Origin: Terriglobia bacterium
GTDB lineage: Bacteria; Acidobacteriota; Terriglobia; Terriglobales; Acidobacteriaceae
Direction of reading: 5' to 3'
NCBI GenBank assembly: GCA_020073105.1
Contig: JAIQFW010000006.1
Span: 1-42,878, forward strand
DNA: 42,878 nucleotides
In this document: positions 1-42,878 of the stretch, piece after piece
Position numbering within the stretch: position 1 is the stretch's first letter
Layout: each line of letters starts with the position of its first letter
Notes under the pieces: model-generated
Told to the model about the DNA's origin: nothing
What the model saw: the letters and a program-made list of their open reading frames with translations, nothing else
Databases searched by the model: none
Position numbers and translations under genes: made by a program

Positions 1-1
1 C

Positions 2-985
2 AATCGCACCAAGAAGCGCATAAAGTATCTCGCCCATAAAACCTTCACCCGGGGCGTGCTGAGTGAGATCGGCGGCTTCGGGGGATTGTTTTCCATTGAT
101 AAAACGAAATATGTGGACCCCGTCCTTGTGTCCAGCGTGGACGGGGTTGGCACCAAGCTGAAGATCGCTTTCGAAATGAAGATGCACCATACCGTGGGCG
201 CTGACCTGGTGAACCACTGCGTAAATGACATTGCCGTGCAGGGCGCCGCGCCGCTGTTTTTCATGGACTACCTGGCCACTGGCAAGCTCATTCCGGAGGT
301 GGCGGAGAAGGTCGTGGAAGGGCTGGCTGAGGCCTGCAAACACAACGGCTGTGCCCTGATCGGCGGTGAAACCGCCGAAATGCCCGGCTTTTATCCCGAC
401 GGCGAGTACGACTTAGCGGGCTTTATTGTGGGAGTGGTCGAGCGCGACCGCATTATCACCGGCAAGGCGGTCGAGGTTGGCGACGTGATCCTGGGGCTGG
501 CATCCACTGGCCTGCACACCAACGGGTATTCGCTTGCCCGCAAGCTGTTCTTCGAGATCGCGGGCTACACCCCGGACACCTACGTGAACGAGATCAAAGG
601 CAAGGTCGGCAACGAACTGATGCAAACCCACCGCAGCTACTGGCCGATCGTGAAGAAGATGCTGGCTGCCGAATGTGTGTCGGCCATGGCCCATATCACG
701 GGCGGGGGGATTACGGAGAATCTGCCGCGGGTGTTGCCTCGGGGTGTGGCAGCCGTGATCGAGCTTGGCACCTGGCCGGTGTTGCCGATTTTCGACCATC
801 TGCAAAAGCTAGGGAACGTCGCGCAGGAGGAAATGCTCCGCACCTTCAACATGGGTCTGGGTATGCTGCTGGTAGTGCCTTCCGCCAAATTCAAGAAAGC
901 ACAGACCGTGCTGGAGAAGTTAGGCGAGAAGGCCTTTACCGTGGGAAGGATTGTGAAGGGCGACCGGAAGGTGATGTACACGTAG
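2..985 (+). CDS. purM: PurM, AIR synthetase (5' end outside window)
   Basis: Phosphoribosylformylglycinamidine cyclo-ligase, the fifth step of de novo purine synthesis: FGAM plus ATP gives AIR, in the cytoplasm. The reading frame is open to the left edge of the window, so the first roughly 20 residues are missing, judging from the usual length of about 345. Family hallmarks are visible: the glycine-rich SEIGGFGGLF segment, the VSSVDGVGTKL strand, the DLVNHCVNDI ligand segment, LIGGETAEMPGFY, and HITGGGITENLPR near the C terminus. An internal GTG at 56 is not the true start, because conserved sequence continues upstream of it. Other purine genes lie elsewhere in the window (purH at 9451, purF and purL at 38-42 kb), so the pathway is dispersed rather than in one operon. 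TTA is used for a leucine at 413-415, relevant to the unusual tRNA at 24782. Confidence 0.95.
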   Translation, partial: NRTKKRIKYLAHKTFTRGVLSEIGGFGGLFSIDKTKYVDPVLVSSVDGVGTKLKIAFEMKMHHTVGADLVNHCVNDIAVQGAAPLFFMDYLATGKLIPEVAEKVVEGLAEACKHNGCALIGGETAEMPGFYPDGEYDLAGFIVGVVERDRIITGKAVEVGDVILGLASTGLHTNGYSLARKLFFEIAGYTPDTYVNEIKGKVGNELMQTHRSYWPIVKKMLAAECVSAMAHITGGGITENLPRVLPRGVAAVIELGTWPVLPIFDHLQKLGNVAQEEMLRTFNMGLGMLLVVPSAKFKKAQTVLEKLGEKAFTVGRIVKGDRKVMYT

Positions 986-1015
986 GAATGACGGGGAATG
1001 AGCCTCTGCCTTTTC

Positions 1016-1399
1016 TTAGTTCAAGGGAACCAAACTTAACCCCTCAATCCGCTCGAAGTGCTTTTGATTCCGGGTCAGCAGCGGCAGCCCATTCGCTACC
1101 GCTACGCCAGCTATGAGGCTATCGGCCATGCCAATGGCAAACCCGGTTCTTTCGAGTTCCTGACGTAGGTTGGCGGCGCTCGTGGCCGCGTCGCGATCCA
1201 GCGGCAGGATTGGAATTGCGGTCACCAGTCGCCGTACGGCGTCTCCTCGCTTCCCTTCACGTGCCCCGCTAAGGAGCTCAAAACAGGTGATCGCCGTAGT
1301 TTGGAGGCTGTCGGATGCCAGATACGATCTCACCTTTTCGACAGTGGGATGGATTCCCGCGAGGAAGTCGATTAACACATCCGTGTCGGCGAGAATCAA
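1016..1399 (-). CDS. vapC: VapC-like PIN-domain toxin
   Basis: A 127-residue PIN-domain protein, predicted to be the ribonuclease toxin of a type II toxin-antitoxin pair. Visible PIN hallmarks are the N-terminal LADTDVLIDFL strand with acidic metal ligands, a middle acidic residue in the CFELLSGA helix, and the GMADSLIAG segment with a third aspartate, followed by LLTRNQKHF. PIN nucleases use three or four such acidic residues to bind Mg2+ or Mn2+ and cut RNA. Its start overlaps the antitoxin stop by four bases, the usual translational coupling of such pairs. The target RNA cannot be told from sequence. Confidence 0.88.
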   Translation of the reverse strand: MILADTDVLIDFLAGIHPTVEKVRSYLASDSLQTTAITCFELLSGAREGKRGDAVRRLVTAIPILPLDRDAATSAANLRQELERTGFAIGMADSLIAGVAVANGLPLLTRNQKHFERIEGLSLVPLN

Positions 1400-1635
1400 C
1401 GCCAGTGCTCCCGCAAAGCCGCGGTGGACCGACGCAAGCTTTCCGCATCCTCGGCGGACAGCGATCCCGCCAGTGAAAGCAACGCCTCGCGCCGCTGGCT
1501 TCGTGCTTGTTCGCCCTCGAGATATTCTTCAATGGCTTCCGCCAGCACGCCGGAAAAGCCCTTTTCTCCCCGTCGCGCCGCCAGTGCCAGCAGGGCGCTG
1601 CGATGCTCGGTCTTCATTTCTACAGTCGTCCGCAC
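1396..1635 (-). CDS. vapB: VapB-like ribbon-helix-helix antitoxin
   Basis: A 79-residue protein with an N-terminal RTTVEMKTEHRSALLALAAR segment typical of ribbon-helix-helix antitoxins: one beta strand that pairs in a dimer, then helices. The polar C-terminal half would wrap the PIN toxin encoded immediately downstream. The chosen start is a GTG at 1635-1633; an internal ATG at 1617 is the alternative but would remove the beta strand. A TATAAT box on the minus strand at 1647-1642 ends six bases before the GTG, so the mRNA would be essentially leaderless. A perfect 36-bp palindrome covers this promoter and is the obvious autoregulatory operator. Family is inferred from fold pattern and context. 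Confidence 0.8.
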   Translation of the reverse strand: MRTTVEMKTEHRSALLALAARRGEKGFSGVLAEAIEEYLEGEQARSQRREALLSLAGSLSAEDAESLRRSTAALREHWR

Positions 1636-1637
1636 GA

Positions 1638-1673
1638 CCCCATTATAACATGCATGTGCATGTTATAATGGGG
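1638..1673. promoter_or_regulatory. Toxin-antitoxin operator/promoter palindrome
   Basis: Two perfect 17-base arms (left arm CCCCATTATAACATGCA at 1638-1654; right arm 1657-1673) are separated by the two bases TG. Each arm carries an extended -10 promoter, TGTTATAAT, one on each strand. The minus-strand copy is positioned to start transcription at the vapB GTG. No good -35 hexamer is seen, as expected for an extended -10 promoter. The repeated ATGCATG core would suit a ribbon-helix-helix dimer of dimers. The plus-strand copy points toward the 3' end of thyX and could make an antisense RNA. Confidence 0.8.
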
Positions 1674-1686
1674 CGGCCGTAACTAT

Positions 1687-3267
1687 CTATCTTTTCAGCA
1701 GATCCACCGGCTCCCGCACATCCGTCACCCGGAAATACCTGGCCAGCGCTGGATGCCTCTTGGTCACGGCTTCAAACATCGCGTAGGCCACATTGCGGTA
1801 TGAGATGTGGCCGGCGGGTGTGGTCCTCAACTCGGAGATATACACCACCTCGGCGAAATCCATCTTGAAGAGTGTCCGCTTCTTAAACGCCAGCGGAATC
1901 GCGTACTGGGAGTTCTCCCTGGCTTCAGGACCGGAATACTGCGCCAGGAGTTCAACCGCATCCCCTGCCCTTTGCATGACGGCGTCGTAATCGTCCCGCG
2001 CTCCCGCCGGCTCCAACTCGTCGGGTACGGCGTAGCCGTGCCGGGTGGTGAATTCCTGCCCAATCTGCACGCAGCGCCGGTGGCGGTGCATGTCGCGGAA
2101 GCCGCCGACGTCCATCAGGATGTCGAAACGAAACTTCTGTCCAGAGCAAAACGCCCGCAGCATCTCGTCGTGCTTGCCGCGGTGACGCAGTCCGACGTCG
2201 ATGATTTCACGGCGGATGCGCTCCCCCGCCGCCTCGACTGCCTGCCGAATCTGCCGATAGGAATAGTGGCTGTGCTCGTAAACCAGTGTCGCCGCCAGTT
2301 CCACTTCGAGCGGGTCGTCATCCAACAGATCAACCAACGGGGAAGCAGCCACTGGGAGGTTACCCATCAGCTCTTGCGCGACTTGCCGCAGCTCACGCCG
2401 GGTTTCGATCTCGTAGCGACTCGGGTCAGCGTATTTCACCAGGGTCGGCGCAACACGAATCTCCCGCAGCAGTTCCTGTTCGGCCCGCATAGCCAGTTCC
2501 GGGGAGACCGCGCGAATCTGGTCCACTAGTTCCCGCAACGCTTCCTGGTTCACGTTGTACGCAGGCGACAGTGCTGCCCGCTTCAGCAGCTCGCCCAGAC
2601 CACGGACTTCCTGGTGGGGGTGCGAGAGCAGATGGGAAACCTGGTTCTCCAGCGTCCTGGCGTTGACGATCTCACCGAGTGATGTGTTGGTGGCCAGCGG
2701 CAGCAGGTAGCGCGAGATATCGAAGGCCCGGGCCCGCAGCGTGCGCTCGTAGGCCTCCTGCTTCATGTCGTCGGGTTTCGGGGTGATGCTGGCCAGGTAC
2801 AGGGACATCCTGTCGGATAACAACTCATACTCGGTGAAGAGGTTTTCGATTGTCTCCCGGTATAACGCGCGAGCCTGGTCGTCACCAAAGTCGGGAAGGA
2901 AGTAGCCACTCTTCTTGAAATCCTGATAGCGGGTGGAGCGCTCCTGGCCGTCCCAGCGCTGCTCGTCGGCGACGGCGATGGCCGCCAGGATGGAAAGCCG
3001 CTCGATGGCCAGGGCGATGTGCGCCAGATCCGCAATGGAGCGGTGGCCATACTGAAAGTAAAAAGTGTTGAGAAACTTCTCCGCCTTCTGCTGGCTGATC
3101 TCCTTCAGCGACTCCTTCATGGAGAGCGCCGAGCGCGAATACTTGGCCATAGCGTAGGCCTGGATCTCGGGCTCCGCACCATACACGGCGTAGACTTCTA
3201 CCGAAGGCTGGGCGTTTGCGGGCTGGTTTCCGTTGGTAGGACGTGTTGTGTTGTCGGCCTCGGACAT
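1687..3267 (-). CDS. thyX: Tandem-domain flavin-dependent thymidylate synthase ThyX
   Basis: Predicted to methylate dUMP to dTMP using FAD, NADPH and methylene-tetrahydrofolate. The protein is 526 residues from the ATG at 3267, which has a GAGG Shine-Dalgarno; the open frame runs up to 3360 but that extension lies in repeat-rich DNA. This is about twice the usual ThyX length of 220-250 residues. The N-terminal half shows FQYGHRSIADLAH (H75), the STRY element (111-114) and LLP...NART. The C-terminal half shows FRDMHRHRR (RHR at 395-397), IPLAF and SELRTTPAGH (R481). The ThyX signature RHR-X7-S is therefore split: the first half keeps the serine side but lacks RHR, while the second keeps RHR but has E405 where the serine should be. 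No thyA is visible in the window. Confidence 0.85.
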   Translation of the reverse strand: MSEADNTTRPTNGNQPANAQPSVEVYAVYGAEPEIQAYAMAKYSRSALSMKESLKEISQQKAEKFLNTFYFQYGHRSIADLAHIALAIERLSILAAIAVADEQRWDGQERSTRYQDFKKSGYFLPDFGDDQARALYRETIENLFTEYELLSDRMSLYLASITPKPDDMKQEAYERTLRARAFDISRYLLPLATNTSLGEIVNARTLENQVSHLLSHPHQEVRGLGELLKRAALSPAYNVNQEALRELVDQIRAVSPELAMRAEQELLREIRVAPTLVKYADPSRYEIETRRELRQVAQELMGNLPVAASPLVDLLDDDPLEVELAATLVYEHSHYSYRQIRQAVEAAGERIRREIIDVGLRHRGKHDEMLRAFCSGQKFRFDILMDVGGFRDMHRHRRCVQIGQEFTTRHGYAVPDELEPAGARDDYDAVMQRAGDAVELLAQYSGPEARENSQYAIPLAFKKRTLFKMDFAEVVYISELRTTPAGHISYRNVAYAMFEAVTKRHPALARYFRVTDVREPVDLLKR

Positions 3268-3379
3268 CGCTGACCTCGATCGGGAAGGAGACTTGAATCT
3301 TACTGGGAGGCACCAGGTTACGCAATGATGCTCAAAACAGCTACTCGCGTGATGTCTCAATTTCAGCCAAACTCGGAAT

Positions 3380-3519
3380 TCCTCAGCGTACTCTGCGGCA
3401 GTTCTCGGCGCTCTCTGCGTTTCAAGATCTTGAGGAGACTCGACGAAGCCAAACTCTTAAATCGCTGAGATCGCGGAGAATACCCGCAGAGTGCGCGGAA
3501 ATGCCCCACAGAGAGCAAA
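3380..3519. repeat. Inverted CTCTGCG/CGCAGAG word repeat in a 330-bp gene-free stretch
   Basis: The stretch 3268-3597 holds no gene. Its centre is a pair of pyrimidine- and purine-biased arms: plus-strand words such as CTCAGCG, CTCTGCGG and CTCTCTGCGTTT at 3380-3422, then their complements CGCTGAGATCGCGGAGA and CGCAGAGTGCGCGGA at 3462-3499. The same word family recurs at 6650, 31008 and 32289. The AT-rich segment just before 3598 contains TATAAA at 3572-3577, a possible -10 box for the next gene. Confidence 0.7.
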
Positions 3520-3597
3520 GTAAGACACTAGCCAGTTACCATTGAATCTTTTCTTTTTGTCCGTAATCGTATATAAATGTAGCTACTTGATCCCAGA

Positions 3598-4458
3598 ATG
3601 AATCGCCTTGCTCCCAAACTTTTTGGGCTGTTTTTTTTGCTGACAGGATTGGTGTCTGCCCAAACCGCCTGGTCCATGGGCGCACAGCCTGCGGACGGCG
3701 GTGGTGCGCCGCTTATGTACCTGGCAGCAGCAGACGCTTCTCTGCCGGACGTCTTGAGCGTCCTGCCGGCGCAGGCCCCTATCTCGCTGGTGGCCCCAGC
3801 CCGGCTTCCCCGTATGGCGCCTGACTTTGCACTTCGGGTTTATGAAAACCGGGTCGCCCTGCAAACCACCCAGCTTTCTTCCTATTCTGCAGCCACTTCG
3901 ATTTTGGCCCAACTTCCCGACACGCAACAGTATGGACAATGTGACTTGCAGCGGCACTATGCCGCCCCACACACGCTCGAGTTCAAGTCGGTACACTTCG
4001 TGGGAGATGGCTTCGTCAAGAGCAACGTGATCCTTCGTCTGCTGCAGTCCGAAGTGGACCACTTGCAGAAGGACGACCCAGGCCTGAATGCGATCGACCC
4101 CGCAAACTACAAGTTTTCCTACAAAGGCACGACCCAGCTGGGCAGCCGCGAGGTCCATGTTTTCCAGCTAAAGCCACGCAAGAAGCGCACGGGACTGTTC
4201 AAGGGGCGGATTTATCTCGACGCCTACACGGGCAGCATGGTTCGCAGCGAGGGCAGACTAGCGAAGTCACCATCGCTGTTCATCAAGAAGATTGAGTTTG
4301 TCCAGGATTACGCTGATTTTGGCTCATTCACCTTCCCGGTACACATTCACTCCGAAGCCCAAACCCGGCTGATTGGCCGGGCCGTGGTGGACGTGATCCA
4401 TCGCGATTACCAGCCTGTCTCTACAATGCAAACTGCACAATTGACCACGCTTCGCTAA
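3598..4458 (+). CDS. Secreted protein, LolA/outer-membrane-lipoprotein-sorting-like fold
   Basis: A 286-residue protein that I do not recognise as a named family. The N terminus is a signal peptide: MNRLAPK followed by a hydrophobic stretch LFGLFFLLTGLVSAQ with a likely cleavage near residue 22. The C-terminal half (about 160-280) alternates beta strands in the order YKFSYKGTTQLG, VHVFQLKPRKK, GRIYLDAYTGSMVRSEGR and IEFVQDYADFGSFTFPVHIHS. That resembles the open beta-barrel of LolA/LolB-like and related periplasmic proteins, where Y-x-D-x-x-T/S-x-x strands are common. The role could be lipoprotein or lipid binding at the envelope, but this is inference. It stands alone, with an AT-rich upstream segment. 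Confidence 0.65.
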   Translation: MNRLAPKLFGLFFLLTGLVSAQTAWSMGAQPADGGGAPLMYLAAADASLPDVLSVLPAQAPISLVAPARLPRMAPDFALRVYENRVALQTTQLSSYSAATSILAQLPDTQQYGQCDLQRHYAAPHTLEFKSVHFVGDGFVKSNVILRLLQSEVDHLQKDDPGLNAIDPANYKFSYKGTTQLGSREVHVFQLKPRKKRTGLFKGRIYLDAYTGSMVRSEGRLAKSPSLFIKKIEFVQDYADFGSFTFPVHIHSEAQTRLIGRAVVDVIHRDYQPVSTMQTAQLTTLR

Positions 4459-4495
4459 TCGCAATTCGGGGCCGTGGGTGAAGGTCCCTGCTCTC

Positions 4496-4579
4496 TTAAC
4501 CACAGGGTTCACAGGGGTGCACAGAGAAAAGCCCTGGAAGCTTGTCCTCTGTGGGACCCAGTGTCCCCTGTGGTTGGTT
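4496..4579. repeat. Inverted CCACAGGG/CCCTGTGG repeat
   Basis: Between the secreted protein and the antiporter, AACCACAGGGTTCACAGG at 4499-4516 is opposed by GTGTCCCCTGTGGTT at 4561-4575, with CTCTGTGGGACCC words between. The arms are imperfectly complementary. Related words reappear inside the first codons of the acetyltransferase at 6685. No gene is seen in 4459-4666. Confidence 0.6.
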
Positions 4580-4666
4580 GCTTCTTGGCCGACAACCTGA
4601 AATTGACCCACTACCCCATTCCGAGTTTTGTTGCGGCGTGCCAAACCTTGACCTATTCTGCCTGCA

Positions 4667-5863
4667 ATGCCCCATGCTCCAGAAAATCTTCTGTTGCAGC
4701 TCTTCGCCATCTTCGTCTCCGCCAAGGTCGTGGGCGAGATGTTCGAACGCTTGCGTGTGCCTTCGGTTTTGGGGGAGATTCTGGCGGGAGTCGTGCTCGG
4801 ACCCTACGCCCTGGGCTGGATCCAGCCTAGTGACACCATCCACTCCCTGGCAGAGGTCGGGGCGATCTTTGTTCTGTTCAGCGCAGGTCTGGAAACCAGC
4901 CCCGGCGAACTGATCCGGGTGGGCGGCAAGGCGGTACAGGTAGCTGTCGCCGGCATCGTTGTTCCCTTTGTTCTGGGTTTCGGGTACATGAAACTTCGTG
5001 GTGACGCGTCGAGTGAGGCGGTATTTGTGGGTGCGGCCATGGTAGCCACCAGCGTCGGCATTACCGCCCGTGTATTGGGCGATTTGCGGGTGCTTTCCTC
5101 ACAAGCCGCGCGGATCATCATGGGAGCGGCAGTGTTCGACGATATTCTGGGCATGTTGCTGCTGGCAGTCGTGGCCGGTCTGGCCGCCGGGGGAGGCCTG
5201 GAATGGCTGCACCTCAGTGTGCTGACGGTCGAGGCAGTGGGCTTCGCGCTGTTCATGATCTTCCTCGCGCCGCGCATTGTGCGGCGCATGCAACCGCGCG
5301 TAGCGCGGCTTTCGACCCAGAATTCCTCGCTGATCGTGGCCCTCTCGATTTGCCTGTTCCTGTCGTGGCTGGCGGCCAAGATCGGCATAGCGGCCATCAT
5401 CGGCGCATTCTTCGCCGGCATGGTGTTCGCGGACCATGCAGAGGAGTGGAACCTTTTGCCGCGGGTAGGCGGGATCACCGAATTTCTGGCGCCATTCTTT
5501 TTCTTCGCGATCGGCACGCGACTGGACATCCGCTTGTTCAGCAACAACGTTCTGGTTGCAGCCATCATTGTTTCCCTGCTGGCCATTGTGTCCAAAGTGA
5601 TTGGCTGCGGCCTGCCCATGCTGGGCCAAGGCTGGCGCAACGTCTTCCGTGTGGGCGTCGGCATGCTGCCTCGCGGCGAAGTTGCGCTGATCGTGGCTCT
5701 GGTGGGATTGCAGTCGGGGATTGTGCTGCAATCTACCTACGCTATCGTTGTCTTCATGACTGCCGTCACTACGCTGATTGCGCCGCCGGTCTTGCGCTAC
5801 CTTTTTCGAGGTGAGGCCCGGGAGGGCAATGTCCACCCCGCGACCGCCCACGGCCAGCTATAA
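4667..5863 (+). CDS. CPA2-family cation:proton antiporter
   Basis: A 398-residue integral membrane protein of the monovalent cation:proton antiporter-2 type (NapA/KefB-like), exchanging Na+ or K+ for H+ at the inner membrane. Almost the whole length is hydrophobic, with about 11-13 predicted helices. The LGEILAGVVLGP segment (35-46) and GLETSPGEL (74-82) are typical of the family. The ATSVGITARVL helix (127-137) and the AAVFDDILGM segment with paired D158-D159 mark the ion-binding core; an aspartate pair is usual in electrogenic members. There is no C-terminal RCK/TrkA-N domain, so it is the short form. The ATG at 4667 has no strong Shine-Dalgarno. Only 29 bases separate it from fabG, so the two may be co-transcribed. 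Confidence 0.9.
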   Translation: MPHAPENLLLQLFAIFVSAKVVGEMFERLRVPSVLGEILAGVVLGPYALGWIQPSDTIHSLAEVGAIFVLFSAGLETSPGELIRVGGKAVQVAVAGIVVPFVLGFGYMKLRGDASSEAVFVGAAMVATSVGITARVLGDLRVLSSQAARIIMGAAVFDDILGMLLLAVVAGLAAGGGLEWLHLSVLTVEAVGFALFMIFLAPRIVRRMQPRVARLSTQNSSLIVALSICLFLSWLAAKIGIAAIIGAFFAGMVFADHAEEWNLLPRVGGITEFLAPFFFFAIGTRLDIRLFSNNVLVAAIIVSLLAIVSKVIGCGLPMLGQGWRNVFRVGVGMLPRGEVALIVALVGLQSGIVLQSTYAIVVFMTAVTTLIAPPVLRYLFRGEAREGNVHPATAHGQL

Positions 5864-5892
5864 TTTCCGATTCGATTCGCGAGGAGAAAATC

Positions 5893-6636
5893 ATGACTCT
5901 ATCAGGCCGGGTTGCGCTGGTCACCGGCGCGTCGCAAGGCATTGGCCGCGCCTGCGCGCTGAGGCTTGCTGAAGCGGGCGCCAGTGTTGCCGCCGCCGCC
6001 CGCAACCAGGAGAAGTTGAACGAACTGGTACAGGAGATCACCCACAAGGGCGGGAAGGCGGCGGCTTTTCCTGTGGACGTGGGCGAGGAAGAACAAATCA
6101 AGGCCGCCCTCAAGGCCGCGCTGGCACAGTTCGGCAAGATCGACATCCTGGTCAACAACGCTGGCATCACCCGCGACCAACTGGTCATGCGCATGAAGCG
6201 CCCCGACTGGGATTCCGTGCTCAACACCAACCTCACCTCGGCTTACCTGTGCATACAGCAAGTAATTGGCTCCATGCTCAAGCAGCGCTGGGGCCGGATC
6301 ATCAACATAACGTCTATCTTCGGTCAGATGGGACAGGCCGGACAGGCCAACTACGCTTCGTCGAAGGCGGGACTGATCGGGTTAACCATGGCCATCGCCC
6401 GCGAGGTGGGGTCGCGCAATATAACTTGTAACGCCGTCGCACCCGGCTTCATCGAAACCGCCATGACCTCGGTTCTGGGGGAGGACATGAAGCAGAACGC
6501 GCTGAAGGCCATTCCACTGGGCCGGGTCGGCACACCCGAGGACGTGGCCCACGCGGTGGCGTTCCTTGCCTCCGAGGGGGCCTCCTACATCACGGGACAC
6601 GTCTTGAACGTGAATGGCGGCATGCTGATGGGATAA
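5893..6636 (+). CDS. fabG: 3-oxoacyl-ACP reductase FabG (SDR family)
   Basis: A 247-residue classical short-chain dehydrogenase, predicted to reduce 3-oxoacyl-ACP with NADPH in fatty acid elongation. The cofactor motif TGASQGIG is at 11-18, the NNAG motif at 88-91, and the catalytic S141, Y154 and K158 lie in NITSIFGQMG and NYASSKAG. The C terminus ends in YITGHVLNVNGGM, typical of FabG. GAGGAG at 5881-5886 lies six bases before the ATG. Because SDR enzymes are numerous, a different 3-oxoacyl or sugar substrate cannot be excluded, but overall similarity to FabG is close. Leucine 164, in the conserved stretch after the active site, is encoded by TTA. Confidence 0.88.
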   Translation: MTLSGRVALVTGASQGIGRACALRLAEAGASVAAAARNQEKLNELVQEITHKGGKAAAFPVDVGEEEQIKAALKAALAQFGKIDILVNNAGITRDQLVMRMKRPDWDSVLNTNLTSAYLCIQQVIGSMLKQRWGRIINITSIFGQMGQAGQANYASSKAGLIGLTMAIAREVGSRNITCNAVAPGFIETAMTSVLGEDMKQNALKAIPLGRVGTPEDVAHAVAFLASEGASYITGHVLNVNGGMLMG

Positions 6637-6649
6637 ACAACTTCAAGAG

Positions 6650-6752
6650 CTAACCGCAGAGGACGCTGAGTACGCGGAGGAAGCATGGCAAAAACAAAAG
6701 GGCCAGAGCGAGTGCTTGCCTCTGTGTCCCCTGTGCCCCCTGTGGTTAAGAG
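6650..6752. repeat. Word repeat pair surrounding and entering the GNAT start
   Basis: AGCTAACCGCAGAGGACGC at 6650-6668 with GTACGCGGAGG (6670-6680), and the facing arm CTCTGTGTCCCCTGTG plus CCTGTGGTTAAGAGC at 6720-6752, belong to the dispersed purine/pyrimidine word family. The first arm supplies the GGAGG ribosome-binding site; the second lies inside the coding region and encodes about residues 12-23 of the acetyltransferase. Confidence 0.6.
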
Positions 6753-7218
6753 CTTTTCAATCTCATCAGCTGAGTCTGCCGATCAAATAGCGCAGGCGCG
6801 CGAGCTCTTTCTTGAATATGGCCAATCGCTAGGCTTCAGTCTGTGCTTCCAGAATTTTGACAAGGAACTAGCGGGCTTGCCTGGCGACTATGCCCCGCCC
6901 GATGGCCGCCTGCTCTTGGCCACCTTCGAAGGCGAACTCGCAGGATGCGTGGCTCTACACAAGTTGGAGCCCGAAATCTGCGAAATGAAGCGGCTCTACC
7001 TGCGCCCCCAGTTCCGCGGGAAGGGCCTGGGCCGGGTACTCGCCGAAACCACCATTGCCGAGGCCCGTAAGATTGGATATGAACGCATGCGCCTGGACAC
7101 CGTCGAACCTGTCATGAAGGACGCAGTTGGGCTTTATCGAAGGTTGGGGTTCCGGGAGATCGCTCCGTATCGGGAGAATCCGATGGCGGGCACGCTGTAC
7201 ATGGAATTGCAATTGTAG
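6685..7218 (+). CDS. GNAT-family N-acetyltransferase
   Basis: A 177-residue GCN5-related acetyltransferase using acetyl-CoA; its substrate is not evident. The core runs from about residue 25 (FSISSAESADQIAQARELF) to the end. The acetyl-CoA loop is in LYLRPQFRGKGLGRVLAE, where RGKGLG matches the R/Q-x-x-G-x-G/A signature, and YRRLGFREIAPY near the C terminus is the usual last strand. The ATG at 6685 has GGAGG four bases upstream, but both that site and the codons for residues 12-23 (SVSPVPPVVKS region) lie in a dispersed repeat. The first 24 residues therefore look like a repeat-derived extension rather than part of the fold. Confidence 0.82.
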   Translation: MAKTKGPERVLASVSPVPPVVKSFSISSAESADQIAQARELFLEYGQSLGFSLCFQNFDKELAGLPGDYAPPDGRLLLATFEGELAGCVALHKLEPEICEMKRLYLRPQFRGKGLGRVLAETTIAEARKIGYERMRLDTVEPVMKDAVGLYRRLGFREIAPYRENPMAGTLYMELQL

Positions 7219-7251
7219 CGTCACCAGGCCGATGCCTCGGAGGAATTCAAA

Positions 7252-7989
7252 GTGAAATCGATTCTATTGAGTCTGGCCCTGCTGACTGCCCTTCCGGTCT
7301 TCGCCGCGCCCAAGAACGTTTCCTACAAAAGCGGCGACGAAACCGTCAACGGCATTCTCTATATTCCGGAAGGCAACGGCCCGTTCCCGGCGATTGTCGT
7401 GATCCACGAATGGTGGGGACTGAACGATTGGGTCAAAGAACAGGCCTCGAAGCTATCGGACCAAGGCTACATCACGCTGGCCATTGACCTCTATCGTGGC
7501 AAAGTGGCAACCACTCCCGAAGAGGCCCATGAGATCATGCGCGGTGTCCCGGAAGACCGCGCCAAGCGTGATTTGCACGCCGCAGTGGAATTTCTTGCGG
7601 CACAATCCAACGTCAAGAAAGATCGGATCGCTTCGATTGGCTGGTGCATGGGTGGAGGGTACTCGCTCGATGTTGCGCTGCAAGAACCCACGCTGCGTGC
7701 GGCTGTCATCAACTACGGGCGCCTGGCCACTGATACTGAGTCCCTGAAAGCCATCAACGCTTCCGTCCTGGGTATCTTCGGCGGCCAGGATAAGGGTATT
7801 TCCGTGGACGATGTGCAGAAGTTCGCGAAAACTCTGAAACAGCTTGGCAAGAAGGTCGACGTCACGGTGTATCCCGACGCCGGTCACGCGTTTGAGAATC
7901 CAAACAATAAGACCGGGTACCGCGCGGAGGACACCGCCGACGCGTGGAAGCGCACGGTTAACTTCTTCGCTAGTACACTCAAGCAATAG
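7252..7989 (+). CDS. Secreted dienelactone hydrolase-family alpha/beta hydrolase
   Basis: A 245-residue alpha/beta hydrolase related to dienelactone hydrolase (carboxymethylenebutenolidase). It has a signal peptide of about 18 residues (MKSILLSLALLTALPVFA), so it acts outside the cytoplasm. The catalytic Cys-Asp-His triad is visible: C132 in GWCMGGGYS, D180 in GGQDKGIS and H212 in DAGHAFENP; E53 in HEWWGLN is the residue that activates the cysteine in the family. The start is the GTG at 7252 with GAGGAATT just upstream. The true substrate, whether a lactone or another ester, is unknown; neighbours give no pathway clue. Confidence 0.88.
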   Translation: MKSILLSLALLTALPVFAAPKNVSYKSGDETVNGILYIPEGNGPFPAIVVIHEWWGLNDWVKEQASKLSDQGYITLAIDLYRGKVATTPEEAHEIMRGVPEDRAKRDLHAAVEFLAAQSNVKKDRIASIGWCMGGGYSLDVALQEPTLRAAVINYGRLATDTESLKAINASVLGIFGGQDKGISVDDVQKFAKTLKQLGKKVDVTVYPDAGHAFENPNNKTGYRAEDTADAWKRTVNFFASTLKQ

Positions 7990-8138
7990 AAACCTGAACT
8001 TTCGGGTTCCACCAGGCGCTGCTCACCGTTGCACGGGATGAGCTTAACCGCTGTCTGCAAGTCAGTCGCAGGCACCACGAAATTCCACTTGCCAGACGGT
8101 ACTACTCTGGTTACTATTCACCAATCCCGGAGAGTCAC

Positions 8139-8504
8139 GTGGCTGCCTCATCCATGAACATCGGCGAGACCATCAGAAACTACCGCCTGCAAAAGGGGAT
8201 GTCTCAAGGCGATATCGAGAAGCGCACGGGACTGCTGCGTTGCTATCTCTCGCGGGTCGAAAACGGGCATACCATCCCTTCGCTGGACACACTTTCCAAG
8301 ATTGCCGGGGCGATGGACCTTCCGCTATCGCAGTTCTTTTCCGAATCCGGACACAGCAACGGGGCCAAGGGATTGCCCCAACTCTCCGACGATGAAGTCC
8401 GCTTCTTGAGCCAGATCCGGCGCTACTCGGTCAGCCTGAACGACAGCGATCGCAAGCTGGTCCTGGCCATGGTTAAGAAGATGGCGGCGAACGCAGGAAG
8501 GTAG
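8139..8504 (+). CDS. XRE-family transcriptional regulator
   Basis: A 121-residue protein with an N-terminal Cro/CI-type helix-turn-helix (about residues 7-65: IGETIRNYRLQKGMSQGDIE, then LLRCYLSRVENGHTIPSLDT and LSKIAGAMDLPLSQFF). The remaining 50 residues are a short polar tail with a predicted helix, LNDSDRKLVLAMVKKMAA. The GTG at 8139 has GGAGAG upstream; the ATG at 8154 is an alternative that also leaves the DNA-binding domain intact. No operator is recognised. It is followed by a large inverted repeat that begins in its stop codon. Confidence 0.88.
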   Translation: MAASSMNIGETIRNYRLQKGMSQGDIEKRTGLLRCYLSRVENGHTIPSLDTLSKIAGAMDLPLSQFFSESGHSNGAKGLPQLSDDEVRFLSQIRRYSVSLNDSDRKLVLAMVKKMAANAGR

Positions 8505-8623
8505 CTGTCAGCATTCAGCTCTCAGCATTCAGCCAGATCAGACAAACCTGCAATGGGGGCCCAGAAATTGCCGCCTTCTCACGCCCGCCTTGGCTGAGCG
8601 CTGACAGCTGAGTGCTGACAGCT
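8503..8623. repeat. CAGCATTCAGC word inverted repeat
   Basis: AGCTGTCAGCATTCAGCT at 8503-8520 pairs with AGCTGAGTGCTGACAGCT at 8606-8623 (17 of 18 positions complementary). Each arm contains shuffled copies of the words CAGCATTCAGC and GCTGACAGCTGAG. The left arm starts inside the stop codon of the regulator. Single-arm relatives occur at 13861-13894. The 195-bp gap to the next gene contains nothing else I can identify. Confidence 0.8.
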
Positions 8624-8715
8624 CTCTAGTGACTTTGGTTCTATGCCTCTGGTGACCTGCCGGTACCTCGTCCCCACGACGGCAGAACTCTACACTATCG
8701 GTGGGAGACCTAGCG

Positions 8716-9348
8716 GTGACCATCGACGAGGAACTGAATCTGCTCGAGCAGCAGTTGCGCCGGCTCAAGATCGAATACGAAGTGTACTTCAGCAACCCGA
8801 CCAAGAAACCTCCCACGGATATCGAGTGGAAGGTGCTGAGTTTGCTGCGCAAATTCAGCGACGGTGGCCGGATGAGTTTCTCCCAGCGCTTCCGCTACAA
8901 CGAAATGGCCCAGCGTTACGCGATCTATAGTGATCTTTGGCGCAAGAAGGGCCGCATACGAGAAGAAGGTTACCGGCGTCCCCAGGATGCACTTCTTTCC
9001 GTGCAGGGTGTCCGCCCTGCCGAAACCCACGAAGCACAGCATCACCCGGCATACGGACTGGCCCACGGCGCCGCGGTTGCGACGGCAACTGCCCGGGAGG
9101 ACCAGCCCCTCACTGTGCAGTGTTCCGATCCTCGTGCCGAGCGTGACCGAGTGGAGAAGCTCTACCAGGCGCTCACCGAGGCCAAGAAGAAGGCGGGCGA
9201 AGCCGTCACCGGCAATCTCGACAGCTTCACTTCGTTTGTGCAAAAGAAAACCGCCCAACTCCGCAAACAACACGGCTGCCAAGCCGTGGAGTACAGCGTC
9301 GAGATGCAGGACGGCCACGTCAAGCTGACCGCCAAAGCCAAAGTCTAG
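8716..9348 (+). CDS. MXAN_5187 C-terminal-domain-like protein
   Basis: A 210-residue cytoplasmic protein, charged and mostly helical, resembling proteins annotated as MXAN_5187 C-terminal-domain containing; that recall is from the N-terminal IDEELNLLEQQLRRLKIEYE segment followed by the PPTDIEWKVLSLLRKF and FRYNEMAQRYAIYSDLWRKK blocks. The middle (about 100-140) is low in conservation and alanine/histidine rich; the C terminus returns to helices (RVEKLYQALTEAKKKAGE). Function is unknown. I place the start at the GTG at 8716 with GGGAG nine bases upstream, rather than the GTG at 8701. Confidence 0.6.
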   Translation: MTIDEELNLLEQQLRRLKIEYEVYFSNPTKKPPTDIEWKVLSLLRKFSDGGRMSFSQRFRYNEMAQRYAIYSDLWRKKGRIREEGYRRPQDALLSVQGVRPAETHEAQHHPAYGLAHGAAVATATAREDQPLTVQCSDPRAERDRVEKLYQALTEAKKKAGEAVTGNLDSFTSFVQKKTAQLRKQHGCQAVEYSVEMQDGHVKLTAKAKV

Positions 9349-9450
9349 AAACGGGTGCGCTTGGCCCTGCGATGGGTTGAACGGCCACCGTCCCACGACC
9401 CGCCCCGCCCTACTGATAAAATTCCCTACTGCACGTTTCCTGAGGCCTCA

Positions 9451-11007
9451 ATGTCCCGAATTCAGCGTGCCATTCTCAGTGTGACCGACAAAACCGGGCT
9501 GGTTGAGTTCGCCCGCAAGCTCTCCGGCTTGGGCGTAGAACTGATTTCGACTGGCGGCACCGCCAGGCTGCTGCGTGAATCTGGCATCGCCGTGAGAGAT
9601 GTCTCTGAACTGACCGGATTTCCCGAAATGCTGGATGGCCGCGTCAAGACCCTGCATCCCAAGGTGCACGGCGGAATCCTGCACCGGCGCGAGGACCCCG
9701 CCCATCGCGCGGCTGTCACCGAGCATGGAATTCAGCCAATCGATATGGTGGTTGTGAATCTCTACGCATTCGAGAAGACGGCCGGCAAGCCAGGCGTGGG
9801 TCTTGACGAACTGATCGAAAACATCGATATCGGTGGCCCTTCGATGATCCGTTCCGCCGCCAAGAATTTCCACGATGTCGCGGTCGTGACCTCCCCCTCC
9901 GACTATGGCTCCATTGCTGACGAACTGGCCCGCTCCGGCGGCGAGTTATCAGCAGCGACGAGGTGGCGCTTGGCGCAGAAGGCATTCGCGACTACGGCCG
10001 CCTATGATTCCACCATCGCTTCCACGCTGGAACGGGTTAGCGCCAACGGTCACTTCGAAATCCAGGCCGAAAGCGCGTTCCCACCGGTACTGCGTCTCTC
10101 CTTCAACAAACTTATGGACTTGCGTTACGGCGAGAATCCACACCAGAAGGCCGCCATGTATTCCGACGGCTCCGGGCAAGGAGTGGCCAACGGCATTCAG
10201 GTACAGGGGAAGGAGCTCTCGTACAACAACATTGTGGACTTGCAGGCCGCCTGGGACCTCGCCCAGGAGTTCGAAGAACCGGTGTGCGCGATCATCAAAC
10301 ACACCAACCCTTGCGGCACCGCGACTGGCGCTACGCTAGCGGAGGCCTACAAGAAAGCACTGGAATGCGATCCGGTGTCGGCCTTTGGCGGAGTCATTGG
10401 TGTGAACCGCCCGATCGACGGGCCCGCTGCCGAGGAAATGGCAAAGCTATTTCTCGAAGTTGTTGCAGCACCCGCTTTCGACGAAGCTGCCAAGGCCAAA
10501 TTCGCCGCCAAGAAGAACCTGCGCCTGGTAGAGATCAAGCATGCGCCACAGAAGTGGGTGTTGAAGAATGTTTCCGGTGGAATCTTGTTGCAGGATTCGG
10601 ATGTCCGTCAACTGGGCAAGAGCGACTTGAAGGTCGTCACCAAACGCGCACCGACACCGGAAGAGAAGCGGGCCTTGCTATTTGCCTGGAAGGTCTGCAA
10701 GCACGTGAAATCTAACGCCATCCTGTATGCCCGGGATGGGCAAACCGTGGGCGTGGGAGCTGGACAGATGAGCCGGGTTGATTCCTGCCGGGTCGGGGCA
10801 ATGAAGGCTGTGCTGCCACTGAAGGGGACCGTTGCCGCCTCCGACGCGTTTTTCCCTTTTCCGGATGGGGTGGAAGAAATCGCCAAGGTCGGGGCTACGG
10901 CCATCATTCAGCCGGGGGGATCGGTCCGGGATCAAGAGGTCATCGAAGCGGCGGACCGGTACGGACTTGCCATGATCTTGACTGGAGTGAGGCACTTCCG
11001 GCACTGA
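9451..11007 (+). CDS. purH: PurH, bifunctional AICAR formyltransferase/IMP cyclohydrolase
   Basis: A 518-residue enzyme performing the last two purine steps: formylation of AICAR with 10-formyl-tetrahydrofolate, then ring closure to IMP. The N-terminal MGS-like cyclohydrolase domain shows LISTGGTARLL and TGFPEMLDGRVKTLHPKVHG. The C-terminal transformylase domain has the catalytic IIKHTNPCGTA segment (Lys-His pair), AFGGVIGVN, and the end GGSVRDQEVIEAA...GVRHFRH. The frame is open from 9355, but the ATG at 9451 gives the standard N terminus and length. It stands apart from the other purine genes in the window. Confidence 0.97.
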   Translation: MSRIQRAILSVTDKTGLVEFARKLSGLGVELISTGGTARLLRESGIAVRDVSELTGFPEMLDGRVKTLHPKVHGGILHRREDPAHRAAVTEHGIQPIDMVVVNLYAFEKTAGKPGVGLDELIENIDIGGPSMIRSAAKNFHDVAVVTSPSDYGSIADELARSGGELSAATRWRLAQKAFATTAAYDSTIASTLERVSANGHFEIQAESAFPPVLRLSFNKLMDLRYGENPHQKAAMYSDGSGQGVANGIQVQGKELSYNNIVDLQAAWDLAQEFEEPVCAIIKHTNPCGTATGATLAEAYKKALECDPVSAFGGVIGVNRPIDGPAAEEMAKLFLEVVAAPAFDEAAKAKFAAKKNLRLVEIKHAPQKWVLKNVSGGILLQDSDVRQLGKSDLKVVTKRAPTPEEKRALLFAWKVCKHVKSNAILYARDGQTVGVGAGQMSRVDSCRVGAMKAVLPLKGTVAASDAFFPFPDGVEEIAKVGATAIIQPGGSVRDQEVIEAADRYGLAMILTGVRHFRH

Positions 11008-11011
11008 CAAG

Positions 11012-11120
11012 CAGCGGTTAGCATTTGGCACTTAGCACCTAGCCCAATGGGGCCGTCGCTCGCCTTCGGCAGTCACTTCCGGAGCGCCAAATGCTAATCG
11101 CTAACTACTAAGTGCTACTA
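11012..11120. repeat. TTAGCATTTGGC word inverted repeat
   Basis: Downstream of purH, the left arm (11012-11044) has words TTAGCATTTGGC, ACTTAGCACCTAGC; the right arm (11083-11120) has GCCAAATGCTAA, CGCTAACTACTAAGTGCTA. TTAGCATTTGGC at 11018-11029 is perfectly complementary to 11086-11097. Between the arms is a GC-rich centre. The same word family recurs at 29911-30012. The 260-bp gap to 11267 otherwise holds only the leader of the next gene. Confidence 0.8.
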
Positions 11121-11267
11121 GTCCCTGTACCTCCGAATCCTATCCAGTCCGGTTCCTGGTGCCGTTTTTCGCCCTCTGCGCCGACGAAGGTTTACAATAG
11201 TGAAAAGCACCCACACGTAGCGGTTCGGCATCCAATCGCTATGGTTTTTGGAACCCGAAGGTCCTCG

Positions 11268-13376
11268 ATGAAAAGCATTTACCGGATTGTTGTTTTTCTG
11301 GCGATAGCGATGGGCGCAGGGGCACAGCAGACGGCAACCCCGTCCGCCTCCGCACCCGCGGCGCAAACTCCGCAAACGCCCGCGGCGTCAAACACTTCCA
11401 CGGCAGCTTTGCCACGAAAAGCAGACCGGGCAGCGGCTTACTATCACTATGCCCTGGGCCACATGTATGAAGAGCAAGTGGCGATGTACGGCCGGAGCGA
11501 TCTGCTCAGCAAGGCGATTGAAGAATACCGCCTTGCCATCGAGGCTGACCCCACTTCCGAGTACCTCACGTCTGCCCTCGCCGAGCTTTACACCAGGGCC
11601 GGACGAATCCGGGATGCAGTGCTGGAAGCGCAGGACATCCTGAAGCGGGACCCTAACAATCTCGAGGCCCATAAGCTACTCGGTCGCATTTATCTGAAAT
11701 CGATCGGAGACGTTCAGGACAGCGGCAGCGGTTCCGACAATGTTACTAAGTTGGCCATTGAGCAGTACGAGCAGATCGTCAAGCTTGAACCGGACAGCGT
11801 GGACAATCACTTGCTGCTTGGCCGGCTCTACACCCGGAATAACGATCTGCAAAAGGCGGAGAGCGAGTTCAAGATTGCGATCAAGTTAGATCCCGATTCT
11901 GAGGAAGCCGTTACCACTCTTGCCTACCTCTACAACAACGAAGGCGACACTGCCAGCGCAGCTCAAGTCCTGAGTTCGATTCCCGATGCCTCGCGCTCCG
12001 CCAAGTTGTACGTAGTGCTTGGCTATACCTACGAACAACAAAAAGACTACAAGAAGGCCATCGACGCCTACCGGAAAGCGACCCTGCTCGACCGCGACAA
12101 TCTTGACGCCGTCCGCGGACTGGCTCAGAACTTGATGAACGACGGGCAGACTGATGCCGCGCTTCAACAGTTCAAGATCATCGCCGACGCCAACCCCGAG
12201 GATGCAGAAACCTACGTGCGCATGGCCGAGATTCATCGCCGGATCGGCAAGTTCGATCTGGCGCTGGATGACCTGAAGAAAGCCGAATCCATGGTGCCGG
12301 ATTCCATGGAAGTGGCCTACAACAAGGCCGCCGTTTATCAAGCACAGGGACGGTACGACGAAGCCGCCCAGATTCTCCAGGACCTGCTGAAGAAGACCGA
12401 GAAGCCGGACGCGAACAACTACACCCCGAGCGAGAAGAACAACCGTTCACTGTTTCTAGAGCGGTTGGGAACGGTCTATCGCGACAATAGCAATGGTCAG
12501 CTGGCGATTGAGACGTTTCGCAAGATGCTGACACTGGGCGATGACAATGCTCAGCGCGGCTACCAGCAGATCATTGACACCTACCGCGAAGCCAAGCAGT
12601 GGCCGCAGGCAACGGATGCTGCCAAGGAAGCGGTGGAGAAGCTGCCCAATGACCGTAGCTTGAAGATGGTCTACGCTGGACAGCTCGCCGACAGTGGTCA
12701 GCCGGACAACGCACTCGATCAGGTCAAGTCCCTGCTGAAGGGCGCGCCCGAAGATCGCGACGTCTACGTCACCCTGGCACAAATGTACACCCGCCTGAAG
12801 CGCTGGCCGGACGCGGAACAGGCGCTCGACAGTGCGGCCAAGCTTTCCACCAAGGATGACGACAAAGAGTATGTGGAGTTCCTGCGCGGATCGACCTACG
12901 AACGCCAGAAGAAGTACGACCAGGCGGAAGAGGTATTTCGCAAGGTCCTGGCTGCGGACCCGGACAGTGCCGCGGTACTCAACTACCTGGGTTATATGCT
13001 CGCCGACCGCGGGGTGAAGCTGGACGAGGCGCTCATCATGATCAAGAAAGCGGTCGAATTGGAGCCGGCCAATGGCGCCTATCTCGACTCGCTGGGCTGG
13101 ACCTATTTCAGGCTGGGCAGGTATGAGCAGGCGGAAGATAACTTGACCAAGGCCTCCCAGCACATGGGTGCTGATCCCACGGTGCAAGCGCATCTTGGCG
13201 ACCTGTATCAGAAGACCGGACGCCTCAAGCTGGCAGCCGCGCATTGGGAACGCGCCATACAGGAGTGGAGCAAGACGGTGCCCGCCGAGGTAGACGCCGA
13301 TCAACTGGCGAAAGTTCAGAAAGATCTTGAGTCGGCCAAAATTAAGCTGGCCAAAGAAGATTCGGGAAATAAGTAG
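11268..13376 (+). CDS. Large secreted TPR-repeat protein
   Basis: A 702-residue protein with a signal peptide (MKSIYRIVVFLAIAMGAGAQ, cleavage near 20), an alanine/threonine/proline-rich linker to about 45, and then tetratricopeptide repeats along the rest. Typical TPR units are visible: SKAIEEYRLAIEADPTSEYL, AIEQYEQIVKLEPDSVDNHL, AESEFKIAIKLDPDSEEAV, AIDAYRKATLLDRDNLDAV, AEEVFRKVLAADPDSAAVLN and ALIMIKKAVELEPANGAYLD. TPR arrays are protein-binding scaffolds; here it would act in the periplasm or at the outer membrane. The frame opens at 11112 but the ATG at 11268, preceded by GAAGG, begins at the signal peptide. Partners are unknown. Confidence 0.88.
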   Translation: MKSIYRIVVFLAIAMGAGAQQTATPSASAPAAQTPQTPAASNTSTAALPRKADRAAAYYHYALGHMYEEQVAMYGRSDLLSKAIEEYRLAIEADPTSEYLTSALAELYTRAGRIRDAVLEAQDILKRDPNNLEAHKLLGRIYLKSIGDVQDSGSGSDNVTKLAIEQYEQIVKLEPDSVDNHLLLGRLYTRNNDLQKAESEFKIAIKLDPDSEEAVTTLAYLYNNEGDTASAAQVLSSIPDASRSAKLYVVLGYTYEQQKDYKKAIDAYRKATLLDRDNLDAVRGLAQNLMNDGQTDAALQQFKIIADANPEDAETYVRMAEIHRRIGKFDLALDDLKKAESMVPDSMEVAYNKAAVYQAQGRYDEAAQILQDLLKKTEKPDANNYTPSEKNNRSLFLERLGTVYRDNSNGQLAIETFRKMLTLGDDNAQRGYQQIIDTYREAKQWPQATDAAKEAVEKLPNDRSLKMVYAGQLADSGQPDNALDQVKSLLKGAPEDRDVYVTLAQMYTRLKRWPDAEQALDSAAKLSTKDDDKEYVEFLRGSTYERQKKYDQAEEVFRKVLAADPDSAAVLNYLGYMLADRGVKLDEALIMIKKAVELEPANGAYLDSLGWTYFRLGRYEQAEDNLTKASQHMGADPTVQAHLGDLYQKTGRLKLAAAHWERAIQEWSKTVPAEVDADQLAKVQKDLESAKIKLAKEDSGNK

Positions 13377-13395
13377 AGCCCGGCCGTTGGCACCG

Positions 13396-13860
13396 ATGGA
13401 CGACCTCATCATCCGGGAAGCCATCCCGGAAGACATCCCTGAGATTCTTCGGCAACGACGGGCCATGTACCTGGATATGGGTTACGAGGACTCGCCGGCT
13501 TTGGCGGGAATGTTGTCCACTTGTAGACCGTACCTCTCCCAGGCTCTTGCAAACGGCTCGTTCAGAGCCTGGCAGGCACGTCTTGGCGAAGTCATCGCTG
13601 GAGGCGGTGCGGTTGTAATTAGTCCTTGGCCAAGTCATCCCTACGATCTCGAATGCCGCCGGGCGACCATTCTTAACGTGTATGTGCCCCCGGAGTTTCG
13701 GCGGCAGGGCATCGCGCGGCGCCTGATGCAGACTATGATCGCCTGGTGCCAGCAGCAGAAATTTGCCGCAGTCTATCTTCACGCCAGCGACGATGGACGC
13801 CACCTTTACGAATCGTTGGGATTCTTGCCATCGAATGAGATGAAGTTGAAGCTGCGGTAA
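13396..13860 (+). CDS. GNAT-family N-acetyltransferase
   Basis: A 154-residue acetyltransferase starting IIREAIPEDIPEILRQRRAM, a common GNAT first strand and helix. The acetyl-CoA loop is in LNVYVPPEFRRQGIARRLMQ (RRQGIA), and LYESLGFLPSNEMKL closes the fold. The upstream in-frame region to 13327 overlaps the TPR gene, so the ATG at 13396 is preferred; it lies 19 bases after the TPR stop and may be translated from the same mRNA. The acceptor substrate cannot be inferred. Confidence 0.85.
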   Translation: MDDLIIREAIPEDIPEILRQRRAMYLDMGYEDSPALAGMLSTCRPYLSQALANGSFRAWQARLGEVIAGGGAVVISPWPSHPYDLECRRATILNVYVPPEFRRQGIARRLMQTMIAWCQQQKFAAVYLHASDDGRHLYESLGFLPSNEMKLKLR

Positions 13861-13891
13861 GTAGCTTTCAGCACTCAGCCGTCAGCATTCA

Positions 13892-13925
13892 GCCGGGCTG
13901 GGTTTCGTGCAGCCTGGCCTTTTAT
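13892..13925 (+). terminator. Intrinsic terminator after GNAT
   Basis: GCCGGGCTG (13892-13900) pairs with CAGCCTGGC (13910-13918), nine pairs with one G-U, nine-base loop, followed by CTTTT. It would end the TPR-GNAT transcript. It directly follows a single arm of the CAGCATTCAGC word repeat (13861-13894). Confidence 0.7.
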
Positions 13926-13968
13926 CAACATCAGAATTCACTCCGAGTGTGCCGGGAACGGGAACCCG

Positions 13969-14075
13969 GGGGCTCCAGCCCCGGAGGGGCGACCGATAAT
14001 GGCCCAGCGCCTCAGCGCTGGGTAGAATGGGAGAATGACCAAGTCCAGGAGGGACGACCGAGGTTCTCTGGCAGC
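13969..14075. repeat. REP-like palindromic element
   Basis: Two short hairpins and a third conserved block: GGGGCT-cc-AGCCCC (13969-13982), CCCAGCGC-CTCA-GCGCTGGG (14003-14022, perfect 8-bp stem), and AAGTCCAGGAGGGACGACCG at 14041-14060. From memory this arrangement is a familiar multicopy intergenic element of acidobacterial genomes; copy number here could not be checked. Confidence 0.6.
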
Positions 14076-14112
14076 TACCAAACCCAGTAATATCCAACGC
14101 ACCGCCGATTCA

Positions 14113-14286
14113 ATGGTCCCTGTAAGAGGGAGACCCAAAAAGCTTCGCTCTGCCCCGGCCGCGGCTTCAGTTGGAAAGGAAAATCTGGCCGAAGCAATTC
14201 GCCGCCGATTCGCGGAGTTCGGCGGCATCGAACTCTCGTTGCCAAAGCGCACCGCCATTCGCAGTGTGCGGAAGCACACTACTTGA
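14113..14286 (+). CDS. Possible small basic protein
   Basis: A 57-residue frame from the ATG at 14113, with GRPKK (AT-hook-like) near the N terminus and the segment ENLAEAIRRRFAEFGGIELS. The frame continues upstream to 14035, but that part lies in the REP-like element. It overlaps the convergent gene by eight bases. Nothing identifies a function; the arginine-rich helix could bind nucleic acid or be part of a toxin-antitoxin pair, but no partner is present. It may be noncoding. Confidence 0.3.
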   Translation: MVPVRGRPKKLRSAPAAASVGKENLAEAIRRRFAEFGGIELSLPKRTAIRSVRKHTT

Positions 14287-15685
14287 TCACGTGGAACGGG
14301 ACGTTGCTGATGAGCGTGCCGCTGGGCGTGGTCACAGTGACGTAGCCCGTCGTCGCTCCAGCAGGAACCGTGGCGCGTATGTACGTGTCGGAAACAACTG
14401 TGAAGCTTGCTGGCGTTCCGTTGAGCGAGACGCTGGTAGTTCCGGTGAATCCTTGTCCAAGAATGCCGCCGGTCTGGCCAACCCTTCCAGCGGCGCGAAC
14501 AAACGTCACGAACGGTGCCAATCCCATGTCCAGACTGAAGACGGTGCCATCGTAGTGGCCACTATCGCCGCCGTAATAAGTCGTGCCATAGATGATTCCA
14601 TTAGTGGCCTGAAACAGGCCACCGTAAGGATACAAGCCGTCGCTTGTTTCGAAGCTGTGCAGTGTCGTGAGCGTTCCTTCCGGTGTGATTTTGAACACCG
14701 TTCCGAGGTTGTTGGCTCCGCCTCCGACGGTTGTCCCGTAGAAGTTGCCGTCGGTGGCTTGAATGAGTCCTGAGTTAGGAAAAGTACCGTCGTTCGGGGT
14801 CCCGGCAAAGCTGTGCAGCGTGGCTAACCCGACCGTCGGGCTGATTCGGAAGACTGTTCCGCAGTTGCAGGAGCCCGGCCCGCCCGCGGCCGTCGTACCG
14901 TAGAGGTACCCGTCGGTTGCTTGAATCAGCCCCGCTGGGGACACGCCGTCCTTAGAGTCGAAACTGTGAAGCGTCTTAAACTTACCTGCTTCGGTCATTC
15001 TATAAATTGTGCCACCCCGTCCGTTACCTCCGCTTCGACTTGTACCATAGAGGCTCCCGTCGGTGCCTTGAATTAGCCTGCTGCCGGGATTCGCCCCGTC
15101 AGTCATGTCGAAACTGAGCAGGGTAGTGAGCACGCCTTCCCGAGTAGACTTGAAGATGGTCCCGTAGCCGTCGGCCCCGCCACCACTTGCCGAGCCATAC
15201 AAATACCCATCTGTGGCTTCTAACAGCCCACCCATCGAATTGGTTCCTTCGCCAGGCTCAAAAATATGCAACGTATTCAGAGTACCCTTCGCTGTGATTT
15301 CGAATAGTGTTCCGCAGCCAAAAGGAGTATTGCATGCAGGATCTCCTCCCTCTGTCGTTGTCCCGTAGTAAATTCCGTTCGTGCCGAGAACCAACCTCGT
15401 ATTGGGATTGGTGCCGTCAGTGCAGTCAGTTTGCGCGCAAAAGTTGTACAGGGTAGTAAGACCCCCAGAATATGTGATCTTAAAGACTGTGCCACCATCA
15501 TTCGCACCGCCAGTGGTGGTTGTCCCGTACAGCATACCGTCTCTGCCTTGGACGAAAGACGTGATTGGATGCGCCCCATTATCGCCCTCAAAATTGAGCA
15601 AAGTCCTGAATGTCTGGGCAGGCACAACAATCGCCACCTCGGCACACATCACCGCCACGGCGCACCATCGACTAAGGTGATTCAT
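14279..15685 (-). CDS. Secreted GloVer tandem-repeat protein with C-terminal IPT/TIG domain
   Basis: A 468-residue secreted protein. After a signal peptide (MNHLSRWCAVAVMCAEVAIV) come about nine repeats of roughly 37-40 residues, each with the pattern G-L-I-Q-A-T-D-G-x-L/F-Y-G-T-T-x-G-G-G, G-T-V/I-F-K-I-T and L-T-T-L-H-S-F. This is the Gloeobacter/Verrucomicrobia (GloVer, TIGR03803) repeat, likely folding as a beta-propeller. Residues about 390-468 form an IPT/TIG immunoglobulin-like domain (GILGQGFTGTTSVSLNGTPA, VTTPSGTLISNVPFHV). The ATG at 15685, five bases after AAGGGG, is preferred over the GTG at 15691. Probably a surface or secreted binding protein. Confidence 0.88.
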   Translation of the reverse strand: MNHLSRWCAVAVMCAEVAIVVPAQTFRTLLNFEGDNGAHPITSFVQGRDGMLYGTTTTGGANDGGTVFKITYSGGLTTLYNFCAQTDCTDGTNPNTRLVLGTNGIYYGTTTEGGDPACNTPFGCGTLFEITAKGTLNTLHIFEPGEGTNSMGGLLEATDGYLYGSASGGGADGYGTIFKSTREGVLTTLLSFDMTDGANPGSRLIQGTDGSLYGTSRSGGNGRGGTIYRMTEAGKFKTLHSFDSKDGVSPAGLIQATDGYLYGTTAAGGPGSCNCGTVFRISPTVGLATLHSFAGTPNDGTFPNSGLIQATDGNFYGTTVGGGANNLGTVFKITPEGTLTTLHSFETSDGLYPYGGLFQATNGIIYGTTYYGGDSGHYDGTVFSLDMGLAPFVTFVRAAGRVGQTGGILGQGFTGTTSVSLNGTPASFTVVSDTYIRATVPAGATTGYVTVTTPSGTLISNVPFHVIK

Positions 15686-15794
15686 ACTCACCCCTTCTGC
15701 GGCATTGGCAGTTTACTCCCGCGTCCGACGGCAACCAATAGGGGCAAAGGTATGGCCATCGTCCCCTGCAGGCAATGACCGGCTGGTTCTGCGA

Positions 15795-15876
15795 ATTGTT
15801 GATTGATGATTTTCGATTGTTGATTGAAAAATCGGGTCGCCCTCAATCAACAATCATCAATCAAGAAATCAACAAT
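15795..15876. repeat. TTGATTGATGATT word inverted repeat
   Basis: Left arm 15795-15827 and right arm 15843-15876 are built from the words ATTGTTGATT and GATTGATGATT and their complements. The inner 13 bases GATTGTTGATTGA (15815-15827) match the right arm perfectly in reverse complement, as do the outer 10. The centre is GC-richer (GGGTCGCCC). It ends 14 bases before the dgt start codon. Confidence 0.8.
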
Positions 15877-15890
15877 GCTAGACTTACACC

Positions 15891-17006
15891 ATGCTCGCCG
15901 ACTATGCGGTGCGGGTCGAATATTCCCGCGGACGCCGCCATCCCGAGCCGCCGCATCCCTACCGCAACGACTTTCAGCGTGACCGCGACCGGGTCATTCA
16001 TTCCCGCGCATTTCGCCGGCTGGAAGCCAAGACCCAGGTCTTCACCCGCCGCTACTCCGACCATTTCCGCAATCGCCTGACTCACACCCTGGAAGTCGCA
16101 CAAATCGCCCGGACGATCGCAACCCAGCTTGAACTAAATGTGGATTTGGTGGAGGCCCTCGCTCTGGTTCACGACGTCGGTCATCCACCGTTCGGTCACG
16201 CGGGCGAGAAAGCCCTGGACGCGGTCATGCGCGAGCACGGCAGTTTCTTTGATCACAACCTGCATGCCCTGCGCATCGTGGAGGACTTCGAGTTACGCTA
16301 CGCCGCGTTTCGCGGGCTCAACCTGACCTACGAAGTCCGCGAAGGCATCATCAAACACTCCCACGACTACAGCATCGAACAATTTCCCGAGCTGGCTGAG
16401 TACCTGCTCGAGCAGCGGCCGCCGCTCGAAGCCCAGCTCATCGACTTGGCCGACGAAATCGCATACACCACCGCGGACTTGGACGATGGATACGAGGCGC
16501 ACTTGCTCGAGTTGCGCGCAATTCGGGCTGGAGTGCCGGTATTCGAGGGTTTCTACTGTGAGGCGGAGAAGCTGTGGCCCAACGTCCTGGAGAAACTCCG
16601 GTTCAACGAGGCTTTGCGCCACATGCTGAACCGTTTTGTCGGCGACCTGATCCGCACGACCCAACAGCGCATTCGGGCTGCGCGTGTCCGCAGCGTTGAC
16701 GATGTGCGCAAATGTCCCGAGCGGCTGGTCAGCTTCAGCGCCGAAGTCGACGAACAACGCCGCCAAGCCAAGGCTTTTCTCTATAGCACCCTCTACTACA
16801 GTCCTGCGCTTGACTCGGAAAAGGTGGAGGGAGAGCGCGTCATCCGCAAATTGTTCGAGTTCTGGATTGCGAAACCGGAGAGCCTGCCATCCAGCTACCG
16901 CGAAAAGGCCGGGCAAGAACCGCTGCCCCGCGTGGTTTGCGACTACATCGCCGGCATGACCGATAATTACATCTACGAGCAGTACGAGAAGTACTGCCGG
17001 CGCTAG
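15891..17006 (+). CDS. dgt: Deoxyguanosinetriphosphate triphosphohydrolase-like protein
   Basis: A 371-residue HD-domain enzyme of the dGTPase/dNTPase family, cleaving dNTPs to nucleoside and tripolyphosphate. Metal-binding residues of the HD domain are visible: H65 in NRLTHTLEVAQIAR, H94-D95 in ALVHDVGHPPFGHAGE, and a later aspartate in DLADEIAYTTADLDDG. The upstream PHPYRNDFQRDRDRVIHSRA and FRRLEAKTQVF motif is diagnostic of the family. The C terminus ends MTDNYIYEQYEKY. It may lower dNTP pools or clean up damaged nucleotides. It begins immediately after an inverted repeat that could affect its expression. Confidence 0.92.
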   Translation: MLADYAVRVEYSRGRRHPEPPHPYRNDFQRDRDRVIHSRAFRRLEAKTQVFTRRYSDHFRNRLTHTLEVAQIARTIATQLELNVDLVEALALVHDVGHPPFGHAGEKALDAVMREHGSFFDHNLHALRIVEDFELRYAAFRGLNLTYEVREGIIKHSHDYSIEQFPELAEYLLEQRPPLEAQLIDLADEIAYTTADLDDGYEAHLLELRAIRAGVPVFEGFYCEAEKLWPNVLEKLRFNEALRHMLNRFVGDLIRTTQQRIRAARVRSVDDVRKCPERLVSFSAEVDEQRRQAKAFLYSTLYYSPALDSEKVEGERVIRKLFEFWIAKPESLPSSYREKAGQEPLPRVVCDYIAGMTDNYIYEQYEKYCRR

Positions 17007-17028
17007 CAAGGTCTCGCCTGCTTGGGCC

Positions 17029-17145
17029 TGTCATTCCGAGCGGCATCAGCCGCGAGGAATCCCTACCCTCAGTTGAAACATTCAGGGATGCTTCGACTGC
17101 GGTTGAACTTCGCTTCGCGAAGTTCAATCCTCGCTCAGCATGACA
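17029..17145. repeat. TGTCATTCCGAGC...GCTCAGCATGACA element
   Basis: Between convergent dgt and peptidase genes. The ends TGTCATTCCGAGC (17029) and GCTCAGCATGACA (ending 17145) are imperfect inverted copies. Inside, TTGAACTTCGC-TTC-GCGAAGTTCAA (17103-17127) is a perfect 11-bp hairpin. Relatives lie at 19896 and 42098. From memory such TGTCAT-CCTGAGC elements are widespread multicopy repeats in environmental bacteria. Confidence 0.75.
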
Positions 17146-17164
17146 AACGCTCAAGCCCCTGTGG

Positions 17165-18631
17165 CTACTTTTTCGCAGCTACGCCGGTCACTACGTCGTA
17201 TATCACGCGAAATCCGCGCCGCACCTCTTCCACCCGAATGCGTTCGTCATTCGCGTGTTCCGTGTCGTTTTCTTCCTCAGTAGCGGTGTAAGGGTTGAAT
17301 CCGTAAGCGTGGATCCCCAGCGGCCGGTAGATCTGGTTTTCGTCGGTGCCGCTCAGCAGGAACGGCACCACCGGCGCTCCGGGGAAATAGCGCGCCGACA
17401 CACGACGGATGGCGGCATACAGCAGGGTGGCGGTGGAAGCGAAATTCGCCGGCTGGAAGTCTGAGCTTTGCGGCTCGACCGTCACGTTGGGATCATTCAC
17501 CACCCGCCGGAGGGTTTCCAGGAACTGTTTCGGGTCCTCCCCCGGCAACAGCCGCACATCGAGATTGGCCCAGGCTTCTTCAGGGATGACGTTGGTCTGC
17601 GGCGAGCCGCCCAGCATCGTAATGGAAATGGTGTTGTGCAGAAGGTAATTCAAGGTTTCATCGCGCTCGGCCTCGCGTTGGAAGTTCTTGTCCCAGATGG
17701 CGGAGCGCGGGTTGCGGAAATACCGGGCCCGCGCGGGCGTCTCATAGGGAGCCATTCCGCGCAGAAATTCTTCCGCAATCGGGAGCAGCTTGATAGGTGG
17801 ATGGTAGGCGCGGATACGATTCAGCGCTGCGATCAGCCGGTTTGGAGCTGAGTCCGCAATCGGGCGCGAGCCATGTCCCGGCTTGCCATGCGCCACCATG
17901 TGCAGCCAGAGCGCGCTCTTTTCGCCCACATCCACGCCCACATACTTCAGGTGGCCGTCCGCTGCGCGGATGTTCTCTCCACCTTCGTTGATCAGGAACT
18001 CGGCATTCCCCAACAGGTCACGCTGATGGGCAATAAACCACTCTGTGCCCGTGCTGTTCACTTCCTCGTCGCTCACCGCCAGGAGAATCACATCGCGGTC
18101 GAGGGGCACTTTCTCTCGCCGCAACATCACCATGACCAGCAACTGGGCGATACCTTCGTCTTTCATGTCCTGCGCCCCGCGGCCGTAAATCGCTCCGTCC
18201 ACGATTTCGCCGCTGAAGGGTGGCACCTTCCAGTGGCTGGGGTCACTGGTTACCACATCCATGTGGTTCAGCAGGACGATGGGCCGCCGCGCCGGTTCCA
18301 CCGTGTGCGGGACCCGCGCCCACAAGTCCGCGCGTCCCGGGGTGTATTCGAAGACCCGGTTCTCGATGCCTTCATCATCAAGGATCTTCTTGAAGAAAGC
18401 GGCCGCCCGGGCCTTATTGCCGGGCGGATTCGTGGTATCGATCCGGAAGTATTCCTGCGTCCACTGCACGGCCAAATCGGCGTACTGTTGCAGGTGATCG
18501 GCAGAAATGCGGTCCGAGAAGAACGCACGCTCCGGTGCGCTCTTGTTTTGGCCTACAGCACCGGGCAGGCTCACGCTCGCCAGCAGCAGGCACAGCGTAA
18601 ATCGGCAGACAATCGATCCCGTTTGGGACAT
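17165..18631 (-). CDS. Secreted M20-family metallopeptidase
   Basis: A 488-residue zinc peptidase of the M20/M25/M40 group (carboxypeptidase S/ArgE-like). Signal peptide at 1-27 (CRFTLCLLLASVSLPGAVGQ). Metal and catalytic motifs are present: LLNHMDVVTSDPSHW (first His and Asp), YGRGAQDMKDEG (bridging Asp), and SDEEVNSTGTEWF (catalytic Glu pair). The lid/dimerisation domain follows at about 225-350, and LSGTDENQIYRPLGIHAYGF supplies the late ligand region. It probably trims peptides in the periplasm. The frame is open to 18667, but the ATG at 18631 begins at a better signal peptide. Confidence 0.88.
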   Translation of the reverse strand: MSQTGSIVCRFTLCLLLASVSLPGAVGQNKSAPERAFFSDRISADHLQQYADLAVQWTQEYFRIDTTNPPGNKARAAAFFKKILDDEGIENRVFEYTPGRADLWARVPHTVEPARRPIVLLNHMDVVTSDPSHWKVPPFSGEIVDGAIYGRGAQDMKDEGIAQLLVMVMLRREKVPLDRDVILLAVSDEEVNSTGTEWFIAHQRDLLGNAEFLINEGGENIRAADGHLKYVGVDVGEKSALWLHMVAHGKPGHGSRPIADSAPNRLIAALNRIRAYHPPIKLLPIAEEFLRGMAPYETPARARYFRNPRSAIWDKNFQREAERDETLNYLLHNTISITMLGGSPQTNVIPEEAWANLDVRLLPGEDPKQFLETLRRVVNDPNVTVEPQSSDFQPANFASTATLLYAAIRRVSARYFPGAPVVPFLLSGTDENQIYRPLGIHAYGFNPYTATEEENDTEHANDERIRVEEVRRGFRVIYDVVTGVAAKK

Positions 18632-18926
18632 TCTGGCTCCAGGCATTCTGGGTTCAATTCCGCGCACTTTTTATACCGGCAATTACCAAAATTACTCCCG
18701 CTCTCCCCCATGACAGACTACAATGTTATTGTTTGGCAAGGACTTAGCTGTGCGGCAGTTTGGCATCTCACCTGTTATACAAGAAGATGGATGCCGGGAA
18801 AACCCGCATTCCGATAGCAGATTTTGACCCTGGTTGATTGATACAGACTGAATCAAAACGATACACGCCCGTCAGGCGTGCTGGAGTGGAGCCCCCAGGA
18901 TGCTCCCTCACCCGGAGGAAGTGGAA

Positions 18927-19790
18927 ATGAAGAATCGTGGATTTATAGCATTGCTTGTGGCCCTCGTACTGGCGCTGCCAACGTTCGCACAGACGAGCGC
19001 AACTTCTCAGGACCAAACTACCGCTAGTTCATCACAGACCACGGCGGCTCCCGCAGCGACCGCAGACAGCGCGACCGGCAAACCGTTGCAACCGCCGGCC
19101 CGCGAGGGTTTCTGGGGACGGGTGAATCCGTTTGCCCGCAAGAAATACGTGCAGCGGCAGACCGGGCCGATCCGTGACCGGCTCAACGAACTGGATGAGC
19201 TCACCGCGGCGAACAGCAAGATGATTAAGGACGTCGATGCGCGCGCCCAGCAAGGCATTCAGCTGGCTTCCGCCAAGGCCAACGAGGCCGACCAGCATGC
19301 CATCGAGGCCGGCAACAAGGCACAGGCCGCGCAGCAGACCGCGACCCAGGCCAACACGCGCCTCACCACAGTCGAGACCGTGGTCGGCAACATCGACCAG
19401 TACAAGGCAACCAACCAGACGGAGATCCGTTTCCGCGCTGGTCAGAGCGCGCTGAGCAAGAACGCCAAGGCCGCGCTCGATGAGCTCGCGACCCCGTTGA
19501 AGAACCAGCGCGGGTACATCATCGAAGTGCAGGGCTTCTCTTCCGGGCATGGCCAAGCCGCGATTGCTGCCTCGCAGAAGATGGCCGATTCGGTGGTCCG
19601 CTACCTGGTGCTGAACCACGAGATTCCCGTGTACCGCATTTATGTTGTGGGTATGGGTAACGCGCCGACGGCGGATGAACAGGCCAAGGCTGCCAAGCGC
19701 ACCAGCGGCGGACGGGTGGAAATCAGTCTGCTGAAGAACGATCTGGAGCAGTTGACGGCGTCTACGACTCCGGCTGCCCCCCAGCAATAG
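18927..19790 (+). CDS. OmpA-like peptidoglycan-binding envelope protein
   Basis: A 287-residue protein with a signal peptide (MKNRGFIALLVALVLALPTFA). Residues 22-55 are Thr/Ser/Ala/Gln-rich. A long alanine-rich coiled coil follows (about 85-150: ANSKMIKDVDARAQQGIQLA, NEADQHAIEAGNKAQAAQQT), and the C-terminal third is an OmpA-like domain (IRFRAGQSALSKNAKAALDE, GYIIEVQGFSSGHG, YLVLNHEIPVYRIYVVGMGN). OmpA-like domains bind diaminopimelate in peptidoglycan, so the protein may tether the wall by an extended coil, somewhat like Lpp or Pal. GGAGGAAGTGG lies before the ATG. A strong intrinsic terminator follows. Confidence 0.88.
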   Translation: MKNRGFIALLVALVLALPTFAQTSATSQDQTTASSSQTTAAPAATADSATGKPLQPPAREGFWGRVNPFARKKYVQRQTGPIRDRLNELDELTAANSKMIKDVDARAQQGIQLASAKANEADQHAIEAGNKAQAAQQTATQANTRLTTVETVVGNIDQYKATNQTEIRFRAGQSALSKNAKAALDELATPLKNQRGYIIEVQGFSSGHGQAAIAASQKMADSVVRYLVLNHEIPVYRIYVVGMGNAPTADEQAKAAKRTSGGRVEISLLKNDLEQLTASTTPAAPQQ

Positions 19791-19837
19791 GTTTTGTAAC
19801 GGCGACGGGTCCTTTGCCCGGCGCCCTCCCCCAGAAA

Positions 19838-19866
19838 AGCCTCCCGCGCAAGCGGGAGGCTTTTTC
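19838..19866 (+). terminator. Intrinsic terminator after OmpA-like gene
   Basis: AGCCTCCCGC (19838-19847) pairs perfectly with GCGGGAGGCT (19852-19861) around a GCAA tetraloop, followed by TTTTT and CGTTT. A textbook rho-independent terminator. Confidence 0.95.
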
Positions 19867-19895
19867 GTTTCAGTCGCCAGCGGCACTCTCAGTTT

Positions 19896-19970
19896 GTCAT
19901 TCCGGGTGGAATCCTGGCATCCGCGTAGCGGCAGGCAGGATGGAGTCGAGGAATCCCTGCTGTTGATCCC
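19896..19970. repeat. TGTCATTCCGGG element in a 494-bp gene-free stretch
   Basis: The stretch 19791-20284 contains the terminator above, then a partial copy of the TGTCATTCC family (TTTGTCATTCCGGGTGGAAT onward, with CGAGGAATCCCTGC at 19948-19961). Beyond it, to the propeller gene, I see no gene, only its leader with AGGAGGCAATT before the ATG at 20285. Confidence 0.55.
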
Positions 19971-20284
19971 GGAAGAGGGGATTTTGAGTGTAATCGGATT
20001 TTTCGCCAACTGTCCAACCCGTCCAGGGAATCCCAGACCGGACTCTGCCCTCCCATCACACTGAACTGTGATGCCGGCCATCGCGGGGCGTAGTCAAAGA
20101 CGGTAACTTGGCTGCGACGCTCCGAGTCGTTCCTTATTCGCATGCGGGCCTGGTTCAAATCTCGACTCGGAACGAATCGGGCTTTTCCCCGACCCGAGTA
20201 GTGCAGTTGTCATCGCTCTTCGGGCCGCCGAAAAACCCAACCCGAAATCATAGAACGAATGTTCGCGGTGAGCAGGAGGCAATT

Positions 20285-21799
20285 ATGGCGAGCAACGTAC
20301 AACACCGGACTCGGACAAATAAGCAAACCAGTCTGGTCGGCATCGCTCTTTTACTATTCGCAGGATTCTGCTTCGGCCAACCTGCGGTCTCGCTGTCGCC
20401 CAAGGACGGGCCGCCCACCACCAACCTGCAGGTCTCGGGCAGCGGCTTCGCACCCTACGCGCAAATCGACATTTACTTCGACAGCCAAGATCAGGCTTTA
20501 GCAGTAGCCGACGCAGCAGGAGCCTTCACCCAGATCGCGATCCAGGCTCCAAAGTCCGCCGTGCCGGGCAATCACTGGGTTACCGCGGTCGAGCGTTCGG
20601 GACATCTGGTCAAGCAAGAGATATTCCAGGTTCACGCCAACTGGACCGAGTTTCTCACCAAAGACATGCACCGCGAAAACCCGTATGAAAATGTGCTGAA
20701 CGTCGACAATGTTGGCAGCCTCCGCCTTAAGGGGAACTACCGCACCGGCGCGGGGGTATTTTCCTCGCCCGCCGTGGTGAATGGGGTGGTTTATATCGGT
20801 TCGGAGGACGGCAATGTCTACGCATTGGACGCGAACACTGGCGCTAAGGTGTGGAGTTACGAAGCCGGCTACCTCATGTTTTCCTCGCCCGCAGTGGCGA
20901 ATGGGGTGCTGTATGTCGGCTCGTACGACCCCCCCAACGTCTGCGCGCTGAACGCCCGCACCGGCGCCAAGCTTTGGAGCTACGCCACCGGCCACGGTGT
21001 GTGGTCCTCACCCGCGGTGGCGAATGGGGTGGTTTATGTCGGCCCAGACGACGCCAACGTGTACGCGCTGGACGCCACCACCGGCGCCAAGCTGTGGAGC
21101 TACAAAACCGGCGACCAAATCGACGGCATGACGGGGTCCTCGCCCGCGGTGGCGAATGGGGTCGTTTACGTCAGCTCTTGGGACGACAACATATATGCGC
21201 TGGACGCCCGCACCGGCGCCATGCTGTGGAGTTACCCCACGGGCTACTATGTGGAGTCCTCGCCCGCCGTGGCGAATGGGGTTGTGTATGTCGGCTCAGA
21301 CGACGGCAACGTGTACGCACTGGACGCCAGCACCGGCGCCAAGCTGTGGAGCTACCCCACCGACGGCTGGGTGGTTTCCTCGCCCGCCGTGGCGAATGGG
21401 GTTGTGTATGTCGGCTCGTACGACGACAACGTGTACGCGCTGAACGCCAGCACCGGTGCCCTGCTATGGAAGTACACGACTGGCTATGACGTGGAATCCT
21501 CGCCCGCGGTGGCGAACGGGGTTGTGTATGTCGGCTCGGTGGACCACAAGGTGTACGCGCTGGACGCCAGCACCGGCACCAAACTGGGGAGCTACCGCGC
21601 CGGTGACAGTGTGGACTCCTCGCCCGTAGTGGTGAATGGACTGGTCTATGTCGGCAGCGAGGACGGCAACGTTTACGCCTTCGGCCTGCCGAAGGGTCTG
21701 GCGAAAGAAGCTCCGAAGCGTCCCGACCCGAAGGCTCTTCGCCCCGACTTGAACCTCAAGGTGTCCGAGCCGGTGGCAAGCACGGCGGGCACCGACTAA
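20285..21799 (+). CDS. Secreted PQQ-type eight-unit beta-propeller protein
   Basis: A 504-residue secreted protein: signal peptide (SLVGIALLLFAGFCFGQ), an N-terminal Ig-like domain (about 35-120, SPKDGPPTTNLQVSGSGF), then eight repeats of 40 residues with the consensus SSPAVANGVVYVGSDDGNVY, ALDASTGAKLWSY. These are PQQ-enzyme/PQQ-like beta-propeller blades, so an eight-bladed disc is expected. Blade starts are near 20762, 20882, 21005, 21137, 21257, 21377, 21497 and 21617. Quinoprotein catalytic residues are not evident, so this is probably a binding or scaffold protein. Repeat DNA is very similar, suggesting recent expansion. The ATG at 20285 has GCAGGAGGCAATT upstream. Confidence 0.88.
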   Translation: MASNVQHRTRTNKQTSLVGIALLLFAGFCFGQPAVSLSPKDGPPTTNLQVSGSGFAPYAQIDIYFDSQDQALAVADAAGAFTQIAIQAPKSAVPGNHWVTAVERSGHLVKQEIFQVHANWTEFLTKDMHRENPYENVLNVDNVGSLRLKGNYRTGAGVFSSPAVVNGVVYIGSEDGNVYALDANTGAKVWSYEAGYLMFSSPAVANGVLYVGSYDPPNVCALNARTGAKLWSYATGHGVWSSPAVANGVVYVGPDDANVYALDATTGAKLWSYKTGDQIDGMTGSSPAVANGVVYVSSWDDNIYALDARTGAMLWSYPTGYYVESSPAVANGVVYVGSDDGNVYALDASTGAKLWSYPTDGWVVSSPAVANGVVYVGSYDDNVYALNASTGALLWKYTTGYDVESSPAVANGVVYVGSVDHKVYALDASTGTKLGSYRAGDSVDSSPVVVNGLVYVGSEDGNVYAFGLPKGLAKEAPKRPDPKALRPDLNLKVSEPVASTAGTD

Positions 21800-22280
21800 C
21801 TGAAGGGTCTTACTTCGATTGTGAAGGTGCTTCTTTGCGGGGGCAGCTTTTCAGTTTCAGCCACTTGAAACCTTGCCGGTAGTTGTAGTTAATGTTGCTG
21901 CATCGGTTATGGGTAAGCGGAGAAGTGTACGAGCCGTTGCGCAACAGCAACCAGAGAGCGACGCCGGCGGCAGCATAAAGTCAAAACATTCTTAGGAAGG
22001 AAATGCCAAAGCCCAAGCGCCGAGTTCCGGTGACTGCGTTAAACGCCTGGCCCACTTCCATCCTGGAGATGGAAGAGAGGTCGATTAACAGCACCGGCTG
22101 AAACGAGAACACCCAACTGGCACCGAGCGAACCAAATCGCTCATCGAGAGTGCGGATGGAAGGGTGGCGACAGTGGTAGCGACTCGGCGGGAGAAAAACC
22201 AGTGACCAACAAAAACCAAGTAGAACCCACTTGACTCCGACCGGCCTTCTCACGGAAGGCGTTAGCAGATGATTATGCAC
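21800..22280. other. Gene-free stretch left of the IS1595 transposase
   Basis: About 480 bases with no convincing gene. A 32-codon frame at 22003 and a 123-codon minus-strand frame lack support. I expected the left end of the insertion sequence here but could not find terminal inverted repeats matching the right side, so the element may be truncated or its ends diverged. Confidence 0.5.
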
Positions 22281-22309
22281 TTGACACAGCAGCCCATTTC
22301 TGCCATGAT
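22281..22309 (+). promoter_or_regulatory. Probable transposase promoter
   Basis: A consensus -35 TTGACA at 22281-22286 is followed after 17 bases by CATGAT at 22304-22309, four of six matches to the -10 consensus. Transcription would begin some 20 bases before the transposase start. Confidence 0.55.
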
Positions 22310-22335
22310 GTTCCTGTCCGCTGGAGATGGGAACC

Positions 22336-23301
22336 ATGAACCTCTTAGACATCTACAAAGAACTCAACACCACCGCAAAATGTCTTGCCTTTCTAGAGCA
22401 TATGCGCTGGCCTGGCGGAGTCAAGTGTGTATCCTGTGAATCCTCGCGGATAACTGCGCTCGTCGCCAAGGGGAGACGCAACAAGAAAACCGGCAAGGTC
22501 GGCCCCGACCGCCATCTTCTGCAGTGCAACGAGTGCCGCTTCCAGTTCACCGCCACCACGGGCACCATCTTCCATGACACCCACCTGCCGCTAGAGAAGT
22601 GGTTCCTCGCCATTGCCCTGATTACCGAATCGAAGAAGGGCATCTCCGCCGCGCAACTGAGCCGCGCTTTGGGTGTGCAATACCGCACCGCGTGGTATCT
22701 GGCACACCGCATCCGTAAGGCCATGGTAGAAGCCAACCCGCCCAAGCTGACAGGCGTAGTCGAACTGGATGAGACCTATATCGGCGGCAAGCAACGAGGC
22801 AGCAAACGGAAGCTCCTGAATAAAGAAGTGGTCATGGGAATTCGTGAGCGCCGTGGCGATCTGCGCCTTATCCACATTGAGAGTGCGACAGCGGAGAACC
22901 TCGGAGAGCAAATCAAGCAACACGTTTCCCCCGATGTGAAACAGGTGATGACTGACGAATGGCCCGCCTACATTCCAGCCTTCATCTCCGCTGGCATCAA
23001 GGGCACGAAGCACGAAACCATCCGGCACAGAGACAAAATCTACGTGCGCGGCAACGTGCACACCAACACCGTCGAATCCGCGTTCTCACTCTTCAAGCGC
23101 GGCCTCACCGGAGCCTTCCACAAAGTCTCCTTAAAGCACCTGCAACGCTACTTGAACGAGTTCTCCTTCCGGTTCAACAATCGGAAAGCGCCCGATCTGT
23201 TTGGGATGACGGTGCGCCGGATGGCATTGGCGGGAAATTTGCCGTATGCTCAGCTAGTCGAGGAGAACGCTTTCATGCCGTTCATCCGCAGACAAAAATA
23301 A
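22336..23301 (+). CDS. IS1595-family (ISXO2-like) transposase
   Basis: A 321-residue DDE-type transposase. The N-terminal zinc ribbon has CVSCES and LLQCNECRFQFTATTGTIFH, followed by the LPLEKWFLAIALITESKKGI helix and a helix-turn-helix (SAAQLSRALGVQYRTAWYLA). The ISXO2 catalytic core shows VVELDETYIGGK (first D), VMTDEWPAYIP (second D) and NTVESAFSLFKRGLTG (third acidic residue, E). The gene appears full length. The ATG at 22336 has GGAG nine bases upstream; the in-frame ATG at 22327 is an alternative. No terminal inverted repeats or target duplication could be assigned by eye. Confidence 0.93.
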   Translation: MNLLDIYKELNTTAKCLAFLEHMRWPGGVKCVSCESSRITALVAKGRRNKKTGKVGPDRHLLQCNECRFQFTATTGTIFHDTHLPLEKWFLAIALITESKKGISAAQLSRALGVQYRTAWYLAHRIRKAMVEANPPKLTGVVELDETYIGGKQRGSKRKLLNKEVVMGIRERRGDLRLIHIESATAENLGEQIKQHVSPDVKQVMTDEWPAYIPAFISAGIKGTKHETIRHRDKIYVRGNVHTNTVESAFSLFKRGLTGAFHKVSLKHLQRYLNEFSFRFNNRKAPDLFGMTVRRMALAGNLPYAQLVEENAFMPFIRRQK

Positions 23302-23321
23302 ACCCAATCTTGCGGATTGGG
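23292..23321 (-). terminator. Minus-strand intrinsic terminator at the IS 3' side
   Basis: On the minus strand, CCCAATC and GATTGGG (23303-23309 and 23315-23321) form a 7-bp stem with a five-base loop, followed by TTTATTTTTG. It would block transcripts entering the transposase gene from the right. Confidence 0.5.
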
Positions 23322-23418
23322 CTACGGCGGGTCGCCGCCGAACTCTTTGCTGACACTTAGAGTATGGCAGCGGCCCGCACACAAGTCAACGCTTGCAGCG
23401 TATGGCAGAGGTGTGCGA

Positions 23419-23685
23419 ATGGAAAAAATCAGGGAGGATCTGCAGCAGGAAGTTATTGCTGCACTTCGACGCTTAGCGCCAACGGGGTTTCGGTGCGAGG
23501 TATGCACTAGTCAGAACTGGGCGGTTCAAAAGGGTTTTTATTGGTTCAGCGAGCACTACCAGAGCGCGACAGTCAAGGGACATGGCCCAGAACTGCCCAG
23601 TGTAGCCGTAGTTTGTCAAACTTGCGGGAATTCAAAGTTTTTGAACACTCGCGTGCTCATTCCAAGCTTTCCGGAATACTACTAA
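23419..23685 (+). CDS. Small zinc-ribbon-like protein
   Basis: An 88-residue protein of unknown function. Two CxxC knuckles, CEVC at about residue 27 and CQTC at about residue 68, suggest a zinc ribbon. Between them is an aromatic stretch (QKGFYWFSEHYQ). The ATG at 23419 lies in an otherwise unremarkable upstream sequence; the frame extends to 23317 but that part reads through the IS end. Its stop codon is directly followed by the ATG of the next gene, so the two are translationally coupled. TTA is used at 23473-23475 for a leucine. Confidence 0.65.
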   Translation: MEKIREDLQQEVIAALRRLAPTGFRCEVCTSQNWAVQKGFYWFSEHYQSATVKGHGPELPSVAVVCQTCGNSKFLNTRVLIPSFPEYY

Positions 23686-24054
23686 ATGGGAACAGCTCCG
23701 CAAGGCGAGCCTGTTTATCAAACCAGCGACTTAACCGTCATCAGGTACCGGAAAAGGAGTCTTCAGATGTATCCGGTACTTGAACAAGAGCTAGACACGA
23801 TGGTTTCCGGTTATCAATCTGTAAATCTAGTTTTTTTTGGTATCGCATTTGGTGCTTTCATTGCAGTAGCGATTCCCTATTGGACAGTGTCTCTTGGGGA
23901 GCCACTTCAGGGCCGATTTTTCTCTGCAATGCTTGTATCAGCGGTGGCATCCGTGTACTTCGCGATCATGGCAACACGCGATTGGTTTCGATCTCGGAAG
24001 GTGATGAGACAACTTCGCAGGGAAACAGTGGACGCTGTCATTAAGGGAGACTGA
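23686..24054 (+). CDS. Small two-helix membrane protein
   Basis: A 122-residue protein with two hydrophobic segments (about 47-68: LVFFGIAFGAFIAVAIPYW, and 77-96: FFSAMLVSAVASVYFAIMAT), then a basic cytoplasmic tail DWFRSRKVMRQLRRE. The start ATG abuts the stop of the zinc-ribbon gene with no intervening base. I do not recognise the family. The pair resembles small accessory cassettes of unknown purpose seen beside insertion sequences. Confidence 0.65.
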   Translation: MGTAPQGEPVYQTSDLTVIRYRKRSLQMYPVLEQELDTMVSGYQSVNLVFFGIAFGAFIAVAIPYWTVSLGEPLQGRFFSAMLVSAVASVYFAIMATRDWFRSRKVMRQLRRETVDAVIKGD

Positions 24055-24072
24055 TTAACTTTTGCCACGGAA

Positions 24073-24435
24073 TTAATTTCTTCGGGCTCGATAACTCTCC
24101 ACTGCGGCGGTAATGGCTATGACAAGCGAAAGGAACCAAAGAAACACGCTAATCGCTGCAACAAACAAATGCACCACTGTGAATCGGGTTATTGGTCCGG
24201 TTTCATATAAATGGTGGCGGAGATCATAAATGCCCAACCCTAAAAACAGCGCACTCACAACTATCAAGATGTTAACTCTGTTGAATATTCTCTTGGCCAG
24301 CCTCACCGCTTTATCGTTGCGCGGGAGCGCCTGGGTAAGTCTTACAAACCATCCAGTTAACGCGGTGACCACCACAGTGATTGCAGCCGTTACGGCTGCT
24401 GTGACCACAATGGTGATGACTTGGCTTCTATCCAT
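24073..24435 (-). CDS. Small membrane protein, three predicted helices
   Basis: A 120-residue protein convergent with the preceding pair. Hydrophobic segments are at about 7-28 (ITIVVTAAVTAAITVVVTAL), 55-70 (ILIVVSALFLGLGIYDL) and 85-108 (VHLFVAAISVFLWFLSLVIA), with the basic end SYRARRN. Function unknown. Base composition is AT-richer than the surrounding housekeeping genes, in keeping with an accessory region. One TTA codon is used for Leu26 (24360-24358). Confidence 0.6.
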   Translation of the reverse strand: MDRSQVITIVVTAAVTAAITVVVTALTGWFVRLTQALPRNDKAVRLAKRIFNRVNILIVVSALFLGLGIYDLRHHLYETGPITRFTVVHLFVAAISVFLWFLSLVIAITAAVESYRARRN

Positions 24436-24465
24436 TGCAATCGAAAGCGGGAAGTAAGTCTTATA

Positions 24466-24609
24466 TCACGATTTCTGTGGTGGGAATAACTTCTCCGGCT
24501 TCTTCTTCGAGACCTTCACGTTCTCCCGCTTCATGGGCTTCGACTGAAGCAGGCTCTGCACGATCCCCTCGAATTTTGCGCGATCTACTTTGAGCGATTT
24601 CTTCGCCAT
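24466..24609 (-). CDS. 47-residue lysine-rich small protein
   Basis: ATG at 24609 to TGA at 24466. The translation begins AKKSLKVDRAKFEGIVQSLL and continues with KPMKRENVKVSKKKPEKLF. It is strongly basic with one amphipathic helix. Similar short proteins starting with a K-x-D-R-A-K-F segment are, from memory, scattered in acidobacterial genomes, but I know no function. It faces away from the tRNA at 24782, whose promoter region it shares. It is too short to be certain, yet its coding bias and clean ends support it. Confidence 0.55.
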   Translation of the reverse strand: MAKKSLKVDRAKFEGIVQSLLQSKPMKRENVKVSKKKPEKLFPPQKS

Positions 24610-24781
24610 GGCACGATTTCTCTAAGTCGTTGAAAGTGGTAAAAAGTGGCCGCGCGTCGCCTGAGAATCTGCGGGTGTAACCCGCATCGGCTCAATCATT
24701 CACGCGGTTTTCCACGTTTGCCTGTGGATCATTTCCATTTCCACACTTGACAGTATTGCTACTATGCCGCGCACGAATGGC

Positions 24782-24871
24782 GGAGGAGATGAGCAAACCG
24801 CTAGGCTCAGCGGCCTTAAAAGCCGCCAAACTCCTGACCGAGTTTTGTGGGTTCAACTCCCATCTCCTCCG
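24782..24871 (+). tRNA. Atypical 9/3 tRNA, anticodon UAA, predicted serine acceptor
   Basis: The 90-base RNA folds with a perfect 9-bp acceptor stem, GGAGGAGAT (24782-24790) with ATCTCCTCC (24862-24870), and discriminator G at 24871. The D stem GAGC/GCTC (24791-24794, 24805-24808) follows with no linker. The anticodon stem GCGGC/GCCGC holds loop CTTAAAA, anticodon TAA (24817-24819). The long variable arm AAACTC/GAGTTT has a six-base loop. The T stem is only 3 bp (GGG/CCC) around the canonical loop TTCAACT. A 9+3 branch keeps the usual 12 bp. Read as 7/5, the base at position 8 would be A instead of the universal U, and the T stem would need a G-U pair. G73 plus a long variable arm are serine identity features; leucine tRNAs normally have A73. 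CCA is not encoded. Two further pairs outside the stem (24780-24781 with 24871-24872) extend complementarity to 11 bp. A TTGACA sits at 24747 but no clear -10. Confidence 0.85.
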
Positions 24872-24894
24872 CGCCTCTGGAAAGGAGCCGCTCC

Positions 24895-25113
24895 GTGAAA
24901 AGCGACACCGAGAAAATACTACTCCAGTTCAAAGAGGATGTGTGGCGGATTCTCGCCACTGTCTGCCACGCGCTGCTGGCAATCATTGCAGCACTCCAGA
25001 ATCCGGCAGCAAAGACAACATCCCTTTCTCAAGCCGCCTCAGCAGTCCGCTCAGTTCTTGTCTCCGCTGATCTACTGAGCGATGAAGCGCGGCAATCTCG
25101 CGATCCCGAGTAG
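24895..25113 (+). CDS. 72-residue small protein downstream of the tRNA
   Basis: A frame from the GTG at 24895, seven bases after AAAGGAG (24881-24887), only 23 bases beyond the tRNA and with no terminator between, so tRNA and protein may share a transcript. The sequence has a charged N terminus (KSDTEKILLQFKEDVWRIL), a hydrophobic segment (ATVCHALLAIIAAL) and a polar tail. Function unknown. An opposing minus-strand 64-codon frame (25177-24983) overlaps it and also has a possible ribosome-binding site, so the coding strand is uncertain. Confidence 0.45.
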   Translation: MKSDTEKILLQFKEDVWRILATVCHALLAIIAALQNPAAKTTSLSQAASAVRSVLVSADLLSDEARQSRDPE

Positions 25114-25117
25114 CATT

Positions 25118-25150
25118 GCGGGCTGGCTTTCGGCTGGCCCGCTTCTTTCC
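25118..25150 (+). terminator. Probable terminator after the small protein
   Basis: GCGGGC (25118-25123) pairs with GCCCGC (25137-25142), and inner TGGC with GCTG adds wobble pairs; TTCTTTCC follows. The rest of the gap to 25376 holds nothing I can identify. Confidence 0.5.
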
Positions 25151-25376
25151 CCTGTCACGGCTGGCCCTAATTGTCACTTCCGCCCCCTTGATGCGTCAAA
25201 TGCATAATCGTGCGTTAGCACAAGCTTGCGCTGTTTGTTTGCCAACAACGGGGTTAATCAGCGCCACCCCACACTGTAGCGGGTTTGGACGAAATGTCAG
25301 GGTAGAGGCAGCAAAAGGGAATATGAGAAGGCCGGTTGTCCATTCAAGCCCGATTTGGGTTGGGCGGGAACCTAGC

Positions 25377-26459
25377 CTATTGAACGGCAGTAGCCGTTTC
25401 CTGCTTCAGCTTTTCCGCCTGGTAGTGGGTCACCAGCGCTTCGACCAGCGGTTGGAGCTTGCCATCCATGACCTGCTCCAGTTGATGGATCGTCAGGCCG
25501 ATGCGATGGTCGGTCACGCGGTTTTGAGGAAAGTTGTAGGTGCGAATCTTCTCGCTGCGGTCGCCGGAGCCGACCATCTGTTTGCGTTCTTTGGCCAGGG
25601 CCTCTTGCTGCTTCTGCATCTCCATCTCGTACAAACGGGAGCGCAGCACGCGCATGGCTTTGTCGCGGTTCTTGATCTGTGACTTCTCGTCCTGGCAGCT
25701 GACCACGGTGTTGGTAGGAATATGCGTGATGCGGACGGCGGAATACGTCGTATTCACCGACTGTCCGCCAGGGCCTGACGAACAGAAGGTATCGACCCGC
25801 AAGTCCTTGGCTTCAATCTTGACATCCACGTCTTCCGCTTCCGGCAGCACGGCCACCGTCACGGCCGAGGTGTGGACGCGTCCTTGTTGCTCCGTAGCCG
25901 GCACGCGCTGCACGCGGTGCACGCCGCTTTCGTATTTCAGACGCGAGTAAACCCGCTGCCCCTGAATCATGGCAATGACTTCCTTCAGTCCACCCACAGC
26001 GGAGTCAGATGTGGAGAGCACCTCCACCTTCCAACCCTGGGTCTCGGCGTAACGGGTGTACATGCGAAACAGTTCCGCCGCGAAAAGGGTGGCTTCGTCG
26101 CCACCGGTGCCAGCACGAATTTCCAGAATGATGTCCTTTTCGTCGTTCGGGTCTTTGGGAAGCAACAGGACCTTCAGCTCCTCTTCCACGGCGGCGACTC
26201 GCGCTTGCAGTTTGTCCAGCTCTTCCTGGGCGTAGGCCCGCATTTCAGGATCTTTTTCGTCGGCCAGCATGGCCTTGCTTTCGGCGATGCCCCGCGTCAG
26301 GTCCTTGTATTCCCGGTATCTCTCGACGATGGGCGTTATTTCGCTGTGCGCCTTGGCGGTCTTCTGGTATTTCGCCGAGTCATTGATCGTCTCCGGTGAG
26401 GCGAGTGCATGCGTCAGCTCTTCGTAGCGGGCTTCGATTTGGTCAAGTCGTTCAAACAT
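25377..26459 (-). CDS. prfA: Peptide chain release factor 1
   Basis: A 360-residue class I release factor recognising UAA and UAG and triggering peptidyl-tRNA hydrolysis on the ribosome. The catalytic GGQ is in [20 protein letters not shown], and the codon-recognition PxT tripeptide of RF1 is seen as PAT in [18 protein letters not shown], which excludes RF2 (SPF). The N-terminal coiled-coil domain ([20 protein letters not shown]) is complete. Its glutamine methyltransferase PrmC is encoded 6 kb away at 32394 rather than adjacent. A 36-base inverted-repeat arm begins directly before the start codon, so the leader is unusual. Confidence 0.96.
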
Positions 26460-26495
26460 CGTCGTTGGTCGTTCGTCGTACGTCGTTGGCCCTTC
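26460..26495. repeat. Left arm of a 36-bp inverted repeat
   Basis: Built from the words GTCGTTGGTCGTTCGTCG and CGTCGTTGGCCCTTC. It is complementary to 26969-27004 at about 33 of 36 positions. It lies between the prfA start codon and the 3' end of the four-helix-bundle gene. Confidence 0.8.
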
Positions 26496-26500
26496 GCCTT

Positions 26501-26867
26501 TTAGGCTGCGGTCTTAGTCAAAGAGTTAATCAATCCGCTAAGCGCACGGCCCACTCCGTCAGCTGATTCCAGGAGACTCTGCGCGCGGTCTCCGGGACAA
26601 GTATTGTAATTCCCTTGCGATCAAGAGCTGGGTTTGCAATTCCAGCAGTGAACCGCGAGCGTGAAACAGAAAATGTGTAAACTCGCGATCCGATCTGTGC
26701 CCCTTACCTTCAGCAATATTGCTAGCTATTGAAACTCCCGCGCGGCGCATTTGCTGTGTGATGCCGTAGACTTCATGTTTCGGAAATGTCTCGGTACCCC
26801 GATAGACCTGAACTGCTAACTGCATTGCTTCCTGCCAAACCCGTAGTTCCTTGAACGATGACGGCAT
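26501..26867 (-). pseudogene. Four-helix-bundle protein (23S rRNA IVS-type), frameshifted
   Basis: The first 90 or so residues (SFKELRVWQEAMQLAVQVYR, FPKHEVYGITQQMRRAGVSI, ASNIAEGKG, FLFHARGSLLELQTQL) match the four-helix-bundle family first seen in 23S rRNA intervening sequences. The frame then runs to a stop at 26559 with an atypical tail SRRPRAESPGIS. In the adjacent frame, from about 26605, the expected ending appears: GDRAQSLLESADGVGRALSG then [10 protein letters not shown], stopping at 26501. One base has therefore been lost near 26605-26610, unless the shift is programmed or a sequencing error. The intact product would be about 121 residues. The gene is enclosed by a 36-bp inverted repeat. 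Confidence 0.75.
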
Positions 26868-26968
26868 GAGCCACCTCCGTCACCACGCTAACCAACGGTA
26901 GTTCGTCGGCCAGTGACGAATGAACAGCTGCCAACCGGCGCTTGTGGGAATCCTTCTTGCCGTGGGAT

Positions 26969-27004
26969 GAAGGGCCAACGACCAACGACGAACGACCAAC
27001 GACG
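26969..27004. repeat. Right arm of the 36-bp inverted repeat
   Basis: Words GAAGGGCCAACGACCAACG and ACGAACGACCAACGACG, the complement of the arm at 26460-26495. It ends 10 bases before the DUF1385 stop codon. Between this arm and the pseudogene start are further diverged words of the same type (TTCGTCGGCCAGTGACGAA). Confidence 0.8.
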
Positions 27005-27013
27005 GGTTCCCCC

Positions 27014-28015
27014 CTACGCAATCACCAATTCGCCGCCGCGCTGCTTCTCCAGCGACATGGCCTCATCCAACGCGATGATCGCGCATTGTGCCTGATCATC
27101 AGAGGGAGGCTGGGTGGTGATCCGCTGCAGCCAAAGCCCGGGAGCGGTCATCAACGCAAACAGAGAACCGCGATGTTTGGCAGCAAAACGGATGATCTCG
27201 TACGACAATCCCGTGATTACCGGCAGCAACGCAATCCGCAACGCGAACCGGGCCCAAAACGTGGTCACCGGAAACAGCATGTAAATCAGGATCGAGATGA
27301 TCATCACCGTCATCAGGAAGCTAGTGCCACAGCGCGGGTGGTAGGTCGAATACTTCTGCACTGCCGCGGTTTCGAGCGGATCGCCGTTTTCAAACGCGAA
27401 AACCGTCTTGTGTTCGGCCCCGTGATACTGGTAGACGCGGCGAATGTCCGGCCACAACGAGGTAGCCCAGATAAACAGCAGGAACAGCGCCAGCCGAATG
27501 ACACCGTCCACCAGGTTGAACATGATCTGCCCGCCCAGGTCCGGATCGACCTTCTTCAACTCGGTCGCCGCCAGCAGCGGCAGGTACTTGTACATGAAAA
27601 TGAAGAAGCCCAACGAAAACATAATGTTGACGGTCGCGATCCAGCCACTGATTTCCAGCTTCTTCTTTTTCGGCCCGCCTGGGTCGGGTTCGGGCTGCAG
27701 CTCCTCCAGGGCAACGTTGGCGGAGAACTTGAGCGCACGAAAACCCAGCGTCATCGCATGGCCAAGGGTAATGACACCCCGAACCACGGGCCAGCCCATC
27801 CATTTGTGCTTCTCGGAAAGACGTTCCAGTGGCTCACTGTGGGTTTCGACCTCCCCTGACGGCTTACGACAGGCAATTCCCCACGCGTGCGGGCTCCGCA
27901 TCATTACGCCCTCGAGTACCGCTTGTCCGCCGACCAGGGTCTCCTCCCCGCCTTCCAGGGCAGGCAAGAGCTGCACGGCCGTCAGGAAACGCCACAATGT
28001 TCGCCAGAACCGCAT
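27014..28015 (-). CDS. DUF1385 membrane protein (YqhQ-like)
   Basis: A 333-residue membrane protein of the DUF1385 family. Diagnostic segments are VGGQAVLEGVMMRSPHAWGI near the N terminus, WPVVRGVITLGHAM, the YHGAEHKTVFAFENGDPL block with conserved His and Glu, and YSTYHPRCGTSFLM. About five hydrophobic helices lie between. The biochemical role is unknown; the conserved His/Glu/Cys residues suggest metal binding. In many bacteria DUF1385 genes neighbour prfA and prmC, and here prfA is indeed next, separated only by the frameshifted gene. I take the ATG at 28015; the frame opens at 28078. Confidence 0.9.
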   Translation of the reverse strand: MRFWRTLWRFLTAVQLLPALEGGEETLVGGQAVLEGVMMRSPHAWGIACRKPSGEVETHSEPLERLSEKHKWMGWPVVRGVITLGHAMTLGFRALKFSANVALEELQPEPDPGGPKKKKLEISGWIATVNIMFSLGFFIFMYKYLPLLAATELKKVDPDLGGQIMFNLVDGVIRLALFLLFIWATSLWPDIRRVYQYHGAEHKTVFAFENGDPLETAAVQKYSTYHPRCGTSFLMTVMIISILIYMLFPVTTFWARFALRIALLPVITGLSYEIIRFAAKHRGSLFALMTAPGLWLQRITTQPPSDDQAQCAIIALDEAMSLEKQRGGELVIA

Positions 28016-28193
28016 AGTGATTGGATGATTCTTCAGAGGACTACGAACCACCTGTAGGGTACCACAGCCGGGGTTCATTTAAGATGGACTGCGAACGACT
28101 GTAAGCGGTTGGTTGATTGGGGTTTAGAGGGATTCCGCCGAGTTTTGCTCCACCCGGGCGGACCGAGCACCCGTCTCCACACAAGAACTGACT

Positions 28194-29906
28194 ATGCAAA
28201 ACCTAGCCGAGACCTGCGAACGCACTGCCGCCACCACCAAGAAGCTGGAAAAGGTGGCAATCGTCGCGGAGTATTTCAAGTCAACCGCGCCCGCCGAGGC
28301 TGCAGTCTCGGCAGTCTTTCTGTCAGGTAGGCCTTTTCCGGTGTGGGAGGAGACCACCCTGCAGGTGGGCGGTGCCCTGCTGTGGCGGTTGGTTCAGGAA
28401 CTCTCGGGAAGAACTGACCAGGAACTGACCGCAGCCTACCGCAGGCTGGGCGATCTCGGCGCGGTAGCGGCTGAGCTTCCAGATCGTGTGGGGACGGGCG
28501 ACCTCGCCCGTCCAAGCGTGCTCGCTGTGCAAGCCGCATTTCGCAAGATTGCTGCGGCTCGCGGCCCCGCAGTCAAAGGCGCCGGAGTACGAGACCTGCT
28601 CTCCCAAGCGACACCGCTTGAGGCCAAATACATCATCAAGATCATGACTGGCGACCTTCGGATTGGACTTAAGGAGAGCCTGGTCGAAGAAGCCATCGCC
28701 AAGGCATATGGCACGACATTACCCGAAGTGCAGCGCGCCAACATGTTGCTCGGGGACATCGGGGAGACCTTGCGGTTGGCCGCTGACGGCAAGCTAGGCC
28801 AGGCGAAGATGCGTCTCTTCCACCCGCTGGGTTTTATGCTTGCCAGCCCGGCGGCGTCCGCTGAGCAGGCACTCAGCTATTTCGACAATGCTTTGGTGGA
28901 AGACAAGTACGACGGCATTCGGGCCCAGGCGCATGTCTCGGGCGACGAAGTGCGGATCTTCTCGCGTACCCGCGATGAAATTACGGAGTCATTCCCCGAG
29001 CTTCCTGACGCGCTCGCAGGTTTGCCGCAGGATGCAATTCTGGACGGTGAGGTTGTGGCCTGGAGCTATTTGGCGACAGAGTCGGGCGAGTCAGGTCGGG
29101 CGCTGCCGTTTAGTGCGCTTCAGCAGCGTCTGGGGCGAAAGAAAGTCAGCGATCAACTCATGCGGCAGGTCCCGGTCGCATATCTGGTGTTCGATGTGCT
29201 CTACGCCGGTGGCGAATTGCTGATTGATCGTCCGCTCAGTGAGCGGGCGAAGATTCTGGACGGGCTGCTGACAGGCCGGTCGTCTGAGCGCCGGGCGAGG
29301 ACGCCCGGCCTCCGTCAAGGGAAGCTGGTATTCGAACCGGAGGAACCGTCACTGAGCGCTCAGGTGATTCGATCGCCGGTGTCACAAGCATCTTCGCCGG
29401 AAGAACTGGATCAACTTTTCGAAGCCGCGCAAGCTCGCGGCAACGAAGGCCTAATGATCAAAGATCCCGAGTCCGTTTACACACCCGGGCGACGCGGTAA
29501 GTCATGGCTCAAACTCAAGCGTGAGTTGGCGACCCTGGACGTGGTTGTGACTGCCGTCGAGTATGGACACGGCAAACGCATCGGTGTCCTCAGCGATTAC
29601 ACATTTGCGGTGTGGGATGGCGAGCGCCTGGTGAATATCGGCAAAGCGTACTCGGGCCTCACCGACTCAGAAATCTCGGAGATGACCAAATGGTTTCTGG
29701 AGCATGTTGTCGATGACCAGGGCTTTCGGCTGATGGTCGAGCCGAAGATCGTGCTGGAAGTGGCCTTCAACAACATGATGCGGTCGGACCGTCATGAGAG
29801 CGGCTACGCCCTAAGATTTCCCCGCATCGTACGCCTGCGGCCGGACAAGTTACCCGACGAAGCGGATGCGCTCGAGAGGGTCGAGGAAATTTACCTGAAG
29901 CAGTGA
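28194..29906 (+). CDS. ATP-dependent DNA ligase
   Basis: A 570-residue ligase of the archaeal/LigB type, with an N-terminal helical DNA-binding domain (1-220), an adenylation domain and an OB domain. The lysine of motif I is K238 in VEDKYDGIRAQ; motif III is in VAYLVFDVLYAGGELL, motif IV in GNEGLMIKDPESVY and motif V in SWLKLKRE. It seals nicks using ATP, and most bacteria also carry the NAD-dependent LigA. It is a stand-alone ligase without polymerase or nuclease domains. Two palindromic elements are carried in frame, at residues 99-109 (GTGDLARPS) and 365-373 (RRARTPG); both sit in linkers outside catalytic motifs. Confidence 0.93.
   Translation: MQNLAETCERTAATTKKLEKVAIVAEYFKSTAPAEAAVSAVFLSGRPFPVWEETTLQVGGALLWRLVQELSGRTDQELTAAYRRLGDLGAVAAELPDRVGTGDLARPSVLAVQAAFRKIAAARGPAVKGAGVRDLLSQATPLEAKYIIKIMTGDLRIGLKESLVEEAIAKAYGTTLPEVQRANMLLGDIGETLRLAADGKLGQAKMRLFHPLGFMLASPAASAEQALSYFDNALVEDKYDGIRAQAHVSGDEVRIFSRTRDEITESFPELPDALAGLPQDAILDGEVVAWSYLATESGESGRALPFSALQQRLGRKKVSDQLMRQVPVAYLVFDVLYAGGELLIDRPLSERAKILDGLLTGRSSERRARTPGLRQGKLVFEPEEPSLSAQVIRSPVSQASSPEELDQLFEAAQARGNEGLMIKDPESVYTPGRRGKSWLKLKRELATLDVVVTAVEYGHGKRIGVLSDYTFAVWDGERLVNIGKAYSGLTDSEISEMTKWFLEHVVDDQGFRLMVEPKIVLEVAFNNMMRSDRHESGYALRFPRIVRLRPDKLPDEADALERVEEIYLKQ
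28492..28513. repeat. In-frame palindrome inside the ligase (first)
   Basis: GGACGGGCGA, two bases, then TCGCCCGTCC: a perfect 10-bp inverted repeat preceded by TGTGG. It encodes GTGDLARP within the ligase N-terminal domain. The purL element at 41506 shares its TGTGGGGACGGG start. Confidence 0.85.
29288..29313. repeat. In-frame palindrome inside the ligase (second)
   Basis: GCCGGGCG, four bases, CGCCCGGC (29290-29309) is a perfect 8-bp inverted repeat. The 26-base unit around it matches the prmC copy at 32724-32749 in reverse orientation at 25 of 26 positions. Confidence 0.85.
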
Positions 29907-29910
29907 AAAT

Positions 29911-30012
29911 AGCACTTAGCATTTGGCACTTAGCATTTGGCACTTGGCATTTAGTGCCACAAGGTCCTTGCCGCTTCCAGTGATGGCCACGCATGGCCAA
30001 ATGCTAAGTGCT
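29911..30012. repeat. AGCACTTAGCATTTGGC word inverted repeat
   Basis: Between the convergent ligase and metal transporter. AGCACTTAGCATTTGGC at 29911-29927 is perfectly complementary to 29996-30012; further tandem words CTTAGCATTTGGCACTTGG extend the left arm to 29955 and GCTAAATGCTGAATGCTGG extends the right arm to 30028. It may act as a bidirectional transcription stop, though no T-run is present. Confidence 0.85.
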
Positions 30013-30029
30013 AAATGCTGAATGCTGGT

Positions 30030-30965
30030 TCAGTGCCCGTGGTGCTCTTCCTCGCTCACCGGAATCACGCAACCGTGCGCCACTTCGCAAACCGCATGCT
30101 CAAACTGAATTGTGGTGTGGTCGATGCGGAAATTCTCATGCAACGTTTCTTTCACGTCGCGAAGAATGCGCTCGCTGACCGAGGGCGGAATATCGGCAAT
30201 TGAAATGTGACAGGAGAGAGCGGGGGTCTCCGATCCGATGCTCCACACGTGCAGATCGTGCACATCGTTGACCCCCTCGACCTTCCGTATCGAGGCTTCT
30301 ACCCGCTCCAGCTTGACCCCGCGCGGCGTGCCTTCGAGCAGGATGTTCAAAGTCTCGTCAATGATGCCAAAGCCTGACCACAGGATCAGCACCCCGATCC
30401 CGAACGAGAGCGCTGCATCGATCCAGTATTGGCCCGTCGCTAGGATCGCCCACCCGCCAACGATGACCGCGGCCGTCGAGACCGTGTCTCCAATCTCGTG
30501 CAGGAAGGCGCTCCGAATGTTTACGTCGCGCTTGGAGCCGTAGAGGAGCAGCGCGATGACCCCGTTCATCACCACGCCCGCCGCCGCCACCCAGATCATC
30601 ATGCCGGCGTGCACTGGCTCTGGATTCCGCAGGCGGCGGAATGCCTCGTACAGGATGAGGACCGAGACCACGACCAGGGAACCCGCATTCACCAACGCGG
30701 CCAGGACCCCGGCGCGATGCCAGCCGTAAGTCTTGGTGGCGCTGGGAGGGCGGGACTGCAGATACACCGCCACCAGCGAGAGCAGCAAAGCCAGCAGATC
30801 GGTGAGGTTGTGACCGGCTTCCGACAGTAGCGCCAGGGAATGAGCGCGGATACCGGCATATACCAGGAGCACGATGTAGGCCAGGGTCACGCCAAGGGAA
30901 AACTTCAAGACCTTTGAGGTCTTTCCCCGGTCGGATTGGCCTGCGTGCACGTGCATCTCTTCCAA
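30030..30965 (-). CDS. Cation diffusion facilitator (Zn/Co/Cd efflux)
   Basis: A 311-residue CDF transporter exporting divalent metals from the cytoplasm in exchange for protons. Six transmembrane helices are predicted. The paired metal-site motifs are SEAGHNLTDLLA (H52, D56) and HEIGDTVSTAAV (H156, D160), the His/Asp arrangement of zinc-preferring members. TYGWHRAGVLAALVNAG between helices 2 and 3 is typical of the CzcD group. A cytoplasmic domain follows (GVNDVHDLHVWSIGSETPAL) and a His-rich tail EEEHHGH. The divergent FAD oxidoreductase gene begins 154 bases away. Confidence 0.93.
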   Translation of the reverse strand: MEEMHVHAGQSDRGKTSKVLKFSLGVTLAYIVLLVYAGIRAHSLALLSEAGHNLTDLLALLLSLVAVYLQSRPPSATKTYGWHRAGVLAALVNAGSLVVVSVLILYEAFRRLRNPEPVHAGMMIWVAAAGVVMNGVIALLLYGSKRDVNIRSAFLHEIGDTVSTAAVIVGGWAILATGQYWIDAALSFGIGVLILWSGFGIIDETLNILLEGTPRGVKLERVEASIRKVEGVNDVHDLHVWSIGSETPALSCHISIADIPPSVSERILRDVKETLHENFRIDHTTIQFEHAVCEVAHGCVIPVSEEEHHGH

Positions 30966-31007
30966 GTTTAGGCGGGCGCAGAGCAGGGTTCAAGGCACGA
31001 AAGGAAC

Positions 31008-31056
31008 CTCTTAACTCTTCAACACACAGGACAAAGAGTTCACAGAGGATTTCAGT
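31008..31056. repeat. CACAGAGG word repeat between divergent genes
   Basis: AAGGAACCTCTTAACTCTTC and AAAGAGTTCACAGAGG, a partly self-complementary member of the dispersed purine/pyrimidine word family. It occupies the shared promoter region of the CDF transporter and FAD oxidoreductase. Confidence 0.5.
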
Positions 31057-31119
31057 TGGCTTCTTCTCTGTAGCAGAGCACAGCGGGTACAGGCCGTCTT
31101 GCAATACAATTCGGTTTCT

Positions 31120-32277
31120 ATGCAGACAGCCGAAGTCGTCATCATCGGCGGAGGCATCGTAGGCTCCAGCATCGCCTATCACCTGACCGCTGCCGGATGT
31201 AAAGACGTTCTGGTGATCGAGCGCGAAACCGCCCAGGGCAAGGGTTCCACCGGCAAGAGCATGGGCGGAGTGCGGGCCCAGTTCTCCACTCCGGTGAACA
31301 TCCAGATGTCGCTGTACTCCATTCCGTTCTACGCCAGTTTCGATGAGAGGCTGGGCTATCCTGCGGGCTATCGGCCGCAGGGCTATTTGTTCTGTGCCAC
31401 ACAGGACAAGCACCTCGCGTATCTGCGAACCAACCAGCAAGAGCAGATCGCTATGGGGCTGAAGAACGTCCGCATGGTGTCCGCCGATGAGATTCGTGGC
31501 ATGTTCCCACAACTGCGCTCGGACGACATCCTGGGCGGCAGCTTTTGCTCGACGGATGGTTTCGTCGATCCCTACAGCGCCATGAACGGCTTCATGTCCT
31601 GGGCCGCTGATCATGGGGCGAAATTGTGGAAGAACACTCCAGTAACCGCGATTCAGCGGGACGCCCGGGGGATCTCGGGTGTTGAAACCTCAAAGGGGCC
31701 CGTGTCCACTCGCAAAGTGGTGAACGCCGCAGGTCCATGGGCGGCCGGGGTGGCCGAGATGGCAGGTGTGGACCTGCCCGTCGAACCGCTGCGCCGCATG
31801 CTGGTTCCCACCGAACCCTTCGACCAGTTTCCCCATACCGCGCCCATGATCATTGATATGTCCAATGGCTTCCACTTCCGGCCGGAGAGCCTGGGGTTCC
31901 TGCTGGCCTGGAATGATCCCGAGGAAACGCCAGGGTTCAAGACTGACTTCGAGTCCACATTCATCGAAAAAATTCTGATGCGGGCGGCAGACCGGGTACC
32001 AATCTTTGAAAATCTCGCCGTCAATCCCAAGCGGGCCTGGGCAGGTCTCTACGAAATGACTCCAGACCACCACCCGATCCTCGGGGAAGTGCCGGGCGTT
32101 CCCGGATTCTTTCTCGCCAACGGCTTCAGCGGACATGGCGTCATGCACGCGCCAGCCACGGGCAAGATTCTGTCGGACCTGCTTCTGACCGGAAAGACCG
32201 ATCTCGTGGACGCGTCGCTGCTGAACCTGTCACGCTTTGCAGAAGGCCGAATGATCGAGGAGACTGCCGTCCTTTAG
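31120..32277 (+). CDS. FAD-dependent amine/sarcosine oxidase-like oxidoreductase
   Basis: A 385-residue flavoprotein of the D-amino-acid oxidase superfamily, closest in layout to the beta subunit of heterotetrameric sarcosine oxidase and related dehydrogenases. The dinucleotide fold [17 protein letters not shown] opens the protein, followed by [20 protein letters not shown], where the loop contacts FAD. The end carries [39 protein letters not shown], typical of the DAO family. Substrate is unknown; proline, glycine betaine derivatives or other secondary amines are possible. I choose the ATG at 31120; the upstream ATG at 31099 adds seven residues. Confidence 0.85.
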
Positions 32278-32288
32278 ACAAACCTTGG

Positions 32289-32386
32289 ATCGCAGAGATC
32301 GCTGAGGATATGCAGAGTGGGCAGAGAAGATCGACTTCCTCCGCGTTCCCTGCGGTGCTTCTCGGCGTCCTCCGCGTTTAGAATCT
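32289..32386. repeat. CGCAGAG/CTCCGCG word inverted repeat before prmC
   Basis: Left arm CGCAGAGATCGCTGAGG and GCAGAGTGGGCAGAGAAG (32291-32328), right arm CTTCCTCCGCGTTCCCTGCGG and CTCGGCGTCCTCCGCGTTTA (32335-32380). Same family as 3380 and 6650. It ends eight bases before the prmC start. Confidence 0.7.
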
Positions 32387-32393
32387 GTAGGTC

Positions 32394-33257
32394 GTGCTCC
32401 TCAAAGACGTGCTCAAATCGGCCATCGACCACCTCACTGCCGCTGGTGTTGGCTCACCCCGCCTGAACGCTGAGACGCTGCTGATGTTCACCCTAAGCTG
32501 TGACCGAGCCTATCTCTATGCACACCCCGAACGTGATCTGAACCCTGAAGAACAAACCCGCTACCAAGAGGCCCTTGCCCAACGCGCACGGGGAGTTCCC
32601 GCTCAATACATCACCGGACATCAGGAATTCTGGGGCATGGACTTTCTCGTCTCGCCGGCAGTGCTCATTCCTCGCCCCGAAACCGAGCACGTGATCGAAA
32701 CCGTATTAGATCTGCTCCACAATGGAGGCCGGGCGTCCTCGGCCGGCGCGGAGTTGCGCATCGTGGATGTCGGCACGGGATCGGGTTGCATTGCGCTCGC
32801 GCTGGCCAAGGAATTGCCCCAGGCAGAAATTCACGCCACGGACATCTCTCGTCAGGCTCTTGAGATCGCCCGTGCCAACGCGGCCCGCCACCAGCTGGAG
32901 AATCGCGTTCAGTTTCAAGAGACCGACCTGTTACAAGGCCTCCCACTTGCGTACTTTGACTTCGTCGTCTCCAACCCGCCCTACGTAGGTGAGTCCGAGG
33001 CCGATCAGGTGCAACTTGAAGTTCGCAAGTTCGAGCCCCGAAATGCGGTCTTTGCCGGCCCCACCGGGCTGGAAGTCATTGAACACCTTGTCCCGCAGGC
33101 GCAAGCCGCCCTCAAACCCGGCGGCTGGCTGGTAATGGAGATCAGCGGAACCATTGCCGAGGGGGTGAAGCGGCTGCTCAAAAGCTGGGCCAATTTCCGT
33201 ATCGCGAACGACTTACAGGCCATTCCACGAATCGCTGTCGCGCGCCGGCCGGCCTGA
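32394..33257 (+). CDS. prmC: Release factor glutamine methyltransferase PrmC
   Basis: A 287-residue SAM-dependent methyltransferase that modifies the GGQ glutamine of release factors RF1 and RF2. The N-terminal helical domain precedes LIPRPETEHVIE, the SAM-binding VDVGTGSGCIALALAKE, ATDIS, and the catalytic NPPY (residues 194-197) in FVVSNPPYVGESE. The start is the GTG at 32394; no good ATG exists upstream. Residues 111-119 (GGRASSAGA) are encoded by a palindromic repeat inserted just before the SAM motif. Its substrate gene prfA is in the same window. Confidence 0.93.
   Translation: MLLKDVLKSAIDHLTAAGVGSPRLNAETLLMFTLSCDRAYLYAHPERDLNPEEQTRYQEALAQRARGVPAQYITGHQEFWGMDFLVSPAVLIPRPETEHVIETVLDLLHNGGRASSAGAELRIVDVGTGSGCIALALAKELPQAEIHATDISRQALEIARANAARHQLENRVQFQETDLLQGLPLAYFDFVVSNPPYVGESEADQVQLEVRKFEPRNAVFAGPTGLEVIEHLVPQAQAALKPGGWLVMEISGTIAEGVKRLLKSWANFRIANDLQAIPRIAVARRPA
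32724..32749. repeat. In-frame palindromic element inside prmC
   Basis: A 26-base unit starting GGAGGCCGGGCGTCCTC, identical at 25 of 26 positions to the reverse complement of the ligase copy at 29288-29313. It encodes the linker GGRASSAGA ahead of motif I, with the reading frame preserved. Confidence 0.85.
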
Positions 33258-33262
33258 TGCAG

Positions 33263-33287
33263 CAATTACTAGCTATGGTAGTAATTG
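33263..33287. promoter_or_regulatory. Hairpin upstream of the TonB receptor
   Basis: CAATTACTA (33263-33271) and TAGTAATTG (33279-33287) are perfect 9-bp arms with a seven-base centre. More CTAG and ATTACTACTA words follow to 33312. It could be an operator or an mRNA stem-loop; no regulator is identified. Confidence 0.45.
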
Positions 33288-33357
33288 GGGCTCTAGCATT
33301 ACTACTACTAGGTTCGAATTACGCCCTGCTCCTCCTCCCGGGCCAAAGGCCATCAAC

Positions 33358-35589
33358 ATGCAAAAACGTCTCGTCACCTTTCTGTTCGTACTTGCCGTAG
33401 CTTCCACCGCAATAGCCCAGACGGCCGTAGATGGTACCGTCCGGGGCATCGCCGGAAACGCCGTTGCCGGCGGTGCAGTGGTGTTGCAACGGGCGGAGGG
33501 CACGATTGCCCAGCAAACCACCACCGACGCTAACGGGAAATTCCGCTTTGCCGCCGTCGAAGCCGGCGCCTACATGCTAAAGACGGAAGCATCGGGCTTC
33601 TACCCGTCCAGCTACGATTTCATCCTGCGTGCCCGCCAGCCCGTCACCCTCGACGTAGAGATGCAACCGAAAGAAGCGACAAAACAAACGGTTGAGGTCA
33701 AGAGCGAGTACCTGACGGTGGATCCTGAGAAGACCGGCAGCTCCTACACTTTCGCACGACGAGACCTGGACGCCCTGCCCGAACCGCTCACCGAGACCAC
33801 CAACGGCCTGGTCAACAACCTTATGCCCGGCGCCAGCGACAGCCATGACGATTTCCTCGCGGTGCGGGGCACGGAGTTCTCGCTGCACGAGTTCATCAAT
33901 GGGGTCTCGTTCCTGGAGAACACCCAACCCCAGTTCAGCCCCGGTGTCAGCCCGCAGATTTTTGAAACTGTTGACCTGATGACCGGCGGTTTCACCCCCG
34001 AATACGGCAATCGCTTCGGAGGAGTCCTTGATATCACGACCCGCTCCGGGGCCGACCTGGGTGGACACGGTGACATCAATTTTCGCGGGGCGACACTGGA
34101 CAATTTTGATCTCAATGCCGACTACGGCGGGAAGAAAGGCAAGCTCGGCTACTACTTCTTTGTGGACGGATTCACCTCCGGCCGCTTTCTCGAACCACCG
34201 GAGCCCAAGGAACTCTACGATTTCGGCAAAGGTGGCCGGGCGGCCATGCAGTTCGACTGGCAGGCTAGCGCGCAGGACAACCTCAAACTCCTGCTGATGG
34301 GTGGGGGCGACAACTTCCAACAGCCGAACATTTCTGACGATCAGGACGTAGGCCGCGATGCGCAACGCCACCTGCGGCAGCAGACGGCGATACTTACCTG
34401 GTTGCACACCTTCTCGCCGGAAACCGTGTTGTCCACGTCGATTTACGAACGGGTCGGCTCCGATCGCGTGCTGCCCACGACCGATCCCATCACTCCGCTC
34501 TCCACCGCCTCGCGTTCCCCGCTGACGCTGGGAATCAAGAGCGACCTCTCGCACTACTGGCATGGACACCTGTTTAAGGCAGGGGTTGACCTCACCCGTC
34601 TGCGGGAGAATGAAAGTTTCTTCTTTGATAGCCGTGGCGACCCCGATGTCTTCCCTTCGTTCTCCGGCGGCCTGCTCGGCGGCGAGGCCAGCTTCTACGT
34701 TCAGGACCATTTCCCACTGTTTCGCGATTTCACCGTCGATCTCGGATTCCGCTATGACTATTTCGACCTGGTGAATGCCGACGGTCAGGTCAGTCCTCGC
34801 ATTGGGTTTGCTTATCACTTCCGCAAGACCAAGTCGGTGCTGCATGCTGCCTATAACCAATACTTCTCGCCACCACCCATCGAGTACTCGCTGCTCGCGA
34901 GTTTTATCGGCCACAATGCCGTTGATCCCGACCAGCGCGTGGGCAACGTCCGGCCCTATCGGCAGAATTACGTGGAGGCGGGATGGTCTCAGGAATTACA
35001 TCCCCGCATCAGCCTCGAGCTGAACGCCTATCTGCATAGCGGACGCGACAGCTTCGAGAACCACGAGATCAGCATCTCGCGTATCTTCGTGCCCATCAAC
35101 TTTCATGCCGCCCGATCGGAAGGACTGGAGCTGGTCTTGAACATGCGTCAACTGGAGAACCTGGGAATCACCGGCCGCTTCCAGTACGCCGCCTCCAAGA
35201 CATACTTCTACGGGCCGATCAGTGGAGGATTCGCGGGGGACGAGCCCTTGGATCCGGGCGAGCGAATTACTCCAGCCTTCGACCAGACCCACACCGGCAC
35301 CGCGCAGATCTTTTACCGCAACCGCTGGCGCAATTTCTGGGGAGGTAGTGCCATGCGTTATGGCAGCGGCACGATCATCGAAGGCGGGGCGCGCCTGCCG
35401 CAGCATTTCACCACTGACCTGGCTACCGGACTCACACTCTGGAACGCTGAGGCCCGCCGTCTTGATGCAGAATTCGACGTCACCAATGTCTCCAATAGCA
35501 TCTACCAGATCGCCAAAGAGAGCGAGGAGATTCCCATCCAGTACGCTCCTTCGCGCACTGTGGGTGGCAGCTTGAAGTTCCACTTCTAG
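33358..35589 (+). CDS. TonB-dependent receptor with N-terminal carboxypeptidase-regulatory-like domain
   Basis: A 743-residue outer-membrane receptor. Signal peptide 1-20 (RLVTFLFVLAVASTAIAQ). Residues 22-108 form a carboxypeptidase-D-regulatory-like domain (VDGTVRGIAGNAVAGGAVVL), a layout common in Acidobacteria and Bacteroidetes. The plug domain covers about 110-225 (VRGTEFSLHEFINGVSF, IFETVDLMTGGFTPEYGNRF, GGVLDITTRSG). The rest is a beta-barrel with aromatic strand ends, finishing RTVGGSLKFHF, the usual terminal phenylalanine. It imports a large or scarce ligand using TonB energy; the substrate is not evident. A terminator follows. Confidence 0.92.
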   Translation: MQKRLVTFLFVLAVASTAIAQTAVDGTVRGIAGNAVAGGAVVLQRAEGTIAQQTTTDANGKFRFAAVEAGAYMLKTEASGFYPSSYDFILRARQPVTLDVEMQPKEATKQTVEVKSEYLTVDPEKTGSSYTFARRDLDALPEPLTETTNGLVNNLMPGASDSHDDFLAVRGTEFSLHEFINGVSFLENTQPQFSPGVSPQIFETVDLMTGGFTPEYGNRFGGVLDITTRSGADLGGHGDINFRGATLDNFDLNADYGGKKGKLGYYFFVDGFTSGRFLEPPEPKELYDFGKGGRAAMQFDWQASAQDNLKLLLMGGGDNFQQPNISDDQDVGRDAQRHLRQQTAILTWLHTFSPETVLSTSIYERVGSDRVLPTTDPITPLSTASRSPLTLGIKSDLSHYWHGHLFKAGVDLTRLRENESFFFDSRGDPDVFPSFSGGLLGGEASFYVQDHFPLFRDFTVDLGFRYDYFDLVNADGQVSPRIGFAYHFRKTKSVLHAAYNQYFSPPPIEYSLLASFIGHNAVDPDQRVGNVRPYRQNYVEAGWSQELHPRISLELNAYLHSGRDSFENHEISISRIFVPINFHAARSEGLELVLNMRQLENLGITGRFQYAASKTYFYGPISGGFAGDEPLDPGERITPAFDQTHTGTAQIFYRNRWRNFWGGSAMRYGSGTIIEGGARLPQHFTTDLATGLTLWNAEARRLDAEFDVTNVSNSIYQIAKESEEIPIQYAPSRTVGGSLKFHF

Positions 35590-35617
35590 GAGCTCTAGTA
35601 ACGCGAGCCTTACCACC

Positions 35618-35649
35618 GGCGGGCCGATTCCCTGGCCCGCCAGTCTTTT
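35618..35649 (+). terminator. Intrinsic terminator after the TonB receptor
   Basis: GGCGGGCC (35618-35625) pairs with GGCCCGCC (35634-35641), perfect 8-bp stem, eight-base loop, followed by AGTCTTTTCC. Confidence 0.75.
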
Positions 35650-35710
35650 CCACACCAAGCGCAAAGACGGTGATAATCTTCGGACTCAGAACAAAGACTG
35701 AGAGGAGTAC

Positions 35711-36220
35711 TTGCTGTTCAATCTGCGAAGCATGCTCTGGGTCCTGGCGCTCATCTCATGTACTCGCGTGGCTTCGAGTCAGGAGACCGCGCGCCCCGAC
35801 TCTTCGGCAAAGGGCCCGAAAGTATGCGTGGCGGACCCGGCCAACAGCAGCATGCAGCCCATTTTCACCGACCGTTTGAAAGAGCATCTGGTCAGACACC
35901 TGCAGGAAGGAAAAGTGAACGCGTATAACGCGTACTCGGCCACGGTGTTGGCCACCCAGTTGGAGATCAGCGTCGCTAACAAGACCGTGATGCAGCGCGA
36001 GAAGTGCGACTATATGCTCTTGTTGGAAGTGGTAAAGACTGAAGCCCCGGAGGAAGGCCGGCTGGCGATTGATTTCGCTCTGTTCAAGAAGCACCAGCTT
36101 CCCAAAGCGGTGCTTCAGAACAAGGTCCTGGGAGCCGGGACCGACGACCCCACCGCCGCAGCACTAGCTGCTATTGACAACGTGGCGGCACAAATCCTGC
36201 GGTATCTCCCCAAGAAGTGA
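35711..36220 (+). CDS. Small lipoprotein of unknown function
   Basis: A 169-residue protein with a lipobox LISC at residues 14-17 after MLFNLRSMLWVLA. The TTG at 35711 is favoured over the ATG at 35732 because it supplies the basic residue and length needed for a lipoprotein signal, and GAGGAG lies just upstream at 35702-35707. The mature part has alternating strands (MQREKCDYMLLLEVVKTEAP, LAIDFALFKKHQLPKAVLQN) and a C-terminal helix. I do not recognise the family; the layout resembles small envelope lipoproteins with a periplasmic alpha/beta domain. Confidence 0.65.
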   Translation: MLFNLRSMLWVLALISCTRVASSQETARPDSSAKGPKVCVADPANSSMQPIFTDRLKEHLVRHLQEGKVNAYNAYSATVLATQLEISVANKTVMQREKCDYMLLLEVVKTEAPEEGRLAIDFALFKKHQLPKAVLQNKVLGAGTDDPTAAALAAIDNVAAQILRYLPKK

Positions 36221-36235
36221 ACATTGGCTAGACGC

Positions 36236-36272
36236 AAAAAAGCCAGGATGCCCTTGAGAAGCATCCTGGCTT
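36236..36272 (-). terminator. Intrinsic terminator for the minus-strand gene
   Basis: AAGCCAGGATGC (36240-36251) and GCATCCTGGCTT (36261-36272) form a perfect 12-bp stem. On the minus strand it is followed by TTTTTT. It may also halt the plus-strand lipoprotein transcript. Confidence 0.9.
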
Positions 36273-36285
36273 GCAATCGATTGCC

Positions 36286-37866
36286 TTACTGGCAACTCTT
36301 GAACTTGAACGAATTGATTCGCGTGCTCCAGTGGAACGCCCCCGTCGTCTTGATGTACTCGGTGGTAAACCAGAAGGTACAGTCATCCGCCGGATCGATT
36401 TGCATTGCGCTGTAATCGCCCCACCGATTGGAGGTGTTCTGCTGCACGCCCGTCCCCTTCACCACCGTCTTGGGGGATTCCATCTTGTTCTGTGGGTCTG
36501 TGGGAACCCTTCCCACATAGGCCACGCTGGGGTCCACCGCCGGACTCGACGCACTCACTCCCAGGGCAATGTCACCGTTCTTGTCCATGGCAATGCCGGG
36601 ACACCAGACGCTGATGCTGGCATGTTGGACCGTTCCCGCCTGGACCACCTTTGGGGTCTGGGGAGTCCGGATCTCGTACCAGCGGACCGCCGCCACTGCC
36701 GAGGACCCGCTTCCGGGCTTGACGGTATGGGCGGCCACCAGGGATTCGTGGTCCCCGAAGTTGCGATAGGCGAACCGGTACATCATGCGGTTCGGCAAAC
36801 TTGCGAGTTTTTCTCCCGGCGACGGCTGCGGAATACACGAGCGAATCTCATCCGGGCCGTTCACACAAATGAGCGTATAGTTCGGCACCCGGATGGCCGT
36901 CGGGCCGGTAAAGGTCGAGTTGGCTGGATTGACCCAATCCACATGGAACTTCCACATGTTGAGATGGGCGGTGTCAGCCCCCAGGCCGATGTAGTAGTTG
37001 GGGGACCCTGCTGGGGGAGGGGTGTTCCCATCCAAATCGCTGGGCAAGATCCCGAAGGTTGGGGAAGGTTTGTTGAAACACTGTAGTGTGGCTTTGTTTC
37101 CCGCAAGCATGCTGGCGCGGTCGGCGGCGCAGGCTTGGATCCCGTCATGACTGTTGCCGATGAATTCGTTGACCGACGAATAGTACCCATCCGGCCACAC
37201 AGCCCACTTGGGATAGTCCGGGAAATCGCTCGGCGGGGATGTGGCGAAGGCATAACGGTTGTAGCTTCCGGTGGCATCGCTGGAGGTTGATACGGCGATG
37301 CAGTACATGTAAGGTGTGCTGAACACGGGTTGCGAGACGAACCACCGCTGCGCCGCCTTGTCGTACAAGACGATCGGATCCCCGGAATTGCTGCTCTGAC
37401 AAGTACCGCCGAACCCGGACCAGAAAGCATTCCCCAAAACCGGCCCCAGGATGAGCGCTCCGGTGGCCTTGTCATACACGTTGTACCGGAGGTTTACCCA
37501 CTGCACGTATTGATTGCCCCCGACCGCTCCTTCGGTGTCCGGCGGGGCCACCGAATCTGCCGCCTGGCCATCGAAATTCAACAAGTTGATGGTCGAGACG
37601 TCAGGCAGGGTCTCCGTCTGAACGGCGGTGTCTTCACCCGGCAATTGCTTGATCACAGCATGCGAGCGCAGCTCGATCTCCCGGTTCTCGTACTTCTGGA
37701 CCGGCACCATTTTCGCCATGTCCCGCAACGGCAGTGATACATCGTGCTTGATTTCGTGGATCACCCGCACACTCCCCGCCTGTGCGGGAAGCGCCAGGCC
37801 AGTCAGACAAAAAACGATCGCGGCCAGTACTACACGAGCTAGTTTCTGAAAACGCAGTGTGCGCAT
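36286..37866 (-). CDS. Large secreted protein, probable beta-propeller
   Basis: A 526-residue protein with a signal peptide (MRTLRFQKLARVVLAAIVFC, TGLALPAQA). The mature sequence is rich in aromatic, Gly, Pro and Asp strands: VAPPDTEGAVGGNQYVQWVN, DPIVLYDKAAQRWFVSQPVF, RYAFATSPPSDFPDYPKWAV, YYIGLGADTAHLNMWKFHVD. The D-x-A-A-x-R-W strand pattern and repeated cysteines suggest a secreted beta-propeller, and close relatives are usually annotated only as hypothetical in Acidobacteria. AGGAGG precedes the ATG at 37866. A strong terminator ends the unit, so it is monocistronic. Confidence 0.75.
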   Translation of the reverse strand: MRTLRFQKLARVVLAAIVFCLTGLALPAQAGSVRVIHEIKHDVSLPLRDMAKMVPVQKYENREIELRSHAVIKQLPGEDTAVQTETLPDVSTINLLNFDGQAADSVAPPDTEGAVGGNQYVQWVNLRYNVYDKATGALILGPVLGNAFWSGFGGTCQSSNSGDPIVLYDKAAQRWFVSQPVFSTPYMYCIAVSTSSDATGSYNRYAFATSPPSDFPDYPKWAVWPDGYYSSVNEFIGNSHDGIQACAADRASMLAGNKATLQCFNKPSPTFGILPSDLDGNTPPPAGSPNYYIGLGADTAHLNMWKFHVDWVNPANSTFTGPTAIRVPNYTLICVNGPDEIRSCIPQPSPGEKLASLPNRMMYRFAYRNFGDHESLVAAHTVKPGSGSSAVAAVRWYEIRTPQTPKVVQAGTVQHASISVWCPGIAMDKNGDIALGVSASSPAVDPSVAYVGRVPTDPQNKMESPKTVVKGTGVQQNTSNRWGDYSAMQIDPADDCTFWFTTEYIKTTGAFHWSTRINSFKFKSCQ

Positions 37867-38141
37867 ATATCCTCCTCAGCTCAGTTGGAAGCAACTTGTT
37901 GGGCGAGACAAGAACCGCCCCTCGCCGCTGCTGGTTCGAGGTGCTACAACCGTCGTTCGCCGCTGCGGCGCTGTCCATCTGAGGAATCAGGACAGACTGA
38001 GCTGCCTGAACCCACAGGGTTTAGTGCCCCGCAGTATGCGATAGCCCTTATGGAGTGTCAATGGAGCCTTTTGGCCCACGGACCGGGCCAGGCCGGAGAA
38101 CTCAACGTCATCATCTGGGAGTTTCCCGCTTCCGCAGCGGA

Positions 38142-39584
38142 TCAGCCGACAAGGGGGCCGGGTTTGCTGACCGCGGGCTGGAGGTCTTCGATCTCGACCC
38201 AGTTTGTGGGATAGACACCGGTATAGCAGGCTGTGCAGTACGTCGTCTTCTCGCCATCTCCACAAGCCTTCCTGAGTCCATCGAGGGAGAGATAAGCGAG
38301 TGAATCGGCACCGACGAAGTTCCGGATCTCATCGATCGACTTGTTGGCAGCGATCAACTCCTTCTTGGAAGGTGTGTCCACGCCATAGAAGCAGGGTGAG
38401 ATGGTCGGCGGGCAGGAAATACGCAGATGGACTTCCTTGGCACCGGCGCCACGGACCATGCGCACAATCTTGCGGCTGGTAGTACCACGAACGATGGAAT
38501 CATCGATCAGCACCACCCGCTTGCCTTCGAGCAAACTGCGCACCGGATTCAGTTTCAGCTTCACTCCGAAGTCTCGAACGGTCTGCCGTGGCTCGATGAA
38601 CGTCCGCCCCACGTAATGGTTGCGGATCAGCCCGAAGCGGAACGGAATCCCGCTCTCGGCCGCGTAGCCCATGGCCGCAGTCACGCCGGAGTCAGGAACG
38701 GGAACCACGATGTCGGCCTCGGCAGGCGCTTCGCGAGCCAACTGCCGTCCCAGTTCTTCACGACTCTGCTGCACCGCCCTCCCGAAAACCAAGCTGTCGG
38801 GCCGCGAGAAATACACCTGCTCAAAGATGCAGCTGGATTGCTCTTGCGACGGGGAATAGAACCGCGACGTCATGCCCTCCGGACCGATCACGATCAGTTC
38901 CCCGGGCCTCACGTCGCGCTCGAACGTGGCGCCGATCAGATCAAACGCGCAGGTTTCCGATGCAAACACAATGGTGTCTTGCTTTTCTCCCGCTAGCGCG
39001 GGAATCCTTCCCATGGCCAAGGGGCGAAACCCGCGCGGATCACGCGCCGCAAATACCCGGTCGGGGCTGATCATGACCAGGGAGAATGCACCTTCAACTC
39101 GCCGCAGAGCATCCGCCATCGCTTCTGGCAGGGTCTGTTCCTTGGAAAGCGCGATCAGGTGCACAATGACTTCGGTGTCACTGTTGGTCTGGAAGATCGA
39201 ACCCTGGCTCTCGAGCCGGGCGCGGATCTCTGCCGCGTTCACCAGGTTCCCGTTATGCGCTAGCGCCATCATGCCCTTGTTGGATTGCACCATGATGGGC
39301 TGGGCATTGAGCAGGGCCGAATCCCCTGCGGTGGAGTAACGGGTGTGCCCGATGGCCAGTGAGCCGCGCAATTGATCCAGTACGTCGCCGCCAAAAATGT
39401 CGGCCACCAGGCCCATGGCCTTGTGCACGTGGAGGGTCATGCCATCGGAGGTCACGATGCCCGCCGATTCCTGGCCCCGATGTTGCAAGGCGTGCAGGCC
39501 AAGATAGGCAAGCTTCTCCGCTTCGGGATGGGCATAGATCGCGACCACCCCACACTCCTCACGAAATTTGTCGGAAGCTAGCAT
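38142..39584 (-). CDS. purF: PurF, amidophosphoribosyltransferase
   Basis: The committed enzyme of purine synthesis, making phosphoribosylamine from PRPP and glutamine. From the ATG at 39584 it has 480 residues and begins MLASDKFREEC, so autoproteolytic removal of ten residues would expose the catalytic cysteine, as in the Bacillus-type enzyme. The class II glutaminase domain shows HALQHRGQESAGIV; the PRPP loop is VVLIDDSIVRGTTSRKI. Cysteines in ETCAFD, RISCPPTISPCFYG, and YCTACYTG fit the Fe-S-containing subgroup. The frame extends to a TTG at 39638 that overlaps purL, but the propeptide length favours 39584. Confidence 0.95.
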   Translation of the reverse strand: MLASDKFREECGVVAIYAHPEAEKLAYLGLHALQHRGQESAGIVTSDGMTLHVHKAMGLVADIFGGDVLDQLRGSLAIGHTRYSTAGDSALLNAQPIMVQSNKGMMALAHNGNLVNAAEIRARLESQGSIFQTNSDTEVIVHLIALSKEQTLPEAMADALRRVEGAFSLVMISPDRVFAARDPRGFRPLAMGRIPALAGEKQDTIVFASETCAFDLIGATFERDVRPGELIVIGPEGMTSRFYSPSQEQSSCIFEQVYFSRPDSLVFGRAVQQSREELGRQLAREAPAEADIVVPVPDSGVTAAMGYAAESGIPFRFGLIRNHYVGRTFIEPRQTVRDFGVKLKLNPVRSLLEGKRVVLIDDSIVRGTTSRKIVRMVRGAGAKEVHLRISCPPTISPCFYGVDTPSKKELIAANKSIDEIRNFVGADSLAYLSLDGLRKACGDGEKTTYCTACYTGVYPTNWVEIEDLQPAVSKPGPLVG

Positions 39585-39634
39585 TTCTTTGCGACCTCTG
39601 CGGCTTTCTTCGTGACGGTTGCGGTCAAGGCTTT

Positions 39635-41965
39635 TCAATCTGCCGCTACCGCCTCAGTCCTCAAAGCTGTCTCCAGCGCATCTTCATAGGTGTCGCGCAG
39701 TTCGCTTACTGTCGCCGACACCACAATCCGGCCGTCCAGCTTGAGTTCCAATTGGTCAGAAACCGTTTCCCCGACCACGACCCGCGAGAGGCCGTATTTT
39801 ACCCCTATTTCTTGGATTCCCGGCAGGTTGCCCCGGTCGCAAGAGATCACCACCCGGCTGGCATCTTCGCCGAAGAGAACGAACTCCTCAGGCAGTCCCA
39901 GCGAATTCAGATCGACCTTCACCCCGACTTTTTTTGAGAAGGCCGACTCAGCCAGCGTGACTGCGATTCCGCCTTCCGCGCAGTCGTGAGCGGATTCGAC
40001 CAGCCCAGCTTTGATCATTTCAAGCAAAGCTGTTTGCAGCGCCGCCTCACGTTCCAGCTCCAGCGCGGGAGGAAATCCCCAAACCGACCCGAGCACTTCC
40101 TTGGCATATTCCGAAGAACCGAACTCTGATTGAGCGTCGACAAGATCACCGGGCTCAGAGGCGCGCAGCAGCACCACGGCATGCCCTGGCTCGCGGAAGT
40201 GTGGGAACACCGCTTTGTGAACATCTTCCAGAATGCCGACGACCCCCAGCACCGGGGTGGGATAGATGCCTTCGCCCAGGGTCTCGTTATAAAAGCTGAC
40301 ATTGCCGCCAGTGATGGGAATATCCAGCTCCTCGCAAGCTTTGGTGATGCCGTCCACCACCTGGGAAAACTGCCACATGATCGGCGGCTTCTCGGGATTG
40401 CCGAAGTTCAGGCAATTAGTCGCACCGACCGGTTTCGCTCCCGTGCAAGCTATGTTCCGCGCAGCTTCAGCAACCGCGTGCTTGGCTCCCAGCTGCGGAT
40501 CGAGGTAGCACCACCGCCCGTTGCCGTCCAGCGCCATGGCGAGGCCGCGGTTTGAACCCTTGATTCTGATAACACCGGCATCGCCCGCGCCCGGTCCTTC
40601 GACCGTGTTGGTCTGCACCATGTGATCGTATTGCTGCCACACACAGCGCTTGCCGCAGATGTTCGGGCTGGCCAGCAGGCGCTTCAGGTTCTCAGTGAAG
40701 CTCCCGGCCTTCGTGAGCCTTATGTTGTCGGGCATCTCCCTTGGAACCGGCGGCTCCCAGCGCTCAAGCGGACGGTTATAAAGAGGCGCGTCGTCGGTGA
40801 GCGCTTCGTTAGGAATCTCCGAGACGACTTTTCCATGCTCCAAAACCCGCATCTTGCCGTCCGGGGTCACGCGGCCGATCTCGACGGCATCCAAGCCCCA
40901 CTTCTCGAAGACGCGGAAGACTTCCTGCTCACGGCCCTTCTGCGCCACCAGCAGCATGCGCTCTTGCGACTCGCTCAGCATGATTTCATAGGGCGTCATG
41001 CCGGTTTCGCGCTGCGGAACGCGATCCAACTCGATCTCGATACCGACCTTACCGCGCCCGCCCATTTCACAGGTGGAGCAGGTCAAGCCCGCAGCGCCCA
41101 TGTCCTGGATACCAACGATGGCGCCGGTTTGCATGGCTTCGAGGCAAGCTTCGAGCAGCAACTTCTCAAGAAATGGATCACCGACCTGGACGTTGGGGCG
41201 CTTTGCTTCCGAGGCCGCACTGAACTCTTCGCTGGCCATGGTGGCGCCGTGGATGCCGTCCCGCCCGGTCTTTGAACCGACATAAATAACGGGATTGCCT
41301 TCCCCGGCAGCCCGGGCATAGAAAATCTGGTCGCGCCGTACCAGTCCCAGGGCGAAGGCATTGACCAGAGGATTCCCCGAATAGCAGGCTTCGAACTTGG
41401 TCTCGCCACCGAGATTGGGGACTCCAAAACAGTTGCCATAAGATGCGATCCCGCTGACCACACCTTCGAGCACAGAATGGTTCTTGTGAATCTCTGCTTG
41501 TGTGGGGACGGGTCTCTGACCCGTCCGGTCGCCGTTAGGCGACAGCGAGATTGGCCCAAACCTGAGCGAATCCATCACCGCGACCGGCCTCGCGCCCATC
41601 GTAAAAATGTCACGTAGAATGCCGCCGACCCCCGTCGCCGCGCCCTGAAACGGCTCGATGAACGATGGATGATTGTGCGACTCGATCTTGAAGGCACAGG
41701 CCCAGCCGTCGCCAATATCAATGATTCCCGCGTTCTCGCCGGGCCCTTGCACGACCAGCTTGCTGCGCGTGGGCAGCCGCTTCAGATGCACCCGGGAAGA
41801 TTTATAGGAGCAGTGCTCGCTCCACATCACGCTGAAGATGCCCAGTTCTGTGATCGTGGGCTCCCGCCCGCCCAGCAGTTGCTTGACCTTCTCGTATTCT
41901 TCCGGCGTGAGGCCGTGTTCCTGCACAAGCTCTGGGGTGATGGCAGCGGTAGCGGCGGTGGTCAT
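39635..41965 (-). CDS. purL: PurL, FGAM synthase II (small-subunit type)
   Basis: A 776-residue formylglycinamidine ribonucleotide synthase of the Bacillus type, which works with separate PurS and PurQ subunits, not encoded here. Conserved blocks include [67 protein letters not shown] and [13 protein letters not shown]. Compared with the usual LRFG-to-EGVVSGI spacing, an extra segment at residues 139-165 contains [13 protein letters not shown], encoded by a palindromic element. purF lies immediately downstream (51 bases) and is probably in the same operon. Confidence 0.96.
41506..41526. repeat. In-frame palindromic element inside purL
   Basis: GGACGGGTC, three bases, GACCCGTCC: a perfect 9-bp inverted repeat preceded by TGTGG, closely related to the ligase element at 28492. 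On the coding strand it encodes about TGQRPV inside an insertion in PurL. Confidence 0.85.
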
Positions 41966-42097
41966 GGGGAAACTCTATTGTCGCACGCCAGCGACGGATC
42001 ATCCATCACATACTGATGCCCCGACTGGTCTGAGCGTAGCGAAAAACCAATGGACTGGGGCCATGAGCCCTGCGTAAGCGCTATCACGTTCCAACTC

Positions 42098-42313
42098 TGT
42101 CATCTTGAGCGAAGCGACGTCTTTCGCGAGGCGAAAGGCGTCACGCAGTCGAAAGATCCCTTTAATCTGCGAGGTCTTGTAGAGGAGGTCCCTTCGTCCG
42201 GTGCCGTGGAGAGAGTGCCATGCAGCGGTCGGAGCACGGTAAATAGGGTAGCGATCCTTCGACTCCGCAGCACGATTCGCATCGCGAATCGTGCTGCTGC
42301 GCTCAGGATGACA
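42098..42313. repeat. TGTCATCTTGAGC...GATGACA element between purL and selB
   Basis: The 420-bp gap between divergent purL and selB is half filled by this element. Its ends, TGTCATCTTGAGCG and GCTCAGGATGACA, are imperfect inverted copies. Inside, GCAGCACGATTCGC (42267-42280) and GCGAATCGTGCTGC (42284-42297) form a perfect 14-bp hairpin. Relatives are at 17029 and 19896. Promoters for both genes should lie in the remaining flanks, but none is clear. Confidence 0.75.
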
Positions 42314-42385
42314 AGCGATGTTTGGGTGGACCCCGCTGCTCAGGTGACAATCGGTATCTGCCATCTTTAGTATCATTCCTCTCTC

Positions 42386-42878
42386 ATGAAGTCCGTCATC
42401 GTCGGCACGGCTGGCCACATCGATCACGGGAAAACCGCGCTGGTCAAGGCGTTGACCGGGATCGATGCCGACCGCCTGGAAGAAGAGAAGCGCCGCGGCA
42501 TTACCATCGACATCGGCTTCGCCCACCTCGAACTGCCCACGCCCGCTGGTGACATTCTGCGTCTCGGTTTTGTGGACGTCCCCGGCCATGAGCGTTTCGT
42601 GCGCAATATGCTGGCAGGCGTCGGCGGCATCGATCTGGTACTCCTCGTCATCGCCGCCGACGAAGGCATCAAGCCCCAGACCCGCGAGCACTTCGACATC
42701 TGCCGCCTGCTCTCGGTGCGCCGTGGAATCGCGGTGCTGACCAAGTCCGACCTCGTCGATCCGGATACGCTCGAAGTCGTGCGCCTGGAGGTGGAAGACT
42801 TCCTGCGCGGGTCTTTCTTGGAAGCCCCCAAAGCTCCAATCATCGCCGTCAGTTCGCTGACCGGAGCGGGTATCGATG
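42386..42878 (+). CDS. selB: SelB, selenocysteine-specific elongation factor (3' end outside window)
   Basis: The first 164 codons of a translational GTPase that delivers selenocysteyl-tRNA to UGA codons marked by a SECIS element. Visible GTPase motifs: G1 [20 protein letters not shown]2 [16 protein letters not shown]3 [12 protein letters not shown] and G4 TKSD. The wording [20 protein letters not shown] is diagnostic of SelB rather than EF-Tu. The frame is open at the right edge. It implies that the organism decodes selenocysteine; selA, selC and selD would lie elsewhere. Confidence 0.93.

Follow-up and report, generated by a model that had tools for sequence, protein, structure and literature searches.

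The window, the whole stretch of 42,878 nucleotides that was analysed, contains a class-II tRNA gene with a leucine anticodon and serine-like features, and the question raised by this locus is which codons such a tRNA serves and with which residue. Allo-tRNAs, whose anticodons are foreign to them, came to be known around 2017, to our knowledge without being assigned a natural target.

The tRNA is real and reads UUA. ARAGORN predicted a tRNA with the anticodon TAA at positions 24782-24872, in agreement with the initial annotation, and the G73 and six-pair variable arm (AAACTC/GAGTTT) described there are both legible in the sequence. The acceptor end GGAGGAG is serine-like and resembles that of the host tRNA-Ser (GGAG...), whereas the host tRNA-Leu(UAA) has the acceptor GCCCGGG and A73; neither A73 nor a leucine-type acceptor end, the marks of an ordinary tRNA-Leu(UAA), is present in the window tRNA. 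Its score against the Rfam family RF01852 (tRNA-Sec) was 48.7 bits (gathering score 47), with the anticodon being UAA and not the UCA of tRNA-Sec, and a separate tRNA-Sec is found in the same genome on contig C172. G73 and the long variable arm, combined with an anticodon other than one for serine, agree with the broad description of allo-tRNAs. G73 occurs in 40 of the 41 element tRNAs gathered (see below); CCA is encoded in 13 of these 41 and in none of the nine that read UUA, and in all of the host Leu and Ser tRNAs examined (n = 9). The source genome is a draft assembly of 308 contigs and includes a second copy of the tRNA, 98% identical, on contig C265. This copy and the strong covariance matches in family genomes (see below) speak against a chance occurrence. 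An unusual class-II tRNA with the anticodon GUA, for which 8/4 pairing is possible, is located on contig C70 of the same genome (L084, 1530-1620).

A perfect 9+3 branch had also been proposed, and it can be read in the sequence of the window copy; as a geometry of the family, however, 9/3 is not kept by the homologues. Among 11 aligned homologues, the pairs specific to 9/3 form in 3/11 (pair 8) and 10/11 (pair 9). The two additional T-stem pairs that distinguish 7/5, in contrast, are present in 11/11, with one instance in which both partners have changed (U-A to C-G). Overall, 97.4% of the cells of this alignment pair under 7/5 vs. 93.5% under 9/3, and five T-stem pairs are possible in all nine UUA-reading tRNAs gathered, with G-U counted. 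The 9/3 pairing of the window copy is probably accidental, since its homologues and the UUA-reading tRNAs keep 7/5. Thus, the 9-bp acceptor and 3-bp T stem of a 9/3 allo-tRNA are possible in the window but not characteristic of the gene, and the UUA group conserves 7/5 and not another division of the 12-bp branch. In many of the sister AUA-reading tRNAs, the T stem is limited to four pairs, in keeping with the published 8/4 type. The initial annotation had set a 7/5 fold in homologues, together with an A73-like leucine identity, against its own interpretation; the fold was found in the homologues and the A73 was not.

A 2.9-kb transposon of the IS1595 family (22267-25211; Table 1) carries the tRNA as a passenger. 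Its transposase contains the Pfam domains DDE_Tnp_IS1595 (PF12762; 115.1 bits, cut-off 27) and Zn_ribbon_IS1595 (33.2 bits, cut-off 25.4), and the transposase gene is the most widely shared ORF among the 21 loci compared, having homologues in 15 of the 20 other tRNA loci. The inverted repeat at 22271-22291 (21 nt) is 86% complementary to 25189-25209. The direct repeat length of the IS1595 family is 8; direct repeats of 8-10 bases, differing in sequence from element to element, were identified by eye in the window and in L190, L191, L192, L194, L199, L200, and L203. The transposase domain, the terminal inverted repeats, and the flanking direct repeats place the element in this family. No Pfam family was detected at the cut-off for the cargo ORFs at 23317-24435, which are not among the ORFs shared by at least two other loci. 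Homologues of ORF B are present in six other UUA loci (41.7% identity to the L009 copy), and partial conservation is also seen for an ORF at 24983-25177 on the other strand. A transposase 96% identical to that of the window is encoded on contig C227 and, together with the tRNA on C265, would represent one second element copy that is apparently split; both tRNA copies in the genome have common flanks. Judging from the sequence, this second copy is no more than suggestive of active transposition.

Table 1. Features of the tRNA-bearing IS1595-family transposon in the window.
Feature	Position	Strand	Remarks
Left direct repeat GCGTTAGC (target-site duplication)	22259-22266	.	Same 8 bases at 25212-25219
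Left terminal inverted repeat	22267-22291	+	Outer end uncertain by 1-2 bases; similar motif ends related elements
IS1595-family (ISXO2-like) transposase	22336-23301	+	In-frame ATG also at 22327
UUA codon, transposase site 4	22345-22347	+	
UUA codon, transposase site 266	23131-23133	+	
Cargo ORF	23317-23685	+	1 TTA codon
Cargo ORF	23686-24054	+	1 TTA codon
Cargo ORF	24073-24435	-	3 TTA codons
Protein A, 47 aa, divergent partner gene	24466-24609	-	UUA codon at 24487-24489; motif K-x-IPP, here K-L-FPP
Transposon-borne tRNA	24782-24871	+	Anticodon UAA at 24817-24819; G73; CCA not encoded
ORF B, 72 aa, GTG start	24895-25113	+	Directly 3' of the tRNA; without TTA codon
Right terminal inverted repeat	25189-25211	-	
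Right direct repeat GCGTTAGC	25212-25219	.	

Upstream of the tRNA and on the other strand lies the gene for protein A, for which no family was detected in Pfam, NCBIfam, or PHROGs at E 1. A search of 300 genomes of the family with protein A as the sole query located it at 42 places in 36 genomes. The best 10 matches are all near a class-II tRNA reading UUA or AUA, as are some of the weaker ones; ARAGORN predicted such a tRNA in 14 of 30 protein A loci, and a covariance model added L115, L116, and L119. In the protein A motif, UUA accounts for 8/8 Leu codons (nine sequences, one of them with ATC) vs. 2/26 at three other conserved Leu columns, and the codon is ATA in the AUA group (L099, L104, L105, L116, and L119). 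The exceptions are L193/L103 (UUA despite a UAU tRNA), L100/L192 (ATC in a UUA element), and L107/L200 (ATC in an AUA element). The covariance model produced 14 matches of 88.9-105.4 bits in 13 of the 300 family genomes, the next match scoring 68.1; 11 of these 14 were the model's own input, all beside protein A, and only three were new, namely L167 with an A-like ORF, L169 with a truncated one, and L168 with none. Across a sample of 227 genomes from the whole phylum, which included members of the same family, matches at E 1e-16 were confined to the window's own genome. A pattern-based search revealed no protein A relatives in viral contigs, and the tRNA region was not found in plasmids. In locus L122, the C-terminal part of a larger protein is similar to protein A, so that the A motif also occurs fused. 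Acido-Lenti-1 RNA (RF01687) is present inside the fetched loci L096, L117, and L159, and a second short tRNA (Ala according to ARAGORN) adjoins the AUA-reading tRNA in L105/L203, L337, and L350.

Related transposons carry either a UUA-reading or an AUA-reading tRNA, and the codons of their transposases track the anticodon. In codon counts that ignore relatedness, TTA was used 12/12 times at sites 4 and 266 of the UUA elements (n = 6) and for 1/160 Leu codons elsewhere in the transposase. In the elements with an AUA-reading tRNA (n = 21), ATA represented 15/15, 15/15, and 18/18 Ile codons at sites 4, 258, and 266, respectively (48/48), and 0/197 at 16 other columns with at least eight Ile codons; 29 further ATA codons are in columns where fewer members have Ile. 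Counted by element, ATA is present at site 4 in 15/21, at site 266 in 18/21, and at one or more of sites 4, 258, and 266 in 21/21. Sites 4 and 266 contain zero ATA in the UUA elements and zero TTA in the AUA elements. In the two columns of the initial alignment, TTA was found in 6/6 UUA elements and ATA in 8/9 and 9/10 AUA elements, L205 being the exception at both. The UUA elements are alike and perhaps constitute one clade, so that a single event may account for their codon changes. Among the tRNA-less relatives (n = 66), ATA makes up 56/976 Ile codons and TTA 55/1515 Leu codons when sites 4 and 266 are excluded; alanine is the commonest residue at site 266 (30/66 loci), and ATA occurs at site 4 in L262, L329, L330, and L338. 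UUA is not avoided across the whole window element, as the cargo ORFs hold five TTA codons. Both codons are rare in the host: UUA comprises 2.2% of Leu and AUA 5.3% of Ile codons in the 25 window ORFs of at least 200 aa.

The sample of IS1595 relatives covered 200 genomes and yielded 60 further loci and then 19 new ones; the tRNA set for the locus counts was compiled by hand, and the model search was run alike over L260-L338. Of the loci with ATA or TTA at site 266, 24/27 have the matching tRNA. In the three negative ones (L260, L325, and L321), the contig ends 83, 443, and 1177 bases away, and the tRNA model, run without filters, detected nothing convincing (best 14.8 bits). Among the loci with another codon at site 266, the tRNA was found in 3/69, with its absence less sure in the 10 that have less than 1 kb on one side; these three (L205, L337, and L263) all carry an AUA-reading tRNA and ATA at site 258, and L263 has ATA at site 4 as well. 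The association of the codon at site 266 with the tRNA has a Fisher p of 2.9e-16, relatedness being ignored. A control with 20 tRNA-less loci gave zero tRNAs at the Rfam gathering cut-off. The tRNA of L326, called ochre by ARAGORN, was read as UAU from the loop TTTATAC.

The prediction that codon and tRNA go together was fixed beforehand and applied to 20 transposase loci new to the codon analysis, of which two are not independent (L349 from genome G217, already sampled, and L362, which overlaps L108 and whose protein A was known). The pattern was largely repeated, with exceptions. ATA was found at both site 4 and site 266 in 10 loci, and an AUA-reading tRNA in 7/10; the three without it are all less than 1.2 kb from a contig end. 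ATA provides 26/26 Ile codons at the sites and 5/155 elsewhere. Neither ATA nor the tRNA was detected in L360, L361, and L363. The remaining seven loci belong to two subclades with other fixed sites, namely 8, 87 or 135, 232, 258, and 290, or 87, 129, 135, and 186. Among these seven, the tRNA is present in L352, L355, and L359 and gave a weak match in L354 (21.9 bits). No tRNA was found in L357, which is 1.2 kb from a contig end, and L358 has only an unconvincing match of 18 bits. In L353, where the AUA sites typical of the subclade are present and the flanks extend over 4.4 kb, no tRNA was found, which counts against the decoder reading.

To estimate which residue the codons specify, they were scored against the residues of tRNA-less relatives in the same columns (31 AUA, 6 UUA, and 69 tRNA-less elements). 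ATA taken as Ile scored -64 in the AUA-tRNA elements (116 codons) and +66.5 in the tRNA-less relatives (60 codons), and ATC/ATT taken as Ile scored +673 in the same AUA-tRNA elements (464 codons). With all ATA codons of the tRNA elements included, Val had the highest score (-2.9), owing to site 258; when every column contributed a single count, Ala (-0.4), Ser (-5.1), and Thr (-10.6) were in the lead, all below background. For TTA in the UUA elements, only 13 codons were available (Pro +15.7, Ala +7.5, Leu -6.3), and TTA as Leu in the tRNA-less relatives scored +74.6. On these profiles, the standard meaning of AUA and UUA in the tRNA elements is disfavoured, and serine is not singled out. The codon at a site switches between 'Leu' and 'Ile' with the anticodon, and therefore the tRNA body, rather than the standard code, most likely determines the residue. 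According to a review (PMC7609411), allo-tRNAs of S. bohemicum put Ser at the Leu codons CUC and UUA in E. coli. The residue inserted at UUA by the window tRNA is most likely serine, because of G73, the long variable arm, the GGAG acceptor end, and this reported insertion. The serine proposed by the initial annotation is thereby retained as the most likely residue, backed by the serine-like acceptor end, G73, and long variable arm. A role across the proteome, or as a weak, conditional, or regulatory RNA, gives way to a specific target, UUA or AUA codons at fixed transposase sites that track the anticodon; neither these codons nor the transposon that carries the tRNA figures in the initial annotation.

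Several other tRNAs came to light in the loci fetched. AUA-reading tRNAs of the 8/4 type in L076, L078, L080, and L081 have a convergent gene for protein C (no Pfam family) with ATA in the same column in 4/4; upstream genes in some of these loci are presumably metallopeptidase-like. ATA was observed at column 15 of protein C in four tRNA-adjacent loci and in L135, L137, and L155. L138 lacks ATA at column 15 though a UAU tRNA is about 1 kb off. Protein C was set aside, since several of its members are close relatives and it was not found in the window's genome. The small ORF 3' of the AUA-reading tRNA in L168 and L174 encodes a RelE-like protein, which we take to be of the toxin type; a toxin-antitoxin reading was considered and dismissed. 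This arrangement was seen in two of the six loci viewed, and no IS1595 transposase was found within about 5 kb in either. Leu-type tRNAs with amber or ochre anticodons are present in relatives (L209, 6408-6497; L223, 4331-4417; L092, 4018-4107). Nonsense suppression by them is no more than a lead: among reading frames within 3.5 kb that contain a matching stop once or twice, no recognisable read-through gene was seen. Finally, class-II tRNAs of the Leu type whose anticodons correspond to Pro (UGG), Ala (UGC), or Asp (GUC) are located near other IS1595 transposases (L311, 3272-3355; L313, 2995-3080; L309, 2010-2091; L334, 6477-6560). L311 has a CCA codon at a column that is Leu in 86/90 aligned transposase hits, and three CCA sites are common to L311 and L313. 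These are hints that the four tRNAs possibly represent a second recoding type.

The computed observations are the transposon, the partner gene, the matching of codons to the anticodon, and the avoidance of the codon elsewhere in the transposase. The tRNA is probably both a passenger of an IS1595 transposon and its dedicated decoder, placing one residue, most likely serine, at private codons. The transposon keeps UUA at transposase sites 4 (near the start) and 266 (near the C-terminal end) and at one protein A site, while nearly shunning it elsewhere in the transposase, and sister transposons do likewise with AUA and an AUA-reading tRNA. The host tRNA-Leu(UAA) would compete with the element tRNA at each UUA, and consequently the share of correct transposase would rise steeply with the supply of element tRNA; because the transposase has two UUA codons, its intended form should respond more than proportionally to this supply. 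We infer that competition and codon matching could together act as a switch or brake on transposition. A ratchet, in which the tRNA let the codons drift in and then became needed, is possible; a function is favoured over it because the sites are fixed and the codon is avoided elsewhere.

Many phage tRNAs are thought to boost the decoding of rare codons, and the element tRNA might merely do the same with the standard residue (Leu for UUA, Ile for AUA). The rarity of both codons in the genome, and the ability of a rare codon at a fixed place to pace translation, are consistent with this. Such a role is nevertheless unlikely, given that the same sites are used across elements of about 45-80% identity while other Leu- or Ile-rich columns are avoided, that a site flips between a Leu and an Ile codon with the anticodon, that ATA is not Ile-like in the column profiles, and that the acceptor end and G73 differ from the host tRNA-Leu. 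The prevalence of alanine at site 266 in the tRNA-less relatives and its best fit per column would suit a tRNA that inserts alanine, threonine, or another small residue instead of serine. The G3:U70 pair is the alanine signature of tRNA, and none of the acceptors listed has it (the apparent one in L337 results from a start that is off by one base). In addition, G73 and the long variable arm fit SerRS, and serine insertion has been reported for related tRNAs (PMC7609411); insertion of such another residue is accordingly improbable.

Still less probable is a role as a 9/3 allo-tRNA in general missense suppression or in host regulation. The window copy can form the perfect 9/3 pairing, and an acidobacterial allo-tRNA tested with UUA is classed as 9/3 in PMC7609411, but the homologues do not keep 9/3, and the gene is patchy transposon cargo (14 strong matches, 13/300 family genomes) with its target codons on the element. 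It would likewise be surprising if the TTA and ATA triplets were a DNA or RNA motif of the transposon that matches the anticodon by coincidence of descent. The codons are inherited within clades, and the string AAG-TTA-ATC is nearly constant in protein A, as such a motif would be; against this, separate sites in two genes on opposite strands all switch with the anticodon, adjacent synonymous positions vary, and other subclades use other sites. A dedicated decoder borne by the transposon is thus preferred. The wider proposition is that a whole transposon family has a private code, in which a serine-charging tRNA reads a rare sense codon at set sites of the transposase and helper genes and provides a steep switch for jumping, and that many 'allo-tRNAs' are such decoders; towards this we lean only slightly.

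If true, at least the UUA and AUA groups of allo-tRNAs would serve transposons that reassign a sense codon in their own genes, the host code remaining standard. This would be local reassignment of a sense codon on a simple insertion element and a new control of transposition; it would also supply code engineering with natural tRNA/codon pairs and make the purpose of allo-tRNAs directly testable in E. coli. The parts, an allo-tRNA and an IS1595 element, are of known kinds, and what is claimed as new is a transposon with a private sense codon. In a search that largely covered open-access and not subscription literature, no paper was found that connects the recoding of a transposase with allo-tRNAs or with tRNAs borne by elements; the review PMC7609411 does voice the suspicion of a transposon tie for allo-tRNAs.

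The 8/4 and 9/3 allo-tRNAs of Mukai, Söll and colleagues, as reviewed in PMC7609411, are similar to the window tRNA in being acidobacterial class-II tRNAs of serine-like identity with non-serine anticodons, UAU being prominent among them. In contrast, the UUA group to which the window tRNA belongs keeps 7/5, and the tRNA is assigned to a defined transposon whose own genes contain the matched codons. The tRNA-Sec involved in UGA recoding (RF01852) shares the class-II type and the long variable arm, and its Rfam cut-off is passed, whereas the codon here is a sense codon. The window element shares with IS1595 (ISXO2-like) transposons the transposase domain, passenger genes, inverted repeats, and flanking direct repeats about 8 bases long; unlike them, it carries a tRNA and uses the codon of that tRNA at fixed transposase sites. 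Some phages reassign a stop codon using their own suppressor tRNA. There, too, a mobile element brings a tRNA that alters the meaning of a codon in its own genes; in the present case, however, the codon is a sense codon, the element is a simple transposon, and the host tRNA for the codon is retained.
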